The notes below the pieces were generated by a model that saw only the letters and a list, made by a program, of their open reading frames with translations, ran no database searches and was not told the DNA's origin. A program made the translations under genes and the position numbers. 64,000 nt of DNA from Stygiolobus caldivivus (GTDB taxonomy: Archaea; Thermoproteota; Thermoprotei_A; Sulfolobales; Sulfolobaceae), in NCBI RefSeq assembly GCF_019704315.1, contig NZ_AP024597.1, positions 2,702,501 through 2,766,500 of the forward strand. Reading direction: 5' to 3'. Shown piece by piece: positions 1 through 64,000 of the stretch. Every line of letters begins with the position of its first letter. Position 1 is the stretch's first letter.

Positions 1-384
1 GAATATGCATTAAAATTACTGTTGAAAACTATTAAAATTAAATCAGCTAGTTTAATCCTTTTCAATTCTTCAATCATCCATGAGCATATCTTTAACAAAA
101 TAGTCGTATTTTTCGGAAATGAAATAGTAGAAGAGACGTCTGAAGGCGAGTTCTATCACCCTTACTCTTTGCTTCTCCAGAACGCGAAACTCACCATAGG
201 TAAATTTAGGGAAAAAGTAAATTTTAGTGAGATAGGCGATCCTTCACCCCATGGGTGTCCATATCACCCTTATTGTAATTTCATAAAGAAAGAGATAAAG
301 AAGATGTGTTACACTGTGAACCCTAATTTATTCAATGTAAAAGGTAACAAAGTAAGGTGTTGGATATATGAAAATTTTAAATAA
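1..384 (+). CDS. Oligopeptide/dipeptide ABC transporter ATP-binding protein, C-terminal part (5' end outside window)
   Basis: The frame is already open at base 1, so the TTG at 22 is an internal codon and the gene begins left of the window. The visible tail of about 127 residues has the end of an ABC ATPase core (IVVFFGNEIVEET) followed by the C-terminal extension typical of OppD/OppF/DppF proteins: HPYSLLLQNA, then a four-cysteine cluster starting GCPYHPYC and ending VRCWIYE. Known members energise uptake of peptides or oligosaccharides at the inner face of the membrane. Walker A, signature and Walker B motifs are not in view, so the substrate and whether the gene is intact upstream cannot be judged. 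Partner permease genes would be expected to the left. Confidence 0.8.
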   Translation, partial: EYALKLLLKTIKIKSASLILFNSSIIHEHIFNKIVVFFGNEIVEETSEGEFYHPYSLLLQNAKLTIGKFREKVNFSEIGDPSPHGCPYHPYCNFIKKEIKKMCYTVNPNLFNVKGNKVRCWIYENFK

Positions 385-490
385 TAAAAATTTATATTGA
401 TTTTTTAAAATATAAGACATAATGTAACTAATGTTTACTTAAACTTTAGTAGTAAAACTTAAATTCGGTGTCGAACTATTTTTCCAAGCT

Positions 491-1648
491 ATGACCGAGC
501 ATAGGACAAATTTAATATATACCGCAATATTTCTAGTTTTAATTACAGTATCTTCAAGAGCTACGAATAATATGGTGACCACTACGGTGCCACTTTTAGG
601 GAAATACGTGTTGCATTTCTCTAACACTGTCGTAGGTCTGTTATCCACCGTTATTTTTGCCTTTACTTTCCTATCAACTTCTTATATTAACCCGTCACTG
701 AATGCTACGACCAGAAAACGTGTGTTCATAATCTCTAATGGGTTTATAGTTTTGTCATTACTCCTCTATTATTATTCCAGCCCTATGACTGTATGGATAT
801 TATCGGCGGTAGCTGGGCTTGCCTTCGGGCTCGTAATGCCAAACCTAATAACTGCAGCGAGTTTAGCAAACGATAAGAAATCTGCGGAAAGGCTTCTAGC
901 ACTTTATTCTACTAGTTTAAGCCTTAGCCTTATAATAGGCCCCGCATTAGAGACCTTCCTCTTGACAAAGGTAGGATATAGGGAGATATTTCTCTGGTTT
1001 ATTCCGTTAGCCCTAATCGCATTTATCCTATCAGCTAGGCTAAAGTTTCCGGACGTAAAAAGGGAAGATAAAGGTATAGCGATACTACGAAACAAAGGTT
1101 TTATCTCATCAGTATTGTCAATAACTACCTATAATATACCGTTTGCAGCTTTCACGACGTTCTTAGCTATTTTAGCTAAAGAGAGGTTTAACATACCTGA
1201 CTTTGAGGCTTACTCTGTTTTCCTACCGTTTTTCACAATATCTTTCCTTACAAGATTGTCAATGACAATAAAGCCGTTTAGTAACCTCAAAGTACCGCTC
1301 GTAATCTCAATTGGTATTACTATCATAGGTTTATTAGGAATACTGTACGCCCCTTCCTATACTGCTTTCTTAGCAGTTATAGCACTATTAGGTATTCCTC
1401 ATGGCTCTATATTCCCTATGTCTACAATAATGATAAGTAGGGCGACAAGTATTGCTGAGAGAAATGCTGTAAATTCCTATTTCTTAGCATACAATAATAT
1501 TCTGTTCCTCGCTGTCCCTGCAATAGTAGGGTTTATATCTACCTTTATCGGGTTGACATTGACTATGACGTTACTAGTGATCCCGGTATTTATAACTGCG
1601 TTAATGTTCTTCAGTAAGTACTGGAATGATGAGATTTTAAAGGGTTAA
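491..1648 (+). CDS. MFS transporter
   Basis: Polytopic membrane protein of 385 residues with about 12 hydrophobic segments in two halves, separated by a charged central loop near residues 183-200 (KFPDVKREDKG). This is the standard length and layout of the major facilitator superfamily. Small residues and Gly-rich turns such as GLAFGLVMPN and GLLGILY fit this fold. The substrate cannot be read from the sequence. The start ATG follows an AT-rich leader without a Shine-Dalgarno, as is common for leaderless first genes in this group. Its stop overlaps the stop of the convergent EamA gene by 4 bp. Confidence 0.8.
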   Translation: MTEHRTNLIYTAIFLVLITVSSRATNNMVTTTVPLLGKYVLHFSNTVVGLLSTVIFAFTFLSTSYINPSLNATTRKRVFIISNGFIVLSLLLYYYSSPMTVWILSAVAGLAFGLVMPNLITAASLANDKKSAERLLALYSTSLSLSLIIGPALETFLLTKVGYREIFLWFIPLALIAFILSARLKFPDVKREDKGIAILRNKGFISSVLSITTYNIPFAAFTTFLAILAKERFNIPDFEAYSVFLPFFTISFLTRLSMTIKPFSNLKVPLVISIGITIIGLLGILYAPSYTAFLAVIALLGIPHGSIFPMSTIMISRATSIAERNAVNSYFLAYNNILFLAVPAIVGFISTFIGLTLTMTLLVIPVFITALMFFSKYWNDEILKG

Positions 1649-2460
1649 AAAGACATGAGTATTGCTGATAGTATTATTATAAAAGAACCGAATAACTGTA
1701 AGGCAGAGAGTACTTGGTGTAAAATGAAAAAGGCTAGGATGATCGTAAATACAGGCTCTAGGGTAGAAATCACTGTAGCAGTTATTGAGTCGCTTTTTTC
1801 CATACCTCTATAAAAGAAATAATACGGAATAAGGGTTGCGAAAAATGATAAATACACACCTACGTAGACTGAGCTTAGACTAAACCCTGAAGGATCAAGA
1901 AGCAGGAAAATCAAGGAAAAGGGGAAACTCCAGAGAGACTGTGAGGCTAAGATTTCCACGTTACTTTTCCCCTTCAGCTGGAGCCTCCTCGACTGGACTA
2001 TAAGTAAAGCATAAGTTAGTCCTGAAGCTAGACCTAAGTACAAGTCGTTTATTGTTATCCGAGAAAGGTACATTATATAAACGCCTAAAAAGACTGAAAA
2101 ACTAGCAATAACCTTTTTTGCGTTTATTTCCTCATTTTTTGTAAATATAGAGGCCAGCAAAACCCAAATTGGCGCCGTGTATAGAAAGACTGCTGAAAGT
2201 GATGCACCTAAATAGTTTATTGTATAAATATAAGTTTCATAAAATGCTATGGCAATGACACCCAATAAAAGGGACTGAAAATCTATAAGCCTTCTTATTC
2301 TAACTAAGGGTAGGATAAAAAGTGAGGACACAAGGGACCTCATCATCACGACCTGAAACGGGTTTGCCCCTATTCCGTAACCTATTTGGACTGCTATACC
2401 TATTGTCCCCCATAAGAATGATGAGACCACTAGGTCAACTATTCCCTTCTTTAGCTTCAC
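1645..2460 (-). CDS. EamA/DMT-family transporter
   Basis: Drug/metabolite transporter superfamily protein with about ten membrane segments in two repeated EamA halves; the family exports metabolites or amino acids. The conserved opening KKGIVDLVVSSFLWGTIGIA starts directly after the GTG at 2460, so this start (271 residues) is preferred over the 305-residue reading from 2562, which would run into the divergent gene. Hallmarks are the early WGTIG segment and the end-of-repeat helix SAVFLYTAPIWVLLASIF. The gene is convergent with the MFS gene and divergent from the small membrane protein to the right, leaving a very short shared promoter region. Confidence 0.8.
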   Translation of the reverse strand: MKLKKGIVDLVVSSFLWGTIGIAVQIGYGIGANPFQVVMMRSLVSSLFILPLVRIRRLIDFQSLLLGVIAIAFYETYIYTINYLGASLSAVFLYTAPIWVLLASIFTKNEEINAKKVIASFSVFLGVYIMYLSRITINDLYLGLASGLTYALLIVQSRRLQLKGKSNVEILASQSLWSFPFSLIFLLLDPSGFSLSSVYVGVYLSFFATLIPYYFFYRGMEKSDSITATVISTLEPVFTIILAFFILHQVLSALQLFGSFIIILSAILMSF

Positions 2461-2476
2461 TAATAAAGTAATAAGA

Positions 2477-2893
2477 GTGAAAAGTAATAAGCATATTGTG
2501 AATTGGGGTAAGATATTTGGACTAATAGGAGCTATCATACTTATTCTAATATTTTTCAACAACCTTCGTATAGAACTTCATTACGCTGTCTTACAAGTTA
2601 GTTATTTTGAAAGTTTTAAGAATTTAAACGTGAGCATTATCAATGCAAATGCATCGGATATCGTAGTTAAAGTAACGAATCCTCTGAACGTCCCAGTGAC
2701 AATATGTAATATCACGGGTAAATACTTAGCCTTTTATAGACCCGTAATAGTCCCACCCTTAAGCGAAAAGAACATTACGATAGGTATAACGAACTATACC
2801 GCTCTGTTCAGCAGTATTAGTAATAAAAATGAAGAAATAATAGTCAAGTTAAGGATTGAAAATACTACTATAAAAGCGGTGAATATAATATGA
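2477..2893 (+). CDS. Conserved small membrane-anchored protein, unknown function
   Basis: A 138-residue protein with one N-terminal membrane helix (IFGLIGAIILILIFF) and then a beta-rich outer domain with several N-x-S/T sequons, ending without a second helix. The pattern VSIINANASDIVVKVTNPLNVPVTI resembles LEA14/WHy-like beta-sandwich domains by eye only. The GTG at 2477 gives the longest form; a GTG at 2498 (residue 8) would leave more room for a promoter against the divergent EamA gene. The ATGA overlap with the next gene implies translational coupling. No function can be assigned. Confidence 0.6.
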   Translation: MKSNKHIVNWGKIFGLIGAIILILIFFNNLRIELHYAVLQVSYFESFKNLNVSIINANASDIVVKVTNPLNVPVTICNITGKYLAFYRPVIVPPLSEKNITIGITNYTALFSSISNKNEEIIVKLRIENTTIKAVNII

Positions 2894-3432
2894 AGACAAA
2901 CGAGAAATTACTCCTTTTATACTATATAATATCACTAATTATCATAGTCATACCTCTACCGTGGTGGGGCTATAATATTGGAGGCGTATTTGTAATAACC
3001 GATTCTCCTTTTCAAATTACTGCAAACTTTATGGGGGTAAATGTAATCTTTGCTGACATAGTCAACTTATTTCTGAACGCGTTCAGGATATATGTGGGGA
3101 TGAACGTCATTTACGGCCTTTTCATGTTATGGAGTAAGAACACTATAATAAAGTACTCTACGCCGGCCTGGTTACCTGTTTTCTACGTAATTGACCCTAT
3201 CCTAATATATTTAGTATTCAATTATGTAGTTTCAACGGCTTTGGGCGGTCACTTTAGTTATCCCTTCTTGATAATAGGCACGGAGGACTTCATGACTACA
3301 TACCAGAACACTACCGTTAAAATGATTATTTCTTCCTATCCCACTGGAGTCTATTGGTTGGCTTTTATCCCTACGGGCTTCTATCTTGCCTTTATTTACT
3401 CAGATTATAGGCAAAAGAGGAGTTATAAATAA
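2890..3432 (+). CDS. Conserved integral membrane protein, unknown function
   Basis: A 180-residue protein with about four hydrophobic segments: residues 5-24, roughly 60-85, 95-120 and a last one near 155-172, ending in a basic tail (YRQKRSYK). It starts inside the stop codon of the preceding gene (ATGA), so the two are very likely translated from one mRNA and may act together at the membrane. No motif of a known transporter or enzyme is visible. It overlaps the convergent regulator gene by 10 bp. Confidence 0.6.
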   Translation: MKTNEKLLLLYYIISLIIIVIPLPWWGYNIGGVFVITDSPFQITANFMGVNVIFADIVNLFLNAFRIYVGMNVIYGLFMLWSKNTIIKYSTPAWLPVFYVIDPILIYLVFNYVVSTALGGHFSYPFLIIGTEDFMTTYQNTTVKMIISSYPTGVYWLAFIPTGFYLAFIYSDYRQKRSYK

Positions 3433-4211
3433 AACCCGGAGTTTATCTGATAATCATAAATTACCATAACATCAGCTTCTTTATCAGCAACGGTCCTTAC
3501 AGCTTCTACATATTTCCTCACGCTCTCAATATTATCAGTTATACATGCTATTATACCGGCTTCTCCGTCGTTGATCTCGAGAATTTTACATGAATCGAGG
3601 ACCTTCCTTGTTTCTGCTACTCTCTTAGTAAACATCGAGAACATTACTACGTCTGTCCTTTTTAGGTCTATTACCGGTACTAATTTTATTATTCCCTTTT
3701 CAAGAAGGAGTTTAAGCCTTTTATCAACTAACTTTTGTGCTAACCCTGTTTCCTGAGCTATCTCTGAGCTTTGTGCTCTAGGGTTCCTTACAAAATACTT
3801 AACAATTTGTAGGTCATAGGGTTTAGGCGTAATAAGCTCTTGTTTGGGGAAGTACTTTAACGAGTATTCGCCAAGGACTTTCTTCATCCCGTCAATTTTA
3901 TCTTCAATTTCAGGAAAAGAACTTCCCTCTATACCGTAAACGTTTAACCATTCTAAGCATTTGAACTTGAAGAAAATCCCTTCTCCGATGTAATCGTAGT
4001 AGTTCTTGAATGCGACAAAGCCAAAGTATCTACCGTAAAAATTCGGATTAACTAGAACTGTGTACCCCTTAAATACTCCGTCCTCCTGGAGCTTCCTTAT
4101 CCTATATGTTAAGGATGGAGGAGTTAAGCCCAGTTCCTTAGCTATATTGCGCTGTGACAGGAACGGGTCACGAAAAAGGTAGAGTAGGATCTTCTTTTCG
4201 ATCTCATCCAT
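3423..4211 (-). CDS. Lrp/AsnC-like regulator with two winged-helix domains
   Basis: A 262-residue protein built as a tandem. Residues 2-60 form an AsnC-type winged helix (KKILLYLFRDPFLSQRNIAK, then LTYRIRKLQEDGVFKGYTV). A second helix-turn-helix of the same type lies at about residues 130-190 (LQIVKYFVRNPRAQSSEIAQ, then KLLLEKGIIKLVPV). Each is followed by an alpha/beta stretch that may be a degenerate ligand (RAM) domain. Single-domain Lrp proteins are about 150 residues, so this looks like an internal duplication. It is probably a DNA-binding regulator; target and effector are unknown. It is followed head to tail by no other gene and stands apart from the carboxypeptidase. Confidence 0.72.
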   Translation of the reverse strand: MDEIEKKILLYLFRDPFLSQRNIAKELGLTPPSLTYRIRKLQEDGVFKGYTVLVNPNFYGRYFGFVAFKNYYDYIGEGIFFKFKCLEWLNVYGIEGSSFPEIEDKIDGMKKVLGEYSLKYFPKQELITPKPYDLQIVKYFVRNPRAQSSEIAQETGLAQKLVDKRLKLLLEKGIIKLVPVIDLKRTDVVMFSMFTKRVAETRKVLDSCKILEINDGEAGIIACITDNIESVRKYVEAVRTVADKEADVMVIYDYQINSGFYL

Positions 4212-4327
4212 CGTATTATTTATACCTCGGCATATCTAAATGTTTTTCCTTTAAACATACAATTTATTAACTATTCAGATATTACTGGATATCGATAAAG
4301 AATGATTTACAATATTTTTCTAAGTAA

Positions 4328-5818
4328 TTAAGCGTATTCTTTTCCCTTTGCTAGATACTTATCCCTCAAGTACTTTATTAACCCTTCTGGGTCGTAATCC
4401 GTCCCGAAAGCTCTCCTTAGCAGGACTTTGGGCGGGTACGTCGCACCGTATTTACATATTAATTCCCTTAAAGTCTCTCTGAGTTTATCGAATTTAGCCT
4501 CAGATACCAGTGAGTAAAGGTCAGTAATCTTTGCGTACAGCATACCCGCAACAATATTCCCCAGAGTGTATGTGGGAAAATAACCTATAGAACCTTGAGA
4601 CCAGTGTATGTCCTGCAGGACACCCTCTGCATCGTCTTTGGGAGTTACCCCTAAATACTTACTCATTAACTCGTTCCACAAAGACGGTACTTCGTCTACC
4701 TTTAGCCTCTCGTTTATTAACCTCTTCTCTATTTCATAACGAACAGCAATATGGAAATTATATGTAACTTCATCTGCGTCTACCCTTATTAAACTGGGTT
4801 TTACCGTGTTAAAGTACCGATAAACTTCATCTTTATCATACTTACTTAAGAAAGGTAAGTTGTCCTTCAGTGTGGGATATATTAAATCCACAAACTCTCT
4901 GCTCCTACCTATGACGTTTTCCCAAAACCTGGACTGTGACTCGTGGATGCCCGTAGAAGCCCCAGAGGCTATCGGTGTACCTTCAAGTCTCTCGTCGACC
5001 ATCAGTTCATACATTGCATGTCCGCTTTCATGTATTACAGAGAACATCGTAGCCTTGAAGTCCTTTCCTTCGTATCTGGTGGTTATCCTAACGTCTTTCC
5101 CTGATATCCTAATCGTGAAGGGGTGGGCGGAGATATCAAGCCTAAACTTATCAGTTGGCATACCCAACATCTTTACAACATGCTCGTTTACCTTTTTCAT
5201 CCTCTCAGCCTCATAAGGCACGCTTTCAAGTTCATGAGTCTTAGGGAAATAGCCGTCCTCTTCTACCTTCTTTAGGATATCCCCTAGCTCGGGTAGTAAT
5301 CTTTCGAAGACCTTATCACCGTCAGCTGTATTGAACCCCTCTTCATACAAATCCAGTAAAGCATCGTAGGGCTCTTTTTCGTAACCCAAGTAATCAGCTA
5401 TCTGCCTAGATAAGTTAACGATCTTCTCTAAGTACGACGAAAACATCTTGAAATCTGACTTAGACTTTGCATTTCTCCACACTACTACGCTCTCATTAGT
5501 GATCTTAGTAAATTCTTTTATTATTTCTATTGGAATTTTAGTATAATATTTAATGTTCCTTCTCAATACCCTTATTACTCCCCTCTCTTCGTCTGTTAAC
5601 TTTTCTTCCTCAATCCCTTCTAGCTTCCCTGCAAGTCTCATATACACTTCCTTTTCAAGTTCATTAAATACGGCGAATACGTCACCCCTAACAGAGGCAT
5701 CAGCTTCTGGCATGTACGTCTCTGTGTCCCACGTCATTAACGCTTCTGAATAGCTATAAGCCCACAGTTTCTTGTACTCTTCCAAAATGCCCTTTATGTT
5801 TTCAAACATAATGACCAC
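4328..5818 (-). CDS. Metal carboxypeptidase, M32 (Taq) family
   Basis: Cytosolic zinc carboxypeptidase that trims C-terminal residues from peptides. At 496 residues it is the normal length for the M32 family. The zinc site HESGH is present in VIHESGHAMYELM (about residues 263-275), followed by the family motif IHESQSRFWEN about 30 residues later and by HIAVRYEIE near residue 385. The N-terminus (YSEALMTWDTETYMP) is typical. Two ATGs three codons apart (5818 and 5809) can both serve as start. No operon partner is evident; it is divergent from the MMPL gene, with about 60 bp for two promoters. Confidence 0.93.
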   Translation of the reverse strand: MVIMFENIKGILEEYKKLWAYSYSEALMTWDTETYMPEADASVRGDVFAVFNELEKEVYMRLAGKLEGIEEEKLTDEERGVIRVLRRNIKYYTKIPIEIIKEFTKITNESVVVWRNAKSKSDFKMFSSYLEKIVNLSRQIADYLGYEKEPYDALLDLYEEGFNTADGDKVFERLLPELGDILKKVEEDGYFPKTHELESVPYEAERMKKVNEHVVKMLGMPTDKFRLDISAHPFTIRISGKDVRITTRYEGKDFKATMFSVIHESGHAMYELMVDERLEGTPIASGASTGIHESQSRFWENVIGRSREFVDLIYPTLKDNLPFLSKYDKDEVYRYFNTVKPSLIRVDADEVTYNFHIAVRYEIEKRLINERLKVDEVPSLWNELMSKYLGVTPKDDAEGVLQDIHWSQGSIGYFPTYTLGNIVAGMLYAKITDLYSLVSEAKFDKLRETLRELICKYGATYPPKVLLRRAFGTDYDPEGLIKYLRDKYLAKGKEYA

Positions 5819-5881
5819 TTTACATTATCACTCGAAACTATTTAGTATAATGCTTTTAAATTAAAGATATATCTATAGCTT

Positions 5882-8800
5882 ATGTTTGAGGCTCTGGGTA
5901 AATTCGTTGCTAGTAAATGGTACGCAGTAATAGCTTTATGGGCTATAGTCCTTATCATTTCAGCACCATTATCTGGGCTATTCCTGAAGTCGGTTAATTA
6001 CCAAGTCACCATCTCAGTCCCTGGTAGCACATCTGCTAAGGCTGAGCATATCGTCAGCCACTACTTTAACTTAAGCGGTGCATCTGGTTCTAACGCAATA
6101 ATAATAGTTAGGGGTAATTCGACACCTTTTGCGGGTTACTTTGCAAACTTAACATCATATGGAAATATTTCAATAACTAATTACTACTCTATAGAGAAAG
6201 ACCTCCTCAATAAGACGTTTTACTCTGTTTCGAAGGAAGTAAATAACCTTACTGTGTCACTGCAAAACATTTCCAACAAAGAGGCAAATGTTTCAAACTA
6301 TTTGGCTGAGGAAAGAGTTAATATTACTTCTGATGTGGAGAACCTCATCAAGTTACATAATGGCACAGTAGAAGTAGAGAAAGAGTTCGTCAATACCTCT
6401 AGTACTATTAACAAGACTACCGTTGAATTACTTGCACTCCATAAGGACATGTTGAGTAACTATTCGACTTTCACAGAGATCCACAAGGAAGAGCTAACAC
6501 TTAACCAGACAGCCTATAATATATCTAAGTTCCTTTACTTACCTATACTTATATTTTTAAAATACTGGACGGCGTACTATAACTTGACTCATAACGTAAC
6601 AGCTTCAAACGAATATGCGTATTCCAAAACATATCCGTTATTAAGTGGCAAAGAGCTGGATTACTTTTACTTATTTTACCAAAAATGGGAAAACTCTCAG
6701 CCTTTACCCGACCCTTACTCAGTAGCTCAATTGGATATTGAAAATATCAGTAATAAAATTTTCAATTCGTCTCAGTTATATGTGATTAATTTCATGTTTA
6801 AGTATGTTAACCTAACTAATTTCGATAAGTCTGCTAGTGAAGAGATATTTACAATTAATTTCTTTAACGTGACATATAAAGTCCCGTTTCCACTAGCTAA
6901 ATCACTCCTTTTTGAAGAACCGCTACAAGTCCTCATAACCCTATATAGCGAAAAAACCGGTCTACCGGAAAGCCTTTTAGAATCCGTCTTCTACTCTACT
7001 CAAGCTAACATCAGTAAAATCTCCTTAGAGCTTTTGCTTTCAAAGGCTAATTCGACGAATGAAAGAGAGTTTATTAAATGTGTTTATGAAAACTTGTCTC
7101 AGACGCCACAGAATTTCGCTGTTAACTATGTTAGCCTTCACTTGAACGTTAGCCAAAGTACAGTGAAAGAGGCATTGACGCTAAACTCTACTCAGAGTGC
7201 TGTCTCCTATGTAGCACAAAAGATATCAAATAAAACGGGACTGTCTAACTGGTTCATTGAATCTCTTTACTATGAGGGGAATGTAAGTAACCTCTCCGCG
7301 TACCTTATATCCCTCCACCTTACCGAGCTTGATAAGCTCCTTAATGCCAGCAACTTAACCGCAAGACAGCTAGCCCTTGAGTTACTTAACGCCAGTAACG
7401 CTAGACCATTGGCAATATCCTTAATTGTTAACTACATAAACTCTTCCTCTCCAATAGTCTTACTGAACAAGACGTTGCTAAAGTATGATTTGCTCAATAA
7501 TTACTCTTACTATTCCGTCTTAATTTCCGGCAAATACCCGGTTTATTTAAATATTACTAATGAACTATATTCTAATGATACTCTGCTTTTATTCCTTAAG
7601 GGTAATTTCACTTATGATGAAGCCAAAGACCTGGAAAACTTAATTTACACTAATACTCACCTCAAAGTCGTCTTGACCGGTGCTGAACCAATTTCTGAGC
7701 AGTTAAAAGACGTTGCTGCTGTAGCCTATTCCACAGCAATACCAGTAGGTATATTCTTAGCCATCTTATTGGCAGGAATATACTTCAGGTCATTTATCGC
7801 GGCGTTCATGCCCTTAACGATATACATATCAGCGTTTTTCGTATCTTCAGTGTTCCTTTACATCGTAGTAATTAAGTTACTGCACATTGCTATAAGTTTC
7901 TTAGTACCCAGCGAAGTCCTCTTACTTTCTCTTGGGCTCGGGACTGACTACGTCGTGTTCATTGCAAGTAGATATGTTGAAGAGAGGGAGAAAGGTGTTT
8001 CCCCTAGAGACGCAGTGTACGAGGCTGTGAGGTGGGGAGGTAGGGCTGTTACAATAACTGCTCTGATCGTAATGGTGTCATTCTTGTTCATTTACGTGTA
8101 CGACATCCCATTCTTCTCCGACACTGCAATATCTGATATGTTGAGCGTAATTATCATTTGGCTAGCTTCAATAACACTATTCCCTTCAATTCTCAGGGCA
8201 GTGGGTGATAAGCTGTTCTTCCCCAGAAGGTTGAACAAGGCAGGGAAAGAGAAAGCAAAGGCTATAAGCCACCCTGGGAGGGTAGTGGGTATTATATCGG
8301 CCTTGGTCATCATAGCGGCTGTTTTCGCGTCCTTTACTCCTCTGACCCTGAACGTTTTGGCACTACTCCCTCAGTCCCAAGCCACTGAAGGCGTAAGCTT
8401 CCTGAGCTCGCATTTTACCTCAGCAAATGTGTTCCCGATTTACGTAGTTATACCCTATAACTCAACTAACGGGTTCACCCAAAGTACCTATGGGTACACA
8501 GTTGATCTCTACAAAGAGCTAACTAATATCTATGGTGTTACCGCAGTGTACTCGCCAGTATCTCCATATGGATATCTAGTAAACTACACTGAGCTCAAGG
8601 CTTATAACTATACACAGTATTTATCTCACGGCTATATCCTCTTTGTTGTAAACCAAAAATACCAACCGTTCTCGTTACAAGCTTTTGGGGTGGTTAAGCA
8701 GGTACTCCATGTCATAGGTAACAGAGGGTACGTAGGTGGAGGTCCGGTAGACTCCTTCAACATATACAACTTTGTCCAGTCTGACTTCTTTATAATAGTA

Positions 8801-9304
8801 GGAGAGATAGCTGTTACTATGTTTATTTTACTCCTTATAATGACGAGAAGTCTATCAATATCTGCTGTCATAATTTATGTTATAATGTCTGCCGTTGCGA
8901 TAACTTTAGGTCTTGAAAGGTTAGTATTTAACTTCTTACTAGGATATTCAATATTTGCCGTAGTACCGATTTTCCTCGTTGCTATAATAATAGGTATAGG
9001 GATGGACTATAACATCTTCCTCGTGGCAAGGATCCATGAGGAATTAGAAAAAGGCAAGGATATGAGTGAAGCAATAGCGACTTCAGTTGGAACTCTGAGG
9101 CTTACGATCGCATTCTTAGGCCTAATCTTTGCTGGGACACTGGGCTCATTAATGCTGGTAAATGCTTCGATACTCCAAGAACTCGGCTTCGCATTCGCTG
9201 TTGCCGCAATACTAGAGACTAGTGTATTATGGGCTTATTTAGCACCGTCACTGATGCTGATCTTGTATAGGAAGTTCAAGATTAGGCCAAAGCTCATTGT
9301 TTAA
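5882..9304 (+). CDS. MMPL/RND-family membrane protein
   Basis: A very large protein (1140 residues) of the resistance-nodulation-division/MMPL type, which exports lipids or other substrates using ion gradients. One N-terminal helix is followed by a huge extracytoplasmic domain (about residues 35-610) full of N-x-S/T sequons, then a five- to six-helix bundle (about 615-790) with [18 protein letters not shown], a second outer domain, and a second bundle (about 985-1130) with [19 protein letters not shown]. The paired GxGxDY motifs are the family's transmembrane acidic signatures. The enlarged, Asn-rich first loop is probably heavily glycosylated, as expected for an acid-exposed surface. It overlaps the convergent methyltransferase by 11 bp. 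Confidence 0.88.
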
Positions 9305-9893
9305 CCGCTTCAACGCATACGAAAGACCCGGAGTCCGTATCATTCACTTCATCTATTTTTTCTTCCATTTGGAATAGTGTGGATCGGACGAGGTTTATTT
9401 TCATATCTTCAGATTGTAGGGCGTGATAGAGATCTTCCCTACTTATAAAATGGGCTTGCGAATAGTACTTATGCCCTTTTTTACCTAGTTCCTCGTAATA
9501 CTTCCCGAAGGGAGAATCTCTAGGTATATAACATATGACTATTCTCTTCTTAGTAACTCTCTTTAACTCCTTCACAAACCTTTTAGGGTCGTCTATGAAG
9601 CACACAGTTACTGATGAAAATACACACTCGAAGGCGTTTTCCCTGAAGGGCAAATTTAGCGCGTCACCTTGTACTCTGTCCTCATTTTCAGGGATACTCG
9701 TAAGCATGAAAATTGACAGATCTAAGGAAACCTTATTCCCGGAAATAGTTTCATGGAATATAGCAGGACCCGAGCCTACATCTAAGCAATTGTTGAGCTT
9801 AAAGGAAGAAACTAGCCTTCTCTCACTTTCATAGACCTTGTCGTGAATTCTATACCACTTAGCATAACCATCAGGATCAGTAAAGATCTCCAC
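9294..9893 (-). CDS. Class I SAM-dependent methyltransferase
   Basis: A 199-residue protein with the Rossmann-fold methyltransferase pattern: motif [13 protein letters not shown] (about residues 37-48), the acidic end of strand 2 in VSLDLS, motif post-[11 protein letters not shown] and the motif IV region [16 protein letters not shown]. It resembles the UbiE/Methyltransf_11 group acting on small molecules or lipids; the substrate is unknown. The ATG at 9893 follows an AT-rich leader. Its 3' end overlaps that of the MMPL gene. Confidence 0.82.
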
Positions 9894-9952
9894 AGTATAT
9901 TATATCTACATTCAAGGGTAAAAATATACGTATATTAAAGTCACTTGTGGGC

Positions 9953-10153
9953 GATCCATGTTTATTTTATAATTTCTATTTGTCTAAGTATAATAAGATT
10001 ATAACAATTATTATTATAATCATTTAAATATACTACACATATCAATATTAATACGTGGTACCGTGTAAAGGCGTGTAATGATGGGTTTATTATTTAATTT
10101 ATCTAGAACATGTTACATATACTTTATTATTTGCCCGCGAATTATACTAATTC
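9953..10153 (-). repeat. Dispersed intergenic element, copy A (minus orientation)
   Basis: One of a family of about 170-230 bp non-coding elements described in the findings. Read on the minus strand it begins GAATTAGTATAATT (10153 to 10140), carries GATAAATTAA and the block CGGTACC that also appears in the copies at 12.8 and 31.1 kb, and ends in GACAAATAGAAATT followed by ATGGATC near 9953. It fills most of the gap between the methyltransferase and the AarF gene. The remainder up to 10344 holds only AT-rich leader. Confidence 0.65.
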
Positions 10154-10344
10154 TAGAAAAATTTCAATTCACAAGGAATACCTTAGCGGCCCCAGTTGTA
10201 GGGAAATAAAGTTTCCCTATGCAGTTAATTTACGTAACAGCTAAACCCGCTACTTAAAGTAATTCATACGGGGTCAGAAATCCCTTAATGTAAATTTTAT
10301 TGTTTGACGGGAAACCTAATTAGTTTTAAATCATACTTATTATT

Positions 10345-11844
10345 GTGCTGAAGACCATCAGAGTAGGACTTAGGTTATTGCCCCATGTACTTAAGCTCAG
10401 GGACTACCGTCTAAAGACGTTGAGGGGAGAAAAAGTAGATGAAGGACAAATGTATAAAGATGCTGAAAAATTCCTTAACGTTATTGTATCCTTGGGTCCT
10501 GCTTTTATAAAATTCGGACAAGTCCTCTCTGTCCATTCCGATATTTTACCTGAGCCTTACCTAAAGGTCCTGTCCAAGCTTCAGGACGATGTACCCCCGG
10601 CTCCATGGGAAGAAGTGGTCAAAATATTGAAAGAAGATTTAGGCGATAGATTTTATGAGTTCGAAATTAATACAAAACCTATATCGTCAGCAAGTATAGG
10701 GCAAGTATATATAGCAAAAAGAAGAAGTGACGGTAAAGTCGTAGTCATTAAAGTGAACAGACCTAGGATAAAGGAGATCGCTGAAGAGGATATAAAGATA
10801 ATGAAAGCGTTACTCCCCTATACTAAATACCTTATGGACGAGTCTTTTTATGAGAGTTTAAGGGCTATAGTAAATGACTTTAGTAAAAGGATTTTTGAAG
10901 AAATGGACTTTACAAGAGAGGAATTTTATATGAGAAAAATAAGAGAAGAACTAGCAGACTTCCCTGATATAGTTATACCAGTCCCTTATTTTTCCACAAA
11001 AAGAGTCCTTGTTATGGAGTATGTTAAAGGGTATAAGGTAACATCAGCAGAAGCTAAGAAGATAGTTAAGCCAGATGAACTAGCTTACAGGATTTTTAAG
11101 GCATTTATGATAATGCTTCTTGAAAAAGACTACTTTCATGCCGACCCGCACCCTGGGAACCTAGCTGTTGACGAGAAAGGGAACCTAATCATCTATGACT
11201 TCGGAATGGTAGGGAGGATGGATCATGAGACCAGGCTCAGGTTATTACGTGCATACGTAGCGCTTATAAAATTAGACGGTATAGGACTGGTTAAAGTATT
11301 AGAAGAGCTGGGTGCTATACAGCCTGAGGCTGATAGGGAGATTTTAGCTAAAGGGATAGAACTATTCCTACAACAGTTTCAAGGTGTCACGGCCGAAACG
11401 CTTGAAGTAGAGCAATTCCTTGAGGCTGCAAATGAGGTATTTTATAGGTTTCCCCTTAAGCTCCCTGAAAAACTCAGCTTATATATAAGGATGACCTCAA
11501 TTCTAGGTAGTACTTGTCTTCAAATCGATCCAGAGTTTAACTTTTTCCTTAACTTACAGAGGTTAATAGAGGAGGAGGGTTTAGTATTTCAAGCTATGCT
11601 GAGTGACATGAGAAACACTGTGAGCGCTGCCATAAGAAAATTTAGGTTATCAATACTAGAAAAACCTATAGTAATTACAAAAAATAAAAATAGAGTATAT
11701 GAGCGAATCCTATCAATATCCCTAATAGTGGTCGGGATAATATATTATCTCTTAACTAAGGATTCAACTATAGCTTTATTAATAGGGATCCTAGCCCTAA
11801 TTGTATCACTAAGTAGGGGTTCGGGCTTCATTGAATTTTCGTGA
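10345..11844 (+). CDS. AarF/ABC1/UbiB family protein kinase-like membrane protein
   Basis: Atypical kinase of the ABC1/ADCK/UbiB family (499 residues), which in other organisms supports quinone or isoprenoid-lipid metabolism; Sulfolobales use caldariella-type quinones. Family motifs in order: the KxGQ motif as KFGQVLSVHSDILP (about residues 54-67), the Ala-rich loop ASIGQVY (about 114-120), the catalytic-region Lys in VVIKVNRP, HADPHPGNLAV (about 265-275) and the DFG-like IYDFGMVG (about 283-290). Two C-terminal membrane helices (about 456-492) anchor it. The start is a GTG. Substrate and direct activity are inferred from the family only. Confidence 0.92.
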   Translation: MLKTIRVGLRLLPHVLKLRDYRLKTLRGEKVDEGQMYKDAEKFLNVIVSLGPAFIKFGQVLSVHSDILPEPYLKVLSKLQDDVPPAPWEEVVKILKEDLGDRFYEFEINTKPISSASIGQVYIAKRRSDGKVVVIKVNRPRIKEIAEEDIKIMKALLPYTKYLMDESFYESLRAIVNDFSKRIFEEMDFTREEFYMRKIREELADFPDIVIPVPYFSTKRVLVMEYVKGYKVTSAEAKKIVKPDELAYRIFKAFMIMLLEKDYFHADPHPGNLAVDEKGNLIIYDFGMVGRMDHETRLRLLRAYVALIKLDGIGLVKVLEELGAIQPEADREILAKGIELFLQQFQGVTAETLEVEQFLEAANEVFYRFPLKLPEKLSLYIRMTSILGSTCLQIDPEFNFFLNLQRLIEEEGLVFQAMLSDMRNTVSAAIRKFRLSILEKPIVITKNKNRVYERILSISLIVVGIIYYLLTKDSTIALLIGILALIVSLSRGSGFIEFS

Positions 11845-11928
11845 GTTTGTATCCAAACCCTCAGCCCTCGGGCTTCACCGAAGTCACGGGGCATTCCCCC
11901 TATTCGTCCTTCTTCATCCATTTAGCGG

Positions 11929-12017
11929 GGGTGGCCCAGATCCCTGATATTTGGCAAACGTGGGCAACCGTTATAATCTCGCGCAAAACCTTGCCACCTT
12001 TCAGGGAAACCCCACCC
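11929..12017. ncRNA. Candidate structured RNA: nested 89-nt hairpin
   Basis: Three consecutive perfect stems nest around one loop: GGGTGG (11929-11934) with CCACCC (12012-12017), CCCTGA (11942-11947) with TCAGGG (12001-12006), and TGGCAA (11952-11957) with TTGCCA (11991-11996). The stretch is much more GC-rich than its surroundings. The trinucleotide ACA follows the outer stem directly on the plus strand, as in H/ACA guide RNAs, but no clear kink-turn was found. A 72-codon frame (11841-12059) crosses the hairpin and has no recognisable homology, so it was not called. The strand is undecided. The rest of 11845-12245 holds a short AGCCC/GGGCT hairpin near 11874 and AT-rich DNA. Confidence 0.4.
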
Positions 12018-12245
12018 ACATCTGGTAGTAAGGTTTCTGAGAGATACTTTATCCACTAAGTTATGTAAATTTCACGGTTTACCTGAAACTGTTAGTTATA
12101 GCAAAGATATCTTATTAACGTTGACTGGTTTTATAAAAGAGGGAGTGGTAAACGCGAAATACTTAGCCCTTCTTAAATCTTTCGCACGTTTAGTTTTATT
12201 ATAAATAAATTAAAAAAAAAAGAAACTCTATGTTAGACTAGATAC

Positions 12246-12626
12246 TTATTCTATTTTTACACTAGCTGTACCAGAGATGGGAATCCTAATAGTCAATACT
12301 CCGTTCTCATACTTGCCTGTTATCTCAGCATCTTTAGCAGGATTAACGGGTAATTTCACTACCTTTCTAACGTATTTAGGACGTTGGGTCACATATTTTA
12401 TTCCGGGTTCGGTAATATCTCTTTCAGCTTCTATTATCAGCTCGTTTTGCCCAGTTATTCTAGCTTTTATTTTATCTTTGTTGAAACCCGCTAAATCAGC
12501 AACAACTATTAAATATCCACCTTCCTCGTAAACATCGACCGGTGGATAGACTATCTCAAAAACGCTCCTGCTCAGTTCTTCTGCTCTTTTTCCTAACTCT
12601 TTACCTATAAAATAGGAGAAACTCAT
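12246..12626 (-). CDS. Hsp20/alpha-crystallin small heat-shock protein
   Basis: ATP-independent holdase chaperone of the small heat-shock family, normally assembled into large oligomers. The 126-residue protein has a short helical N-terminus, the alpha-crystallin domain (about residues 24-110; PPVDVYEEGGYLIVVADLAGF ... GVLTIRIP) and the C-terminal I-x-I anchor in IRIPI. A longer form from GTG at 12635 is less likely because that GTG lies inside a strong Shine-Dalgarno (GAGGTGAT) placed 4 nt before the ATG at 12626. Length and motifs match Sulfolobales Hsp14-type proteins. It is a stand-alone gene. Confidence 0.92.
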   Translation of the reverse strand: MSFSYFIGKELGKRAEELSRSVFEIVYPPVDVYEEGGYLIVVADLAGFNKDKIKARITGQNELIIEAERDITEPGIKYVTQRPKYVRKVVKLPVNPAKDAEITGKYENGVLTIRIPISGTASVKIE

Positions 12627-12770
12627 TTCTATCACCTCTTCCTTTTTCTTCTCATTAACAGGCCTAGTAACTTAAAAATCATATACCATTTCAGTATACG
12701 TCTCATAAAGATATATCGCATAACAATTATTTATCTTTTTGCTAAAAAACAACTTTAGACACAAAGCACG

Positions 12771-13003
12771 GACCTTCCACGTGTCTTTTGCAAATTATAG
12801 TTTTCTCTATTAAATTAGTGCAAATCCGTTGACGAATAATATAGTATACATAACGTTGCTAGATAAACTAAGTTATTAACCCGTCACCCTTACGCTTTTA
12901 CTCGGCACCGTGTGTTGATATTGCGATGTGTATATTATCTAATGACTACGATCTAACTGCACCTAGGCATATAGAAATTGGGAAGGAAACGTTGTTCGAC
13001 CCG
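12771..13003 (+). repeat. Dispersed intergenic element, copy B (plus orientation, near full length)
   Basis: The best complete copy of the element family. It runs from GACCTTCCACGTGTC through CTATTAAATTAGTGCAAAT, GATAAACTAAG, a CCGTCA/CTTACGCTTTTAC block, TGCGATGTG, and ends at ATAGAAATTG followed by AACGTTGTTCGACC. The last part matches the reverse complement of the copy beside the HtpX gene. It occupies most of the 500-bp gap between hsp20 and the gene at 13130; the remaining 120 bp hold the AT-rich leader of that gene. Confidence 0.65.
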
Positions 13004-13129
13004 GTCAAGCTTTCACTTAATTTTAGTAATTAGACCCAACACGTTTATAACCAATATAAAAGCTTTGGTTCACTTTAATACCGGGGTACTTGACTTATAA
13101 ATAGTCTAGTCTATAAGGAATAAATTACC

Positions 13130-13717
13130 GTGATAACGATTACTTTAAATTCAGATAGGTTCACTGTGTTACATTTCCTCCAAGACCATAGAAGGGTAAT
13201 GAAGGCATTCGACGGCTTTGCGATAACTAAAGAAGGTGTAATATTATGGAAAGGTAAAGAATTTCATTTAACTAAAAAGGAAGTCTCACTATTTGATGTA
13301 ACGTATAATTTGTCAAGGACTTCGATCTTGGGAAGAAACGATATAACCATCAGGTTTTCCGTTCTTCCGAAGAACTCATTTTGTCTAATTTCTGTTAATA
13401 CAGAACCAAGAAAGTTAGAAAGTATGTTAAACGAAAAGAAATTTAGAGAGGAATTCGACATCTTTCAGTCTGAGAGCCTTGCCTTAAGTAAACCCGTACT
13501 GGCTATGTCTGTTTCTAGGGAAAAGATCCCTGAAGTGCTGGAGTTAGCAATAAGTAAAAGCGTAGGTCAAGTTCTCCTCTTATGGTTTTCATCGAACGAT
13601 GATAAATATGTTAGGATAAAACTGAAAAACGGCGAATTAATAGAAAAAATAGGGGATTTTGAAGACATATCTTCTGATTCGGTAAACGTTATCGTAAAAC
13701 AGATAGCTATAGCTTAA
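13130..13717 (+). CDS. Hypothetical protein, unknown function
   Basis: Soluble protein of 195 residues from a GTG start. No membrane segment, signal peptide or recognised motif is visible. Composition is mixed alpha/beta with a strand-rich first half (VITITLNSDRFTVLHFLQ) and a helix near residues 95-125. It ends 4 bp before the stop of the convergent surface-protein gene. It seems to be a lineage-specific protein; no function is proposed. Confidence 0.55.
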   Translation: MITITLNSDRFTVLHFLQDHRRVMKAFDGFAITKEGVILWKGKEFHLTKKEVSLFDVTYNLSRTSILGRNDITIRFSVLPKNSFCLISVNTEPRKLESMLNEKKFREEFDIFQSESLALSKPVLAMSVSREKIPEVLELAISKSVGQVLLLWFSSNDDKYVRIKLKNGELIEKIGDFEDISSDSVNVIVKQIAIA

Positions 13718-13721
13718 TCCA

Positions 13722-15458
13722 CTATTTTCTCTTTGTAAATATTAGTAGTGCCCCCACTATAATAACTATTATTATCCCTATTATGGCTAATTCCGGTGTC
13801 GTTATCGGAGCTTTCTCCGAAGAAGATGAAGGTGTAATTGGTACATTCGAAACGTTGGCATTGTGAAATACTGTAAGGGCGGAATTTTGAGAGGTAGAGG
13901 GTATTTGTGTGGAAGTCGTAGAAGTGACCTGAGCCGTCGAAGTAGTGCTTGAAACTTGTGTCGTAGAAGGTGCTATAGACATATTGTAATAGACAATGTA
14001 GTATACGGTCGACGGGTCATCATATACCACGAGCGTTTTATTAATGACGAAATAGTTGGTCGAATTTAATGACACAATAGAACCGGATACTTGCTTATAA
14101 ACTGCTACTTTTCCGTTTAATATCAGGCTTACGTTAAATACTATATTCCCGCTGTGGTTAAGGACTACCCTTTGAGCCTCGTACTGAGTCCCATTTATTG
14201 TCACGATAGTAGGCTGTATTCCTAGCGGTTTTACTAAGCTAACGTTTATTGTAGAGTTATTTAACGTAACTACTACTACCCTAACACTACCGTTCAGGTT
14301 AAGGTATACTAATACCCCGCTTTCCGAACTATTGATAGATACTTCATGGGCTAAGTCCACCTTAGCTGTGGAGGATACTTGTCCATTGTTTCCTACCAAG
14401 ACTATCACGTTTTTCCCATTTATATATACTGTACCGTAGCTTTTCATAGACTCGAGGGCCTTTACACCATGGACTAACAAGATTTTCTCCTCACCGAAGT
14501 ATACGTTAGTACCCTTACTTGTTAGTAACCTATTCTCTGTCCCGTTATAACTGATAAGGTGGACGTAACCTAAAACTGTACCATTAATGCCGTAAAACTC
14601 TACTGTTTCAAAATCTGCCTTTTCATGTCCTAGCATTCCGTTCTGCACAAAGCCTATACCCTCCCCTTTCCAGACTAGGGAAGCGACTAATGTACCATTG
14701 AAGTAAGACAGAGTAGGTGAAATATTTTCTTCATTAGCCATAAACATTTGCCCGTTTATACTAGTACTGAAATTTATAGGTTGGTATCTTTTCGGCAAAT
14801 TTATTGGGACTGATATCTGTACTTGCTCTGATAAACTAACTTTTATACTTTGTAAGGTGTATAACATAAGCGAATACGTTAAAGTATAATTATGTCCTAC
14901 CTTAACATCTTGAGAAATTACTGAGATCTCACTACCATTAGCGAACTCTAAGTAGACAATACCGCTACCATTTATATACGCGTAAGTAGATATATCAGAC
15001 GCGTTAAACCCAGACCAGACTAGCGTAGAAGTACCAGAACTATTAACTATCACCCTTACGAGATCCGGTATGTTGGTGTGTATATTTAACCTCATATTCG
15101 GAGAAGCGTAAATACTCACATACCCTTTTATTGTACTAACGTCAGGGGAAAAAGTTAAAACATATACGGTCTTATTCAGTGTTATCTGCATAGCCCCTCC
15201 TACGTTACTTGTAAGGTTAGACATAGCTGATTCTGTAGTATAGGTCACTGTGCTACCGCCTGTTCTAGGTAAAATACTAATTCCGTTGAGGTTCTGATAT
15301 GAGCTATAATACCTCTCATAATATATACTCACATTAGTATTAGACGAAGACGCTTGGGATAACAACCCATAAGGTGGTAAAACAATTGAAATTAAAAAGA
15401 TAAACATAGAAATATAAGCAATTATTATCTTTTCACGTTTATTAAATTCCATTTTCAT
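13722..15458 (-). CDS. Membrane-anchored surface glycoprotein, unknown function
   Basis: A 578-residue protein with the layout of an archaeal cell-surface protein: an N-terminal hydrophobic signal (about residues 9-33), a long beta-rich outer domain with more than 25 N-x-S/T sequons, a Ser/Thr-rich stalk (about 495-545, TTSTAQVTSTTSTQ) and a C-terminal membrane helix followed by KRK. The stalk and anchor suggest an S-layer-associated or secreted-domain protein tethered to the membrane. No enzymatic motif was found. Heavy glycosylation is inferred from the sequons and the acid habitat. Confidence 0.7.
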   Translation of the reverse strand: MKMEFNKREKIIIAYISMFIFLISIVLPPYGLLSQASSSNTNVSIYYERYYSSYQNLNGISILPRTGGSTVTYTTESAMSNLTSNVGGAMQITLNKTVYVLTFSPDVSTIKGYVSIYASPNMRLNIHTNIPDLVRVIVNSSGTSTLVWSGFNASDISTYAYINGSGIVYLEFANGSEISVISQDVKVGHNYTLTYSLMLYTLQSIKVSLSEQVQISVPINLPKRYQPINFSTSINGQMFMANEENISPTLSYFNGTLVASLVWKGEGIGFVQNGMLGHEKADFETVEFYGINGTVLGYVHLISYNGTENRLLTSKGTNVYFGEEKILLVHGVKALESMKSYGTVYINGKNVIVLVGNNGQVSSTAKVDLAHEVSINSSESGVLVYLNLNGSVRVVVVTLNNSTINVSLVKPLGIQPTIVTINGTQYEAQRVVLNHSGNIVFNVSLILNGKVAVYKQVSGSIVSLNSTNYFVINKTLVVYDDPSTVYYIVYYNMSIAPSTTQVSSTTSTAQVTSTTSTQIPSTSQNSALTVFHNANVSNVPITPSSSSEKAPITTPELAIIGIIIVIIVGALLIFTKRK

Positions 15459-15736
15459 TAATATAACGCACTTTGTTCCGACTATATAAGGTTAATTAAA
15501 ACATAGCTAGTTCTATCTTAAACTATTTAAGGATAGGCTTCTTCACCGGTTTATGGAACTTGCATATTACGTTAATGTTCTATATAGAGATATCTTTATG
15601 AACTGGATAGGTTAGTGACGGAACACTGTCCTGTTATATAAGGTCAATTAGAAAACTAAGTCCTGACTGTACCACATGTTCCTTTTTTATTCAAGTTTGC
15701 GGGATCAAAGTTTATTACCGTACAAAATAATCATTA

Positions 15737-16597
15737 TTGGTGTTAGGAAAGTTAATTTTTCAAAATCTCCAGAAATTCGGCTTTCCATATCCCTTAGATA
15801 AATCGATTTGCAGTGGTTGGGCTAAGGACATTCCGAGAGGAGGAGAAACGATAATCTACACTTCTTGCATGTATCAGACAGCGTCTTTAAGCGATATTTT
15901 TTCAAAACTCACGCCTTATGCTGAAAAATTATCAGCTTTTAGTGCTTTTGCAAAACTAATAAGACCGAGTAAGGAAGAGATAGAGAGGGCGTATACGGTC
16001 CTTAGGAATATATCTTCGATGTTAAGGAATAGGGGTATCCAGTTCGGCTACTTATATGAAGAGGAACCTTACAGCGGGGCAATACTACTTGAGTTAGGTT
16101 ATCTTGACGAGTTTGCAGAGTACGCAAAAGGGGTAAGAGACTTTTTAAAACAGAGGGGTATCAAGAGAGTGATCACGGTAGACCCCCATACCCATAACGC
16201 ATTAACAAGGTATAATGAGTTCATCAACTTCGACATAGAAGTGGTAAGCTATTTCGAACTATTGGGTGAGATAAAACCAAGGATCCACGGCGATATAGTA
16301 GTCCACGACTCATGCCTTTATTCAAGGTTTTTAGGCAAAAGGGAAGTGTATAGGGGACTGTTAAATTCAGCAGGGCTTAAATTAGTTGAAGACGAATTAG
16401 TTACGGGTAAGGACACTTCTTACTGCTGTGGTGGGCCTATAAAGCCCGTGAATAGGGAATTAAGTGAGAAAATAGCAAAAATAAGGGTGGAACAGCTTAG
16501 AAAACTAAGCGATAAAATAGTCGTAGTCTGTCCCATGTGCTATGCCAACTTATCTAAATACCACAAAGTCCTCGACTTTGCTGAGGTGGTAGAATGA
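15737..16597 (+). CDS. CCG-domain iron-sulfur oxidoreductase, LutA/LldE-like
   Basis: A 286-residue protein of the cysteine-rich (CCG) family found in heterodisulfide reductase B, GlpC and lactate-utilisation LutA. Visible cysteine motifs are a first one (YTSCMYQ, about residue 37) and a complete C-terminal CCG motif: [11 protein letters not shown], then SYCCGG, then [12 protein letters not shown]. In the family these bind an unusual iron-sulfur cluster. Together with the next gene it would form a LutAB-like dehydrogenase that oxidises lactate or a similar 2-hydroxyacid and passes electrons to the quinone pool. The start is TTG at 15737 or GTG at 15740. ATGA overlap with the next gene shows coupling. 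Confidence 0.8.
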
Positions 16598-17745
16598 GCG
16601 AATGGGACATTGCCGTAGAGAGGACGATAAATAATAACGTCCCTAGAGTCCATAAGATCCTTTCTCAATACCCCTATATTCAGGATTTAGCTAGAGAATT
16701 AAGGAAGGCTAAGTTAGAAGTAATAAATAACTTAGAATACTTTACCCAACAAGCACTGGAATCTGTAAAGAAGATTGGGGGGAACGCTTACTATGTTTCT
16801 AGCTTGTATGAAGCGAGGGAAATTGTAGGGAAAATCGTAGGAAAGGACAAAATAGTGGTAATGGGTAAGTCTATGGTAGCTTACGAATTAGGCTTGAGGG
16901 AGTACTTAAAGGAATTGGGCAACCAAGTTTGGGAGACGGATCTCGGTGAGTTCCTTATACAACTGGCTAATGAGCCACCTTCACACATAATAGCCCCCGC
17001 GATTCATATGACCAAGGAAAGAGTAGTTAAGCTCCTCAGGGAGAGACTCGGTGTAGAAGTTAGCGACAACGCTACCCATGAAGAGCTAGTAGCGATTGTT
17101 AGAAAGTTCCTCAGGGAAAAGTTTGTAAATGCAGACGTAGGTATAACCGGGGCAAACGCTGTAGCTGCTGATACCGGTTCGGTGATATTGGTCGAAAACG
17201 AGGGGAACATAAGGATGTCTACAGTCCTCCCTAATATCCATATAGCCGTAGCTGGGGTCGAGAAAATAGTCCCCACTTTCTATCACGCTTTAATTGAGGC
17301 TACAGTACAAGCCGCTTATGCAGGACTCTACCCCCCAACGTATATTAATCTAACATCAGGCCCGAGTTCCACTGGAGATATAGAGATGAAGAGAGTCAGC
17401 CCAGCTCATGGTCCCAAGGAATTCCACCTAGTGCTTGTAGATAACGGAAGAGTCGAAGTGAGTAAAGACGATGTCATAAAAGAAGCGCTATTGTGCATCA
17501 GGTGTGGTAGGTGCCATTTACACTGCCCTGTCTATAGGGCACTAGGTGTTGAATGGGGGAGACCTCCTTTTACGGGCCCCATGGGTGCAATGTGGTCGTA
17601 TGTAGTACACAAAGACACGAGGCCAGCTACGCTTTGTACACACTCAGGCAACTGCAAAGAAGTATGCCCAATGGGCATTAATATACCTAAAGTCTTAGAA
17701 AAGATAAAGTGGTTGGATAATGACAAAGAGCATAATAAGGCTTGA
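16594..17745 (+). CDS. lutB: LUD-domain ferredoxin protein, LutB-like
   Basis: A 383-residue protein with an N-terminal LUD domain (about residues 50-265, including [20 protein letters not shown] and the segment [19 protein letters not shown]) and a C-terminal di-cluster ferredoxin domain: [14 protein letters not shown] (about 296-309) and [14 protein letters not shown] (about 349-362). This is the LutB layout, so it should carry electrons from a 2-hydroxyacid such as lactate together with the CCG protein. No LutC gene follows; instead two tiny genes overlap its 3' end. The gene symbol rests on domain order, not on a biochemical match. Confidence 0.82.
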
Positions 17746-17950
17746 TAAAGGCTTCTTAATCGAACTTAATAAGAAAGGTATAGAGGTAATTTTAGTAGAC
17801 GGTAAGATCAAAGTAGGGAATTACGACGGCGTGAATTTTACTGAGAAGAGAGTCAGCGAACAGAAGATGGAATACGTGGGTAAAATAGTTGAGGACGTTA
17901 AAAAAAATGATGGATACATGCCCCCATGTAAAAAGTATTATTATGTCTGA
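17720..17950 (+). CDS. Small protein of unknown function in the lut cluster
   Basis: A 76-residue frame starting inside the end of lutB (26-bp overlap) and ending 8 bp into the next small gene. It reads as a compact beta-rich start ([29 protein letters not shown]) followed by a helix and a C-terminal CKKYYYV. No known motif. Its overlap on both sides argues for a real member of the operon, possibly an accessory subunit, but this is inference from context alone. Confidence 0.5.
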
Positions 17951-18116
17951 CATGTTTTATGTGAAGTTCGAGTACGCAGGTAATGAGGTCGTCGCTTTCG
18001 TCTCGGAAGGCATGACGACTTTTAACGCTGAAGTTGAGGTGGATAAGGCTATAAAGGAGGAAATTGAAAAGTGTGTGGAGAGGTTTAAAGAGGTAATTCT
18101 AAAAAGCACAGAGTGA
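17943..18116 (+). CDS. Very small protein of unknown function in the lut cluster
   Basis: A 57-residue protein, taking the ATG at 17943 ([15 protein letters not shown]), which overlaps the stop of the preceding gene by 8 bp. A longer reading from 17889 would lie wholly inside that gene and is less likely. Two beta strands are followed by a long amphipathic helix (residues 33-55, DKAIKEEIEKCVERFKEVI). Function unknown; co-transcription with lutAB is likely because all junctions overlap. Confidence 0.5.
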   Translation: MSDMFYVKFEYAGNEVVAFVSEGMTTFNAEVEVDKAIKEEIEKCVERFKEVILKSTE

Positions 18117-18128
18117 TAATGTGTAGTA

Positions 18129-18821
18129 ATGAAAAAGTGCCCTAGGTGCGGTTATGAGAACCCAGATGAAGCCCCATTTTGTGAGAAATGCCGTTACCCT
18201 CTACCCGTTACTCCTATAATGTCTTACAAGTGCCCTAGGTGCGGTTATGAGAACCCGGAAGGGACAGCCTTATGTCAAAAATGTCATTACCCACTATTCA
18301 GGATCCCAGTCAGCGAAATTGAACAGCCTAAACGAGAAGAACAAATACCTAAAATTGTCCTTACTCAGCTAGACTACGTCATACTGTTAGTAGGGAGTAT
18401 TTTAACCTCTCTTGGCGTAATAACTTTCTTCATGTTCTATCCGGACTACAGCGTGGTGTATACAGCCCTAAACGTCTTAGGGACTTCACTACTCACAATC
18501 CCCTTCATAAAGGTCAACAAACTCTACGTTTTGGCAATAATAGGGAGTTTCGGCATGTATTTCCTATCCCCTACTTCCCTTATCGGGGTCCTCTTGTTCT
18601 CTTTCGGGGGCGTCATGGTTTCGACAGCCTTAAGGGAGTTTTATTTTAGCGTTAAGGACAATGTAGTCCAGTTTTCGTCTTACTTATTGCTCGCAGGGTA
18701 CCTCTTTGGTATGTTCTTCATAAACCTTTATATGCTAACGATCTCCGGTTATATACTCCTCGCTATATACTCTTTCCAGCAAGGTATCAGGCAGAAAAAG
18801 CTAAAGCCCAGCCCAAGCTAG
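18129..18821 (+). CDS. Membrane protein with duplicated N-terminal zinc ribbons
   Basis: A 230-residue protein. Residues 1-26 and 34-59 are two nearly identical double-CxxC zinc ribbons ([20 protein letters not shown] and [20 protein letters not shown]); the DNA of the shared part is almost the same, pointing to a recent internal duplication. About six membrane helices follow (residues 84-222) with a short basic tail. The ribbons should face the cytoplasm. Function unknown. It lies 12 bp after the tiny lut-cluster genes, so it may be read through from them. It overlaps the convergent RadA-like gene by 21 bp. Confidence 0.65.
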
Positions 18822-19361
18822 AAGACCGTTACTTTCCTCACCTTTATACATACCTTCTATAGAAACGGGTATTTCCATATAGGGCATTGTAGGGTGTTTT
18901 ATAAGGTAAAACCTAAACCCCCACTTACTCCTCTTCACCTTAACGATTACGTGCATAGAGTGGTGGTTAAAGGCACCGCCCTGAGGTAGTCCCCTTACTT
19001 CTCTGGTGAATACCCATACTTCCCTCCTTAACGAAGACGTGATCTCGGTATACTTCTTACCGTGGAAATAAGGGTCTATTACGATTAGCTCCTTGTCAAA
19101 GCTCTCTATTGTGGGTTTGACGTCTTCCGCCTTAAAAGCCCTCCTGATAAACACCTCACTTGTGTTCCCGAGTAGGCGTTGGAACTTTTTCACTAAAAAG
19201 GGGTCAAACTTACCAAACTCTTGGACTAGCACTACGTTAACCGGGGCTGAAGCGGCTACAGCCCTATGGGCCAAGAACAAGACATCGTCCCAGCCCCCGT
19301 AAAACTCTACTCTTTCATTACTGCTCAGGATACTGTCAATATTTTCAATTTCAAGCCTCAT
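18801..19361 (-). CDS. RecA/RadA-superfamily paralog lacking Walker A (probably ATPase-inactive)
   Basis: A 186-residue protein that follows the RadA core pattern without its nucleotide loop: where RadA has the P-loop this protein reads [20 protein letters not shown] (about residues 18-37). A Walker-B-like hydrophobic strand ending in Asp follows ([10 protein letters not shown]). The C-terminal segment [20 protein letters not shown] then [18 protein letters not shown] mirrors the RadA strand-turn ending in a proline-rich PE-type motif. Sulfolobales carry several RadA-like proteins. It is divergent from, and shares a control region with, the PolB2 operon. A role in damage tolerance or recombination control is inferred. 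Assignment is by pattern, so moderately sure. Confidence 0.6.
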
Positions 19362-19400
19362 ATATTTAAACTATTTTTAAATAATGAGACGGTGTACGCT

Positions 19401-19444
19401 GAAAGTATTATAATATTTTCGGTCTACTCTCAGTATTTGAAATT
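19401..19444. promoter_or_regulatory. Cluster of three ANTTTC hexamers between the RadA-like gene and the polB2 operon
   Basis: The 126-bp divergent promoter region contains ANTTTC three times: ACTTTC on the minus strand (19401-19406), ATTTTC on the plus strand (19415-19420) and AATTTC on the minus strand (19439-19444). In Sulfolobus islandicus this hexamer is reported as the element needed for Orc1-2-dependent induction of DNA-damage-response genes, dpo2 among them. Such short motifs also arise by chance in AT-rich DNA, so the support is their density plus the gene context. Confidence 0.5.
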
Positions 19445-19487
19445 ATTGATAAAGGCTAATCTAGTAACACCTCTATAAAGAGTATGT

Positions 19488-19724
19488 ATGGGTAGGACAC
19501 TTCCTTCCCTTACTACGGCGATAAGAGAAGAGACGGAGAGGTTAAGGAGAGTCGCAGAGAGGGTAAAAGACGAAAAGCTAAGGAGGAAATTGTTAAGTGC
19601 ATTAGAACACACCAGAGAACTGCAGGACGCATTTTACGACGAGGTAGCAGACCCCGAAGAAATAGTCCTCCTGACTATAATCCTCTACTTATGTGGTAAT
19701 GATGACGACAGGGTATCTGATTGA
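19488..19724 (+). CDS. Small helical protein, first gene of the polB2 operon
   Basis: A 78-residue, almost entirely helical protein. It has a strongly charged helix (AIREETERLRRVAERVKDEKLRRKL, about residues 11-35), a second helix and a short hydrophobic stretch (IVLLTIILYLCG), ending DDDRVSD. It overlaps the start of polB2 by about 30 bp, so the two are co-transcribed and probably translationally coupled. A helical-protein gene beside polB2 is a recurrent arrangement in this order as I recall it. It may be a polymerase partner; this is inferred from position only. Confidence 0.6.
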   Translation: MGRTLPSLTTAIREETERLRRVAERVKDEKLRRKLLSALEHTRELQDAFYDEVADPEEIVLLTIILYLCGNDDDRVSD

Positions 19725-21426
19725 CGCACGTCCGTTGAGGAGTAAAGTGAGGTTGACATTTGAGAAAGGGGTTACTACTGAGGTCAAGACTACCTTCCCC
19801 GTCTACCTTATAACAGACACCCCGTACTCGTTGCTGGAGCACCCTGCTGTGGAAAAGGTAGAAGAGGAGGAATGGTATTTTCCTCCTGACTATAAGAACA
19901 AGGGCAAAGTATACCGTGTAGAGCTCAATGACTTGTCCTATTATGAAGACGTGGTAAAAAGGGCTGAGAGGAAACTGAGGGCCTTAAGGGTGAACACATA
20001 CCCCTCAATACTGACACAGACACTGCTGAGACTGAAGGCCTACCCTATGCACCTGATCTCCGTAGACAACGGTAAGGTTGCTCTAGCTGAGCAAGAGGGT
20101 TCCCTATCAATGCCTGAGTTAAAAATAGCTACTGTGGAAACGTATAGTTGGTACGGCCTAAGTGAAAAAGGGGAAAAGTACAAGCTGTATATTAACGGAG
20201 AGGAAGTAGACTCTGGGTACGTCAAAGAGTTCGAGTTTGATGAATTCGTAGACATCGCTGAGTGTATGGGTGACACGTGTAACGGGTTTAAGAAGGTTAC
20301 GGTCAAGGTCGACTTGTCTAGGGCGTTCCTGAGGGCTAGGGGGTTGATGGAGTGGAGCAAGCTTTCAAAGACACTCCTCAGAGAAATAAGGTATGGCAAA
20401 ATAGGTAAAGTCGTCACTACAAATGTAGCTATAAAAGCCCTTAAGAGGAAGTACTTGGTGCCCCATATCAAAGTTAACGTAGAAAAGCCTAAGACTTTAG
20501 ACCAACTGGCTAAGGCTGATAAGGGGGGCCTGATCCTGATACCTAAGCCAGGCTGTTATAATAACGTCTACCAGATGGACTTTTCTTCCTTCTACCCTTC
20601 AATAATAATAAAGTATAATATCTCCCCTGAGACTATTGACGAGTGCGACGACATAAAGACCGAAATAGGCCACTCTATTTGTCTTAAAAGGAAGGGGGTA
20701 GTACCTGAAGCACTAGAGGAGATAGTGAAAAGGAAGGAGATGTTAAAGGATGTAGATGAGGAGAGGGCTGAAGCTGTAAAATGGGTGCTCGTCGCTTCCT
20801 TCGGTTACTTAGGCTATAGGCACTCCAGGTTTGGGAGGATAGAGGCTTATGAGCTGGTCACCTATTTTTCGAGGAGGAACATGAGAGAGGCTATGAAAAT
20901 AGTGCAAGAGAGCGGGGGAAAGGTACTCCACGCTATCGTAGACTCTGTATTTTATCAGGGTAACGTTGATGTTTCCCGTAAGGTTGAGGAGAGTTTAGGC
21001 TTTAAGGTAAAGGCAGAGAAGTACAGTTGGGTCCTGCTTACGCAGAGCAGGGGGTATGGGGTCCCTACGAGGTATGTGGCCCGTTACCCTGATTCTAAGG
21101 TGAAGGTAAAGGGGTTGATAAGGGAGAACTTGCCTAACGTAGTAAAGAAGTTCCTGCGAAACGCTGTAGATATATTGTCTGAAGCAGAGACTTGCGAGGA
21201 GGCTAGAGAAAAGGTCGTGGAAATTGAACTGATGAAAGAGGGAGTAATGAGGGAAATAGAGCCTAAGGACTTAGTGGTCAGGATTAAGGATAAAGCCCTC
21301 CTGAGAGGAGGGAACGGTTTTTATGACGCTGATCTGGGTTATAGTGGTTCTGATCTAGAGTACTATAGAGAGTATCTTAATAGGTGGGAAGAAATTTTAC
21401 TAACCCCGTTGTTAATAGGTGGTTGA
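19693..21426 (+). CDS. polB2: DNA polymerase B2 (Dpo2), family B
   Basis: Family-B DNA polymerase of the PolB2 type (577 residues; about 560 is usual). The N-terminal third lacks the Exo I-III acidic motifs of a proofreading domain. Polymerase motif A is QMDFSSFYPSIIIKYN (about residues 294-309), motif B is KWVLVASFGYLGYRHSRFG (about 362-380), and motif C, normally YxDTD, reads HAIVDSVFYQ (about 412-421), so one of the usual Asp residues is Ser. PolB2 was long regarded as inactive, but Dpo2 of S. islandicus is reported to be damage-induced and to act in lesion bypass. The start may be GTG 19693 or ATG 19699/19702. It is the last gene of its operon. Confidence 0.88.
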   Translation: MVMMTTGYLIDARPLRSKVRLTFEKGVTTEVKTTFPVYLITDTPYSLLEHPAVEKVEEEEWYFPPDYKNKGKVYRVELNDLSYYEDVVKRAERKLRALRVNTYPSILTQTLLRLKAYPMHLISVDNGKVALAEQEGSLSMPELKIATVETYSWYGLSEKGEKYKLYINGEEVDSGYVKEFEFDEFVDIAECMGDTCNGFKKVTVKVDLSRAFLRARGLMEWSKLSKTLLREIRYGKIGKVVTTNVAIKALKRKYLVPHIKVNVEKPKTLDQLAKADKGGLILIPKPGCYNNVYQMDFSSFYPSIIIKYNISPETIDECDDIKTEIGHSICLKRKGVVPEALEEIVKRKEMLKDVDEERAEAVKWVLVASFGYLGYRHSRFGRIEAYELVTYFSRRNMREAMKIVQESGGKVLHAIVDSVFYQGNVDVSRKVEESLGFKVKAEKYSWVLLTQSRGYGVPTRYVARYPDSKVKVKGLIRENLPNVVKKFLRNAVDILSEAETCEEAREKVVEIELMKEGVMREIEPKDLVVRIKDKALLRGGNGFYDADLGYSGSDLEYYREYLNRWEEILLTPLLIGG

Positions 21427-21822
21427 TGATGACCTTGACCGATTTTCGAATGATGAGATCAGGCCAGCATTCTGAACTTTTAACAAAATATATAAAGAAT
21501 TTAATGCTAATTTTTAGTTGTAGTTTTTAAAATTAAAGCTTTATATTTTGATCAAATTCTAAGAGTGGCAATATTTTATGAGCTAACTCAGCGTAAAAAT
21601 AAGGTTGAGGGAACAAGTGTTTAGGGGAAAGGTCTTAAAATTTAAAAAGATAATAATCATCCAAAAGAAGAGAGAGGAAAAATTGTTAGAAATGAAAAAC
21701 CTTGTTCATATAAATATTTATTATTGTGATAAAATTGGAAGAATAAAAAAAGTGTTTTATGTAATATAATTCTGATTTAATTTCAAATATTGTCTCAATG
21801 AAGTACTAAAAAAGCCGTGATT
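21427..21822. other. Intergenic region, no gene called
   Basis: AT-rich stretch of about 400 bp between the end of polB2 and the convergent winged-helix gene. A Lys-rich plus-strand frame of about 60 codons (roughly 21585-21769) has only a TTG start and no recognisable motif, so it is not called. Confidence 0.5.
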
Positions 21823-22131
21823 TTACTGTTTAGATTTAACTTCTATTTTCTTAAATTTATCTACTAAATTCTTTAGTTCATTTTTCTTTGCTTTTATTTG
21901 TTGAAGTACCTCTAATGCTTCTTTGCCTTTTTGGGTTAAATAATATACGTTATCTTTTCTTGCTATATATCCCTTAGTTTCTAGTTCTGGTAGGTACTTT
22001 TTAGCTACTTCATACGTTATACCAGCTGAATACATTAGCCTTGTTTTATTTATTCCGTCTTCTTTGCACGCAGATAGTATGTCGGCGATTATATCATACT
22101 TATCTCTCTTTCTCTTGTTAAACTCTAGCAT
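21823..22131 (-). CDS. Winged-helix DNA-binding protein, Sso10a-like (HTH_45)
   Basis: A 102-residue winged-helix protein: helices in YDIIADILSACKEDGINKTRLMYSA, recognition helix TYEVAKKYLPELETKGYIA, wing RKDNVYYLTQKGKEAL, then a long Lys-rich C-terminal helix (about residues 75-98) that probably forms an antiparallel coiled-coil dimer as in Sso10a. Such proteins bind DNA either as regulators or as abundant chromatin proteins. The gene stands alone with an AT-rich leader. Confidence 0.78.
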   Translation of the reverse strand: MLEFNKRKRDKYDIIADILSACKEDGINKTRLMYSAGITYEVAKKYLPELETKGYIARKDNVYYLTQKGKEALEVLQQIKAKKNELKNLVDKFKKIEVKSKQ

Positions 22132-22690
22132 ATAATAGTAAAATAGTGTTTCTATTTAAAAAGTTTTACCAGATTTGTGTCGTTGAAACAATATTCTGAT
22201 TGCCTTATTTTAGCATCAATATGAGCGATGAAGGTATATGATTCCGGGGCTATTGAACTTAATAATTTATGAGTCTACTAAATTATGTAACATAAAATTC
22301 TTTTTATTAAAAATAACAGTATTAGTATACTAATTCATGATTAATAAACTTTTCTTTTAGATCTGTTCTAAATTAAAACGGATAATTGGTAATAACCTTA
22401 CTATTACTAAACGGTGGCTTATTAAATATGATACTCGAAATCAGATTAAAAACAGATTTATGTAATAGTAAAAACGCTGTTAAAGCTGTATTTTATGGAG
22501 TTATCGTAGGTAACTTATACGTTAGATATATTCTCATTTATATCTATATAAACTTAGTGATCCGATAATCTCGTTAAACTATCTTATATTAGACTTTTGT
22601 TTTTACGTCCAATTAATCTACTTTTCCTCTCTTCTAATAGCGGAACTCGTTTAACTAAAGTTTATTAAACTATTCCAACAATTAAGGTGT
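22132..22690. other. Intergenic region with a possible diverged dispersed element
   Basis: No gene is called. A 60-codon plus-strand frame (22386-22568) is hydrophobic and weakly supported. TATACTAATTC near 22327-22337, with CAATATTCTGATTGCCTTATT about 150 bp to its left, resembles the two ends of the element family seen elsewhere (minus orientation), but the middle is too diverged to be sure. Confidence 0.35.
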
Positions 22691-22975
22691 ATGGAGTCAT
22701 TTAGTCGAGAAGATAAAATGCTATTCAAAGTATTAGGCGTTAATCCTAACAAGGTATCATATAAACGGATTTCAGCTAAACTAATAACTGATTTCGAAAA
22801 GTTCTTTTCCATGATTATTCCTAAGGATGTCGAGGAAATTATCCTTTTACTGTCACCCCAAATAAACGGGGAAGAAATAGTAAAATCTTTAAATAAAAAA
22901 TACCCTCAAGCTTCGATTTTTGCAATACTTATTGACTCTCTAAAAGACGACGAAATTTTGTTAATAACTCGTTAG
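22691..22975 (+). CDS. Small hypothetical protein
   Basis: A 94-residue soluble protein from an ATG preceded by AAGGTGT. It is mixed alpha/beta, with FSMIIPKDVEEIILLLSPQ in the middle and a hydrophobic strand FAILIDSL near the end. No known motif. It lies 55 bp upstream of the acyl-CoA dehydrogenase in the same direction and could share its transcript. Function unknown. Confidence 0.5.
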   Translation: MESFSREDKMLFKVLGVNPNKVSYKRISAKLITDFEKFFSMIIPKDVEEIILLLSPQINGEEIVKSLNKKYPQASIFAILIDSLKDDEILLITR

Positions 22976-23029
22976 TGTTAATTGACTATATTACGTTAAA
23001 ATAAAAAGGAAAGAGAACAATATTATATT

Positions 23030-24187
23030 ATGGACTTTGAATTTTCGGAGGAAGAAAAACTACTAAAAGAAGATATACATGAGTTCTTAGCCAAAAAATT
23101 GAGACCTATAATGAAAAATATTGACCAAGAAGAAAAAATACCTAGAGACTTTGTTAGAGAAGCTGGCAAGATGGGGATATGGGGGACAATATTTTCAAAG
23201 GACGTGGGAGGACTTCAACTCCCTATGACCTCTGCTGTGGTCATAGCGGAAGAATTAGGTTGGGCAGATTTTTCCCTGGCTACCGGCGTAATGTACGTCT
23301 TAGAGGAAGGGTGGGGATACGTATTAGACAAATTAGGAAATAACGACCTAAGGCAAGAAGTCCTGCCCAAAGTTATTGAGGGAGAACACTTCCTCGGTGT
23401 AGCGTCCACTGAGCCAACTGGTGGCAGTGATGTGGCTTCAATAAGGACACAAGCAATAAGAGAGGGCGACCACTACGTTATAAGTGGACAAAAGGTCTAT
23501 ATAAGTGGAGCATTAGAAGCTAAGGAGTGGGGAGGGGGACATTTAGTCTTAACAAAGACTAATCCTAAAGAGAAGCATAAGGGAATTTCCATAATTTATG
23601 TCCCTGCAACACTAGATAATGTCAGGGTTTCCAAGATAAATAACATGGGAAGGATGGGTATTTCTACGGCGATCGTTAGTTATGACAACGTAGAAGTACC
23701 TTTACGTAACCTAGTAGGAGAAGAAAATAGGGGGTTTTACCACGCCATGGAAGGGTTTAATCACGCAAGGGTTCTAGTAGCCGGGATCTGTCTCGGTGCA
23801 GCTAGAGCGATTTTAGACCAAGGAATAGAATACATAAAGAATAGAGAAGCGTTCGGACAAAAACTGAAAGACTTCCAAGCTATAGCGTTTGAGGCATCTG
23901 AGCTCTATACCCGCTTAGAAATGGCGAGGCTTTTGACATACAAGGCGGCATGGGCGATAGATAAGGGGCTAAGAGACGCCCACATAATTGTGGCTATGGC
24001 GAAGTTAACTTCTCCTCAAACGGCTCTAGATATTGCTAAATCCGTAATGATGTGGATGGGTGGTTACGGTTATAGTAAGGACGCTATGATAGAGGCTGGT
24101 TTTAGGGGTATTGTCAGTTATTTAGTTGGGGCTGAAGGGGCTATGAATATCATGAAACTTATAATCTCAAGGGGCATTTTGGGGTAA
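23030..24187 (+). CDS. Acyl-CoA dehydrogenase
   Basis: FAD enzyme introducing the alpha-beta double bond in acyl-CoA (fatty-acid or branched-chain acid breakdown), electrons passing to an electron-transfer flavoprotein. At 385 residues it has standard length. Seen: the N-terminal helical domain; the flavin/substrate strand motif GVASTEPTGGSDVASIRTQA (about residues 123-142); the second beta motif YVISGQKVYISGALEA; and the C-terminal helical domain with QAIAFEASELYTRLEMARL and GGYGYSKDAMIEAGFRG (about 344-360). The usual catalytic Glu region reads LVGAEGAMNIMK rather than the more common YEGTxxI, so chain-length class is uncertain. No other beta-oxidation gene is adjacent. Confidence 0.92.
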   Translation: MDFEFSEEEKLLKEDIHEFLAKKLRPIMKNIDQEEKIPRDFVREAGKMGIWGTIFSKDVGGLQLPMTSAVVIAEELGWADFSLATGVMYVLEEGWGYVLDKLGNNDLRQEVLPKVIEGEHFLGVASTEPTGGSDVASIRTQAIREGDHYVISGQKVYISGALEAKEWGGGHLVLTKTNPKEKHKGISIIYVPATLDNVRVSKINNMGRMGISTAIVSYDNVEVPLRNLVGEENRGFYHAMEGFNHARVLVAGICLGAARAILDQGIEYIKNREAFGQKLKDFQAIAFEASELYTRLEMARLLTYKAAWAIDKGLRDAHIIVAMAKLTSPQTALDIAKSVMMWMGGYGYSKDAMIEAGFRGIVSYLVGAEGAMNIMKLIISRGILG

Positions 24188-24244
24188 AATGTGTAAAATC
24201 ATTACAGTACTTAAAGTTTTCTGTTTTTTAGAATGAATTTTCTA

Positions 24245-24377
24245 TTATCTTTTTCTAGATCCCCTGTTATAGAGTAATAAACTGCTCTTAGTAATAACTT
24301 TAAAGTAACTGCTAAGTTGCTCTGTTCGTAAAGTGCTAAAATAAATACAGGCAATGATTTTAAAAAATAGAAATCTA
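24245..24377 (-). pseudogene. Glycosyltransferase gene, 3' fragment (separated by IS)
   Basis: About 44 codons on the minus strand (RFLFFKIIACIYFSTLRTEQ ... LYNRGSRKR, stop at 24245) continue the glycosyltransferase frame found at 25550-26211. Joining base 25550 directly to base 24377 and leaving out the IS restores one frame (662 + 133 = 795 bp, 264 residues plus stop). The C-terminal basic, Tyr/Leu-rich tail is normal for GT2 enzymes. It is not expressed as part of an intact gene now. Confidence 0.6.
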
Positions 24378-24420
24378 GGGAGTGTTCTCAAACAGTCACC
24401 AAATTCGATAAGGATTTGTA
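24378..24420 (+). repeat. Left terminal inverted repeat of the IS
   Basis: Pairs with 25507-25549. The first 21 bp are identical; the inner half differs at a few positions (ACCAAATTCGATAAGGATTTG against ATGAAATTCGATAAGTGTTTG). Confidence 0.88.
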
Positions 24421-24552
24421 AAAATAATAGAGTATTTATAAAAACTATCCTTTCTATTACTACTTGCTGGAAAGAGCTAGAAGTAATGAGAGCAAACATT
24501 ACTGTAGAAACACTTATGTGCAAGGGTCACGAGATTTATGGGGATCCACAAC

Positions 24553-25503
24553 ATGAACCTCGTAACCCTTGCACAATTAATACTCTTAGTTTTAAGGAAT
24601 TTAAATTTTAAGCCGAGAAAACACGAGCTGGAAGACCTTGCATACGCAATAGCAGCATACTTACTAGGAGTACAAGTCACCAAGTTAGGGACACCACCAT
24701 CAACACTATACTACTACACTAAAAAACTCGGAGTAAAGAGGAGGAGAGGAGAAAGACCACCGTGCCCCTCGTGCAAATCAAACAGAGTAGTAAAGAACGG
24801 CTCATCTAGGGGAAAAACAAAATACAAGTGCAAAACTTGCGGGAAGACGTCCTACCAAGCGACAAACCACAAGATGAGTAAAGAGCAAAAGGAGAGAGTA
24901 CTGAAAGAATACACGAATAGGATGAGCATGAGGGGGATAGCGAGGGTCGAAGGGAAACCGTTAACTACAATATACAGCTTTATAAGGAGGAAAGGGGTAG
25001 AAGCGTATGCTTACCTACTACTCTTGCAAGGACGATTAGAGGGTTTCACGGCAAAAGCTACAGTGCTCGACGAGAGTTGGACTTACGTGTGGGTCAGACA
25101 TGGGCAAAAGAGGGAAGACTTGTGGATATGGAACGCGTTGGCAGATGGTGTACCCTTCTTTATCACGGGTGATAGGGATTACATGACTTTCAGCTTCCTC
25201 CAGGACCCCCTACCCGAGAGTAGGGTGTACTACACTGATGGTTACTCAGTTTACCAAGTACTCGACAAACACGTTGTGGGTAAGGAGTATACTTATACTG
25301 TGGAGAGTTATCATTCTTACTGTAGGGCCCACCTGGCTAGGTTGGCAAGGGACACGAGGGCTGTTAATAGGGACGTGGGGATAGTTGAGTATAGCCTTGC
25401 CTTGTTGAATGTCATGTACCCGGTAGTTTATTCAAGGGAGAGAACTCCCTTGAACGAGGCTTACTTGAAGGGGATACACTATATTAGAAATAAACTGATA
25501 TAA
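24553..25503 (+). CDS. IS1-family transposase
   Basis: DDE transposase. It has an N-terminal helix-turn-helix and a zinc ribbon CPSCKSNRVVKNGSSRGKTKYKC then CGK (InsA-like), then the InsB-like catalytic part with LDESWTYVWVR, the second acidic motif YYTDGYSVYQ and VESYHSYCRAHLARLARDT. The ATG at 24553 (MNLVTLAQLI, 316 residues) is preferred; an in-frame ATG at 24538 adds five residues. The frame is intact, so the element may still be active. InsA and InsB functions are fused in one frame. Confidence 0.85.
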   Translation: MNLVTLAQLILLVLRNLNFKPRKHELEDLAYAIAAYLLGVQVTKLGTPPSTLYYYTKKLGVKRRRGERPPCPSCKSNRVVKNGSSRGKTKYKCKTCGKTSYQATNHKMSKEQKERVLKEYTNRMSMRGIARVEGKPLTTIYSFIRRKGVEAYAYLLLLQGRLEGFTAKATVLDESWTYVWVRHGQKREDLWIWNALADGVPFFITGDRDYMTFSFLQDPLPESRVYYTDGYSVYQVLDKHVVGKEYTYTVESYHSYCRAHLARLARDTRAVNRDVGIVEYSLALLNVMYPVVYSRERTPLNEAYLKGIHYIRNKLI

Positions 25504-25506
25504 TAT

Positions 25507-25549
25507 TACAAACACTTATCGAATTTCATGACTGTTTGAGAACACTCCC
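25507..25549 (-). repeat. Right terminal inverted repeat of the IS
   Basis: Partner of the repeat at 24378-24420. The glycosyltransferase frame runs through this repeat for ten codons (VFSNSHEIR) before stopping, which shows that its present C-terminus is IS sequence. Confidence 0.88.
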
Positions 25550-26211
25550 AGGCCGTGAAAGATAGCAAAGGACTTTATTATAAATAGTATTATTCTACTT
25601 AAATTCTTTTTAAATTGTAATGTTCCTCTTCCAATATCATGAGCGAGAATCTGTTTTTTATACGCTAGAATATGATACCCGTTTTTCCTTAGCTTATAGC
25701 AATATTCATTATCAATCCTATCTACTAATAGTTTTTCATCATATCTATATCTCCAGCAGATATTTACATTAAGGAGACTTCCGCTATTAATAACAGATTT
25801 ACATTCATAAAAATCATTGTTAATTAAACTGTTTCTACAGTATCCATATCTTTTATTAATTGATATAATGGCGACGTTATTATCTAAATTCATACTGTAT
25901 AGTTTTTCTATGAAAATTCTTAGTTCATATATATCTATTATTCTGGAATCTTGATCTAGAATTAATAACCATTTTTCATTTGTAAGCTTAGCCAGAGATA
26001 ACCCCAAATTGTAGGCAAACCCTAGACCCATATTTTCTTTGGCCTCTAGATACCAATCAGATATTTCTTTCAATTTATTATATGGTGTATGGTCTGGAGT
26101 ATTGTCAATAATTAAGATCCGCGTATCTTTAACGGTATTCTTTATCTGGAGTAACGTAGAGTATATTAACTCGACGTTATTTAAATAATAAATCGGTACT
26201 ACTACAAGCAT
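25550..26211 (-). pseudogene. GT2-family glycosyltransferase, 5' part, truncated by the IS
   Basis: N-terminal about 220 residues of a family-2 glycosyltransferase of the rhamnosyltransferase type, which would transfer sugars to lipid or protein glycans. Seen: LVVVPIYYLNN, the nucleotide-binding region LIIDNTPDH, the NMGLGFAYNLGL motif and the acidic metal site LLILDQDSRI (about residues 83-92). The frame enters the IS end and stops at 25516, so the native C-terminus (24245-24377) is cut off. The truncated protein might still be made but lacks its last helices. Confidence 0.75.
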
Positions 26212-26372
26212 GAGTAATAATATCAGGATTGTAAATGTGATTTATACTTTTTCCAAAGTTTAAACTATTAAATAGATAAAAACTCAGAAAAATAGATTAT
26301 ATTCATAAACACAGTCAAAGTTAAATGCACTTATTTTTGTACCTTTGTTATCTAATCTTTATCAATATTAAG

Positions 26373-27227
26373 CTAGTTCTTTACCAGCCCCACATCATAA
26401 CCTAACCTGTTAGCTTCTTGTAAATAATCATTAACGCCCTTTAGGAGCAGACTGAACGACTCCTTATACTTTTCCTCTACCCTCCTCAGTAACGTTTCGT
26501 ACTTGCTCCCTTTTAAGTCCAGTAATAAGTTATCTACTAACCTAGTTATCTCGTCGACATCCTTTTCAGCTTTTTTCACGTAGTCGAGGCTCCACCTAAG
26601 GATCTTTATGTAGTCCGTAATTACGCCTTTCACTACATCTTTCCCTAGACTGGAAGTTGACAAGAGAGAATAATAAACTGTTTCCATTAATTTTTGAAAT
26701 CCCCTGACTTCCGCGGTCATAGACAATAGTCTTAGTCCTAACCTATAGGCTTTAATCTCTTCTGCCGTGTGCAAGTCTTCTATTTTAATAACTCTTTCCT
26801 TAACTTTATCTAAGTTATTTATGCTTTCTGCTATAGAAATAGTCTCGTCTATTATGTTCCTTACGATCTTGACAGTGTCCTTTAAGGCTAAATAAATAGG
26901 GAAAACCTTCCCTATATCATCTACTTTTATGAGGTCCTTTACTGCGTTCATAATCTTTTGAAGTTCTATGTTAGACTCTTCTAGCTCCTCCCTTATCTTT
27001 GTCAGTTCTTCTTTAGTATCTTTTGCAATTGTATATAGGTCAAGGATAGTACTCTCACTCCCAGCAAATTCAGGGTTTTCGAAATAGACTGTGATCCCGT
27101 ATATCTTACCGAGTAATCGGCCCGTGTGTACTATACTCTTAGTATACCTCACATATAACTGTAAAAGCTGATTATTGACCTCAGTTATTAACTTGTTAAT
27201 AGGGGAATTGGTATCTCCTTCACTCAT
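26373..27227 (-). CDS. Predicted all-helical coiled-coil protein
   Basis: A 284-residue protein without membrane segment or signal. Nearly the whole chain is predicted helical, with clear heptad-rich stretches at about residues 68-100 (AKDTKEELTKIREELEESN) and 195-270. No cysteine motif and no catalytic signature. It begins 45 bp after the degenerate ATPase-like gene in the same direction; the two are probably one transcript and may form a complex. Function unknown. Confidence 0.6.
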   Translation of the reverse strand: MSEGDTNSPINKLITEVNNQLLQLYVRYTKSIVHTGRLLGKIYGITVYFENPEFAGSESTILDLYTIAKDTKEELTKIREELEESNIELQKIMNAVKDLIKVDDIGKVFPIYLALKDTVKIVRNIIDETISIAESINNLDKVKERVIKIEDLHTAEEIKAYRLGLRLLSMTAEVRGFQKLMETVYYSLLSTSSLGKDVVKGVITDYIKILRWSLDYVKKAEKDVDEITRLVDNLLLDLKGSKYETLLRRVEEKYKESFSLLLKGVNDYLQEANRLGYDVGLVKN

Positions 27228-27272
27228 AATTAAATTTTAAAAACAAGGTATATTAAACTGTTATTGTTATAG

Positions 27273-28397
27273 TCAGGAAGAGTTGTTTATCTTCTCGGCC
27301 AGCGTATTCAATACTTCTTTGTCAGCAGTCACTACATATACTGTATTTCCCCTCTCTGATAACCTTATTATTTCCTCTAATACCTCCTTCTTTGACTCTT
27401 CGGTTTGATATTCCTCGGGATATTCAATAATGACGACAGATTTCTTCGCTCTGGAAATAAGTGCTTTAAACACAGCATAAGATAAAGTGGAAGGTTCCTT
27501 AACCTCTTCGTTATCTCTCAATACTTTTCCATCCCTTGTTAATTTTAGCCCGTTCCCTAAATCTAAATCCCCAACCTTTTTTAACTTATGTATTGTAACC
27601 CTACATTTCTCTGAAAACAATTGGGCCTCTTCTTCACTATTTAGTGCAGAAAAAGACGCGTTGAGTATAAAAGGCCTAGCATATGGCACATATACGATAT
27701 CACTTACACCTTCTCTGTTTATGAACTCGTCCCTGAGATCATAGAGTATAGGCTCCACTATACTTTCAATAAGTGATTGGGATACTTCAGTGAGTTGCTG
27801 GTGGATCCCGATAGCCTTTTGGTTTGTCTCTCGTGCAGTCACTACTAAAACTTTGTTAAGTTCCTCAGCAGTCACTTCTCTGTTAAACCCCTTGTTCTCC
27901 AAGGGTAGTTTTAAGTCTACCGTAGTGTGTAGGATCCCTTTATCTACCTCCATTTTAGCGTCAAGGATTAAGCCTTTTACGCCGGTGTATCTGGATAGGT
28001 CTATTGAAATAGAATTACCTGAAATCTTGTCTACCTCCAGTCCAACGTATCTCTTTATTAGGTCTAAGACTTCAACATCTAATACTAAGGGGTTCTTCAG
28101 CCTTATTTGCCCATCTGAGACTGTGAGTTCTAAGGTAGTGTTCAGTGAGTGTATTACCGAAGGTAATGTATAGGAAGGGTTTGCGTTCTTAAAACTTAGC
28201 TCTCTATATATTGACGCGATCTCGAAGATTGTGAAGTATAACTTTCTTATCACATCACCGTAAGTCCTTTCAAGTCTGAAGTTTAGTTCCCAAGCTAATT
28301 TCCTCTTAATATAGTCAAGCCCCTCGTCACTAAGTATTTTATACTTATTAAACAGTTCGTTTAAGTCTTTATACCCGTAGAATACTTTGCAAGGCAT
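27273..28397 (-). CDS. Hypothetical protein, possibly a degenerate SMC/AAA_21-like ATPase
   Basis: A 374-residue soluble protein. Its last third looks like the C-terminal lobe of an ABC/SMC-type ATPase: VYVPYARPFILNAS, then a linker, LSYAVFKALISRAKKSVVIIEYPEEYQT (where a Walker B and DEPE would stand), and a switch-like strand GNTVYVVTADKEVL. No Walker A motif is found in the N-terminal part, so if the relation is real the protein has lost nucleotide binding. Upstream of the coiled-coil gene. The relation is a by-eye inference. Confidence 0.5.
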   Translation of the reverse strand: MPCKVFYGYKDLNELFNKYKILSDEGLDYIKRKLAWELNFRLERTYGDVIRKLYFTIFEIASIYRELSFKNANPSYTLPSVIHSLNTTLELTVSDGQIRLKNPLVLDVEVLDLIKRYVGLEVDKISGNSISIDLSRYTGVKGLILDAKMEVDKGILHTTVDLKLPLENKGFNREVTAEELNKVLVVTARETNQKAIGIHQQLTEVSQSLIESIVEPILYDLRDEFINREGVSDIVYVPYARPFILNASFSALNSEEEAQLFSEKCRVTIHKLKKVGDLDLGNGLKLTRDGKVLRDNEEVKEPSTLSYAVFKALISRAKKSVVIIEYPEEYQTEESKKEVLEEIIRLSERGNTVYVVTADKEVLNTLAEKINNSS

Positions 28398-28479
28398 AAT
28401 ACGTAGTTGTAATCATAATAAATAAAAAAATGTTATGAAGTTTCTAAAACTCTCCGAATAAGAATATAAAACCGATGAA

Positions 28480-29298
28480 ATGAATATACTATCTATGTGG
28501 TGGTGGAAATATTACCTTATGTCCTTTCTTGTCGTGCTTATTACTGAAACGGTCATATCTCTAATAGTACCCTCAACAATTATCTATACTTGCGCCGAAC
28601 TAGTTGTTGCATTTTTTATTTGGTACCTTGTTTCGCCCTACCTTATGAGAACAGCTTTTAAAATTAGAGAGGTAAAAGATGAAAATTTATTAAGGTTAAC
28701 CAGTTATGCTTCAGCTCTATTGGGTGTGAAGAGGGTAAAGGTGTATGAAATACAAGCGAGTTATTTGAACGCAATAGCCTTCGGAAACGTATTTTCTAAT
28801 GCGGTGGCTATAACTAGACCTCTAATCGAAGGTCTGAACGATAGGGAGATAATAGCAGTATTGGCACATGAGTTTGCTCATATAAAAAATAAAGATACAG
28901 AAGTCCAATGGTTTTACATCTTAGGGATAAACATGGTTTACGTCTTCGTGTCGTTCTATTTCCTCCCACTTGGCTTAGCAGTCTTGGGTTTAGGAATATT
29001 GAGTATGTTCTACTTGCACAAGTATTTAGAAAAGAAGGCCGACATTACAGCGGCTAATATGGCACCTTGGATACCTGAGTACTTGTCTTATGCTCTCATA
29101 AAAATAGCATATCTATCCCCTTCTCTGCCTACATCCGTCCTAAAGTATTTCCCTGAATTCCAGTTGTTCTTTATAAAGCAGAGCCTAATTAGTACTACGC
29201 AAAAGGATAAGTTATTATCCACCCACCCCAGCCTGAGCGAGAGACTAAGGTATTTAGAAGATATTTCTAAAAGATGGCAAAAAAACTATTACATGTGA
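28480..29298 (+). CDS. HtpX-like membrane metalloprotease (M48)
   Basis: Zinc endopeptidase of the M48/HtpX type, expected to cut misfolded membrane proteins at the cytoplasmic side. Of 272 residues, two N-terminal helices (about 8-52) precede the zinc site LAHEFAHIKNKDTEVQ (HEFAH at about 129-133); further helices follow at about 145-180, with the downstream acidic ligand region KYLEKKADITAAN. The end THPSLSERLRYLE is a typical M48 tail. The start is ATG 28480, or ATG 28495 (MWWWKYYLM). It stands alone and is divergent from the ATPase-like gene. Confidence 0.87.
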   Translation: MNILSMWWWKYYLMSFLVVLITETVISLIVPSTIIYTCAELVVAFFIWYLVSPYLMRTAFKIREVKDENLLRLTSYASALLGVKRVKVYEIQASYLNAIAFGNVFSNAVAITRPLIEGLNDREIIAVLAHEFAHIKNKDTEVQWFYILGINMVYVFVSFYFLPLGLAVLGLGILSMFYLHKYLEKKADITAANMAPWIPEYLSYALIKIAYLSPSLPTSVLKYFPEFQLFFIKQSLISTTQKDKLLSTHPSLSERLRYLEDISKRWQKNYYM

Positions 29299-29315
29299 TT
29301 ATCGGGTCGTTTACA

Positions 29316-29521
29316 GATCCATGACAATTTCTATTTGTCTTATTAAAATACTTTATGTCAATTATACATTAGGATAAAAATAATACTAAAATGCTAGCAG
29401 GAGGGATATGGGGGGAGTGGAATAATTTAAATTAAATAGAATATCTATTAAACATTCAGTTATTTGTACACAAATTATACTAATTCACGAAATATCGTTA
29501 CAATTTATAACGGAAACGTGA
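29316..29521 (-). repeat. Dispersed intergenic element, copy C (minus orientation)
   Basis: Copy between the htpX-like gene and UPF0248. On the minus strand it shows CACGTTTCCG, then GAATTAGTATAATT (29486-29473), an AT-rich body, and the conserved end AAGACAAATAGAAATTG with ATGGATC at 29316-29322. The middle is more diverged than in the copies at 12.8 and 31.1 kb. Confidence 0.6.
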
Positions 29522-29530
29522 GCACCCTGA

Positions 29531-29773
29531 CTATAAGTCCGGTTTTGGGTACCTGCTCCAGTACAAGTCTTTACCTTTCCTGATCTCCAATACCCTGTGT
29601 AATGGGATCACGTCTTCCGAATCCTTGAGGTAGATGTACGTGTTGTCTACTCTCTCTATAACATCAAATGGTATGTTGGAGCTCCCCTTTTCCCTGTCCC
29701 TAATTACCAGAGAGAAACTGGACTTATCCTTCTCACTCCACAATACTCTATTTATAGCGTCTTTAATCCTCAA
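29531..29773 (-). CDS. UPF0248 / DUF504 family protein
   Basis: An 80-residue protein matching the archaeal UPF0248 pattern: [11 protein letters not shown] at the start, a central [20 protein letters not shown], and the closing [17 protein letters not shown]. The fold in relatives is a small beta-barrel; function is not established, with RNA-related roles suggested. The start is a TTG that overlaps the stop of the upstream NurA-like gene (TTGA), so it is translationally coupled to that gene. Confidence 0.8.
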
Positions 29774-31038
29774 ACCAGACCACTGTTAATCTCTTGGCTA
29801 ATATTTAATGCCTCAAGTTTCGTATCGTGTAGGAATGTTATAAAGTCTTTTAGCACGTTAAACGATAGGTAAAACAACCCCTTGGTCACCTTCTTAGAGT
29901 AGTTATCCACGAAGGAAATATAAGTAGGTAACATTTCCTTTGTGATACCGCTAAATACCTCTTGTAGGGAATTATTTAGTACACTTAGGTTTAAGCCCTC
30001 TATCCTGAAGAAGGTCTGTATCCCGCCAGGTATTTTAAGAATGGCATAGTACGCGTATCTCTCGGGTATGTCTTCCGCGTTTATGATTACTTGGTCAATG
30101 TCGTCTCTTTTTACGTCTATCTCACTGACTATCCTTATAGGCCCTATAAGGCAAAGCCCTATAGTGGAATTACACTGCTTTTCTGAGATGAGTTCAAGTA
30201 GTTCTGCGTCTGTCAAGTCCGGGACTCTATTTATCCCGATAAATTTTCCTATTCCGCTTATTTGTCTCAATTTTCTAGAATTTTCTAGCCTTTTTACGAC
30301 TCCTATTACATCCCTACTTTTAATCATGTCTAACCTTTCCTTAATTAAAGTAGCATAAGCCCACCTGTGTGTTATCCTCCCCCAATGCTTTAATACGTCC
30401 CTATCTTTAGGCAGCCCAAACTGGAACGAGCTGGAAAGCTCAATAGGTGTAGGGAAAAGCGGTCCGTCCAAGATTAGGAGTTTTTCCTTGGTCGCTTGCC
30501 TTATCAGGTTATTTTCAGCCTCTAGCCTAAGTTCATCGGCAACGTCGTCTAAATGATAAAGGCTCTCTCGCCTTATACCTTCTTTTGTCTCAACTTCGAC
30601 TTCGTCGACAGCGAACTCATAGCCAACTACGTTAGCGGTAGCTATCCCAACAGTGTTTAGCGCTTTCTGCAATATCCTTAAAAACTCTAGGTAGGAAGCT
30701 ACCCCTATATACCTTCCACTAACGTCGAACGGGTATATTAATCTGTCTCTATCGGTAGAATATAGTGCTCCCCCCACTACAACTAAATCTAAAAAAGTAG
30801 TTCTCAGCATCCTACTCGAACTGTCCACCGATGCCACTGAGGAGCCATCTCCTTTAAGAGAGAAAAGGTCAAGGGTCTCTATTTTATCACTTAGGAGCTG
30901 TAAATTCTCTTTATCGTCCCCTAGATCGGTTCTCGGGGTATATGTATGGACGATACTAGTAGCTCTATCTTTCAATTTGCTTATTTCGACGCCTAGTTTT
31001 AAAAGATCGTACTGGATATCAGCTTCACTCTTGGACAT
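29770..31038 (-). CDS. NurA-domain nuclease-like protein
   Basis: A 422-residue protein of the NurA superfamily. The order of motifs fits NurA: first acidic motif [11 protein letters not shown] (about residues 68-78), second acidic motif [10 protein letters not shown] (about 189-198), a DVIGVVKR strand (about 247-254), and a late [17 protein letters not shown] strand. NurA nucleases pair with the HerA helicase for DNA end processing; no herA gene is next to this one. It begins with a helical N-terminal stretch and is coupled to UPF0248 downstream. It may be a family member with its own role. Confidence 0.72.
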
Positions 31039-31100
31039 TAAATAAGAATTGCCTTTTAATTTTAATTAACATTACGTTGTGCAAATTACTCCCCAACTGA

Positions 31101-31280
31101 GTCTTTCACGCGTCCTTTGAAATCGGAATACTCTCTGTTAAAATTAGTATAATTCTATATAAATACTGCAATATACGAAAGGTTATTTCGGATAAATTAA
31201 GATGTTGACTTGTCATATTATACTTTTAAACGGTACTAGTATTGCTTGGTTTAAATGCGATGTGATAACCTCATTCTATT
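31101..31280 (+). repeat. Dispersed intergenic element, copy D (plus orientation)
   Basis: Fills the 336-bp gap between the NurA-like and TGT-like genes. It shows GTCTTTCACGCGTCCTTTG, then AAATTAGTATAATTCTAT, GGATAAATTAAG, TGTCA, ACGGTACTAGTATTGCTT and TGCGATGTGATAA. These blocks line up one after another with copy B at 12771-13003. The right end beyond about 31280 is not clearly conserved. Confidence 0.65.
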
Positions 31281-31374
31281 TATATGATTAGAGACCGTAA
31301 AGGGCGGTGAAAGACCTTTAACCCATATCCCCAAATATTGGGAGTATTATCCATTTACTAATTTATCTAATTCT

Positions 31375-32268
31375 TTATCGTGATGATGAAGAAGGTAAAA
31401 TTAACTCTCCGCATACGTTTAAATCTCTTATCTGTTCAAGTGACATTTTACCTATTTCTTCGCTTTTTATTATTTCTGGTCTCCTCCTTGTATAGTCGGA
31501 CTTCAGGACTACCCACGCGTTAATTAAAGTCCTATTAATCCAGTTATCTAGGTTTACTTCAAATGGGAAGTTTGTAGTTTCGAGGAATTTAAACAACTCC
31601 TCTAATTCGTCACTTTTGGCACTCCTAACGTGCCATTTTATTTTTCTTTTACCCACGTATTTTTCACCTTTTCCCGGTATAAGTACCATCCCCATAGCTC
31701 CCTTAACTCTGTAAGTTGACGTATCAACGCTATCCGCGTTATAAAACACTTTTCTCATGAACGGGGACCCTGCGCCCATGACGTGCAAATTTTTAGTCTT
31801 ATTCCTTAGGTAGTGGTACATGGCTATAATAGTAGTCCTACCTATACCTCGATGGAGTAGAGGGGGTACTACTCCTCCATAGGCTATAACTTTTGGTGGG
31901 TGAGAATTATAAAAGTCTAAGGCTTTATCTATGAAGTCCAAAGGGTAAGCGTGGATTACTGGGATTACATCAATTTCAGCCTCATATAGTTTTAGGTAAT
32001 ACTCAAAAGTCTCTTTAGCCGGAGGGGAACAGACGGGTGTCGGGATGTCTAAAGAAATAAAATAATCTCCCCCTACGTTTTTGTAACGCTTTATCACATC
32101 ATTAACGTCTATTTTGATACCTTTTCTCATTATTTGATACCCGCCGCTATCGACCCAAGTCTCGTTATCCCACGTGCGCTCAATTTCTCTAAGCTGGTTT
32201 ATCATAATTGGCGTCCCCAGTTTCCATATGGGTATCCTAAGGTCAGGCATCCCGAGTATTACTTTCAT
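31375..32268 (-). CDS. Short tRNA-guanine transglycosylase-like protein (TGT/DpdA-type)
   Basis: A 297-residue base-exchange enzyme of the TGT fold. TGT signatures: WVDSGGYQIMRKG (first catalytic Asp; TGTs have DSGGFQ, about residues 38-50), the following DYFISLDIPTPV strand, and near residue 180 DSVDTSTYR, where TGTs carry the nucleophilic Asp. It lacks the PUA part of archaeal TgtA and is shorter than a full arcTGT (about 500 residues), more like the DNA-acting DpdA proteins or stand-alone TGT paralogs. It is probably a 7-deazaguanine-inserting enzyme; whether the target is tRNA or DNA is open. An ArcS-like gene lies 1.5 kb upstream. Confidence 0.68.
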   Translation of the reverse strand: MKVILGMPDLRIPIWKLGTPIMINQLREIERTWDNETWVDSGGYQIMRKGIKIDVNDVIKRYKNVGGDYFISLDIPTPVCSPPAKETFEYYLKLYEAEIDVIPVIHAYPLDFIDKALDFYNSHPPKVIAYGGVVPPLLHRGIGRTTIIAMYHYLRNKTKNLHVMGAGSPFMRKVFYNADSVDTSTYRVKGAMGMVLIPGKGEKYVGKRKIKWHVRSAKSDELEELFKFLETTNFPFEVNLDNWINRTLINAWVVLKSDYTRRRPEIIKSEEIGKMSLEQIRDLNVCGELILPSSSSR

Positions 32269-32457
32269 TGAGAGAAATAATAGTAATACCAGGTTATAAA
32301 GTAATACTAAAGGTAGAAGCGATAACGAGCTAAAAGTATTATAGCCTTAAATAAGTCTGTATTATGTAAGAATATCTATATTTATAGTAATTAGCTCGTG
32401 TCTTTAGAGACTTATGGAGTAGTGAAAAGCTACAAAATTAACTTAAAAACATAGGAA

Positions 32458-33198
32458 TTAAGCCAGTTTTAATAGTACTGCATATAGTTTATTCGACCTT
32501 ACATATTTAGTAGAAAAATCAGTCTTATTATCATACTTTTTTTCATCTTCACATGACTCGGGGATCAGGTTTTTGCCAAGCCTTTCCGTAATACACTCCT
32601 TAGCCTCTTTCAACGAGAACCCGTTAAAGGAGAATTTTAGGTCAGCTGATAAAACAGGGGTAATTTTGAGGTTTAATACTATATATGAAAGGTAACCGTT
32701 GAAGTAGTTTTCTATTATGTCAAGGTATTTTTCCTTTTCTTTCATGAGCGGGTTATAGACTATTGTTTCTAGACCAAGCTCGAAAGGGGTAAAAGCCTCG
32801 AGTTCCCTATCAAATTGGACTTTAATCAAATAATTCTCTAGGTACTGGCTATCGATTTCCTTCGTGAAAGTTAGATTTCTGATCCCCAACCTTTTGCCAT
32901 TTTGCAGGAAATTGTATTTTAGGTGTACTAGTGATGAGTTATTAGAAGCTATGACTGAAATGGTTGAGCTGAATCCCCTGTGTGAATTTCTAGTGATTCC
33001 GACAATCGTATTCTTTAAATAAAAATAACCATCAGTTGAATACGAAGCTTCTACTGAATATGTAGCTTGGAGAAATACAATCTCGTCTCTTATAATACCT
33101 AGTTGCTCAAATAAATTTTCTATGTCTGAGTCCCTATTCCCTCTCAGATAATTAGAAAGCCTTCGTAATACTTGATCGTCTTTAAAGTCCACATTCAA
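32458..33198 (-). CDS. Hypothetical protein, unknown function
   Basis: A 246-residue soluble protein that is strand-rich in the middle (AYS..., FYLKNTIVGITR, STISVIASNNSSLVHLKY) and helical at both ends. No known motif or membrane segment. Preceded by a long AT-rich leader. It lies between the TGT-like and ArcS-core genes in the same direction, each apparently with its own promoter, so a link to deazaguanine metabolism is possible but unsupported. Confidence 0.5.
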   Translation of the reverse strand: MNVDFKDDQVLRRLSNYLRGNRDSDIENLFEQLGIIRDEIVFLQATYSVEASYSTDGYFYLKNTIVGITRNSHRGFSSTISVIASNNSSLVHLKYNFLQNGKRLGIRNLTFTKEIDSQYLENYLIKVQFDRELEAFTPFELGLETIVYNPLMKEKEKYLDIIENYFNGYLSYIVLNLKITPVLSADLKFSFNGFSLKEAKECITERLGKNLIPESCEDEKKYDNKTDFSTKYVRSNKLYAVLLKLA

Positions 33199-33767
33199 AT
33201 AATTATATCTTTAATTATTTATAAATAATCATACAATAAAATTCTTCTTATTCAATTTAGTACAATATTCTCTGTATATTATTATTATCTAATATTCAAT
33301 TCTATATATTAAAATGTGTTATAACAATAAATTATTTTAAAAGTTAATTATCAGTAGTACAGAAAAAATTTGACTTTGAAATCTAATTTACTCCGTACGC
33401 GTATAAGTATAATAAAAGCCGATAATATGAGTTCTCCAATTCGTCAGAGATATTCAGCTTGAATAAATTTTCCTTAAACAAGAATGTAAACATTATATTC
33501 GTTTAGTTAATAAAGGACAATAGTAACCTTAACTTAAAGTATAAGCATTCGCCGTGAATATGACGGGAGACTTACCCTTTAGTATTTGACACTGAGTATA
33601 GTAAGCAGTAAGACGGTTCCCCTCTAGGACTTGACTGAGTATAAAAGTTGGGCACGAACCTTCACCTTTTTGGAAGACGTTCATGAACTAGCGTTGAGAC
33701 GTGTATCCCTAGTAATAACTCTAAGTCCCACGGTTGCAAAACTAGCAGATATTATGTATAATAGCCT
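33199..33767. other. Long intergenic leader with two motif sites
   Basis: No gene seen. The first 200 bp are extremely AT-rich. Two copies of the partly palindromic motif (consensus TTTAGTACTTGACTGAGTA) stand in direct orientation at 33575-33600 and 33621-33643, 46 bp apart. The remaining DNA up to the ArcS-core stop codon shows no structure I recognise. Confidence 0.5.
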
Positions 33768-34319
33768 TTAAGCTTTAGAGTAATCTTCATATAGTCGTAA
33801 TGCTTTAATTGAGGCTTCCTTTATGCTCTTAAACGCTAATTTACCATACGGATAAATTTCTACCTTTACCCCCGCCTCGTCTGAAGCTTCCTTTAAAACT
33901 CTAAAGTGGTGCCTAGGTAAGACGGCAACCATAAACTCATGAAAATTACTCACTGCCTTAATTGCAATAGCTAAAAGTTCCACAAATTCTTTTCTCTCCT
34001 CTGGTGTCATCTTTGAAGGTGGGTAGTCATAGTCACTAAAGGGATAACACTCCTCATACTCACGCGGGACTAAGAGCATTGGTTCGGATACACTATATAT
34101 CTGTACTTTATCCTTAACTATACTTTCTGCTATCTTATGTGTGGGGGAATTGTGATAAGGTTTCTTCTCTGTACAAGGTAATAGTAACGCTATTTTTTTC
34201 TCCGAACTCCATTTCGTAAACAAGTATTTGTGCCACTCAACAACAGACGGGTGCTTGAATGGGTCCTTACCTTCTTCTTTTACGACCCTACCGTTATACC
34301 TTATAGGTGGGCATTGCAC
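33768..34319 (-). CDS. Stand-alone archaeosine synthase core domain (DUF5591)
   Basis: A 183-residue protein that is essentially only the central domain of archaeosine synthase ArcS. It carries the ArcS core signature PC-x3-KPY-x2-S-x2-H as PCTEKKPYHNSPTH (about residues 49-62), followed by SVSEPMLLVPREYEECYPFSDYDYP, typical of the domain that turns preQ0 on tRNA into an archaeosine precursor. Full ArcS has TGT-like and PUA domains besides this. A split arrangement with the TGT-like gene is a tempting reading. The start is GTG 34319. The possible function is 7-deazaguanine modification of tRNA or DNA. Confidence 0.75.
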   Translation of the reverse strand: MQCPPIRYNGRVVKEEGKDPFKHPSVVEWHKYLFTKWSSEKKIALLLPCTEKKPYHNSPTHKIAESIVKDKVQIYSVSEPMLLVPREYEECYPFSDYDYPPSKMTPEERKEFVELLAIAIKAVSNFHEFMVAVLPRHHFRVLKEASDEAGVKVEIYPYGKLAFKSIKEASIKALRLYEDYSKA

Positions 34320-34359
34320 AGTCTGTTATTAGTATTCTCTATTAAAAAATGAAGGGGCC

Positions 34360-34773
34360 TTATTTTGAAAACATTTCTATCTCTTCAAACTCCGCACTTT
34401 CCAATAAAATCCCTGAGTGGAACTTAGCTAGTATATATCTGAGAAAATCTAGTGAACTATAAGGCAAATCTAATTCTTCCCCGCCTCTAATAAAGGCTCT
34501 AATAGTCTTCCTGTTATGGTCTACAAATAGAATAAAATCTTTCCAGTCTAGTTTTTGTACAAGCTCATGAAGTTTCAATTCTCCAACTGTGACTACCCCA
34601 TAATTTTCAACAAGGTAAGATAAGTTTATCCCTTCGATGTCGTAAACGAGCATAGGTTTAGCAAAAATTATTTCCGACCCTTGTGGTACGTCTTTCTCCT
34701 TTTTCACTTCCTTTATTTTTTTACCGTCGTACAAGAACTTCCTATCAGGAGTTATAAATAGTAAAGGGGCCAT
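34360..34773 (-). CDS. Hypothetical protein upstream of the ArcS-core gene
   Basis: A 137-residue soluble alpha/beta protein (opens MAPLLFITPDRKFLYDGKKI) with no recognised motif. It ends 40 bp before the ArcS-core start in the same direction, so co-transcription is likely. Function unknown. Confidence 0.5.
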   Translation of the reverse strand: MAPLLFITPDRKFLYDGKKIKEVKKEKDVPQGSEIIFAKPMLVYDIEGINLSYLVENYGVVTVGELKLHELVQKLDWKDFILFVDHNRKTIRAFIRGGEELDLPYSSLDFLRYILAKFHSGILLESAEFEEIEMFSK

Positions 34774-35390
34774 GGTAAGATAATTCGAAAAAATGAAATT
34801 TAAGCATTTCGTCGAAAAATAATGAATATAGATTACCTATATATTCTATTTTACTATATAATATCTATATATACATATATAAATTATATAGCTATTAGTT
34901 CACCTTATCTCGTCCTGAGATTGAAAAATTTTGGTAAAGATAACAAAATCATATAATATATTTATAAAAACTTTAGGATAATAATCAATTATTTTATGTA
35001 ACTTTATAACATTTTTCTCCTAGAAAGATGTAGGATCAGTAAATTTAGCGTATGCGGGTTATTAGGTATACAAAATAACTTTGAATAGAGTTAAGCCGTG
35101 TAAGTCTAACTAGATATATGCTTATTTGTATAGCTATCGATCCTAACCGTTAAGCCCATATTGGAGTAACTAGATTAGAACACCTATACCTCTTAGGCTT
35201 TAAAGGTAAACATCAGCGAGTATTTGCTCATCTTGTGGGGGGATTATTGCTGATGGTAGGTTCTACCTTAGCCTTTAAATCCTAACTAAGTATCATACTT
35301 TAAGAAATTCTCGATTATTACAGTTTACTCGAAAGTTTATTTAATTATGTTGAAGTAGCTTTAATTCCTAATGACTACTTTAGTCTAACT
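34774..35390. other. Long intergenic region, AT-rich, one motif site
   Basis: No gene found. 34800-35000 is very AT-rich with alternating TATA tracts. At 35272-35293 a plus-strand copy of the clustered motif occurs as CCTTTAAATCCTAACTAAG plus TAT. Less certain relatives lie near 35100 and 35140. The last 50 bp are the leader of the flavin oxidoreductase gene. Confidence 0.45.
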
Positions 35391-37043
35391 ATGAAACTCT
35401 TCGAGCCGTTAAAAATCGGCGACATAACGATAAAAAACAGAGTAGTAATGTCCCCAATGATAACTAATCTAGCTACTCCAGAGGGGTACCCCAGCGAAGA
35501 GCACATATCATACTTTTTAAGGAGGAAGTCGGTGGGGTTGATGATCACTGAATACACTTACGTAAATAAGGTCGACTCCAGGGGATCTCCTAACCAGCTC
35601 GGCTTATACGATGATGCTTTAATCCCTAAATTCGCAAGGCTTACAGAAGCAGTACACAACGTGGGCTCTAAAATATTTGTACAGCTGGTCCATGTAGGGA
35701 GGAAGACCAGGAGAAATCTAATATGGGGAAACGATGTAATTGCCCCCTCCAATATTCCGCTCATAGACCCTGTGAAGGAAATGACTGAGAACGATATAAA
35801 TAGGGTAGTAGACGACTTTGTAAAAGCCTCAGAGAGGGCGGAGAAGAGCGGGTTTGACGGTATAGAATTACATGGGGCACATGGTTATCTAATAGCACAG
35901 TTCCTATCTCCAGCTACAAACAAGAGGGTTGACAAGTATAAGGATGGAGTATTATTTCTAGAGGAAATCATAAAGGAGATAAGGACGGTTACCAGTATAC
36001 CGGTAGGGTTGAGGATCTCTGCCACCGAGTTCGACCCTGGCGGGTTAACGCCAGAAATTGTAGGTAAAATAATCAGTAGAGTAGAAGATAAACTTGACTA
36101 TGTACACTTATCAGCAGGGAGGGATGGGCCATTAGGTGGCTCATCGAGCTTTTACTATAAGAAACCTAGTTATTTAGAAGAAGCTAAGGTAGTAAAAAAT
36201 TACGTTAAGCGCATACCGATGTTGCTGGTAGGTTCAGTCACTACTTTAGAAGAAGCTAATAAGGTCCTTGAAATTGCTGATGCAGTAGTCCTCGGGAGGC
36301 AAATTTTAGCTGACCCTGATTGGTTAGAGAAGATAAGAAACAAAGAGGAGGGGCCCATAAGACCTTGTATAAGATGTAACCAATCTTGTAGGTTACTATC
36401 AACTAGAGAAGTCAGATGTGATGTAAACCCAGAGCTCGGATGGGAAATATTGCCTCCTATGGAAAGAGGAGAAGGAAGTGTAACAGTGGTCGGAGGAGGA
36501 CTTGCCGGTATGGAGGCTTCCAGAGTTTTAGCTTTAAGAGGATTCGAGGTCGAGCTTTATGAGAAGAGTGATAAGCTAGGGGGAGAGCTAAACGAGTATA
36601 GAGATCCGTACAAGAGGAAGGAGTTCAGTAATATCCTTACATATTATGAACAAGAATTAAAGAGGCTCGGTGTAAAGATTAGGCTCTCCGCTAAGACAGA
36701 AAAAGCTGACCTGCTAATGATCCCTTCAGAATCACAGCCAAGCTTTGTAGAATATAAAGGCCTAAGAATTCTCGTTAATTCGAACTTATATGCCTACCAA
36801 GATTACGTGTTTGAATGGGTGAAGAGCAATGAGGTATACGTAACGGATAATGTATTCAAAGGGCTGGATAGGAATAGGGCATTTTTACTCAAAGAGATAT
36901 ATAAGGGACTTGGGGTAAGGTTTGAAAAGCCTGAAAAGGTAGACGTTACCATTAATGATGTAAGAAAGGAGCAACCATCTATAGGTAAGGCTATTGCTAA
37001 GGGTTATTGGGCTGGTAGGATGTATAAAAATAGGTATTCCTGA
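35391..37043 (+). CDS. NADH:flavin oxidoreductase / 2,4-dienoyl-CoA reductase-like protein
   Basis: A 550-residue flavoprotein of the old-yellow-enzyme superfamily. It has the FMN TIM barrel (residues 1-320, opening [20 protein letters not shown], active-site region [21 protein letters not shown]) and the four-cysteine cluster [22 protein letters not shown] (about 327-348) for a 4Fe-4S centre. A dinucleotide-binding start follows at [21 protein letters not shown] (about 364-384). Relatives are about 640-670 residues; here the C-terminal FAD/NADPH region is about 100 residues shorter and lacks a second clear GxGxxG, so pyridine-nucleotide binding may be altered. Reduction of unsaturated acyl-CoA or enones is inferred from the family. 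Confidence 0.85.
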
Positions 37044-37069
37044 AACTTGTCTAGCTTTAATTTACCAAA

Positions 37070-37170
37070 ATATCTACACTCAGTCAAAGTCTAAAAGTCG
37101 AGATAACTCAAAACTATCGAGTGTATTAACGAGAGGATCTTTGCCCTTTAATACCTGACAAAGTGTAAAT
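37070..37170 (+). repeat. Leader repeat, copy 1 (duplicated in inverted orientation at 45.1 kb)
   Basis: About 100 bp that matches the reverse complement of 45085-45185, best over AAAACTATCGAG, then TTTGCCCTTTAATACCTGA and AAAGT. It contains two of the partly palindromic motif sites (minus strand 37071-37096, plus strand 37143-37167). A third site lies at 37244-37265. The whole region 37044-37602 has no gene; it also holds dispersed-element copy E and the cbsA leader. Confidence 0.6.
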
Positions 37171-37330
37171 TACACTTTGGTCGATGTACGAAGAGTAATG
37201 CATAATACAGAGCGGATACGCTACATATGGGACGACGACTAACCATTAAACACCTAACTGAGTTTAAAATCGTTTTAGTAGTCGAGCGTTTTACGGTTCG
37301 GAACTTTACGTAGATGGCTAAGTATATAAT

Positions 37331-37533
37331 GAGTTACGACTCTGCTGTAAATTGTGATATTCTTAACTGAATTAGTATAACACGCAATACAATATACGTA
37401 GAACCATTCTGGGTAGTCTAAATCATAATGTCATCGCCATACGGTTTTATACGTCTCTTTATGTTAATATTACTTAATACTATATTAATAGTTAAAATCT
37501 CATTATGATAAGACAAATAAAAATCCGCAAAAG
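37331..37533 (+). repeat. Dispersed intergenic element, copy E (plus orientation)
   Basis: It starts around ACGACTCTGCTGTAAATTG, then GAATTAGTATAA at 37369-37380, a body whose reverse complement shares TAACTATTAA, AAGTAATATTAA and CCAGAATG with copy F at 42.9 kb, and the conserved end AAGACAAATAAAAATCCGC near 37510-37529. It lies immediately upstream of cbsA, so it may carry or have brought promoter elements. Confidence 0.6.
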
Positions 37534-37602
37534 ATACGTGTATCACCTTGGTCATAAGTCCAACGTTTAAAGTTTTTCAGCTCATTTTCTTATGTTGTAG
37601 GT

Positions 37603-38976
37603 ATGAGGAGAAAGTTTTTAGTGTATTTAATTCCAGTGCTAATACTTTTAGCCTCCTTACTATTATCGTTATTTAATGTAACTACACCTATAGCCCAAAC
37701 TTCGTCTCAAATAACCGTATATAGAATATCAGGGACAGCAGACCTCTCCGACCCCGGTAATGCCAGTTATTGGGCTAAAGTCCCTTGTGAAAATATTTCA
37801 TTATCAGCTAATATCCCTAATGCTCCAACTTCCGGGTTGACTCATTATATCCTAGTAAAAGCTGCGTGGAACGGTACTTGGATATTCGTACTAGTGAGGT
37901 GGTATGCTCCAGACCCAGCGTTTGGTGCATGGTCTGCAGCGGCTGCTGGAATTTGCCCATCAGCCTCTGGCCCCGGATTATTTAGGATTGATGAGCTTAT
38001 GCCGGGGACAACTTATACGATTGAAAAGAATTATACTGATTATATTTCAATAGTAAACGGGAAAACCTATCACGGGAGACTCGTATTAAACTACAGTGGG
38101 ATCTTGTTACCAACGTATAATAACTCTCAAATTACCGTACTGCCCAACGGTACCATACTTTTCTGGCACTCGCTAAGGCCTATGGAGAAATTGCTTTACG
38201 GTGACAGTATGTTTTATGGCTACTACACTAATTCAACATGGTATTATCCAGATAGAGTAGCTATGATGTGGTATATGGGATCTGGAGTACCTTCCATGGA
38301 CGGAATGCATATAGGCGGCAAGTACCCAGGCCAAATGTTTGACGGTTTTAACTTTACTTATGCCGGTGGAGCATTAAAACAGCCCGGCGGTGCGGCTAAC
38401 ATCTGGATGTGGGTTTCCGGTGCTACATGGAATAATTCCACTTATGACCCGGCGTTTAAGGCAGACCTATGGCAAAACGAAACCGACACCGGCCTAACAT
38501 ATGTTGACCCCGGAAACCATGGTTTTGCAGTTCCCTTGTACACTAATAATACCGATATGTATGAAGTCGATACCGCAGGAATATGGTATGCACCAGTGTC
38601 GAGCAACGAAAAGGCACTTAACGGCTCGTTATTTTTCATATGGACTGGGGCTAAATACCAGGGCGGATATTGGACTGTAGAGTTTGCGAGGCCGTTAACT
38701 GTTCCCACTGGATATGCCAATTGGATGCCGAATATAACTGTAGGGAAGACTTATTATGTTGCATTTGCCGTCTGGCAAGGTAGGCTCGGAGAGACTTTGT
38801 TTGATAAGTCAATAACACCCAGTTTCTTACAACTCACATTGGTTAACGCTCCGCCTACAATCACATCAAGTGCTATCCCCAGTCTACTCTCATCACCTTC
38901 AGCAATTGTGACTATAGCAGGTACTCTGATTTCTGTAATAATATTGGTGGTAATATACATGGTGTACAGAAAATGA
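37603..38976 (+). CDS. cbsA: Cytochrome b558/566 subunit A
   Basis: Membrane-anchored, extracytoplasmic haem-b protein of the Sulfolobales respiratory chain, highly glycosylated in S. acidocaldarius. Of 457 residues, a signal helix (about 5-25) is followed by an outer domain with many N-x-S/T sequons and an ethylbenzene/DMSO-dehydrogenase gamma-type haem fold ([20 protein letters not shown], later [10 protein letters not shown]), and a C-terminal membrane helix (about 430-455). It is the first gene of the cbsA-cbsB-soxL2-soxN-odsN set, which identifies it more firmly than the sequence alone. Its last bases overlap the cbsB start (ATGA). Confidence 0.88.
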
Positions 38977-39899
38977 TTGAAGGTAAGACCACCCTAAATT
39001 CAGGTGTGTATTTCTACCTTTTTTTAATCGGGGTTATATTTCTTTCAATTTATCAGTTTATTACACCCATCTCTTACTTACCCATTACAATACCCTTTGA
39101 AAACTTGATGTTTAAATTAGGGCTTCTCGGGATTTACATTTCAACCATATCCCTTGGCATATTAATGCTCTCTTTCAAGGAAAAGGTAGCTAAGGTTATC
39201 GGTCTTATTTTAACCCTCTCCCTCTTTCTGTCATTAATCCCTCAATATAACATCTCTTATTGGTGGGAATTTGTTGAGGTATTTACATTTATTAGTGGGT
39301 CGGCACTTTGTATTGAGGCTTTGCTGAAGAGTAAAAGATGGGTACTTCTCCCTATCCTAACTATAGTAGAGTTTGGTGAAATTGAGGGTATCGTAGAAAA
39401 TTTCTTTCACACTTATATTGACACTAGTTTTCTAGCCCTCTTAGCTATCTTGATAATTTTTGGTGCTACGCTACTATTTTATAGGTGGAAGCCTAGAAGG
39501 TTGTTAGGTTCTTTTTTAGTAGGACTACCCGGTATACTTTTGTATTTACCTTTATACTTCATAGTGATAAAGAACCGCTTCATGGAGACAATATTCGCCA
39601 TGGTTTTCCCGGCGGTATACGGTATAAGTTTAAATAATCCGTTTAATGTACCCTTAATGATCCTGCTTTATGCCGTAGCCTTGTTCCTATCCTTAGCGTT
39701 AGGTTATCATATTGACGTATATACGGGGCTGGGCTTTTACATGATAATATCTACCGTATTTTTAGGTCTAACAGGTTTTCATCTTTTCCTATATATGGTA
39801 TTCCCGTTAATCGGTTTCTATTTCATGAATGTCAAGGGGAAAATCAGTCCAACGGTTAAAGATTATATCACATCCATGAGAAACAGTATAAGGAGGTGA
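38973..39899 (+). CDS. cbsB: Cytochrome b558/566 subunit B
   Basis: Hydrophobic 308-residue protein with about nine membrane helices and few charged loops, the membrane partner of CbsA. Identity is taken from its position between cbsA and soxL2, its 4-bp overlap with cbsA and its size. The exact haem or electron role in the complex is not known. Its 3' end (AGGAGGTGA) also serves as the ribosome-binding site of the next gene. Confidence 0.82.
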
Positions 39900-39906
39900 G
39901 GTTTTT
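39891..39906 (+). promoter_or_regulatory. Strong Shine-Dalgarno that sets the unusual soxL2 start
   Basis: AGGAGGTGA (39891-39899) is a near-perfect anti-SD complement overlapping the cbsB stop. Seven bases downstream lies ATT at 39907 in the soxL2 frame; no ATG, GTG or TTG occurs in that frame between the upstream TAA (39889-39891) and 40279. Confidence 0.6.
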
Positions 39907-40872
39907 ATTCCACTAAAGTTTAGGTTAGGTAAAGACGTTAAAGGAGGACTTTCGTATCAGGATTACATTTACCTAAAGAGAATAGTACAAGCTTTTAGAC
40001 TTCATCGATTTGACCAGAGGGAGTTTGCGAGAAAAGGTGAAGATTATTTATTTAATTTCGTAAATAAAAATGTAGGTCCGGTAGACGAAAAAAGGAGAAA
40101 ATTCCTTCAGGGGATACTAGTAGGTGTTTCCGCAGCTCTAGTAGCCGGGATTATTCCCGGGCTGAGGGTTTTAGTCCCTCCTGTTGAGGCTATATCAGGG
40201 TTTCCTAAGACGCTAATTGTAGACTCGTCAGGGAACCCGATTAAGGCGTCTACATTACCCGTTAATAGCCCTATAATTATGTTATTCTCATACCCCCTCA
40301 AAGACGAAATTAACTTCCTCCTTAATCTTGGTGATAAGGACGGTAAACCCGTAGAAATACCTGCTACAACCGTAATCGTGCCCCAAACCGGAGATAAATA
40401 CCAATTCCCTGGAGGTGTGGGACCTAACAAGTCTATCGTGGCATATAGTGCTATTTGCCAGCATTTGGGGTGCGAGCCCCCGTATATACACTTTTATCCA
40501 CCTAAATATGTAAATACAGCGCAGATCAGTGCTCCGGAGCCTGATGCATTAACAGCTGAGGCTGTGTTAGCTGCACAAAAAGAGAATTTACCCGGTATAA
40601 TTCATTGTGATTGCCACGGTTCTACATACGACCCTTATCACGGTGCAGCCGTGTTAACTGGTCCTACAGTTAGACCATTACCCGCAGTAATCTTGGAGTG
40701 GGATAGTTCAACAGACTATTTGTATGCTACCGGTTATGTAGGTGTAGGTGTATATCCTACAGGTAGTAACGGAGTGCCTTCCAAAGACCCTTCATCAGAC
40801 CTAGAGGAGTCTCAGTTCGGGGTATCTGTAGGTAATAAGAGCAGTATAAGTGAATCGAACCCGTTTTCGTAG
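39907..40872 (+). CDS. soxL2: Rieske iron-sulfur protein SoxL2, apparent ATT start
   Basis: Rieske 2Fe-2S protein that works with cytochrome b SoxN in a bc1-like quinol-oxidising complex. From 39907 it has 321 residues: an N-terminal cytoplasmic stretch of about 60, a Tat-type signal (EKRRKFLQGILVG) and helix, then the Rieske domain with CQHLGC and CDCHGST as the two cluster-binding motifs, separated by an insertion of about 45 residues, and the Pro-loop TGPTVRPLP. The first canonical start in frame (ATG 40279) would delete the Tat anchor, so translation must begin upstream, most plausibly at ATT 39907 behind AGGAGGTGA. Symbol by cluster order. Confidence 0.85.
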   Translation: MPLKFRLGKDVKGGLSYQDYIYLKRIVQAFRLHRFDQREFARKGEDYLFNFVNKNVGPVDEKRRKFLQGILVGVSAALVAGIIPGLRVLVPPVEAISGFPKTLIVDSSGNPIKASTLPVNSPIIMLFSYPLKDEINFLLNLGDKDGKPVEIPATTVIVPQTGDKYQFPGGVGPNKSIVAYSAICQHLGCEPPYIHFYPPKYVNTAQISAPEPDALTAEAVLAAQKENLPGIIHCDCHGSTYDPYHGAAVLTGPTVRPLPAVILEWDSSTDYLYATGYVGVGVYPTGSNGVPSKDPSSDLEESQFGVSVGNKSSISESNPFS

Positions 40873-40880
40873 GTGGGAAT

Positions 40881-42509
40881 ATGTTTGAACGCGTAAAAAA
40901 CTGGTTTAAGGAAAGAATAAATATGGACGACCTCCCTTTTTTCAGGACACCTGACTATATGTATCATGTAGGGGACTGGCTCGGCGCATTAGTAGCTGGA
41001 GCTTTCTTTTACACTGTTATTTCAGGACTTATCTTATTACTGTACTACAACCCGGAGGCAGGGTATGAGGCTACCCAAACTATAATTAATAAAGTGCCAT
41101 ACGGCTCTGTGGTCCTCTACAGTCACCTCTACGGGGCCTATGCGATGATTATATTAGCCTATATACATATGTTCAGGAACTACTTTGTGGGGGCATATAA
41201 GAAGCCCAGAGAATTAGTATGGATCTTAGGGGTGTTAATGCTGGCGATTACACTAGGTACGTCGTTTTTAGGATACAGCCTGATAGGTGACGTGTTGGCT
41301 ACTAGTGCTGTTGACGTAGGAGCAGGTATACTCTCGAGTATGGGGCTCGGGTTTTTAGTCCCAATTTTCTTCGGAAACTATTCTGCAGGAGACTATGCTA
41401 GGGTATTAGGGCTTCACATAATATTTGTCGCTTTAATAGGGTTACTCTTCATCGTCCATTTCTTCTTAGCCGATGTACAATACGGTATGATGCCTTCAAG
41501 AAAGGTCAAGGATAAAGTACCTGCGGTTTATCCTAAGGCGCAGTGGACTAAGTTCAACCCGTGGTGGCCTAGGAATTTTATCTACATGATGTCATTAGTC
41601 TTTCTAACATGGGGGTTTATACTAATAGTACCTAACTTACTAGTATACCTCAACGGATTACCTCAAATAGCCAACCCGTTCTTAAATCCAAAGCCAGCAC
41701 CTCCTCCTAATAGTCCGGCTGCAGCTTCAGTTACGACCTATCCACCATGGTTCTTCTTATTCCTATATAAAATAGCGGATTTCCCAGCTACGCTCACTGA
41801 AAACATAGTCATAGGTGTGTTCATCCCGCTAATTTACCTCTTGATAGTACCATTTATAGATAGAACCGACGAGCTACACCCCCTAAAGAGAAAGCTGTTT
41901 ACATGGATCGGTGTAGTGATGATAGTATTCCTAATCCAGACCAGCTTATGGGGTGACTTGGCCCCTGGTGTGCCCGTGACGTGGAGCCAGGTATTTGAGG
42001 CATATCTACCTCCAGCGATAATAAGCGCGGTAGGGATATGGTTAATACCACCGCCATCAAAGGCTAACTATAAAGCATTGGTAAACCCGTTAACAATGTT
42101 AGGCTTCGTAACTATCACGATAATGTTTGTAGGTTCGGTGTTTGAAATAATGGTTTCGCCTAGCTTATCCAGTGTAGTGTTAGTAGGGCTGTTCGCTTCA
42201 GCGTTCGTCACTTTAGGTAAGCTCTTATCTCCTTATATAACAAGGACTGAGAGCGGTTCAGTAGAGAAAGCATCAATATCAGGGAATGAGTCCAAGTTAA
42301 TAATTAAAAAGAATATAGCGGAAATATTGATGATAGTCTTAATGATAATTGCAATTGTAATAGCTGCCAATATGTGGACGATTCCGACTACAGGATATTT
42401 CTCTAACTTGTTCGGAGTAGACCTCGGAATACTGTTTGTAATAATAGGTGAAGAGTTTTCTTTGTACCATTACATTGTATATAAGAAACCGGTTGAACCT
42501 GAGGAGTGA
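40881..42509 (+). CDS. soxN: Cytochrome b SoxN
   Basis: Cytochrome b of the bc1/b6f type, 542 residues with about 12 helices. Haem-ligating histidine pairs are visible in HLYGAYAMIILAYIHMFRNYF (about residues 78-98) and HIIFVALIGLLFIVHFFLAD (about 180-199); the quinol-site region shows the YPPWFFLFLYKIADFP segment in place of PEWY. The start ATG follows GGTGGGAAT, 8 bp after soxL2. Together with SoxL2 and CbsAB it forms the alternative quinol oxidase/reductase complex of Sulfolobales. Confidence 0.92.
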   Translation: MFERVKNWFKERINMDDLPFFRTPDYMYHVGDWLGALVAGAFFYTVISGLILLLYYNPEAGYEATQTIINKVPYGSVVLYSHLYGAYAMIILAYIHMFRNYFVGAYKKPRELVWILGVLMLAITLGTSFLGYSLIGDVLATSAVDVGAGILSSMGLGFLVPIFFGNYSAGDYARVLGLHIIFVALIGLLFIVHFFLADVQYGMMPSRKVKDKVPAVYPKAQWTKFNPWWPRNFIYMMSLVFLTWGFILIVPNLLVYLNGLPQIANPFLNPKPAPPPNSPAAASVTTYPPWFFLFLYKIADFPATLTENIVIGVFIPLIYLLIVPFIDRTDELHPLKRKLFTWIGVVMIVFLIQTSLWGDLAPGVPVTWSQVFEAYLPPAIISAVGIWLIPPPSKANYKALVNPLTMLGFVTITIMFVGSVFEIMVSPSLSSVVLVGLFASAFVTLGKLLSPYITRTESGSVEKASISGNESKLIIKKNIAEILMIVLMIIAIVIAANMWTIPTTGYFSNLFGVDLGILFVIIGEEFSLYHYIVYKKPVEPEE

Positions 42510-42513
42510 GAGG

Positions 42514-42804
42514 ATGATTAACGTAGGTTTTTACTATAAGGTCAAAAAAGGGCATGAAGAAGAGTTTGAAAACGCATTCAAACATGTAGTGGAGTACTTA
42601 AAGTCTTTTGAAGGTTTCAGAGGTGCTAGACTTTATAAGAGCGTAGAGGATCCCTCCGAATACCTTATATATAGTGAATGGGACAGTATAGACGCATTTA
42701 GAAAATTCGTAGAAAGTCAAGGTTATAAAGATACTGTAACTTATGGTAGGACTATAATAGAAGATAGACCTCGACACAAGATCTTTCAAGAAGTTAACGG
42801 ATAA
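42514..42804 (+). CDS. odsN: Antibiotic-biosynthesis-monooxygenase (ABM) domain protein OdsN
   Basis: A 96-residue dimeric alpha+beta barrel protein: INVGFYYKVKKGHEEEFENAF, GARLYKSVEDPSEYLIYSEWDSIDAFRKFVES and the closing TIIEDRPRHKIF all match ABM/haem-degrading-like domains. It is the last gene of the cbsAB-soxLN-odsN cluster, 4 bp after soxN with GAGGAGTGAGAGG before the ATG. Its role in the complex is unknown; haem or quinone handling can be imagined. A hairpin of CCTCAC/GTGAGG follows 25 bp after the stop. Confidence 0.8.
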   Translation: MINVGFYYKVKKGHEEEFENAFKHVVEYLKSFEGFRGARLYKSVEDPSEYLIYSEWDSIDAFRKFVESQGYKDTVTYGRTIIEDRPRHKIFQEVNG

Positions 42805-42829
42805 TTTTTTAATTACAAAAGATTGAAAG

Positions 42830-42851
42830 CCTCACCCTTTAAGACGTGAGG
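42830..42851. other. Hairpin after the cbs/sox operon
   Basis: CCTCAC (42830-42835) pairs with GTGAGG (42846-42851) around a CCTTTAAGAC loop. It may be a 3'-end structure of the operon or the worn end of an IS200/IS605-type element. Confidence 0.4.
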
Positions 42852-42924
42852 AAGCCAGATTAGTTAATATGGATTTCCAAGAAGCTTATCAAAAACAGAG
42901 GGCTTTTAAGACCGTCGTTGCACG

Positions 42925-43145
42925 GATCCATTGCAATTTCTATTTATCTTATTATAATTTAGATTATAACTATTAAGCATATACTAAGCAATATTAATAG
43001 ATTGTAAGTGCAAAAGCGTAAGATGAAGGGCCAATAGCTTAGTTTATCCAGAATGATCTTATGTCTACTGTATTATTCATACATAGAATTATACTAATTC
43101 GTAAAAGAATACTTCGATATGAAATGGAGACACGAGTAGCTCATG
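42925..43145 (-). repeat. Dispersed intergenic element, copy F (minus orientation)
   Basis: On the minus strand: ACTCGTGTCTCC, then GAATTAGTATAATTCTATG (43100-43082), GGATAAACTAAGCTATTGG, CTTCATCTTACGCTTTTGC, AATATTGCTTAG, and the end AAGATAAATAGAAATTGC with ATGGATCCG at about 42923-42931. It is the copy that best links the plus copies (12.8, 31.1 kb) with the minus copies. Confidence 0.65.
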
Positions 43146-44177
43146 TTTCTACTGTTTTCTCGTCTCTTTATTATGTCCTCATGCCCTTTCTATACTTAAG
43201 GTAGGTCTTTGAGGGTCGGGCTTTAGGCTTCTCAGGTCGTATTTTATCCCGTTTTGGAGTATGTAGTTACGGGTTTCGGGTCGGGAGGTCGTAGTTTAGG
43301 CCGAAGTCCCTCAGGCCTTTTCCCTGACCTATACAAGTTTTTCTTTACACTTCGGTTTGGTAGACCCTCCCCCAGTTTTGCCCTGAGGTTTCTCCCTTTC
43401 TCGACAATTTGTAGACAGTGTATACGGGGACGTTTTTCTTTTACCACGTCTTTTATGCTTATGCCCCTTACGTCTTTTACTTCGTTTATTCTTGTTTTTT
43501 TGTCTAACTTTATGCCGTGCATTCCGGGCTTTGGCGTAGTTGTTTTTGGTCCTCAACGATAGACCTTGCCCTTTAAGGTCTGCCGAGGTAAAGATAAGCC
43601 TTGAAAAACCTTCATACAAATACCCACTTGTAAATATAAATTGTTTAGTCTTGTCACCTTGTCATTTATTGGAAAATATGGTTATAAAAAAAGTTTACCT
43701 TGAGTTAATAATTAAATATGTAGTTTCATTATTTCTTTTGGCTACCAGACTGGCCTGATTGACCCTGTTGCTGGCCTTTCTTCTCTTTCTTAGCCATATA
43801 GGTCTAATTTATTTCTCGATAGACAAGTTATTAAGCTAATCTACCGTCAAACTTGATAAATGTTTAGATAAATCATCAAGGTAGGGTCAAAAATATTATC
43901 ATAAAATCTCTACTATAAGATAAATGCTAATGTTTAATGAATTACACTCATATTTGAAAATCATTTAGTAATGTCCTAAACTCTGAGGCAAGTGTTACCG
44001 TATCCTACCTTGAATATCCCTTGTTCTCTTATCTGAGAATCAATTTTTATAAAATCTATATTAGTTTTTTCAACTAATAGTATATTTTATTCTTCTTTAT
44101 CACTTTTATCTATTGTTATTTGTGTTAAAAAAGTTTTAATGCAATAATTTAAACTTTCTCAACATATATCCTATCAT
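43146..44177. other. Gene-poor region with possible decayed mobile DNA
   Basis: No intact gene. 43190-43620 is clearly richer in GC than its surroundings and has overlapping open frames on both strands, none with a known motif; the minus-strand frames are very basic (RQKNKNKRSKRRKGHKHKR). This looks like a worn insertion-sequence end or a structured RNA rather than an expressed gene. 43800-44177 is AT-rich leader DNA. Confidence 0.35.
43729..43797 (-). CDS. Candidate 22-residue Lys/Gln-rich peptide
   Basis: Very short frame ATG 43797 to TAA 43729 with the sequence pattern MAKKEKKGQQQGQSGQSGSQKK. Its strongly biased composition is unlike random AT-rich DNA in this region, and an AT-rich leader precedes it. 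No ribosome-binding site is visible. It could be a real micro-protein, a fragment of a ribosomal-type basic tail, or chance. Confidence 0.25.
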   Translation of the reverse strand: MAKKEKKGQQQGQSGQSGSQKK

Positions 44178-44729
44178 ATGTATGAATGTTGTAATACTAC
44201 ATTTGAAACATTAAAAGAGTTCAAGGCACACATTAAGAGTAGGAGGACTCATAGCTTAACTAAATCTAATATAATCCAAGTAGGATTACCTAAAGAATTA
44301 GTAAATTCAATGTTGTACAATAAAGATTTCTTTATGAGAATGTTAAACTTATCTAGAATAAATGACAACGACAAGTTTCTATTACCACTATCGAGCGACA
44401 GGAACGTAATAGGGAGTACTCTTAAGAGGTCTTTAGCAGTTGAGGTCGAAGGACCTAAGTCAGAAAACGGTCTTCCTACTTATGTCATATATGCAGGGAA
44501 CCTGATCTATAAGATAAATTTTAAAGTTGATAAGATAGGGGAAAGGAGTTCTAGGATATCGTTAATTACGTCTTTTGAGGCAGATATAGGCAACTTAGGC
44601 AGGTTAATGCCCAGTGTTGTGTTAAAGAAACTGAGCATATTACCGTCTCCGAATAAAATCTTGGAGGAATTTGAAAAAGAAATTAGAGCGATAGATCTGT
44701 ATTCAAGGGACAAAGAAATTGCAAAATAA
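44178..44729 (+). CDS. Protein with N-terminal C2H2-like finger and SRPBCC-like domain
   Basis: A 183-residue protein. Residues 2-24 look like a C2H2 zinc finger (YECCNTTFETLKEFKAHIKS then RRTH), but the two cysteines are adjacent instead of spaced by two, so zinc binding is uncertain. Residues 25-170 have the rhythm of a START/SRPBCC ligand-binding or CoxG-like domain (LAVEVEGPKSENGLPTYVIY ... LITSFEADIGNLGRLMP, then a long C-terminal helix). No operon partner; followed by a long repeat-rich intergenic region. Function unknown; the domain calls are by eye. Confidence 0.5.
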   Translation: MYECCNTTFETLKEFKAHIKSRRTHSLTKSNIIQVGLPKELVNSMLYNKDFFMRMLNLSRINDNDKFLLPLSSDRNVIGSTLKRSLAVEVEGPKSENGLPTYVIYAGNLIYKINFKVDKIGERSSRISLITSFEADIGNLGRLMPSVVLKKLSILPSPNKILEEFEKEIRAIDLYSRDKEIAK

Positions 44730-45559
44730 CAGAATATTGTACTCTGTCAGTTAATAAAGAGTACAGTAATTTGACATAAAATGTAGTGCTGGGTGTAAAA
44801 CTGAGGTCTTGCTCTATAGTACTTGACTAAATACAAGGTCTGCAGTATAAGTTAGTTAAAGTTATTCAAAGACATAGGTAAAACTTTACTATCTTTCGTA
44901 TCCTTCTTGTCACTAGGTGTAACTCTGCAATAGTATATTTACGTATTCTCATATTAATGTGGCTGTATTATACTCAGTCAGGGACTAAAGAGTAGCCGCA
45001 TTCTCTTGTTTAGTAATTTTTAGCACCACGCTAACGGTAGTGTTGCTCTTTATTAACTGACCGGGTATAGCTCTTATCTTACGTATACTTTATCAGGTAT
45101 TAAAGGGCAAAGGTTTCCTCATTAATACGCTCGATAGTTTTAACTTACCTTGCCCTCTAGACGTTAACTAAGTATATAGCCTTATTTTTAATAATCATCA
45201 TAGTATGAATGTCGCTATTAAATTCTCTAATTTCCTTCGGTCTGGGAAGAAGTAGAACCCTCTTATGTATACCTTTCATAGTATGTTATTGACATCTGAG
45301 GTTTCTACGTGGCTTTATTCAAAACGTTAAGGTACGTGAAGAAACATTTAGATGTCACCTTAGACTATTGAAATTTATAAAATGATAATTATTCATTTTC
45401 TAAGTAGAAATTCATTAATTCCACATATTTATAACGTATTTAATTTTATGCTACTATCATATAATAATCTATGTAAATAACGTAGAAAAAAGTGGATGGA
45501 GTTGAGGTTTGTATCATGCATAAATATATATCTACTATACATTACAATTTTCTAAGACT
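44730..45559. other. Long leader with six clustered palindromic motifs upstream of the S53 protease
   Basis: No gene. It has the densest cluster of the TTTAGTACTTGACTGAGTA-type motif, six sites alternating in strand: minus 44738-44763, plus 44812-44834, minus 44967-44992, plus 45046-45069, minus 45084-45109, plus 45152-45175. From 45190 on it is ordinary AT-rich DNA with the protease promoter. Confidence 0.55.
45085..45185 (-). repeat. Leader repeat, copy 2 (inverted relative to 37.07-37.17 kb)
   Basis: The reverse complement lines up with 37070-37170 over about 100 bp, with a core of roughly 85 percent identity by manual comparison around CTATCGAG and TTTGCCCTTTAATACCTGA. A shorter, more diverged relative is seen at 52663-52710. 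Confidence 0.6.
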
Positions 45560-48500
45560 ATGAAAAGGTATTCAATCTTTCTAATACTAGTTATTTTAAT
45601 ATCTTCTATACAGCTCCTAACAGCAATAAGTTCTACTAATTCAATGAGTATAATAACTAATTCAATACCTCCTAAAGGGTTCAGAATAATTGGCACATTA
45701 CCCCAAAATTACCAGCTAACTTTTACTATCTTTATTCCGCTAAAGAATGTAAACTTGCTCTATTACTATGCTTATGAGACCTCTAACCCATCATCACCCC
45801 TATACCACCACTTTTTATCTAAGTCTCAAGTTGAAAGGTTGTTTTACCCTACAGCTCAATTTAAAGAAGTTTTATCCTTTTTGAGAGAACACGGTTTCAA
45901 CGTAGAGTTCACTTCTGCTGATTCTGTAATAGTAGCTTCAGGAACTGTAGGTATGATAGAAAAATACTTAGGCGTCACGATTAAGATAGTGAGCAACGGA
46001 ACAGTAAGATACTACTACTCTCTTGGGAGACCAACAATAGATGCTTATATCGTGGCTACTAACGTATCTAATCTATTCTTCGACCACCCCTCAACCTTAG
46101 TTACTCAGAAGACGGTTCAAAAACTAATAGGACACTTACAACAGCCTAATTATACTGCGCCCATAGAAGCCTATTGGCCTAATGTCCTCCAAAAGGTCTA
46201 TAATGAAACCCCGCTATTCGCTAAGGGATATATGGGACAAAATTACACGATCGGGATACTCGACTTTTACGGAGACCCGTATATCTACCAGCAACTGGTA
46301 GACTTTGATAAGGTGACCGGGCTTCCTAACCCTCCTAACTTTACGGTAGTCCCTATAGGTCCTTATAATCCTGGCTTGGGAATAGAGACTGGTTGGGCTG
46401 GAGAGATAAGCCTCGATGTAGAGGTCTCGCATACTGTAGCACCAAGAGCTGGTATTGTCCTCTACATAGCTAACCCCAATTGTCTGTTACCTACGATAAT
46501 TTCATATATAGTATCTCAAGATAGGGTAGACGTATTATCCCAAAGTTTTTCTATACCAGAGAGCTCAATTTCTACGTTTTCAGGTCAGTTATTTTACACT
46601 TGTATAGTATTAAGCGATGAATATTATGCAATGGGATCTGCTGAGGGTATTTCGTTCTTCGCGTCTAGCGGTGATGCTGGAGGCTCTGGGTATAGTAATG
46701 GTCCCATAGGGACTGTTGGTTACCCTGCAGTATCTCCTTTCGTGACGAGTGCAGGAGGTACTACGACTTATGTCCAGTTCCCTAACGGCTCATATTACCA
46801 GACAGCATGGTCCAACTACGGGTTCGTACCTAATGGTGTAAATTACGGTGGGTCGAGTGGAGGAATAAGCATAATAGAACCCAAACCTTGGTACCAATGG
46901 GGTTTACCTACACCTGCTTCATATCCCAACGGTAGAGAAGTCCCAGATATTTCTGCCAACGCAGACGTATACCCCGGCATATACATCATTTGCCCGTTTA
47001 ACATAACAGAAATTATTGGTGGGACTAGCGAAGCGTCACCTCTCCTAGCCGGGATGACTGTGACATTAGATAGTTATCTGCATAAAAAACTCGGTATGTT
47101 AAACCCGGTCATATACGAGTTAGCGTCAAACTCGTCAATATACTCAAAAGTCTTCTATCCCATTACTTTTGGTTACAACATACCTTGGACTGCTAATTAC
47201 GGATATAACCTTGTAACGGGTTGGGGGTCTATAAACTTAGGAAACTTAGCCCATTATATAAGAGAAATAGAAACGATTCCATCATTATCCATAGAAGTTA
47301 ACGTATTAAATAGCAGTGGAGGTGTTAGTGAGGAATTTATGCCCGGGCAGACAATGATCGTCACTGCAAATATAACATATAATAACGTCACAGTCAGTCA
47401 AGGTAAGTTTAGTGCAGTCCTAGAAGACGTGCTGGGAAACATAACTGAAGTTAAATTGTCATATGACAATATAACAAAACTCTGGGTCGGAAAGGTTAAG
47501 CTCCCTGCAGATGCTAACGGGATAATTTATGTGACGGTCTATGGTAATTACAGTGGGATAGGGGGAGAAGGGTTTACTGAAACTTTTTCAGGTTACTATA
47601 TGACCTTTGAACTACCCATATCACTTGAGTTCTTCGACTCGCAAGTATCTCCTTATGTAGTGGCTAATGTCACTAACGTTTACGGTCAAATGGCGCCTAA
47701 CACTACAGTGATAAGCGTTAGCTTATATTCGTATAACATCACAGACAATAAGTATACTTTCGTAGGAAACCTGAGCTTAGAGTACAGCCCAGAGGTAGGT
47801 GCATGGCTAGGTGAACTACCCAACATTACACCTATAGGGGATGATTTATTAATAGGTGACAACGCGTACGGTTACGTGGCTTTCTCTAACGGTATATATT
47901 TACAATCGCTTTTCGTTTTACCTCAAATTATTGCCGAGCCCGGGGGTGTAGCTGGAGGACAGTACATACTAATCGAAGGTTTACCTACGTTCCAGTCAAC
48001 GAATCTGTTAGTACAAACAGATGTAACCTACGGCTCTAATGTGACCGCTGAGCTACTATCGCCTTCCGGTACCGTGGTGAGTAAGTCCGTTATTAGCTTA
48101 ACCCCTAGCGGGATTTTACAAGGTTACCTCTATGTGCCTAAAAATGTCACTCAAGGTCTTTATACAATATTACTCTTCGCGTCATACGACTCATACACTC
48201 TGGATGAAAACTTGTCGGGTTACTTCTACGGGCAAGTGTATATTGTACCTAAACCGTCTGTACCTATAATCTCAACTTCTAATTACGCTATTCAGGGGCA
48301 AGTGCTATATGTATACGCAAACATAACTTATCCAAACGGGACCGAAGTAACTCAAGGTATGTATTCGGCTACGGTATTCCCTTCTACTCTAAAGTCAGAA
48401 TACCCGAATATAAGTACAGTGTTAGAGATACCCCTATGGTATAATCCAAGTCTAGGTCTATGGGAGGGGAACACCACATTACCTTCCTCGAGTTCCTTAG

Positions 48501-49396
48501 GTAATTATACATATTTGTCATCTACCACGTATTTCGCAACACCTTTCGACGTGTTGGTGACGGGAGTTTCCTATGACGGTGTGCCTACTTCTAACGGTCT
48601 ATCTAATGCTCATACGTTTTACATACTACCTTATACTTTGGTCACAAGTTCGAGAATTGATGCAGGACAGACGTATAATGCTTATCTGAAAAACGATACG
48701 ATAGTGGGCAACGTCACCCTATTAAATGACATCATAGTTGACGATACTATTAACGGGAACGTAATAATAACTAGTTCTAATGTCAGTAACGTACTGATCT
48801 TAGACTCTCATGTGACTATTTTAGGCTCAGAGGTAGAAGGGTTGAAAGCAATAAACTCCACCATAACTTTTGTACAGAGCCACGCTAATAACCTTTACTT
48901 AACAAATTCTAAGGTGTCTACGATCGGCTCAACGATAAATAATATTACGCCGGCATTACCGAGTATTCAAATACAAGTTCCATCAGAAAACTTGACGGGA
49001 GTTGTCCCAATAAAAGTGACTATTACTGGACGTGATATCTCTCAAAACTCTATATATATTAACAATATCTTACTCACTAATTTCTCGGGTAATACCTATA
49101 CATATCAACTAGACACATATAAATATCCTGACGGGACTTATAAGTTTACTGTGGTAAGCTATCAGTCAGACGGGTTAATGAATGAAACGTCGATAAGTAT
49201 CCAAATCCAGAACCAGTTAGTAGAGGTCAGCCATAATTTAAATAACTTAAACCAGACCGTTAGCTCTATAAGTAGTTCAGTTACGTCAAATAGTGATGCA
49301 CTGAAGACGGAGCAGGAGTATATCATAGTGTCGTTAGTGCTCGCTATCATTGCTGTGATAATAGGATTAGCCGCCTTTCTCACAAGGAGAAAGTAA
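45560..49396 (+). CDS. Membrane-anchored S53 family serine-carboxyl protease (pro-kumamolisin)
   Basis: Secreted acid protease of 1278 residues. Order: signal peptide (about 1-24); pro-kumamolisin domain (about 30-190; SQVERLFYPTAQFKEVLSFL, SADSVIVASGTVGMIEKYLG); catalytic domain with the acid pair in GWAGEISLDVEVSH (about 277-290), the oxyanion-region FASSGDAGGSG and the nucleophile motif GGTSEASPLLAGM (Ser about 488); then several beta-sandwich repeats with many N-x-S/T sites; and a C-terminal membrane helix followed by RRK. The active site is complete. It would digest proteins outside the cell at low pH. The very long repeat-rich leader may be regulatory. Confidence 0.93.
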   Translation: MKRYSIFLILVILISSIQLLTAISSTNSMSIITNSIPPKGFRIIGTLPQNYQLTFTIFIPLKNVNLLYYYAYETSNPSSPLYHHFLSKSQVERLFYPTAQFKEVLSFLREHGFNVEFTSADSVIVASGTVGMIEKYLGVTIKIVSNGTVRYYYSLGRPTIDAYIVATNVSNLFFDHPSTLVTQKTVQKLIGHLQQPNYTAPIEAYWPNVLQKVYNETPLFAKGYMGQNYTIGILDFYGDPYIYQQLVDFDKVTGLPNPPNFTVVPIGPYNPGLGIETGWAGEISLDVEVSHTVAPRAGIVLYIANPNCLLPTIISYIVSQDRVDVLSQSFSIPESSISTFSGQLFYTCIVLSDEYYAMGSAEGISFFASSGDAGGSGYSNGPIGTVGYPAVSPFVTSAGGTTTYVQFPNGSYYQTAWSNYGFVPNGVNYGGSSGGISIIEPKPWYQWGLPTPASYPNGREVPDISANADVYPGIYIICPFNITEIIGGTSEASPLLAGMTVTLDSYLHKKLGMLNPVIYELASNSSIYSKVFYPITFGYNIPWTANYGYNLVTGWGSINLGNLAHYIREIETIPSLSIEVNVLNSSGGVSEEFMPGQTMIVTANITYNNVTVSQGKFSAVLEDVLGNITEVKLSYDNITKLWVGKVKLPADANGIIYVTVYGNYSGIGGEGFTETFSGYYMTFELPISLEFFDSQVSPYVVANVTNVYGQMAPNTTVISVSLYSYNITDNKYTFVGNLSLEYSPEVGAWLGELPNITPIGDDLLIGDNAYGYVAFSNGIYLQSLFVLPQIIAEPGGVAGGQYILIEGLPTFQSTNLLVQTDVTYGSNVTAELLSPSGTVVSKSVISLTPSGILQGYLYVPKNVTQGLYTILLFASYDSYTLDENLSGYFYGQVYIVPKPSVPIISTSNYAIQGQVLYVYANITYPNGTEVTQGMYSATVFPSTLKSEYPNISTVLEIPLWYNPSLGLWEGNTTLPSSSSLGNYTYLSSTTYFATPFDVLVTGVSYDGVPTSNGLSNAHTFYILPYTLVTSSRIDAGQTYNAYLKNDTIVGNVTLLNDIIVDDTINGNVIITSSNVSNVLILDSHVTILGSEVEGLKAINSTITFVQSHANNLYLTNSKVSTIGSTINNITPALPSIQIQVPSENLTGVVPIKVTITGRDISQNSIYINNILLTNFSGNTYTYQLDTYKYPDGTYKFTVVSYQSDGLMNETSISIQIQNQLVEVSHNLNNLNQTVSSISSSVTSNSDALKTEQEYIIVSLVLAIIAVIIGLAAFLTRRK

Positions 49397-49637
49397 ATAG
49401 ATTAAGATAGAAGCATTTTTCTTATTTATTTTTCTTCGCTATAATACTGTTTATAGTTGGGATATATAGACGAATTAATTTCTTCTTTCACGACAGAGTT
49501 AAAAATTAGCGGATTTTTATGGTTTGGATTTTTTACGCCTCCTTTGTGAATCCACTTTATTTTAATATTTTGAAATCAAAAATTGATCCTGCACTCGGTA
49601 AATATTAATTAGAGAGCGCGCAGGAGGTAATACCATA

Positions 49638-49879
49638 GGACGACTTGAATCCACTTTAATCTACTTTGTGGAGTCGTTTCCGCTCGTTCCACAAATACTT
49701 CCGCAAGACGGCTAAAAAACAAACCGGTCGAAGAAATCGAAAGAGAAGTCCTTGAAGAAGCAGAGAAAATAAGCCCCAAGTACGCTAGGGGAAAAGAGAT
49801 AAAAAGGAACGGGTACTCAGACTACCGCTTCTTCAAAGGCAGGAGAAAAATCTACAAAACCTACCTATGTTACGGTTGA
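49638..49879 (+). pseudogene. Degraded transposase-like fragment
   Basis: Two adjacent plus-strand frames read as coding remains: 49638-49715 (GRLESTLIYFVESFPLVPQI) and, one frame over, 49703-49879 (RRLKNKPVEEIEREVLEEAE ... KISPKYARGKEIKRNGYSDY, ending TYLCYG). The charged helix plus basic tail resembles transposase N-terminal regions of Sulfolobus elements, but I cannot name the family. No terminal repeats were found. The rest of 49397-50023 is AT-rich. Confidence 0.4.
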
Positions 49880-50023
49880 GTAAAATACAATGTAACTAGT
49901 TAAATTAGTAAAAATTATTAAACGCAAGGATTTTACGTAAAATGATCAAGACGTACAATCTTATCACTTAGCTTATGAAGGTTATAATCAACGACACTGG
50001 ACAGAGGAATAAGTAAGACATTG

Positions 50024-50491
50024 TTAACGTAATATCTTCTCTGCTTCATTTAACATTTTCTCTATATCTTGAAACCTGGCTCTAACGCTCTGGACGTCAA
50101 ATTTTCCCTCATGAAAACCCCATACGTGAAGGACATATGCAGAGTCCCATCCGTTCCTTACCCAATTACCCAATTTCAGGGATAGCTTTACCACTGCAGT
50201 ACCTAAAGTATATGTGTGCCATCTATCTTCTTTCACTGCTTGTTCATATTCTGGTAAACCGAACTTTTCAGCTAAAGCCTTTACAATTTCTTCCGCGACC
50301 TTGTAAGCTTTTTCAGAAGACTGCACCGTATCTCCCTTTTCTAGGTACTCTTTAGCCTCGGAGAGAAACTTTTTAGCAAGCTCTAACCTAACCTTTATCC
50401 CCTCTTGGGGGTCTAGCTTTGATAATGTAAAAATAATGAGGTTCTCAACGTTTATTCCTTTTTCCTCAGCTTTCCTTATTAACTCTTCCAT
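50024..50491 (-). CDS. PaREP1/HEPN-like family protein
   Basis: A 155-residue all-helical protein of the PaREP1 family, common in multiple copies in Crenarchaeota and related to HEPN domains. Typical: RLELAKKFLSEAKEYLEKGD, AYKVAEEIVKALAEKFGLPEY, and the WHTYTLGTAV segment with a nearby W-x-N (GNWVRNGWDSAYVLHVWGFHE). The RxxxH nuclease motif of toxic HEPN proteins is not evident. Function unknown; often found near mobile DNA. Two similar short sequences flank the gene (49893-49945 and 50683-50730). Confidence 0.82.
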   Translation of the reverse strand: MEELIRKAEEKGINVENLIIFTLSKLDPQEGIKVRLELAKKFLSEAKEYLEKGDTVQSSEKAYKVAEEIVKALAEKFGLPEYEQAVKEDRWHTYTLGTAVVKLSLKLGNWVRNGWDSAYVLHVWGFHEGKFDVQSVRARFQDIEKMLNEAEKILR

Positions 50492-51136
50492 AGTATCTTA
50501 TTCCATACCCATTCTTAAAAGAATAAAACCTTCAATTTTCCAACCCGTTACGTTTTTTCACATCGTGTATCATTTGTAGGAAAAACCCTGACACTCGGGT
50601 ATTACTTTAAATACCTATACCCTTTTAATGTTATACATTTGCGGGATACATAGTCCTGATTATAGAGTAAGTAATACCTTATGTTAAAATAGTAAAAAAT
50701 GTTAGACAAGGATTTTGGATAAAATGCTAAACAGTATCCCCCGTTATTAAGTCAAAAATTCGATGTGCTTAGAGTGCCTAATACATACTTCATGAGGTCT
50801 TAGGAGGTAGGCTTCTTTTCACTCAAAGCCTTTATCGGTTTGTGAACTATTATCGTGTAAGCCATAAGCAAAGACGAGGTTAAGAGGTGGGTTAGCCAAG
50901 TTCTTGTGACTAATAATTCTCTTTATAGTGTTACTAAAGAAGTACCTGAGAAGGTTAAGGTACTTAAGAGAGTGCTTCAAACTGGATAGCGTAACTTAGA
51001 TAAGCTTCTAACGACTTTTTGCTGAAATATAGCCGGTTTAAGGTATTCTTAGAGTTTAGTTAGAAAAGCCGAGTTAATTCTTTTTAAAAATGTACTATCG
51101 CTAAGTTAATTACTTGGGCTCTCAAAATGTCAGATC
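50492..51136. other. Intergenic region without a called gene
   Basis: About 645 bp. 50683-50730 resembles 49893-49945 on the other side of the PaREP1 gene, same orientation (AAGGATTTTG/AAGGATTTTAC followed by TAAAATG). A 40-codon frame near 50870-50990 (DEVKRWVSQVLVTNN) may be coding debris. Nothing else recognised. Confidence 0.4.
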
Positions 51137-51820
51137 ATGAAGTTCCTGTTGGTGAGTGATGTCCATAAGTCCTATAAGTTCTTTAAGGGGCATGACGAGT
51201 CAGTCGCGGTGGAGTGGCTGTTAGAGGTCATAGATAAGGTGAGACCGGATGTCCTAATCTCTGCAGGGGATTGGGACGATGGGATGACGGCGGAGGACTT
51301 TGTGAAAATAAGCTCTAAGGTAAAGCTACTGACGATCTACGGGAACCACGAGAACTTCGGGATAATCAGGGCGTATGCTATGCCTGACGGTAAAGTCTTC
51401 GAGATAGGGGACCTGAAAATAGCTGGAATAAACGGGCTTTTGGGGGAGGAGAGTAGGAAAGGTGTCCCAATGACCTCCCCTATCCAGTTTATGAACGTAA
51501 TTAACAGGTTAAAGAATACTGTGGATAGGCTCGACATATTTCTAGCCCACCAGCCACCTTACATACCTGAGGTCTACCCTAAAATGAAGTTTGATGAGTA
51601 TAGTCAGATGATGTTTGACGCTGTGGAAGATTTAAAGCCCAGGCTCTTCCTTAACGGCCATATGACGGCGGGGTGCTACTCATACTACGAGTTCCCCTCA
51701 GGGACAAAGTACTTAAGGGTTGACAGCTCGCAGAGTTATCGATGCTATGCGTTACTGGAGGGGGATAAAGAGGTCACGGTCTATGAAGACGGAGAAGAAG
51801 TAAGGCGTTTCACTATATGA
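51137..51820 (+). CDS. Calcineurin-like metallophosphoesterase
   Basis: Two-metal phosphoesterase of 227 residues. All family motifs are present: KFLLVSDVHKSYKFF (D-x-H, about residues 2-16), LISAGDWDDG (GD motif, about 40-49), TIYGNHENFG (GNHE, about 68-77), FLAHQPPY (about 135-142) and FLNGHMTAGCYS (GHxH-like with Thr-Ala-Gly after His, about 171-182). The substrate may be a nucleotide, phosphoprotein or phosphodiester; not determinable. A single gene with an AT-rich leader. Confidence 0.9.
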   Translation: MKFLLVSDVHKSYKFFKGHDESVAVEWLLEVIDKVRPDVLISAGDWDDGMTAEDFVKISSKVKLLTIYGNHENFGIIRAYAMPDGKVFEIGDLKIAGINGLLGEESRKGVPMTSPIQFMNVINRLKNTVDRLDIFLAHQPPYIPEVYPKMKFDEYSQMMFDAVEDLKPRLFLNGHMTAGCYSYYEFPSGTKYLRVDSSQSYRCYALLEGDKEVTVYEDGEEVRRFTI

Positions 51821-52198
51821 CCATTAGTAGAACCCTCGTACTCAGCTGTGGCTATTCTCGTAAAGTACTCATAACCGTACCTTTGTGAAACTATTGATAG
51901 CAGCAGAAGGTGTTCATTGTTAACCGCCATTTGAGTTAAGTCATAAGCTCGAGGGAATGACCAATAGGATAATTATGAAAACTCATACGGTAACATAGCA
52001 AAGACTATAAGAGGCAGAGTATGTGTGTTACTGCATTCCGATTTCCTTTGGCTAAAACCTTTGAGGGGCATCTTATAGTCTTCTTTAATGGTGCTGTAGT
52101 CAGAAGGTGAGGTAAAAGACCTGGGGGCCAAAGCGGAGCCTGCCTTATATGACTAAGTGTCTTAAAGCTAGATAGGGCTTCTGAGCTGGTCATTATAT
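51821..52198. other. Intergenic region without a called gene
   Basis: A minus-strand frame of 65 codons (52005-52202) has no recognisable pattern and is not called. No repeats of the families described here were identified. Confidence 0.45.
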
Positions 52199-52450
52199 TC
52201 ACAAACCTTTTTCCTTAATTTCCTTGAGCAATTCCTTACCTACATTAGTCAAGTTGTACTTATTCTTTTTCTTCGATAATATGCCCTCAGCCACTAGGTC
52301 GTTGAGCTGGAATTTCAGCGAATCAGTGGAGATATTTAAGGAGTCCTTAATGTCCTTGAAGGTAAGCGATATTTCAGCCCCGCCCTCATTGAACAATTTT
52401 AATATTTTTACTTTTATTGGTGAGTTAAGCAATTTTTCTTTATTGTCCAT
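52199..52450 (-). CDS. Small winged-helix transcription regulator
   Basis: An 83-residue winged-helix protein of the ArsR/HTH_20 or HTH_5 sort: NSPIKVKILKLFNEGGAEIS, LTFKDIKDSLNISTDSLKFQLNDLVAEGILS (recognition helix), wing KKKNKYNLTNVGKELL. No metal-binding Cys pair, so it is not a typical metal sensor. Stand-alone gene; DNA-binding regulator by fold, target unknown. Confidence 0.8.
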   Translation of the reverse strand: MDNKEKLLNSPIKVKILKLFNEGGAEISLTFKDIKDSLNISTDSLKFQLNDLVAEGILSKKKNKYNLTNVGKELLKEIKEKGL

Positions 52451-53160
52451 GAGTTTTACATGTCTGACCCAAAATTTAAAAAATTGTTTTTAATAGACTG
52501 AGATTGAACGGGGTATAGACTTTTCATAGTGATGATTAACCTGATATTGATACTTAGCCTTTGACCCACTTCCTCGGGCTCTAAACGCAAAAGGTTGGCG
52601 TGGACTTGGAATTCGGTTATTAACTAGAAATCTTGCTAATAGGGAGTTAACTTAACCTTCATACCATATCAGGCTTTGAAAGGCAAGGCCTCACCCTTAA
52701 TATACACATGCGGCTATAGGGTGTCCTGTTGTCCTTCAAATACCTACATAGAATAAAACCGTAACTAAGCGTAACACCCCTCAGTATAGTCCGTAACGCT
52801 ATATTACAGTCGGTTAAGTGCCTGAATGGACTGTAATGGGTTGGTCATTATCTTCCAATATTAGGTTATTTGACTTTAGGCCACCCGTAATACAGAACGA
52901 GAGTGCCCTCTTATTTTTAGTAATTTGCTATCGTCTCAGTGGCTAACATAAGGTCAAAACAGATCTGAATACCAGTTACCGATCTTACACAAAAAGACGG
53001 CGGTCAGGGGGACCTTTATGTGTCCTAAACCTGGTTTGTCCTATTAAATTGGTGCAAATCGGAGGACCTTATTGGGAACACTTATTATGCATCGGTAACA
53101 ATACTATCTTATGATAGGGCAGATATCTGTGAGAAAGATAGACGAGAAAGGGGAGGGTAT
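52451..53160. other. Repeat remnants upstream of vapBC
   Basis: No gene. 52663-52710 resembles part of the leader repeat of 37.1 and 45.1 kb (ATATCAGGCTTTGAAAGGCA). 53011-53064 is a partial copy of the dispersed element (GACCTTTATGTGTCC, then CCTATTAAATTGGTGCAAAT) in plus orientation. This appears to be a graveyard of intergenic repeats. Confidence 0.45.
53011..53064 (+). repeat. Dispersed intergenic element, copy G (partial, plus orientation)
   Basis: The first about 55 bp match the start of copy B at 12771 (GACCTT, GTGTC, then CTATTAAATTAGTGCAAAT with one change). The following sequence is only weakly similar. Confidence 0.5.
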
Positions 53161-53162
53161 TA

Positions 53163-53390
53163 ATTTCTGACTACAAAAAGAAAGAGATATACCTCATAGA
53201 CCTGGGGTCAGGGTACTTTATCACTGACAAGAAGGAAGTAGCGGAAAAGGTTGCTGAGAAAGCGTCTAGGGCGTTCGAAGAGGAGTTCCTAAAAATGGTA
53301 GAAGAGGTTAGTGTTGCACCTGGTGAAATAGAACAAATAGTTGATAGAGCAGTCAACAGGAAAGGACTATGGGCTCCCCAAGGTACCTAA
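53163..53390 (+). CDS. VapB-like antitoxin, start uncertain (ATT behind GGGGAGG)
   Basis: A 75-residue frame, helix-rich and acidic, just upstream of and overlapping the VapC gene by 22 bp, as antitoxin genes do: KKKEIYLIDLGSGYFITDKK, EVAEKVAEKASRAFEEEFLK and EIEQIVDRAVNRKGLWAPQG. No ATG, GTG or TTG exists in frame upstream of the conserved part (TAG stop just before); ATT at 53163 stands 6 nt after GGGGAGG. It may therefore use a rare start or be a relic like its partner. Confidence 0.5.
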   Translation: MSDYKKKEIYLIDLGSGYFITDKKEVAEKVAEKASRAFEEEFLKMVEEVSVAPGEIEQIVDRAVNRKGLWAPQGT

Positions 53391-53762
53391 TAGATACAGA
53401 CGTATTATTCTCTAAAAAATACCTGAAGTATAAAGGGGAAAGACTCGTCACTGTTACGTCTATCTGTGAATTTTTAACAGTCATTAGGGAGAAATACCTA
53501 GAGTTATACCGTAGCGGTCATACGGATAGGGCTAAGGGCTATTTGAGGTTCTTAAGCTTGGTGTTAGGTGAGGTTAAAGAATCTGTTATTGAAGTTAACG
53601 GCAAACGACTTTATCCACGCTGGGGACATAGTATTCAGGAGAGACTTAGACGTAAGAGACGCGGTAAACGTAGCTGTAGCAGAGAGGCTCAATTTAGTGA
53701 TAGTGAGTGAAGACAAAGACTATGACAGGGTTAAGGATATTGTTAAGGTAATCCGTCCCTGA
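53369..53762 (+). pseudogene. VapC PIN-domain toxin gene with frameshift
   Basis: A PIN-domain ribonuclease split over two frames. Frame one from ATG 53369 gives RYLIDTDVLFSKKYLKYKGE (first Asp of the site), ICEFLTVIREKYLELYRSG and VLGEVKESVIEV. Frame two (53568-53762) gives DFIHAGDIVFRRDLDVRDAVNVAVAERLNLVIVSEDKDYDRV, the acidic end of the PIN domain. The switch is needed near 53600-53620, so a one-base insertion or deletion has inactivated it. Continuing in frame one gives a nonsense basic tail (RRKRRGKRSCSREAQ). A sequencing error is the alternative. Confidence 0.7.
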
Positions 53763-53949
53763 TCCTTTGTCCTGCAGAAGCTCTTGCAAGTTAGTAGCAG
53801 GTACTGTGTCCCGCTTTTTCCTGATCGGTAGACCGTACGATCGTTTCAATTTGTATATACTTTCTTGTATGATTTTCATCAAGATCGCCAGGTCTCCTTG
53901 ACATAGCTAGATAAATTATAAATTTTAGCACCCTAACACTCTATACCTC

Positions 53950-55065
53950 ATGAGAAAGTTCCTAATAGTCTTTATCACCTCCACTTCGTTCTTCCTGAGC
54001 TACTTCTCAAGGATTGCGTGGAGTATAGTGTCAGTATACTCTTCGCTGAGACCTACGCAAGTAGAAGACAGTGTAATATTCTCACTCTTCTTTGTAGGCT
54101 ATGTAGTAGTGCAAATCCCTGCGGGTATAGTGAGTAACAAGTTCCCTAGAGTCGTCGGCTTGATCTCCTTACTAGGGCTAGCCATTTCGTCCTTCATTTC
54201 TGGTATATCTACCAGTATCTTAGAGGAGTACTTAGCGAGCCTCCTCATGGGTCTAAGTGCCGGGTGGATATACCCCACTACTATTAAGATCCTGTCGTCG
54301 TCATTCAGCCGTAGCGAACTACCCGTAGCAATAGGTTACTACAGTTTAGCATGGCCCTTATCAATAGTCCTATCCGGCTTGGTCTTACCCTTCATCAGCA
54401 TAGACGTGAATTGGAGGTGGGCTTATTACCTTATAGCTATTATCTCCTTACTAATTGCCCTCTCATACCTCCCTCTAAATGTTAAGGTTGAAGAGAATAG
54501 AAACGGAGGAGTATTTACGCTCGTGAAGAATAGGGATGTAGTTACGGTCAGTTTGTCTGGTTTTCTCTTCTTTTTGTCCTATTGGATAATAACTCTATAC
54601 GCGTATAAGTACTTCCTTAACATAGGTCTAGGCCCATATATAGCAGGTTTTGCATATTCGCTCTTAGCTTTAGCGGGTATCCCGTCTACAGTAATAGCTG
54701 GTTACATAATAAAGAATATAGGGGTGAGGAATACGCTGTCCTTATTTGAAGGCATCTACGGTTCGTTAACAATAGCCTTAGCGTACTTCATAACGTCCGT
54801 GCAGGTCATGTTAATAGCGACTATCATGGGTTTCGTGAGGTTTATTATAACACCGGCTAACTCAAGTGCTGTATCACTAATTGACAGTAAAAACGCCGGA
54901 AGTGTATCAGGTTTTGCTAACTTTTTCTGGCAGAGTAGCGGTATAGTAGCACCTATCATAGCCTCGCTGGTGATTTTCACGCTGGGTTTCCATCTACTGT
55001 GGGTGATCTGCGGTCTAATTATATTAGCCTCTGCTGTCTCGTACTTCATATTACTGAGGATATAG
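53950..55065 (+). CDS. MFS transporter
   Basis: A 371-residue permease with about 12 helices and a central loop (KVEENRNGGVFTLVKNRDVV, about residues 178-197). N-terminal RIAWSIVSVYSSLRPTQVE and the helix 2-3 loop GIVSNKFPRVVG (motif-A-like) fit the anion/sugar-acid branch of the superfamily. The substrate is not readable. Preceded by the broken vapBC and followed by a convergent membrane protein; no operon. Confidence 0.83.
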   Translation: MRKFLIVFITSTSFFLSYFSRIAWSIVSVYSSLRPTQVEDSVIFSLFFVGYVVVQIPAGIVSNKFPRVVGLISLLGLAISSFISGISTSILEEYLASLLMGLSAGWIYPTTIKILSSSFSRSELPVAIGYYSLAWPLSIVLSGLVLPFISIDVNWRWAYYLIAIISLLIALSYLPLNVKVEENRNGGVFTLVKNRDVVTVSLSGFLFFLSYWIITLYAYKYFLNIGLGPYIAGFAYSLLALAGIPSTVIAGYIIKNIGVRNTLSLFEGIYGSLTIALAYFITSVQVMLIATIMGFVRFIITPANSSAVSLIDSKNAGSVSGFANFFWQSSGIVAPIIASLVIFTLGFHLLWVICGLIILASAVSYFILLRI

Positions 55066-55125
55066 TAGAGGCGGGTTGAAAGGTTAAATTTTATCTGTAG
55101 CTTTATTAGTCTTTCACTAGCTTAA

Positions 55126-56148
55126 TTATCGTCTATTTTCTTTTTCCCCATCCTTAATCGTTAAAAATGTTATTCTCATGGAATAAACATAGAATAAGAT
55201 TATAACTATAGAGAGTAGTAACTCTAAGTATTTAAAAAAGCCTATAGTAGTCTCTTCATACAGAAGGAAATCGGAGAACGAGGAAATAGCTAAAGGAAAA
55301 ACGTACGCCCATACAGCTAAGTTAGGTTTCAAGTTCCTCCTAGATATTGCTATAATTAGCCCTACAGTTAAGTTCCAAAGTTCAAACCCAAACAGAATAA
55401 TGCCGAGTGTAATTGATACTTTCTCAGGAAAATACAAGAAGTCTAAATAATTATAAGACGGGAAAGTCAGTATGTTTATTGCTAAGACGCTAGAAGCACC
55501 TACCGGGATCATGACCACAGAGGGATACCCTTTAAATATTAGGTGAGAAAGGAGTGCTACAGACCCTAGAAACATGAACTGGAAAAAAGTTATCCCAACA
55601 CTCACTAGCATTATGAAATATACTACCTTTGTGTAGAAGGGTGATATATAGGGGAGAGAAGGCGGTAGGAGCGGGGCACTGAGTATGACATTAGCCGAGA
55701 GAGCTATGGAAGGTACAAGGACGGAGTAGTTTAGGTCTTCCTGCCTTAAGGGCTGTGTAAATAATTTATAACCCGTGAATATATTTACCGTTAAGACTTC
55801 AGCATATCCTACGAAATAAAGGATCAAGAGTGCGTAAGCTATCCTCGTGTTAACGCCTATGTAGACTATAAAGAAGAAACCCATAATAAACAAGATTACA
55901 CCTATGAACGCAGAAAAGGCTACCCTCGTGAGGTTGTTCAAGTCCTGAGTTATAGCTTCTTTATCCACAACATAGCCCTTAATCCAAAGTCCCAGGACTG
56001 CTAGGAAGACGAAAAGTGCAATAAAGTATATAGTTTTACCTATTTCGAAAAGTATCACGTTATTAAATAGCACTGAGTTCATCCAAGAAATAAGGGATAG
56101 TGCAAAAGTACCTATAACTAAAGGAAACCACTCCGATCCTATACGCAT
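55126..56148 (-). CDS. TDT/SLAC1-like membrane transporter
   Basis: A 340-residue protein with about ten helices. Features reminiscent of the tellurite-resistance/dicarboxylate transporter (TDT) and SLAC1 family are SVLVPSIALSANVILSAPLLPP in the middle, VMIPVGASSVLAINIL, FELWNLTVGLIIAIS, and the closing WAYVFPLAISSFSDFLLYEE where the family has WxxxFPL. Such proteins move dicarboxylates, sulfite or anions. The match is by pattern only. Single gene. Confidence 0.6.
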   Translation of the reverse strand: MRIGSEWFPLVIGTFALSLISWMNSVLFNNVILFEIGKTIYFIALFVFLAVLGLWIKGYVVDKEAITQDLNNLTRVAFSAFIGVILFIMGFFFIVYIGVNTRIAYALLILYFVGYAEVLTVNIFTGYKLFTQPLRQEDLNYSVLVPSIALSANVILSAPLLPPSLPYISPFYTKVVYFIMLVSVGITFFQFMFLGSVALLSHLIFKGYPSVVMIPVGASSVLAINILTFPSYNYLDFLYFPEKVSITLGIILFGFELWNLTVGLIIAISRRNLKPNLAVWAYVFPLAISSFSDFLLYEETTIGFFKYLELLLSIVIILFYVYSMRITFLTIKDGEKENRR

Positions 56149-56476
56149 GAGAAAAGCTATATCTTATTGCTAAAAGGTTTATTGTGAGAGCTAGTAAGGG
56201 AAAAAATTAATTAATATGGAATTTGTATGGCTGAAATTAAATTTCTTGGAACCGAACTAGTCTCTAAAACAGTTAGTTTAGGTGGTATTCATATTATAAC
56301 TATTTGGAATATACGAATTAAGCTCAATTTTGAGTTATCCTTGCATGTGGTTTAGAGTATTTAGGACTGAAATTATTGCAATAATAATAGGTATATTTAT
56401 TATTAGATGAATAAAAATTTACCTCTATGTTCCTCTATAAGTTAGTAGTATATATTCCAACCGTTAGTATCACAAT
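56149..56476. other. Intergenic region, AT-rich
   Basis: Divergent promoter region between the TDT-like and YkgJ-like genes. Only AT-rich tracts were seen; no repeat of the families described here. Confidence 0.5.
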
Positions 56477-57061
56477 ATGCATATGCAAGCTATACACCTC
56501 CTTACCAAACGGGCTTTAAAAGGTGATTTAGACGCATTGAGAAAAACCATACAATTTCTAGAGAGTTATGACGTACCAGTAGCAAAGTTCGCCATTTACT
56601 CCCTTATTTATCAATATGCGATGAACAATATCATAAACCTTAAAGAAGAATGTGAAAAATGCGGAGGTAAGTGTTGCAAGTCAGGTTTACCAGTACCCGT
56701 CTATGATTTTGACTACGAAGAAATGACCAAACATATTAGGTTAAAGTTGGAAAAGAAAAACTCCATTTATTTGATACCTAGACCGTGTAAGTACCAAAAA
56801 GGTTGGACGTGTAGTATTAACTCTTTTAAGCCCTATGCTTGCCTGAGTTACCCCTTTGCTACCGAGGATGAACAAATAGAAGTAATAAAGAACTATAACG
56901 GGAAAGGAGTCCCAGACTTTAACGTTCCTGATTTTTGTACAGCTGGGAAGAAAGTTAAAGCTTTAATGGATTCCTTAATCAAAAACTTGAGGAAAGAAAA
57001 AGGGAGAGAACCAAAACCAGAGGAAGTGCTCATTGCATTACTAAATGATAAGAGACGTTAA
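56477..57061 (+). CDS. YkgJ-family (UPF0153) cysteine-cluster protein
   Basis: A 194-residue protein with the zinc/iron-chelating YkgJ pattern: EECEKCGGKCCKSG (about residues 57-70), then PRPCKYQKGWTCSINSFKPYACLSYPF (about 98-124), and a last Cys in PDFCTAGKK. Members are thought to bind a metal cluster; the cellular role is not settled. The start is ATG 56477 or ATG 56483. Single gene followed by a hairpin-rich region. Confidence 0.85.
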   Translation: MHMQAIHLLTKRALKGDLDALRKTIQFLESYDVPVAKFAIYSLIYQYAMNNIINLKEECEKCGGKCCKSGLPVPVYDFDYEEMTKHIRLKLEKKNSIYLIPRPCKYQKGWTCSINSFKPYACLSYPFATEDEQIEVIKNYNGKGVPDFNVPDFCTAGKKVKALMDSLIKNLRKEKGREPKPEEVLIALLNDKRR

Positions 57062-57270
57062 TTTTTATCTCTCTATCTACTTTCTATTTGTATCTCAAGC
57101 GGAAGCGATAAAGTCCTTTTTTGAATACGGTAGCCTTTTTCCATGTTGTCAGGAAAAGTACAGTATAGGTATTAAGTCGCTAATGATTTTATTATATAGT
57201 ATCATCCTAATTTCCTTACTGCCCTAAAGGACGAGAGGCGTTCAGTAATAAACCTTTCTGTTGAACTTCA

Positions 57271-57481
57271 AACCAGCTAAGGTTGTCACGTGGATCCTTT
57301 CAATCCACGTGGGGACTAAGTGGGTCCTTTAATCACTTAGGTTCATGAGGCTTATTATACCAAACACTCCATACAACTTGTATAGGAGGTCAGTAAAACA
57401 CTGCACTACCATCTTTCTTGCAATAAGTGTTTTACGTAACCTACTCCCCAGCTGGTTAGGAAAGGAGATATTATGTCTCCT
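57271..57481. ncRNA. Candidate multi-branched structured RNA
   Basis: An outer stem AACCAGCT (57271-57278) / AGCTGGTT (57450-57457) encloses several perfect stems: CACGTGGAT/ATCCACGTG (57287-57295, 57303-57311), CTAAGTG/CACTTAG (57316-57322, 57334-57340), the palindrome ATACAA/TTGTAT (57371-57383) and GTAAAACACT/AGTGTTTTAC (57393-57402, 57426-57435). AGGAGA/TCTCCT (57463-57481) follows. The first two hairpins share a CCTTTA/CCTTTC loop. The nesting favours an RNA, but palindromes of a mobile-element end or replication origin would look alike. Strand undecided. 57062-57270 and 57482-57684 show nothing further. Confidence 0.5.
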
Positions 57482-57684
57482 CGGTTTTATTAAAACACTC
57501 TGTACGTAAAATTTTCACAAGCTACACCAGCATACCTGCAACCGTACCTGATAGATTTATGGGGGGTCTCTTAAAGTATCAGCTTTACCTTATCAAGGTT
57601 TTGCATTTAAAGCAGCGACACAGTCCCTTGCGTCCTGTTATACATTTTGTAGAGAGACGTTTTAAGCGGTAACAGTCTGACCTT

Positions 57685-58428
57685 TTACCTTTTATGTACC
57701 CATCTCCCGTAGTACGGCGGCGGATATGGTTGATAGTAAGGGGGCATGTTAATTTTTGGCCTAGGCTTCAGCTTTACTGCAGCCCATAAATAGCTTATGA
57801 AAAGTAGAGTTTCAAGACCTACCTCTATATACTGACCCGTTTGCGTTAATATCGTGTGGACTGTAAAGAACTGGACTAAAGAGCAAAAGATGAGCAACAT
57901 ACCGGGGCCTTTAGCCTCAGACATAAGCAACTGTATCCCTACGAGTAGGTTTAAAGTAAACACGTAAAGGAAATAATCTATCACGGCGAAGACCCCTAAA
58001 CTACCTATAAATAACAACGTTAACACGTTTATACCAAAGGCGTGAGTTACCAGGGAAGAGATTAACAGTCCCGTCCCCGCTCCTCCTACTAAGGCTAGTA
58101 TACCCCCTATGGAGCCTATTATTGATGCTACTGCCCCTAATGCCATCCCCCTCTTTATGAAACCGTGAGACAAAAAGAGCTGTCCTAAAACCGCTACCAC
58201 AAACCCTATTGTCAGGGCGGAAAAAGTAAAAATATAGTATTGGAGGAAAGAAGTGAGTAGACCTTCTAGGTAAGACTTAATAGAGTCTACCAGGGCTGTA
58301 GGGCTGGAAAAGTTAAGGTTGGGGATAGAAACAGCGTTGTTAATGTAATAGATTGTGGTCACGGTAGATAATAATGCGGTAAGGAATGCCAAAGCAGTCA
58401 GTAATAAGCCTAACCTTAGAGTGTCCAT
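57685..58428 (-). CDS. Membrane protein with Pro/Tyr-rich tail
   Basis: A 247-residue protein with six hydrophobic segments (first at about residues 6-29) and a cytoplasmic tail rich in Pro and Tyr (PPYYQPYPPPYYGRWVHKR). Gly-rich helices (SIIGSIGGILALVGGAGTG) in the middle. It resembles uncharacterised Sulfolobales membrane proteins; no motif gives a function. It lies between two hairpin-rich intergenic regions. Confidence 0.65.
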   Translation of the reverse strand: MDTLRLGLLLTALAFLTALLSTVTTIYYINNAVSIPNLNFSSPTALVDSIKSYLEGLLTSFLQYYIFTFSALTIGFVVAVLGQLFLSHGFIKRGMALGAVASIIGSIGGILALVGGAGTGLLISSLVTHAFGINVLTLLFIGSLGVFAVIDYFLYVFTLNLLVGIQLLMSEAKGPGMLLIFCSLVQFFTVHTILTQTGQYIEVGLETLLFISYLWAAVKLKPRPKINMPPYYQPYPPPYYGRWVHKR

Positions 58429-58499
58429 AGTCTATAAGTTAAGTCAAGGAATATATAAAGTTTAATTATTCTAGATCTCCTTCACTTAAGCTAACCTTC

Positions 58500-58756
58500 G
58501 GTCTGATTACATACTCTGAGGAGCCATGGGGCTCGAGGGACCCCGCAGATATTATCTAAGCAAAAGAGTATAATCAACCTCTCACTGTTGCGAACCCAAG
58601 CCTGTTAGAGGCGAAGCATGTGGAGCCTACTTGGTTCATTGTTTTAGTTAAAACCTACTCTAAGTAGTTAAAGTCCCTAGGTGAAGCAAGACTTACACGA
58701 TTCCCCTACTATGTTTACAGCCTTGACGGCGGTATGCCGCATTAGCAGTAGCATAG
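58500..58756. ncRNA. Candidate structured RNA or palindromic element
   Basis: A long stem with two bulges is formed by 58500-58517 (GGT-c-TGATTA-ca-TACTCT) and 58565-58579 (AGAGTATAATCAACC), enclosing GAGCC/GGCTC (58521-58534). Next come GAACCCAAG (58592-58600) with CTTGGTTC (58630-58637), GTTTTA/TAAAAC (58641-58654), CTACT/AGTAG (58655-58667) and CTATG/CATAG (58709-58756) around GCGG/CCGC. So many adjacent stems in 257 bp suggest a structured RNA or the remains of an IS200/IS605-type MITE. No coding frame is seen. Confidence 0.42.
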
Positions 58757-58811
58757 CCGATCTTCTAACATACTCTTAACCTAAGTACAACTTGGGGTAC
58801 GTAAATTTATG

Positions 58812-59462
58812 CTACCTTAGCTTGAAACCGCAATTAGGACAGTAGTTAAAAACACCAGCTAGTGGGTGTCCGCAATTAGGACAGTACCTCGGTGTGTTGA
58901 TAAGCTGGTTAGTAGGGGTTAAACTCTGGTTGTTCAAGGGTTTAGTGGGAACAGTTTGGTACATTGGTGGTCGGGGCGGTGCTTGTATAGGCCCTTTCTG
59001 GTATGATAGTATTACCTGCTCTATTTGGGAGAGTATCCTGTTCTCTTCCTCATAACTCCCCAATACGGTAGCTACGTCGACTCCTGCAAACGCACCTGAT
59101 ATGAGTGTTAACCATTTACTATGGAGTAGCGCATCAGAAAGCCCTGCCATACCGCCCTCTACACCTGCCCACTCGAGTTGTCGTTTGGCACTAATTATAC
59201 CAGTTTCTATGAGCACTCTCCCCTCTGTCTGGCATATCTTTACCACATAGTAATGTCCCCTAATTCCCCTTGCGTGTATTTGCAAGATAAGTATATTGGG
59301 GCTCACTGTAGAAGTAACGGTCATCCCTTCACTCCTTAAGAGGAGCTTTAAGTCCTGAGACAGCCGCTTCATATCTAGCTGTCTCCCTACGTCTAGCCAT
59401 ATGGTCTTACCCGCCATACCTACGGGCTGGCATACCGCTGAGTGTATAAAGTCGTTTGACAC
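58812..59462 (-). CDS. Zinc-ribbon protein, unknown function
   Basis: A 216-residue protein from a GTG start: an alpha/beta N-terminal domain (about residues 10-110), a helix-rich middle, a flexible Pro/Gln/Asn linker (about 155-190) and a C-terminal double-CxxC zinc ribbon, YCPNCGHPLAGVFNYCPNCGFKL. The linker plus ribbon is common in archaeal scaffold-like proteins. No membrane segment. Function unknown; it may work with the neighbouring membrane protein, but each has a long leader of its own. Confidence 0.65.
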   Translation of the reverse strand: MSNDFIHSAVCQPVGMAGKTIWLDVGRQLDMKRLSQDLKLLLRSEGMTVTSTVSPNILILQIHARGIRGHYYVVKICQTEGRVLIETGIISAKRQLEWAGVEGGMAGLSDALLHSKWLTLISGAFAGVDVATVLGSYEEENRILSQIEQVILSYQKGPIQAPPRPPMYQTVPTKPLNNQSLTPTNQLINTPRYCPNCGHPLAGVFNYCPNCGFKLR

Positions 59463-59739
59463 AACAATATTTACACCTCAAGTAATAATAAACTTGATCT
59501 ACTAGAAGTATGAGTAACACTTGGTAAAGGTAACCTCAAAACGATTATCGAAACTACAGAATTCTGTATAAAATACCTATTATAATCTGTATGTGATATC
59601 TCCTACAGTTACTGTTCAACCCATCTGAAATAGAGTAAATACGCTCCCCCAATAATAAACGAAATGTAAACGCTTAACTCACTTGTGGTTAAAAACGCTT
59701 AATGTCAACTTTCAAAACCGACTATATGGTGGAAAAAGT

Positions 59740-60012
59740 TAAGGGCAAAGCCCTATAAAAAGGACACACCAGCTACCCCTAAGAAGTAGGGGAATTGAGA
59801 ATAAAGGAAAGGATATCTTAGAGATATTAGTGTAAAGCGGGTGGGTGAGCTTAAAGAGGTCTAAGACGCTCTTAGGACTCTTCAGCACATACAGTAAGGG
59901 ATCTCTGAAAATTGCTGGGAAAATAACTGAGGAAAGGGAGTTGAAAGGGATACGCCCTTGATGTGGGTCTTTACCCTAGCTTGGATGAGAGAATAGTTCG
60001 AAAAAGATCGAA
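59740..60012. other. Hairpin-rich region downstream of the NurA-like operon
   Basis: Six stems in 270 bp: GGGC/GCCC (59743-59753), CCCCT/AGGGG (59776-59792), ATATCT/AGATAT (59813-59827), CTAAGA/TCTTAG (59861-59875), AAGGG/CCCTT (59945-59959) and TTCGA/TCGAA (59997-60012). The last, 5 bp beyond the NurA-like stop, could be the operon's 3'-end hairpin. The middle shows weak coding-like debris on the plus strand. 59463-59740 has no feature I recognise. Confidence 0.4.
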
Positions 60013-60016
60013 TAAC

Positions 60017-61072
60017 CTAAATCTTTTTCCTCAGTATAAAGTTAGAAAGTATAAACCTACTGTCCTTCAACTCCTCTAATGTCCTCACGGTGTAGTACTC
60101 CCTGAACTGTTTGACCTCATAGTTACTTACTGAAGAAAGGGTATCAGCTAACACAGTAAGCAGGTTTAACTCAGCTTTGTCCTTAACTTCCCAAGTGGCT
60201 ATAAGGGAGAGGGCCTTCTCTACATCATAACTGTCGGTATATGCTATGTCGACCCTACTAGGTATACCGACCCTAGAGGCCTTAACGTAGACCGAAGCTA
60301 TCTTTAACCTCCCTTCACTGAACTCTTTATAGGCCTCATAAGCCTCCATTAACTTGTCCACCTCAGAAGCCCCCCTCACGACATCATCCCACTTTATAAC
60401 CCCTATCCCCAACGTCTCATCTCGTACAAAACGCGAGAGGAGGCTGTCGACCACCATCTTCTCTCTGTAGTCCGTGTCCTTAAGGTAACCCTTATCCTTT
60501 AGTAGAGACACTATAAACCGCTCTGAAAACCTCTTAGCAATACCTAATACCACCTTCCCTTTCTCGATTAGGCTCAAAACGTATTGTGACCTCACTCTAG
60601 CTAAGTCCTTGAGAGAGGGGATCGACTGTTTACCTCCTCTGTCGTCTATGACCGGTGGGTCGACTATAGGCCCGTCCAACAGCACGTAATTACATTCGTC
60701 ACAGTCCCTCAAAAGGCTAGTTTCCAAGTTTATCATTAACCTGATGGAGTCGTTATTTACTGTGTCCTCACCCATATAGTCGTCTTCAATTTCTACCTCG
60801 AATACGGGTTCTCTACTTATAACCTTCTTCTCTAACGTTACCTCGCCTACCACTTTAACTGCTTTTGCGACAATGAGGTAAACATCTCCTAAGTTTTGTA
60901 CGTTCTTAGAGCCGTCTATTGCACAATACAAGCCCTTAACCCTTCTCTCTTTGGGAGTGTAAACGGAAAGGCCCAACTCCTTTAAGTCCACATTTTCTAT
61001 TACACTCTTTATAGTTTGAAACCTCTCTACGCTCTTCTCTACGATCCCGTCAATTTTTTTAAAGGTCTCCAT
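60017..61072 (-). CDS. NurA-like nuclease, third gene of the right-edge operon
   Basis: A 351-residue protein with NurA-type motifs: GLYCAIDGSKNVQNLGDVYL (first acidic motif, about residues 48-67), NYVLLDGPIVDPP (second, about 131-143), KGKVVLGIAKR (about 173-183), then the C-terminal acidic DIAYTDSYD. The late aromatic FR-x-E strand of classical NurA is less clear, so it is a diverged member. Its ATG follows the TAA of the upstream coiled-coil gene directly, with AGGTGAT as ribosome-binding site. It is probably a DNA-end nuclease working with the two coiled-coil proteins. Confidence 0.68.
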   Translation of the reverse strand: METFKKIDGIVEKSVERFQTIKSVIENVDLKELGLSVYTPKERRVKGLYCAIDGSKNVQNLGDVYLIVAKAVKVVGEVTLEKKVISREPVFEVEIEDDYMGEDTVNNDSIRLMINLETSLLRDCDECNYVLLDGPIVDPPVIDDRGGKQSIPSLKDLARVRSQYVLSLIEKGKVVLGIAKRFSERFIVSLLKDKGYLKDTDYREKMVVDSLLSRFVRDETLGIGVIKWDDVVRGASEVDKLMEAYEAYKEFSEGRLKIASVYVKASRVGIPSRVDIAYTDSYDVEKALSLIATWEVKDKAELNLLTVLADTLSSVSNYEVKQFREYYTVRTLEELKDSRFILSNFILRKKI

Positions 61073-61879
61073 TTAATCACCTTTGAGCTTTAACGTGACC
61101 CTGAGTTTCTCTTTTAACTTCCTCAGTTTTTCATCACTTTCGAAACGCCTTAAGAGGTCTGCTAGCTCGTTAATACTATTAATCTCTACCTCACCTTCGT
61201 CGATTAACTTAGCCACTACCTTTTCCAGCTCGGGACCAATCCTACCGACTATTTCTCCTTTCTTCCTTTCCGCCTCATTTAGGGTGGAAGTTAAGGACTC
61301 GGAACACTCTAGCAGTTCGCATAACCCTTCACCTTCACAATCTTCTATGTGTACTTCATCGTCAAAGACCTTCAAGAAGTCGTTAAGCGACTTTAACCTC
61401 TCCTTCTTTTTACTTATCTCTTCTTTTATTGCGTCTTTCCGCCTAGCGACCTCTTCCTTCAATTCCTTGATGTGCTCCTCTACTTCATCTACCTTGTCAT
61501 CTAAGAATTCTAACGTCTTAAGTATCTCACCAAGAACCGAGTTCAAGTTCTTTATGTCTTCTATATTATTTATATCAAGCGACTTGCCCAACTCGTATAA
61601 GTGTGTTATTGCCATTGACAGTTGGCCCTTTTCCTTTATCAGCTCCTCTAAGGAAAAGCCACCGTAACAGCCCTGCGTTTCCTCTATTTCTAAAACTTCA
61701 GTGTTAATCAGCGTGATCACTGAAAACAGCTTCTCTTTTACCTTTCTTTGGTAAAACTCCCTTGAGATGCTGTCGATCTTAGAACTCACTGCATTTATCA
61801 CACCGTACAGCTCTTCGTTTTTCTTACTTTCCTCCGATAACTGGTTAATCAGTTTGTCCAGTTCTTCAACTACTCCCAT
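61073..61879 (-). CDS. Coiled-coil protein, second gene of the right-edge operon
   Basis: A 268-residue, highly charged helical protein with long heptad stretches (about residues 100-165: KTLEFLDDKVDEVEEHIKEL, RKDAIKEEISKKKERLKSL) and a central loop with three cysteines around 189-200 (EDCEGEGLCELLECSES). An SMC- or Rad50-like arm without ATPase head is the impression. It overlaps the upstream gene by 14 bp, with GGGAGGGG before its ATG, and abuts the NurA-like gene. Confidence 0.65.
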   Translation of the reverse strand: MGVVEELDKLINQLSEESKKNEELYGVINAVSSKIDSISREFYQRKVKEKLFSVITLINTEVLEIEETQGCYGGFSLEELIKEKGQLSMAITHLYELGKSLDINNIEDIKNLNSVLGEILKTLEFLDDKVDEVEEHIKELKEEVARRKDAIKEEISKKKERLKSLNDFLKVFDDEVHIEDCEGEGLCELLECSESLTSTLNEAERKKGEIVGRIGPELEKVVAKLIDEGEVEINSINELADLLRRFESDEKLRKLKEKLRVTLKLKGD

Positions 61880-64000
61880 TTATAAACCCCTCCCTTTTAG
61901 CCCGGTTATAGACTTCCTGTAAGGTGGACTTAATCCCGTTGAGCTCCCTCTTTATGTTGTCAAGTTCCTTGATGTAAGGTGTGTTGACTAAGCTACTTAC
62001 TTGCGATTTTATTTTTTCAAGCCTACCGGTAATTTCCTTTAGCGTCTCCAAGTCGTCCGCTAACTTCTTACACTCTTCTCCTGCCTCCTTTAGAGTAGAG
62101 GTCACTTCTACATTATTAAAAGCCTCGTCAACGAACTCAGTATAAGTAAAGAGTTTTACCTTGTTTAACGCCTTATATAACCTTTCTGTGTTTTTACGGT
62201 CCCCCTTAATCACGAGTATACAGTCCGAGATCAGCTTTTCATCTTGGACTCCCTTCCTTATCTTGAGCAACTCGTCTTCAGTGTGCTGAATTGCCGTTAC
62301 GTCTTTAACTAACTTAGCCACTTTATCTTTGAGGTCCCTGACAGTTGTCAGGCCCTGCTCTATCGCCTTCATTACCTCACTCTTCTGTGAAGGCTTTATT
62401 TGGGCCAGTGCCGAAAGTGAGTCCAGCATGTCAAATAGTAATGCTTGTGACGTGACGCTATTTTCAGCCCTCTCTCTCACTTTCACCGCAGTCCTCAACA
62501 GTTCCTTAACGTCGACTACCTTTACGTCCCTCTCCTTGATAGTTATCAGTTTTATATCTTGTACTTTTTCCCTTACCTCGTTTAGCTTCCTGTCTACCTC
62601 TTTAATCGTATCGACCTTTATATACCCAGACCTGATACCTACCCTTAATAGGTCGCTAACTCCTTCCACTACCCTGTTGTCTAAAGGGACCTCTTCAGCG
62701 TTAAGTGCCGCCCTTACTTTTTTCTCCAAGCCTTTTGAAGTCCCCGTCATTACTTCTAGAGCTAACTTCCCGACATCTTCTTTATCCATCCTTTTTAGGA
62801 CCTTCTCCAAGACCTTTACGGTATACTCCCCTAACCATTCGTCTAAGTCTATGTATTCCCCTTCCAGTTTCACTAACTTCTTCTTATCGAGGTCTGAGAG
62901 GAACTCTAAAAGCCTCCAGCTAGTCTCTATGTCTTGCACCGTAAACTTAATGTTCTTCCTATCGTAAGTCCTAAACTGGTCTGCTAAGTCCCTTACAGTC
63001 TCGAAGACCTCTTTAACAGGTACTTTGCCGGTCTTTCCCGTATACCCTTTATAGTAAATTATGTAGTTCATAATGCTCTGGAACCTGTATTCTATTTGTT
63101 CCATTGAAGAGAACGTATGATATATATTTTCATATATTTTATTAAGCTCATTTATGTCGTCTATCAGGGACTCCAACTTAGCAATTTCGTTTGCGAAGAC
63201 CAACTTGAACGCAGGCTTTCTGACCCTTAACCCCTGAGAGAGGTACGAAAGTTGGAGGAAGTACCTCTGTAACGGGTGGGTGAGCTTAATCACGACTCCC
63301 TCAGCGTCAGAGGTGCTGTAGGTCACTGTAAAGTCAGCTCTGGACTGGAGTGATAGGTCATCGGTTACCTTAATCTTATAGCCAAACGTGTAGAACCCGT
63401 CTCTATGCCTGCACTCTAAGAGTATTTCACTACTCTTCTTATTCTCCTTGGAGGGGTTACATAATACGTCTGCAAGTCTACCTTCCTTCTCTGCTAACTC
63501 CACTACCTCTACTACGAAGTTCTTTATACCCTCCGCTACCTTAGGGTAGACGGAGCTGTACTTGTCGTGGCTTAACAGCTTCTCCGCCTCTTCCTTATAC
63601 TCGTCTATCACCCTCTGCATGTCTTCATATTTATCGCCCTCTAGGAGGAAGTCCCTCAGCTGTACGTTTAAGTACTTCTCTACCTCCTCCCATTTCACGG
63701 CACATATCCCTTCCCCCTTGAGCGCCTTATAGGCTTCTCTAAGCACGTCCTCGTCGGGGAAAAGCGGGTAGTATTCCCTCGGCTCTTTAGGGACTATCAC
63801 GTAAAGACCATCATCCGGCGGGATACCTTCTTTCACCTTCATAACCGTTATTATGTCCTCTATTTCCCTCCTGAGGTTTGGGTCGAGCTTATACGCAAAG
63901 TTTTCCCTCCAATGGGAGAACTTTACCAGCTTAGCATTACTGCAGGAGTAGTCATATCCCCTCAATACCCTGCCTATCTCTTTCGGTTCCTCTTTAAACA
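61866..64000 (-). CDS. Large predicted helical/coiled-coil protein, 5' end outside window
   Basis: More than 700 residues visible. The frame stays open to the right edge (upstream of the TTG at 63965 it reads FKEEPKEIGRVLRGYD), so the start is not in the window. A beta-rich domain lies around residues 200-270 (ECRHRDGFYTFGYKIKVTDD), flanked by long helical segments; the last third is almost all heptad-like (LKDKVAKLVKDVTAIQHTED). No Walker motif in the visible part. It leads the coiled-coil and NurA-like genes in one operon and may be the scaffold of a nuclease complex. Not a recognised HerA. Confidence 0.6.
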   Translation of the reverse strand, partial: FKEEPKEIGRVLRGYDYSCSNAKLVKFSHWRENFAYKLDPNLRREIEDIITVMKVKEGIPPDDGLYVIVPKEPREYYPLFPDEDVLREAYKALKGEGICAVKWEEVEKYLNVQLRDFLLEGDKYEDMQRVIDEYKEEAEKLLSHDKYSSVYPKVAEGIKNFVVEVVELAEKEGRLADVLCNPSKENKKSSEILLECRHRDGFYTFGYKIKVTDDLSLQSRADFTVTYSTSDAEGVVIKLTHPLQRYFLQLSYLSQGLRVRKPAFKLVFANEIAKLESLIDDINELNKIYENIYHTFSSMEQIEYRFQSIMNYIIYYKGYTGKTGKVPVKEVFETVRDLADQFRTYDRKNIKFTVQDIETSWRLLEFLSDLDKKKLVKLEGEYIDLDEWLGEYTVKVLEKVLKRMDKEDVGKLALEVMTGTSKGLEKKVRAALNAEEVPLDNRVVEGVSDLLRVGIRSGYIKVDTIKEVDRKLNEVREKVQDIKLITIKERDVKVVDVKELLRTAVKVRERAENSVTSQALLFDMLDSLSALAQIKPSQKSEVMKAIEQGLTTVRDLKDKVAKLVKDVTAIQHTEDELLKIRKGVQDEKLISDCILVIKGDRKNTERLYKALNKVKLFTYTEFVDEAFNNVEVTSTLKEAGEECKKLADDLETLKEITGRLEKIKSQVSSLVNTPYIKELDNIKRELNGIKSTLQEVYNRAKREGFINGSS

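What the first reader, a model, noticed from the sequence alone, without database searches (positions are those of the whole stretch)
57271..57481. Multi-branched structured RNA candidate next to the YkgJ gene
An 8-bp closing stem encloses two consecutive perfect hairpins with near-identical CCTTT loops, a palindrome and a 10-bp perfect stem, followed by another hairpin. Such nesting in about 210 bp of AT-rich DNA is hard to get by chance and fits no tRNA, 5S, SRP or RNase P pattern I know.
Basis: partly seen in the sequence, partly recalled or inferred. Interest (0 to 1): 0.66.

Follow-up and report, generated by a model that had tools for sequence, protein, structure and literature searches.

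The report
Shrunken remnant of an IS110 transposon

Summary
The stems are really there, and the region folds better than shuffles (z -4.4 on +, -6.4 on -). But it is not a free-standing multibranched RNA gene. Window 57237-57386, read on the minus strand, is a ~150-bp internally deleted IS110-family element: a left-end piece (CCTATACAAG) fused to the last transposase codons, then the 3' non-coding region and the family's conserved right end (TTTATTACTGAACGCC). Some 70 copies, many next to IS110 transposase genes, occur in related genomes. The window's genome has no intact IS110 transposase and one other relic. Across 64 copies only the central hairpin is conserved with compensatory changes; the second hairpin is not, and the closing stem, 10-bp stem and last hairpin involve DNA outside the element. 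In intact copies this region most likely makes the element's bridge/seek RNA, though I found no convincing guide-target match. The central hairpin also resembles the genome's CRISPR repeats (ATTGAAAG core), which fits published binding of the CRISPR-repeat-binding protein Cbp1 to the 3' flank of the IS110 element ISC1229. An ordinary relic with an interesting detail.

The parts
57237..57386 (-). internally deleted IS110-family element (left-end piece + transposase 3' end + 3' non-coding region + right end)
   Evidence: 75% identity to a 144-nt right end of an IS110 copy, E 8e-22; alignment of 64 copies; the joined left-end/tnp pattern is found with 2 mismatches only here among 31 genomes
57377..57386 (-). 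left-end (LE) piece CCTATACAAG, cf. CCTATATAGG (CCTATACAGG in L006) of intact copies
   Evidence: LE of intact copies; pattern match; 8/10 identity, inferred
57333..57376 (-). remnant of the last transposase codons, WSVWYNKPHEPK-stop (relatives WSVWYNNKPYEPK-stop); one AAT codon lost
   Evidence: relatives' protein is PF02371 + PF01548, NF033542
57237..57332 (-). 3' non-coding region (NCR), presumed bridge/seek RNA region, with a 7-nt gap against relatives
   Evidence: alignments A1, A2
57287..57311 (-). central hairpin P2, CACGTGGAT TGAAAGG ATCCACGTG: the only helix of the finding that is conserved with compensatory changes
   Evidence: 6 pairs with changes on both sides; 30 such cells in the tested structure vs 9.2 in shuffles (0/500 reach it); slid controls at most 13 cells
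57297..57320 (-). CRISPR-repeat-like 24-mer CTTAGTCCCCACGTGGATTGAAAG (16/24 identical to the genome's repeat GTTAATCCTTAATGGAATTGAAAG); candidate Cbp1 site
   Evidence: 21 of 1000 shuffles as good; PMC10883916
57237..57254 (-). right end (RE), GGTTTATTACTGAACGCC, conserved element terminus; CC is the presumed core dinucleotide
   Evidence: no similarity to any fetched element locus
56477..57061 (+). neighbouring CxxCxxCC (YkgJ-like) gene, unrelated to the element

Best explanation
Window 57237-57386 (minus strand) is a decayed, MITE-like derivative of an archaeal IS110-family insertion sequence. A left-end piece was fused to the 3' end of the transposase gene, keeping most of the 3' non-coding region and the right end. 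Shown: homology to the right ends of many IS110 copies in related genomes, the transposase family, the conserved central hairpin, the lack of any intact transposase in this genome, and other left-end/right-end fusion copies elsewhere. Inferred: in intact copies the 3' region is transcribed with or after the transposase and folds into the RNA that the DEDD recombinase uses to bring target and element ends together (bridge/seek RNA). The central hairpin doubles as a DNA site for the CRISPR-repeat-binding protein Cbp1, which may restrain the element. The window copy has no transposase to act in trans in its own genome and should be inert today. The remaining hairpins arise from the deletion junction and from flanking DNA.
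For: Right-end homologues in 13 of 60 genomes (own included), E down to 5e-30, up to nine scored per genome; with a better query 14 of 31 family genomes, up to 27 matches in one. Next to them lie ORFs with IS110 transposase motifs: PF02371 E 3.7e-25 and PF01548, NF033542 190 bits. Intact elements are ~1.2 kb between CCTATATAGG and TTTATTACTGAACGCC. The window aligns with 63 other distinct right ends over its whole length. Central-hairpin covariation. Own genome: no PF02371 match, one weak NF033542 match at E 3e-4, one other right-end relic at 1160016, itself ..ATATAGG fused to TTGAAAGG. Similar fusions at eight places in relatives, some of them orthologous (L123-L126, L129-L131, L137). Beyond 57386 nothing matches the element. 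Cbp1 binding in the 3' flank of IS110-family ISC1229: PMC10883916. Downstream NCRs that make seekRNA in part of the family: PMC11187229.
Against: The left-end piece is short (8/10 identity), so it could be chance, with the element simply truncated at about 57377. No empty site was found for this copy; the intergenic DNA is not conserved even in the other genome of the genus. No transcript data. The bridge-RNA step is not shown: complementarity between each copy's NCR and its own insertion flanks barely exceeds permuted pairs (7 to 11 of 150 permutations as good), and copies with near-identical NCRs sit in different sites. Some copies lack the TTGAAAG loop (TCTAGAGG types), so a Cbp1 site is not universal.
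Confidence: 0.88

Rival explanations
1. A free-standing, multibranched regulatory or catalytic RNA encoded at 57271-57481.
For: Strong folding excess on both strands.
Against: The boundaries cut across an IS110 remnant and unrelated flanking DNA; only one helix is conserved; no Rfam match; all relatives of the conserved part are transposon ends.
Confidence: 0.03
2. The conserved hairpin is selected as DNA only (a Cbp1 or transposase binding site, or a cruciform-forming end), and no functional RNA is made from the 3' region.
For: ATTGAAAG core shared with the genome's CRISPR repeats; Cbp1 ChIP peaks in the 3' flank of ISC1229 (PMC10883916); three copies (L112, L113, L121) carry the loop inverted, which keeps the DNA motif; minimal copies lose the 5' arm of the hairpin yet keep TTGAAAGG or only the 3' arm; guide-target test inconclusive.
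Against: Compensatory changes keep the helix in full copies; bridge/seek RNA is predicted or shown for most studied IS110/IS1111 elements (PMC11208160, PMC11187229).
Confidence: 0.3
3. The window copy is a simple 5'-truncated right end (solo end), not a left-end/right-end fusion.
For: Many truncated right ends exist in relatives with varied 5' limits; the left-end match is only 10 bp.
Against: CCTATACAAG sits exactly where transposase similarity stops, and left-end/right-end fusions of a related kind are common.
Confidence: 0.25

Closest known systems
IS110-family insertion sequences with a downstream (3') non-coding region; ISC1229 of Saccharolobus (Sulfolobus) solfataricus
   Same: DEDD/Transposase_20 recombinase, ~1.2 kb, 3' non-coding region, CRISPR-repeat-like motif in the 3' flank, many decayed copies
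Bridge RNA / seekRNA of IS110 and IS1111 elements (IS621, ISEc11)
   Same: structured non-coding region at one end of a DEDD-recombinase element, in the right end as in IS1111 and some IS110 elements
   Different: no matching target- or donor-binding loops demonstrated; no subterminal inverted repeats seen; transcript not tested
Sulfolobus MITEs (SM3A, SMN1)
   Same: short non-autonomous derivatives of insertion sequences, dependent on a transposase in trans
   Different: those depend on ISC1058 and ISC1733 (PMC3718332) and MITEs are defined by terminal inverted repeats; this one derives from IS110 and shows none

Membership tests
IS110 family insertion sequence (as remnant) | DEDD transposase with Transposase_20 C-terminal domain in full-length relatives | tested here: met
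IS110 family insertion sequence (as remnant) | window copy aligns to the terminus and transposase 3' end of those elements | tested here: met
IS110 family insertion sequence (as remnant) | intact transposase in this copy | tested here: not met
   only about 13 C-terminal codons remain; hence 'remnant'
IS1111 subgroup | 7-17 bp subterminal inverted repeats | tested here: not met
   ends carry GGTTTTATTA / GGTTTATTAC in direct orientation (read by eye)
bridge RNA / seekRNA | structured non-coding RNA region at an element end | tested here: met
   (central hairpin; outer stem consistent but without two-sided changes)
bridge RNA / seekRNA | loops complementary to target and donor DNA | tested here: inconclusive
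bridge RNA / seekRNA | RNA expressed and bound by the recombinase | not testable with these tools
   needs RNA-seq or co-purification
Cbp1 binding site | CRISPR-repeat-like motif with a 6-bp core near the repeat 3' end | tested here: met
   ATTGAAAG shared with the own genome's repeats; 16/24 match, 21/1000 shuffles as good
Cbp1 binding site | Cbp1 occupancy | not testable with these tools
   shown for ISC1229 copies in S. solfataricus (PMC10883916), not for this copy
MITE-like non-autonomous element | both element ends retained, no transposase, repeated in genomes | tested here: inconclusive
   LE piece 8/10; the window's exact fusion is unique, a related fusion type occurs in several genomes

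The most novel reading that the evidence does not exclude
The 3' RNA of these archaeal IS110 elements carries a CRISPR-repeat mimic in its central hairpin, so that the transposon RNA is bound or processed by the host CRISPR machinery (Cbp1 on DNA, possibly Cas6 on RNA, which would leave an AUUGAAAG-tagged fragment), linking RNA-guided transposition with CRISPR in the same cell.
Probability: 0.06. Interest if true: 0.75.

Novelty: new member of a known kind. Interest (0 to 1): 0.33.

Why it matters
It explains an apparently novel structured RNA as a transposon relic and identifies a family of archaeal IS110 elements with a conserved, hairpin-bearing 3' region. These are good candidates for thermophilic bridge/seek RNAs. 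The CRISPR-repeat-like motif inside that hairpin offers a concrete sequence basis for the published, unexplained Cbp1 binding to IS110 elements. Repeated left-end/right-end fusions suggest which minimal sequences the recombinase needs.

Tried and rejected
tRNA, tmRNA and Rfam families: none. Multibranch structure as a conserved unit: rejected. Second hairpin as conserved: rejected. A second right end at 57384-57401 (repeat D3): the similarity (78% over 18 nt) does not extend, taken as chance. Guide-target complementarity: inconclusive; variable parts of the NCR do not track insertion-site groups. Orthologous locus in other species by the YkgJ protein: no hit; tnp in viral contigs: none; in plasmids only distant IS110 proteins. 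A dense folding scan of the whole window timed out and was replaced by a sparser one.

Full report
OBSERVATION. The 211-nt stretch folds far better than dinucleotide shuffles on the + strand (z -4.44) and still better on the - strand (z -6.42). In a sparse scan of the window only 1 of 107 stretches scored below z -4. Rfam has no match and there is no tRNA. The neighbour at 56477-57061 is a CxxCxxCC (YkgJ-like) protein.

WHAT IT IS. A DNA search of 60 related genomes found strong matches to window 57237-57377, many per genome. Next to several of them, on the strand corresponding to the window's minus strand, are ORFs of up to ~370 aa with the marks of IS110-family transposases (GIDVSK..., RGKKTDFYDAEKLENMVD, LTIPGIGRLAAGIIIG...WSVWYNNKPYEPK-stop). 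One of them matches PF02371 (E 3.7e-25), PF01548 (7.5e-7) and NF033542 'IS110 family RNA-guided transposase' (190 bits against a cut-off of 140). Intact elements run from a left end CCTATATAGGTTTTATTAG... to a right end ...TTTATTACTGAACGCC, about 1.2 kb.

The window copy, read on the minus strand, holds the last transposase codons (WSVWYNKPHEPK-stop, one codon lost), a shortened 3' non-coding region and the exact right end. Directly 5' of the transposase codons stands CCTATACAAG, like the element's left end. The fused pattern CCTATATAGG+TTGTATGGAGTGTTTGG occurs with two mismatches only here among 31 family genomes. DNA beyond it, 57387 onwards, has no similarity to any fetched element locus. 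I therefore read 57237-57386 as an internally deleted copy. Comparable short copies, in which the left end is fused directly to the loop or 3' arm of the hairpin (TATATAGG|TTGAAAGGACCCACGTGG...), occur in several relatives, and the second relic of the window's own genome (1160016) is of this type. The own genome has no PF02371 match and only one weak NF033542 match, so nothing is left to mobilise the copy.

THE HELICES. On 64 distinct right ends (alignment A2) I tested a structure made of an outer stem (transposase 3' codons with the element terminus), its extension and the central hairpin. Six pairs, all in the central hairpin, have two-sided changes; over the whole structure 30 cells have such changes against 9.2 in shuffles (0 of 500), and slid controls reach at most 13. 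RNAalifold finds the same hairpin on its own. The outer stems are paired in 97% and 91% of cells but change on one side only, so they are consistent, not proven. Part of their conservation is explained by the protein code and the terminus. The palindrome near 57367-57389 is the left-end/transposase junction. The 10-bp stem and the last hairpin are flanking DNA. So the impressive nesting is mostly an accident of one real hairpin, one junction and the neighbouring DNA.

HOW IT LIKELY WORKS. In the IS110/IS1111 families a non-coding region at one end makes a bridge RNA (seekRNA) that pairs with target and donor DNA. It is upstream in most IS110 and downstream in most IS1111 and some IS110 elements (PMC11208160, PMC11187229). 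These archaeal elements have their structured region downstream and no subterminal inverted repeats that I could see, so they would belong to the minority of IS110 types with a 3' region. This step is inferred. Insertion flanks are diverse (weak consensus around a CC core), near-identical right ends sit in different sites, and a complementarity test between right ends and their own flanks was barely above permutation (7 to 11 of 150).

A SECOND LAYER. The loop and 5' arm of the central hairpin resemble the CRISPR repeats of these genomes. The window genome's own repeats end in GGAATTGAAAG (GTTAATCCTTAATGGAATTGAAAG and GTTAATCCCTCATGGAATTGAAAG; relatives), and the window copy has CTTAGTCCCCACGTGGATTGAAAG, 16 of 24 identical (21 of 1000 shuffles as good). 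Most copies carry TTGAAAG; three carry it inverted; some copies of genus g4 carry TCTAGAGG/TCTAGATGG instead. Independently, Cbp1, the CRISPR-repeat-binding protein of Sulfolobales, was found to occupy a CRISPR-repeat-like motif in the 3' flank of the IS110-family element ISC1229 (PMC10883916). The simplest joint reading is that this hairpin is that site. I could not compare with the ISC1229 sequence itself.

LIMITS. The left-end piece is short. No expression data. No empty site for the window copy.

VERDICT. Ordinary in kind (a decayed IS110 copy), with two points worth keeping: a conserved candidate guide-RNA region in archaeal IS110 elements, and its overlap with a CRISPR-repeat-like Cbp1 motif.

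Noticed in passing
G000:C1:1023025-1028934 and 1031768 onwards (own genome, outside the window): Large CRISPR arrays with repeats GTTAATCCTTAATGGAATTGAAAG and GTTAATCCCTCATGGAATTGAAAG; about 200 forward and 185 reverse adjacent pairs genome-wide.
   Followed up: partly
window 19301-19511: Another stretch with a very strong folding excess (z about -7 on the + strand, 20 shuffles); AT-rich with long imperfect inverted repeats around 19341-19450, looks intergenic.
   Followed up: no
L123, L124, L125, L126, L129, L130, L131, L137, L140: Short (~75-85 bp) IS110 derivatives in which the left end CTATATAGG is joined to the loop or 3' arm of the central hairpin; the junctions tend to fall at GG, and L123-L125 share flanking sequence.
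   Followed up: partly
L112, L113, L121: The loop of the central hairpin is inverted (CCTTTCAA instead of TTGAAAGG) while the stem is kept.
   Followed up: no
L045, L057 (G023) and L046, L059 (G026): A diverged subfamily shares only the terminal ~28 nt of the right end; in G026 it has an unrelated but equally long central hairpin (GAGCACGAGG/CCTCGTGCTC) at the same position.
   Followed up: partly
insertion flanks listed: Copies recur in the same repeated target sequences (e.g. GACGACACTATGTCC|ACACTC in G013; GGGAAACACC|ACTACCCTCCCATCC in G028), suggesting preferred insertion into other repeats.
   Followed up: partly
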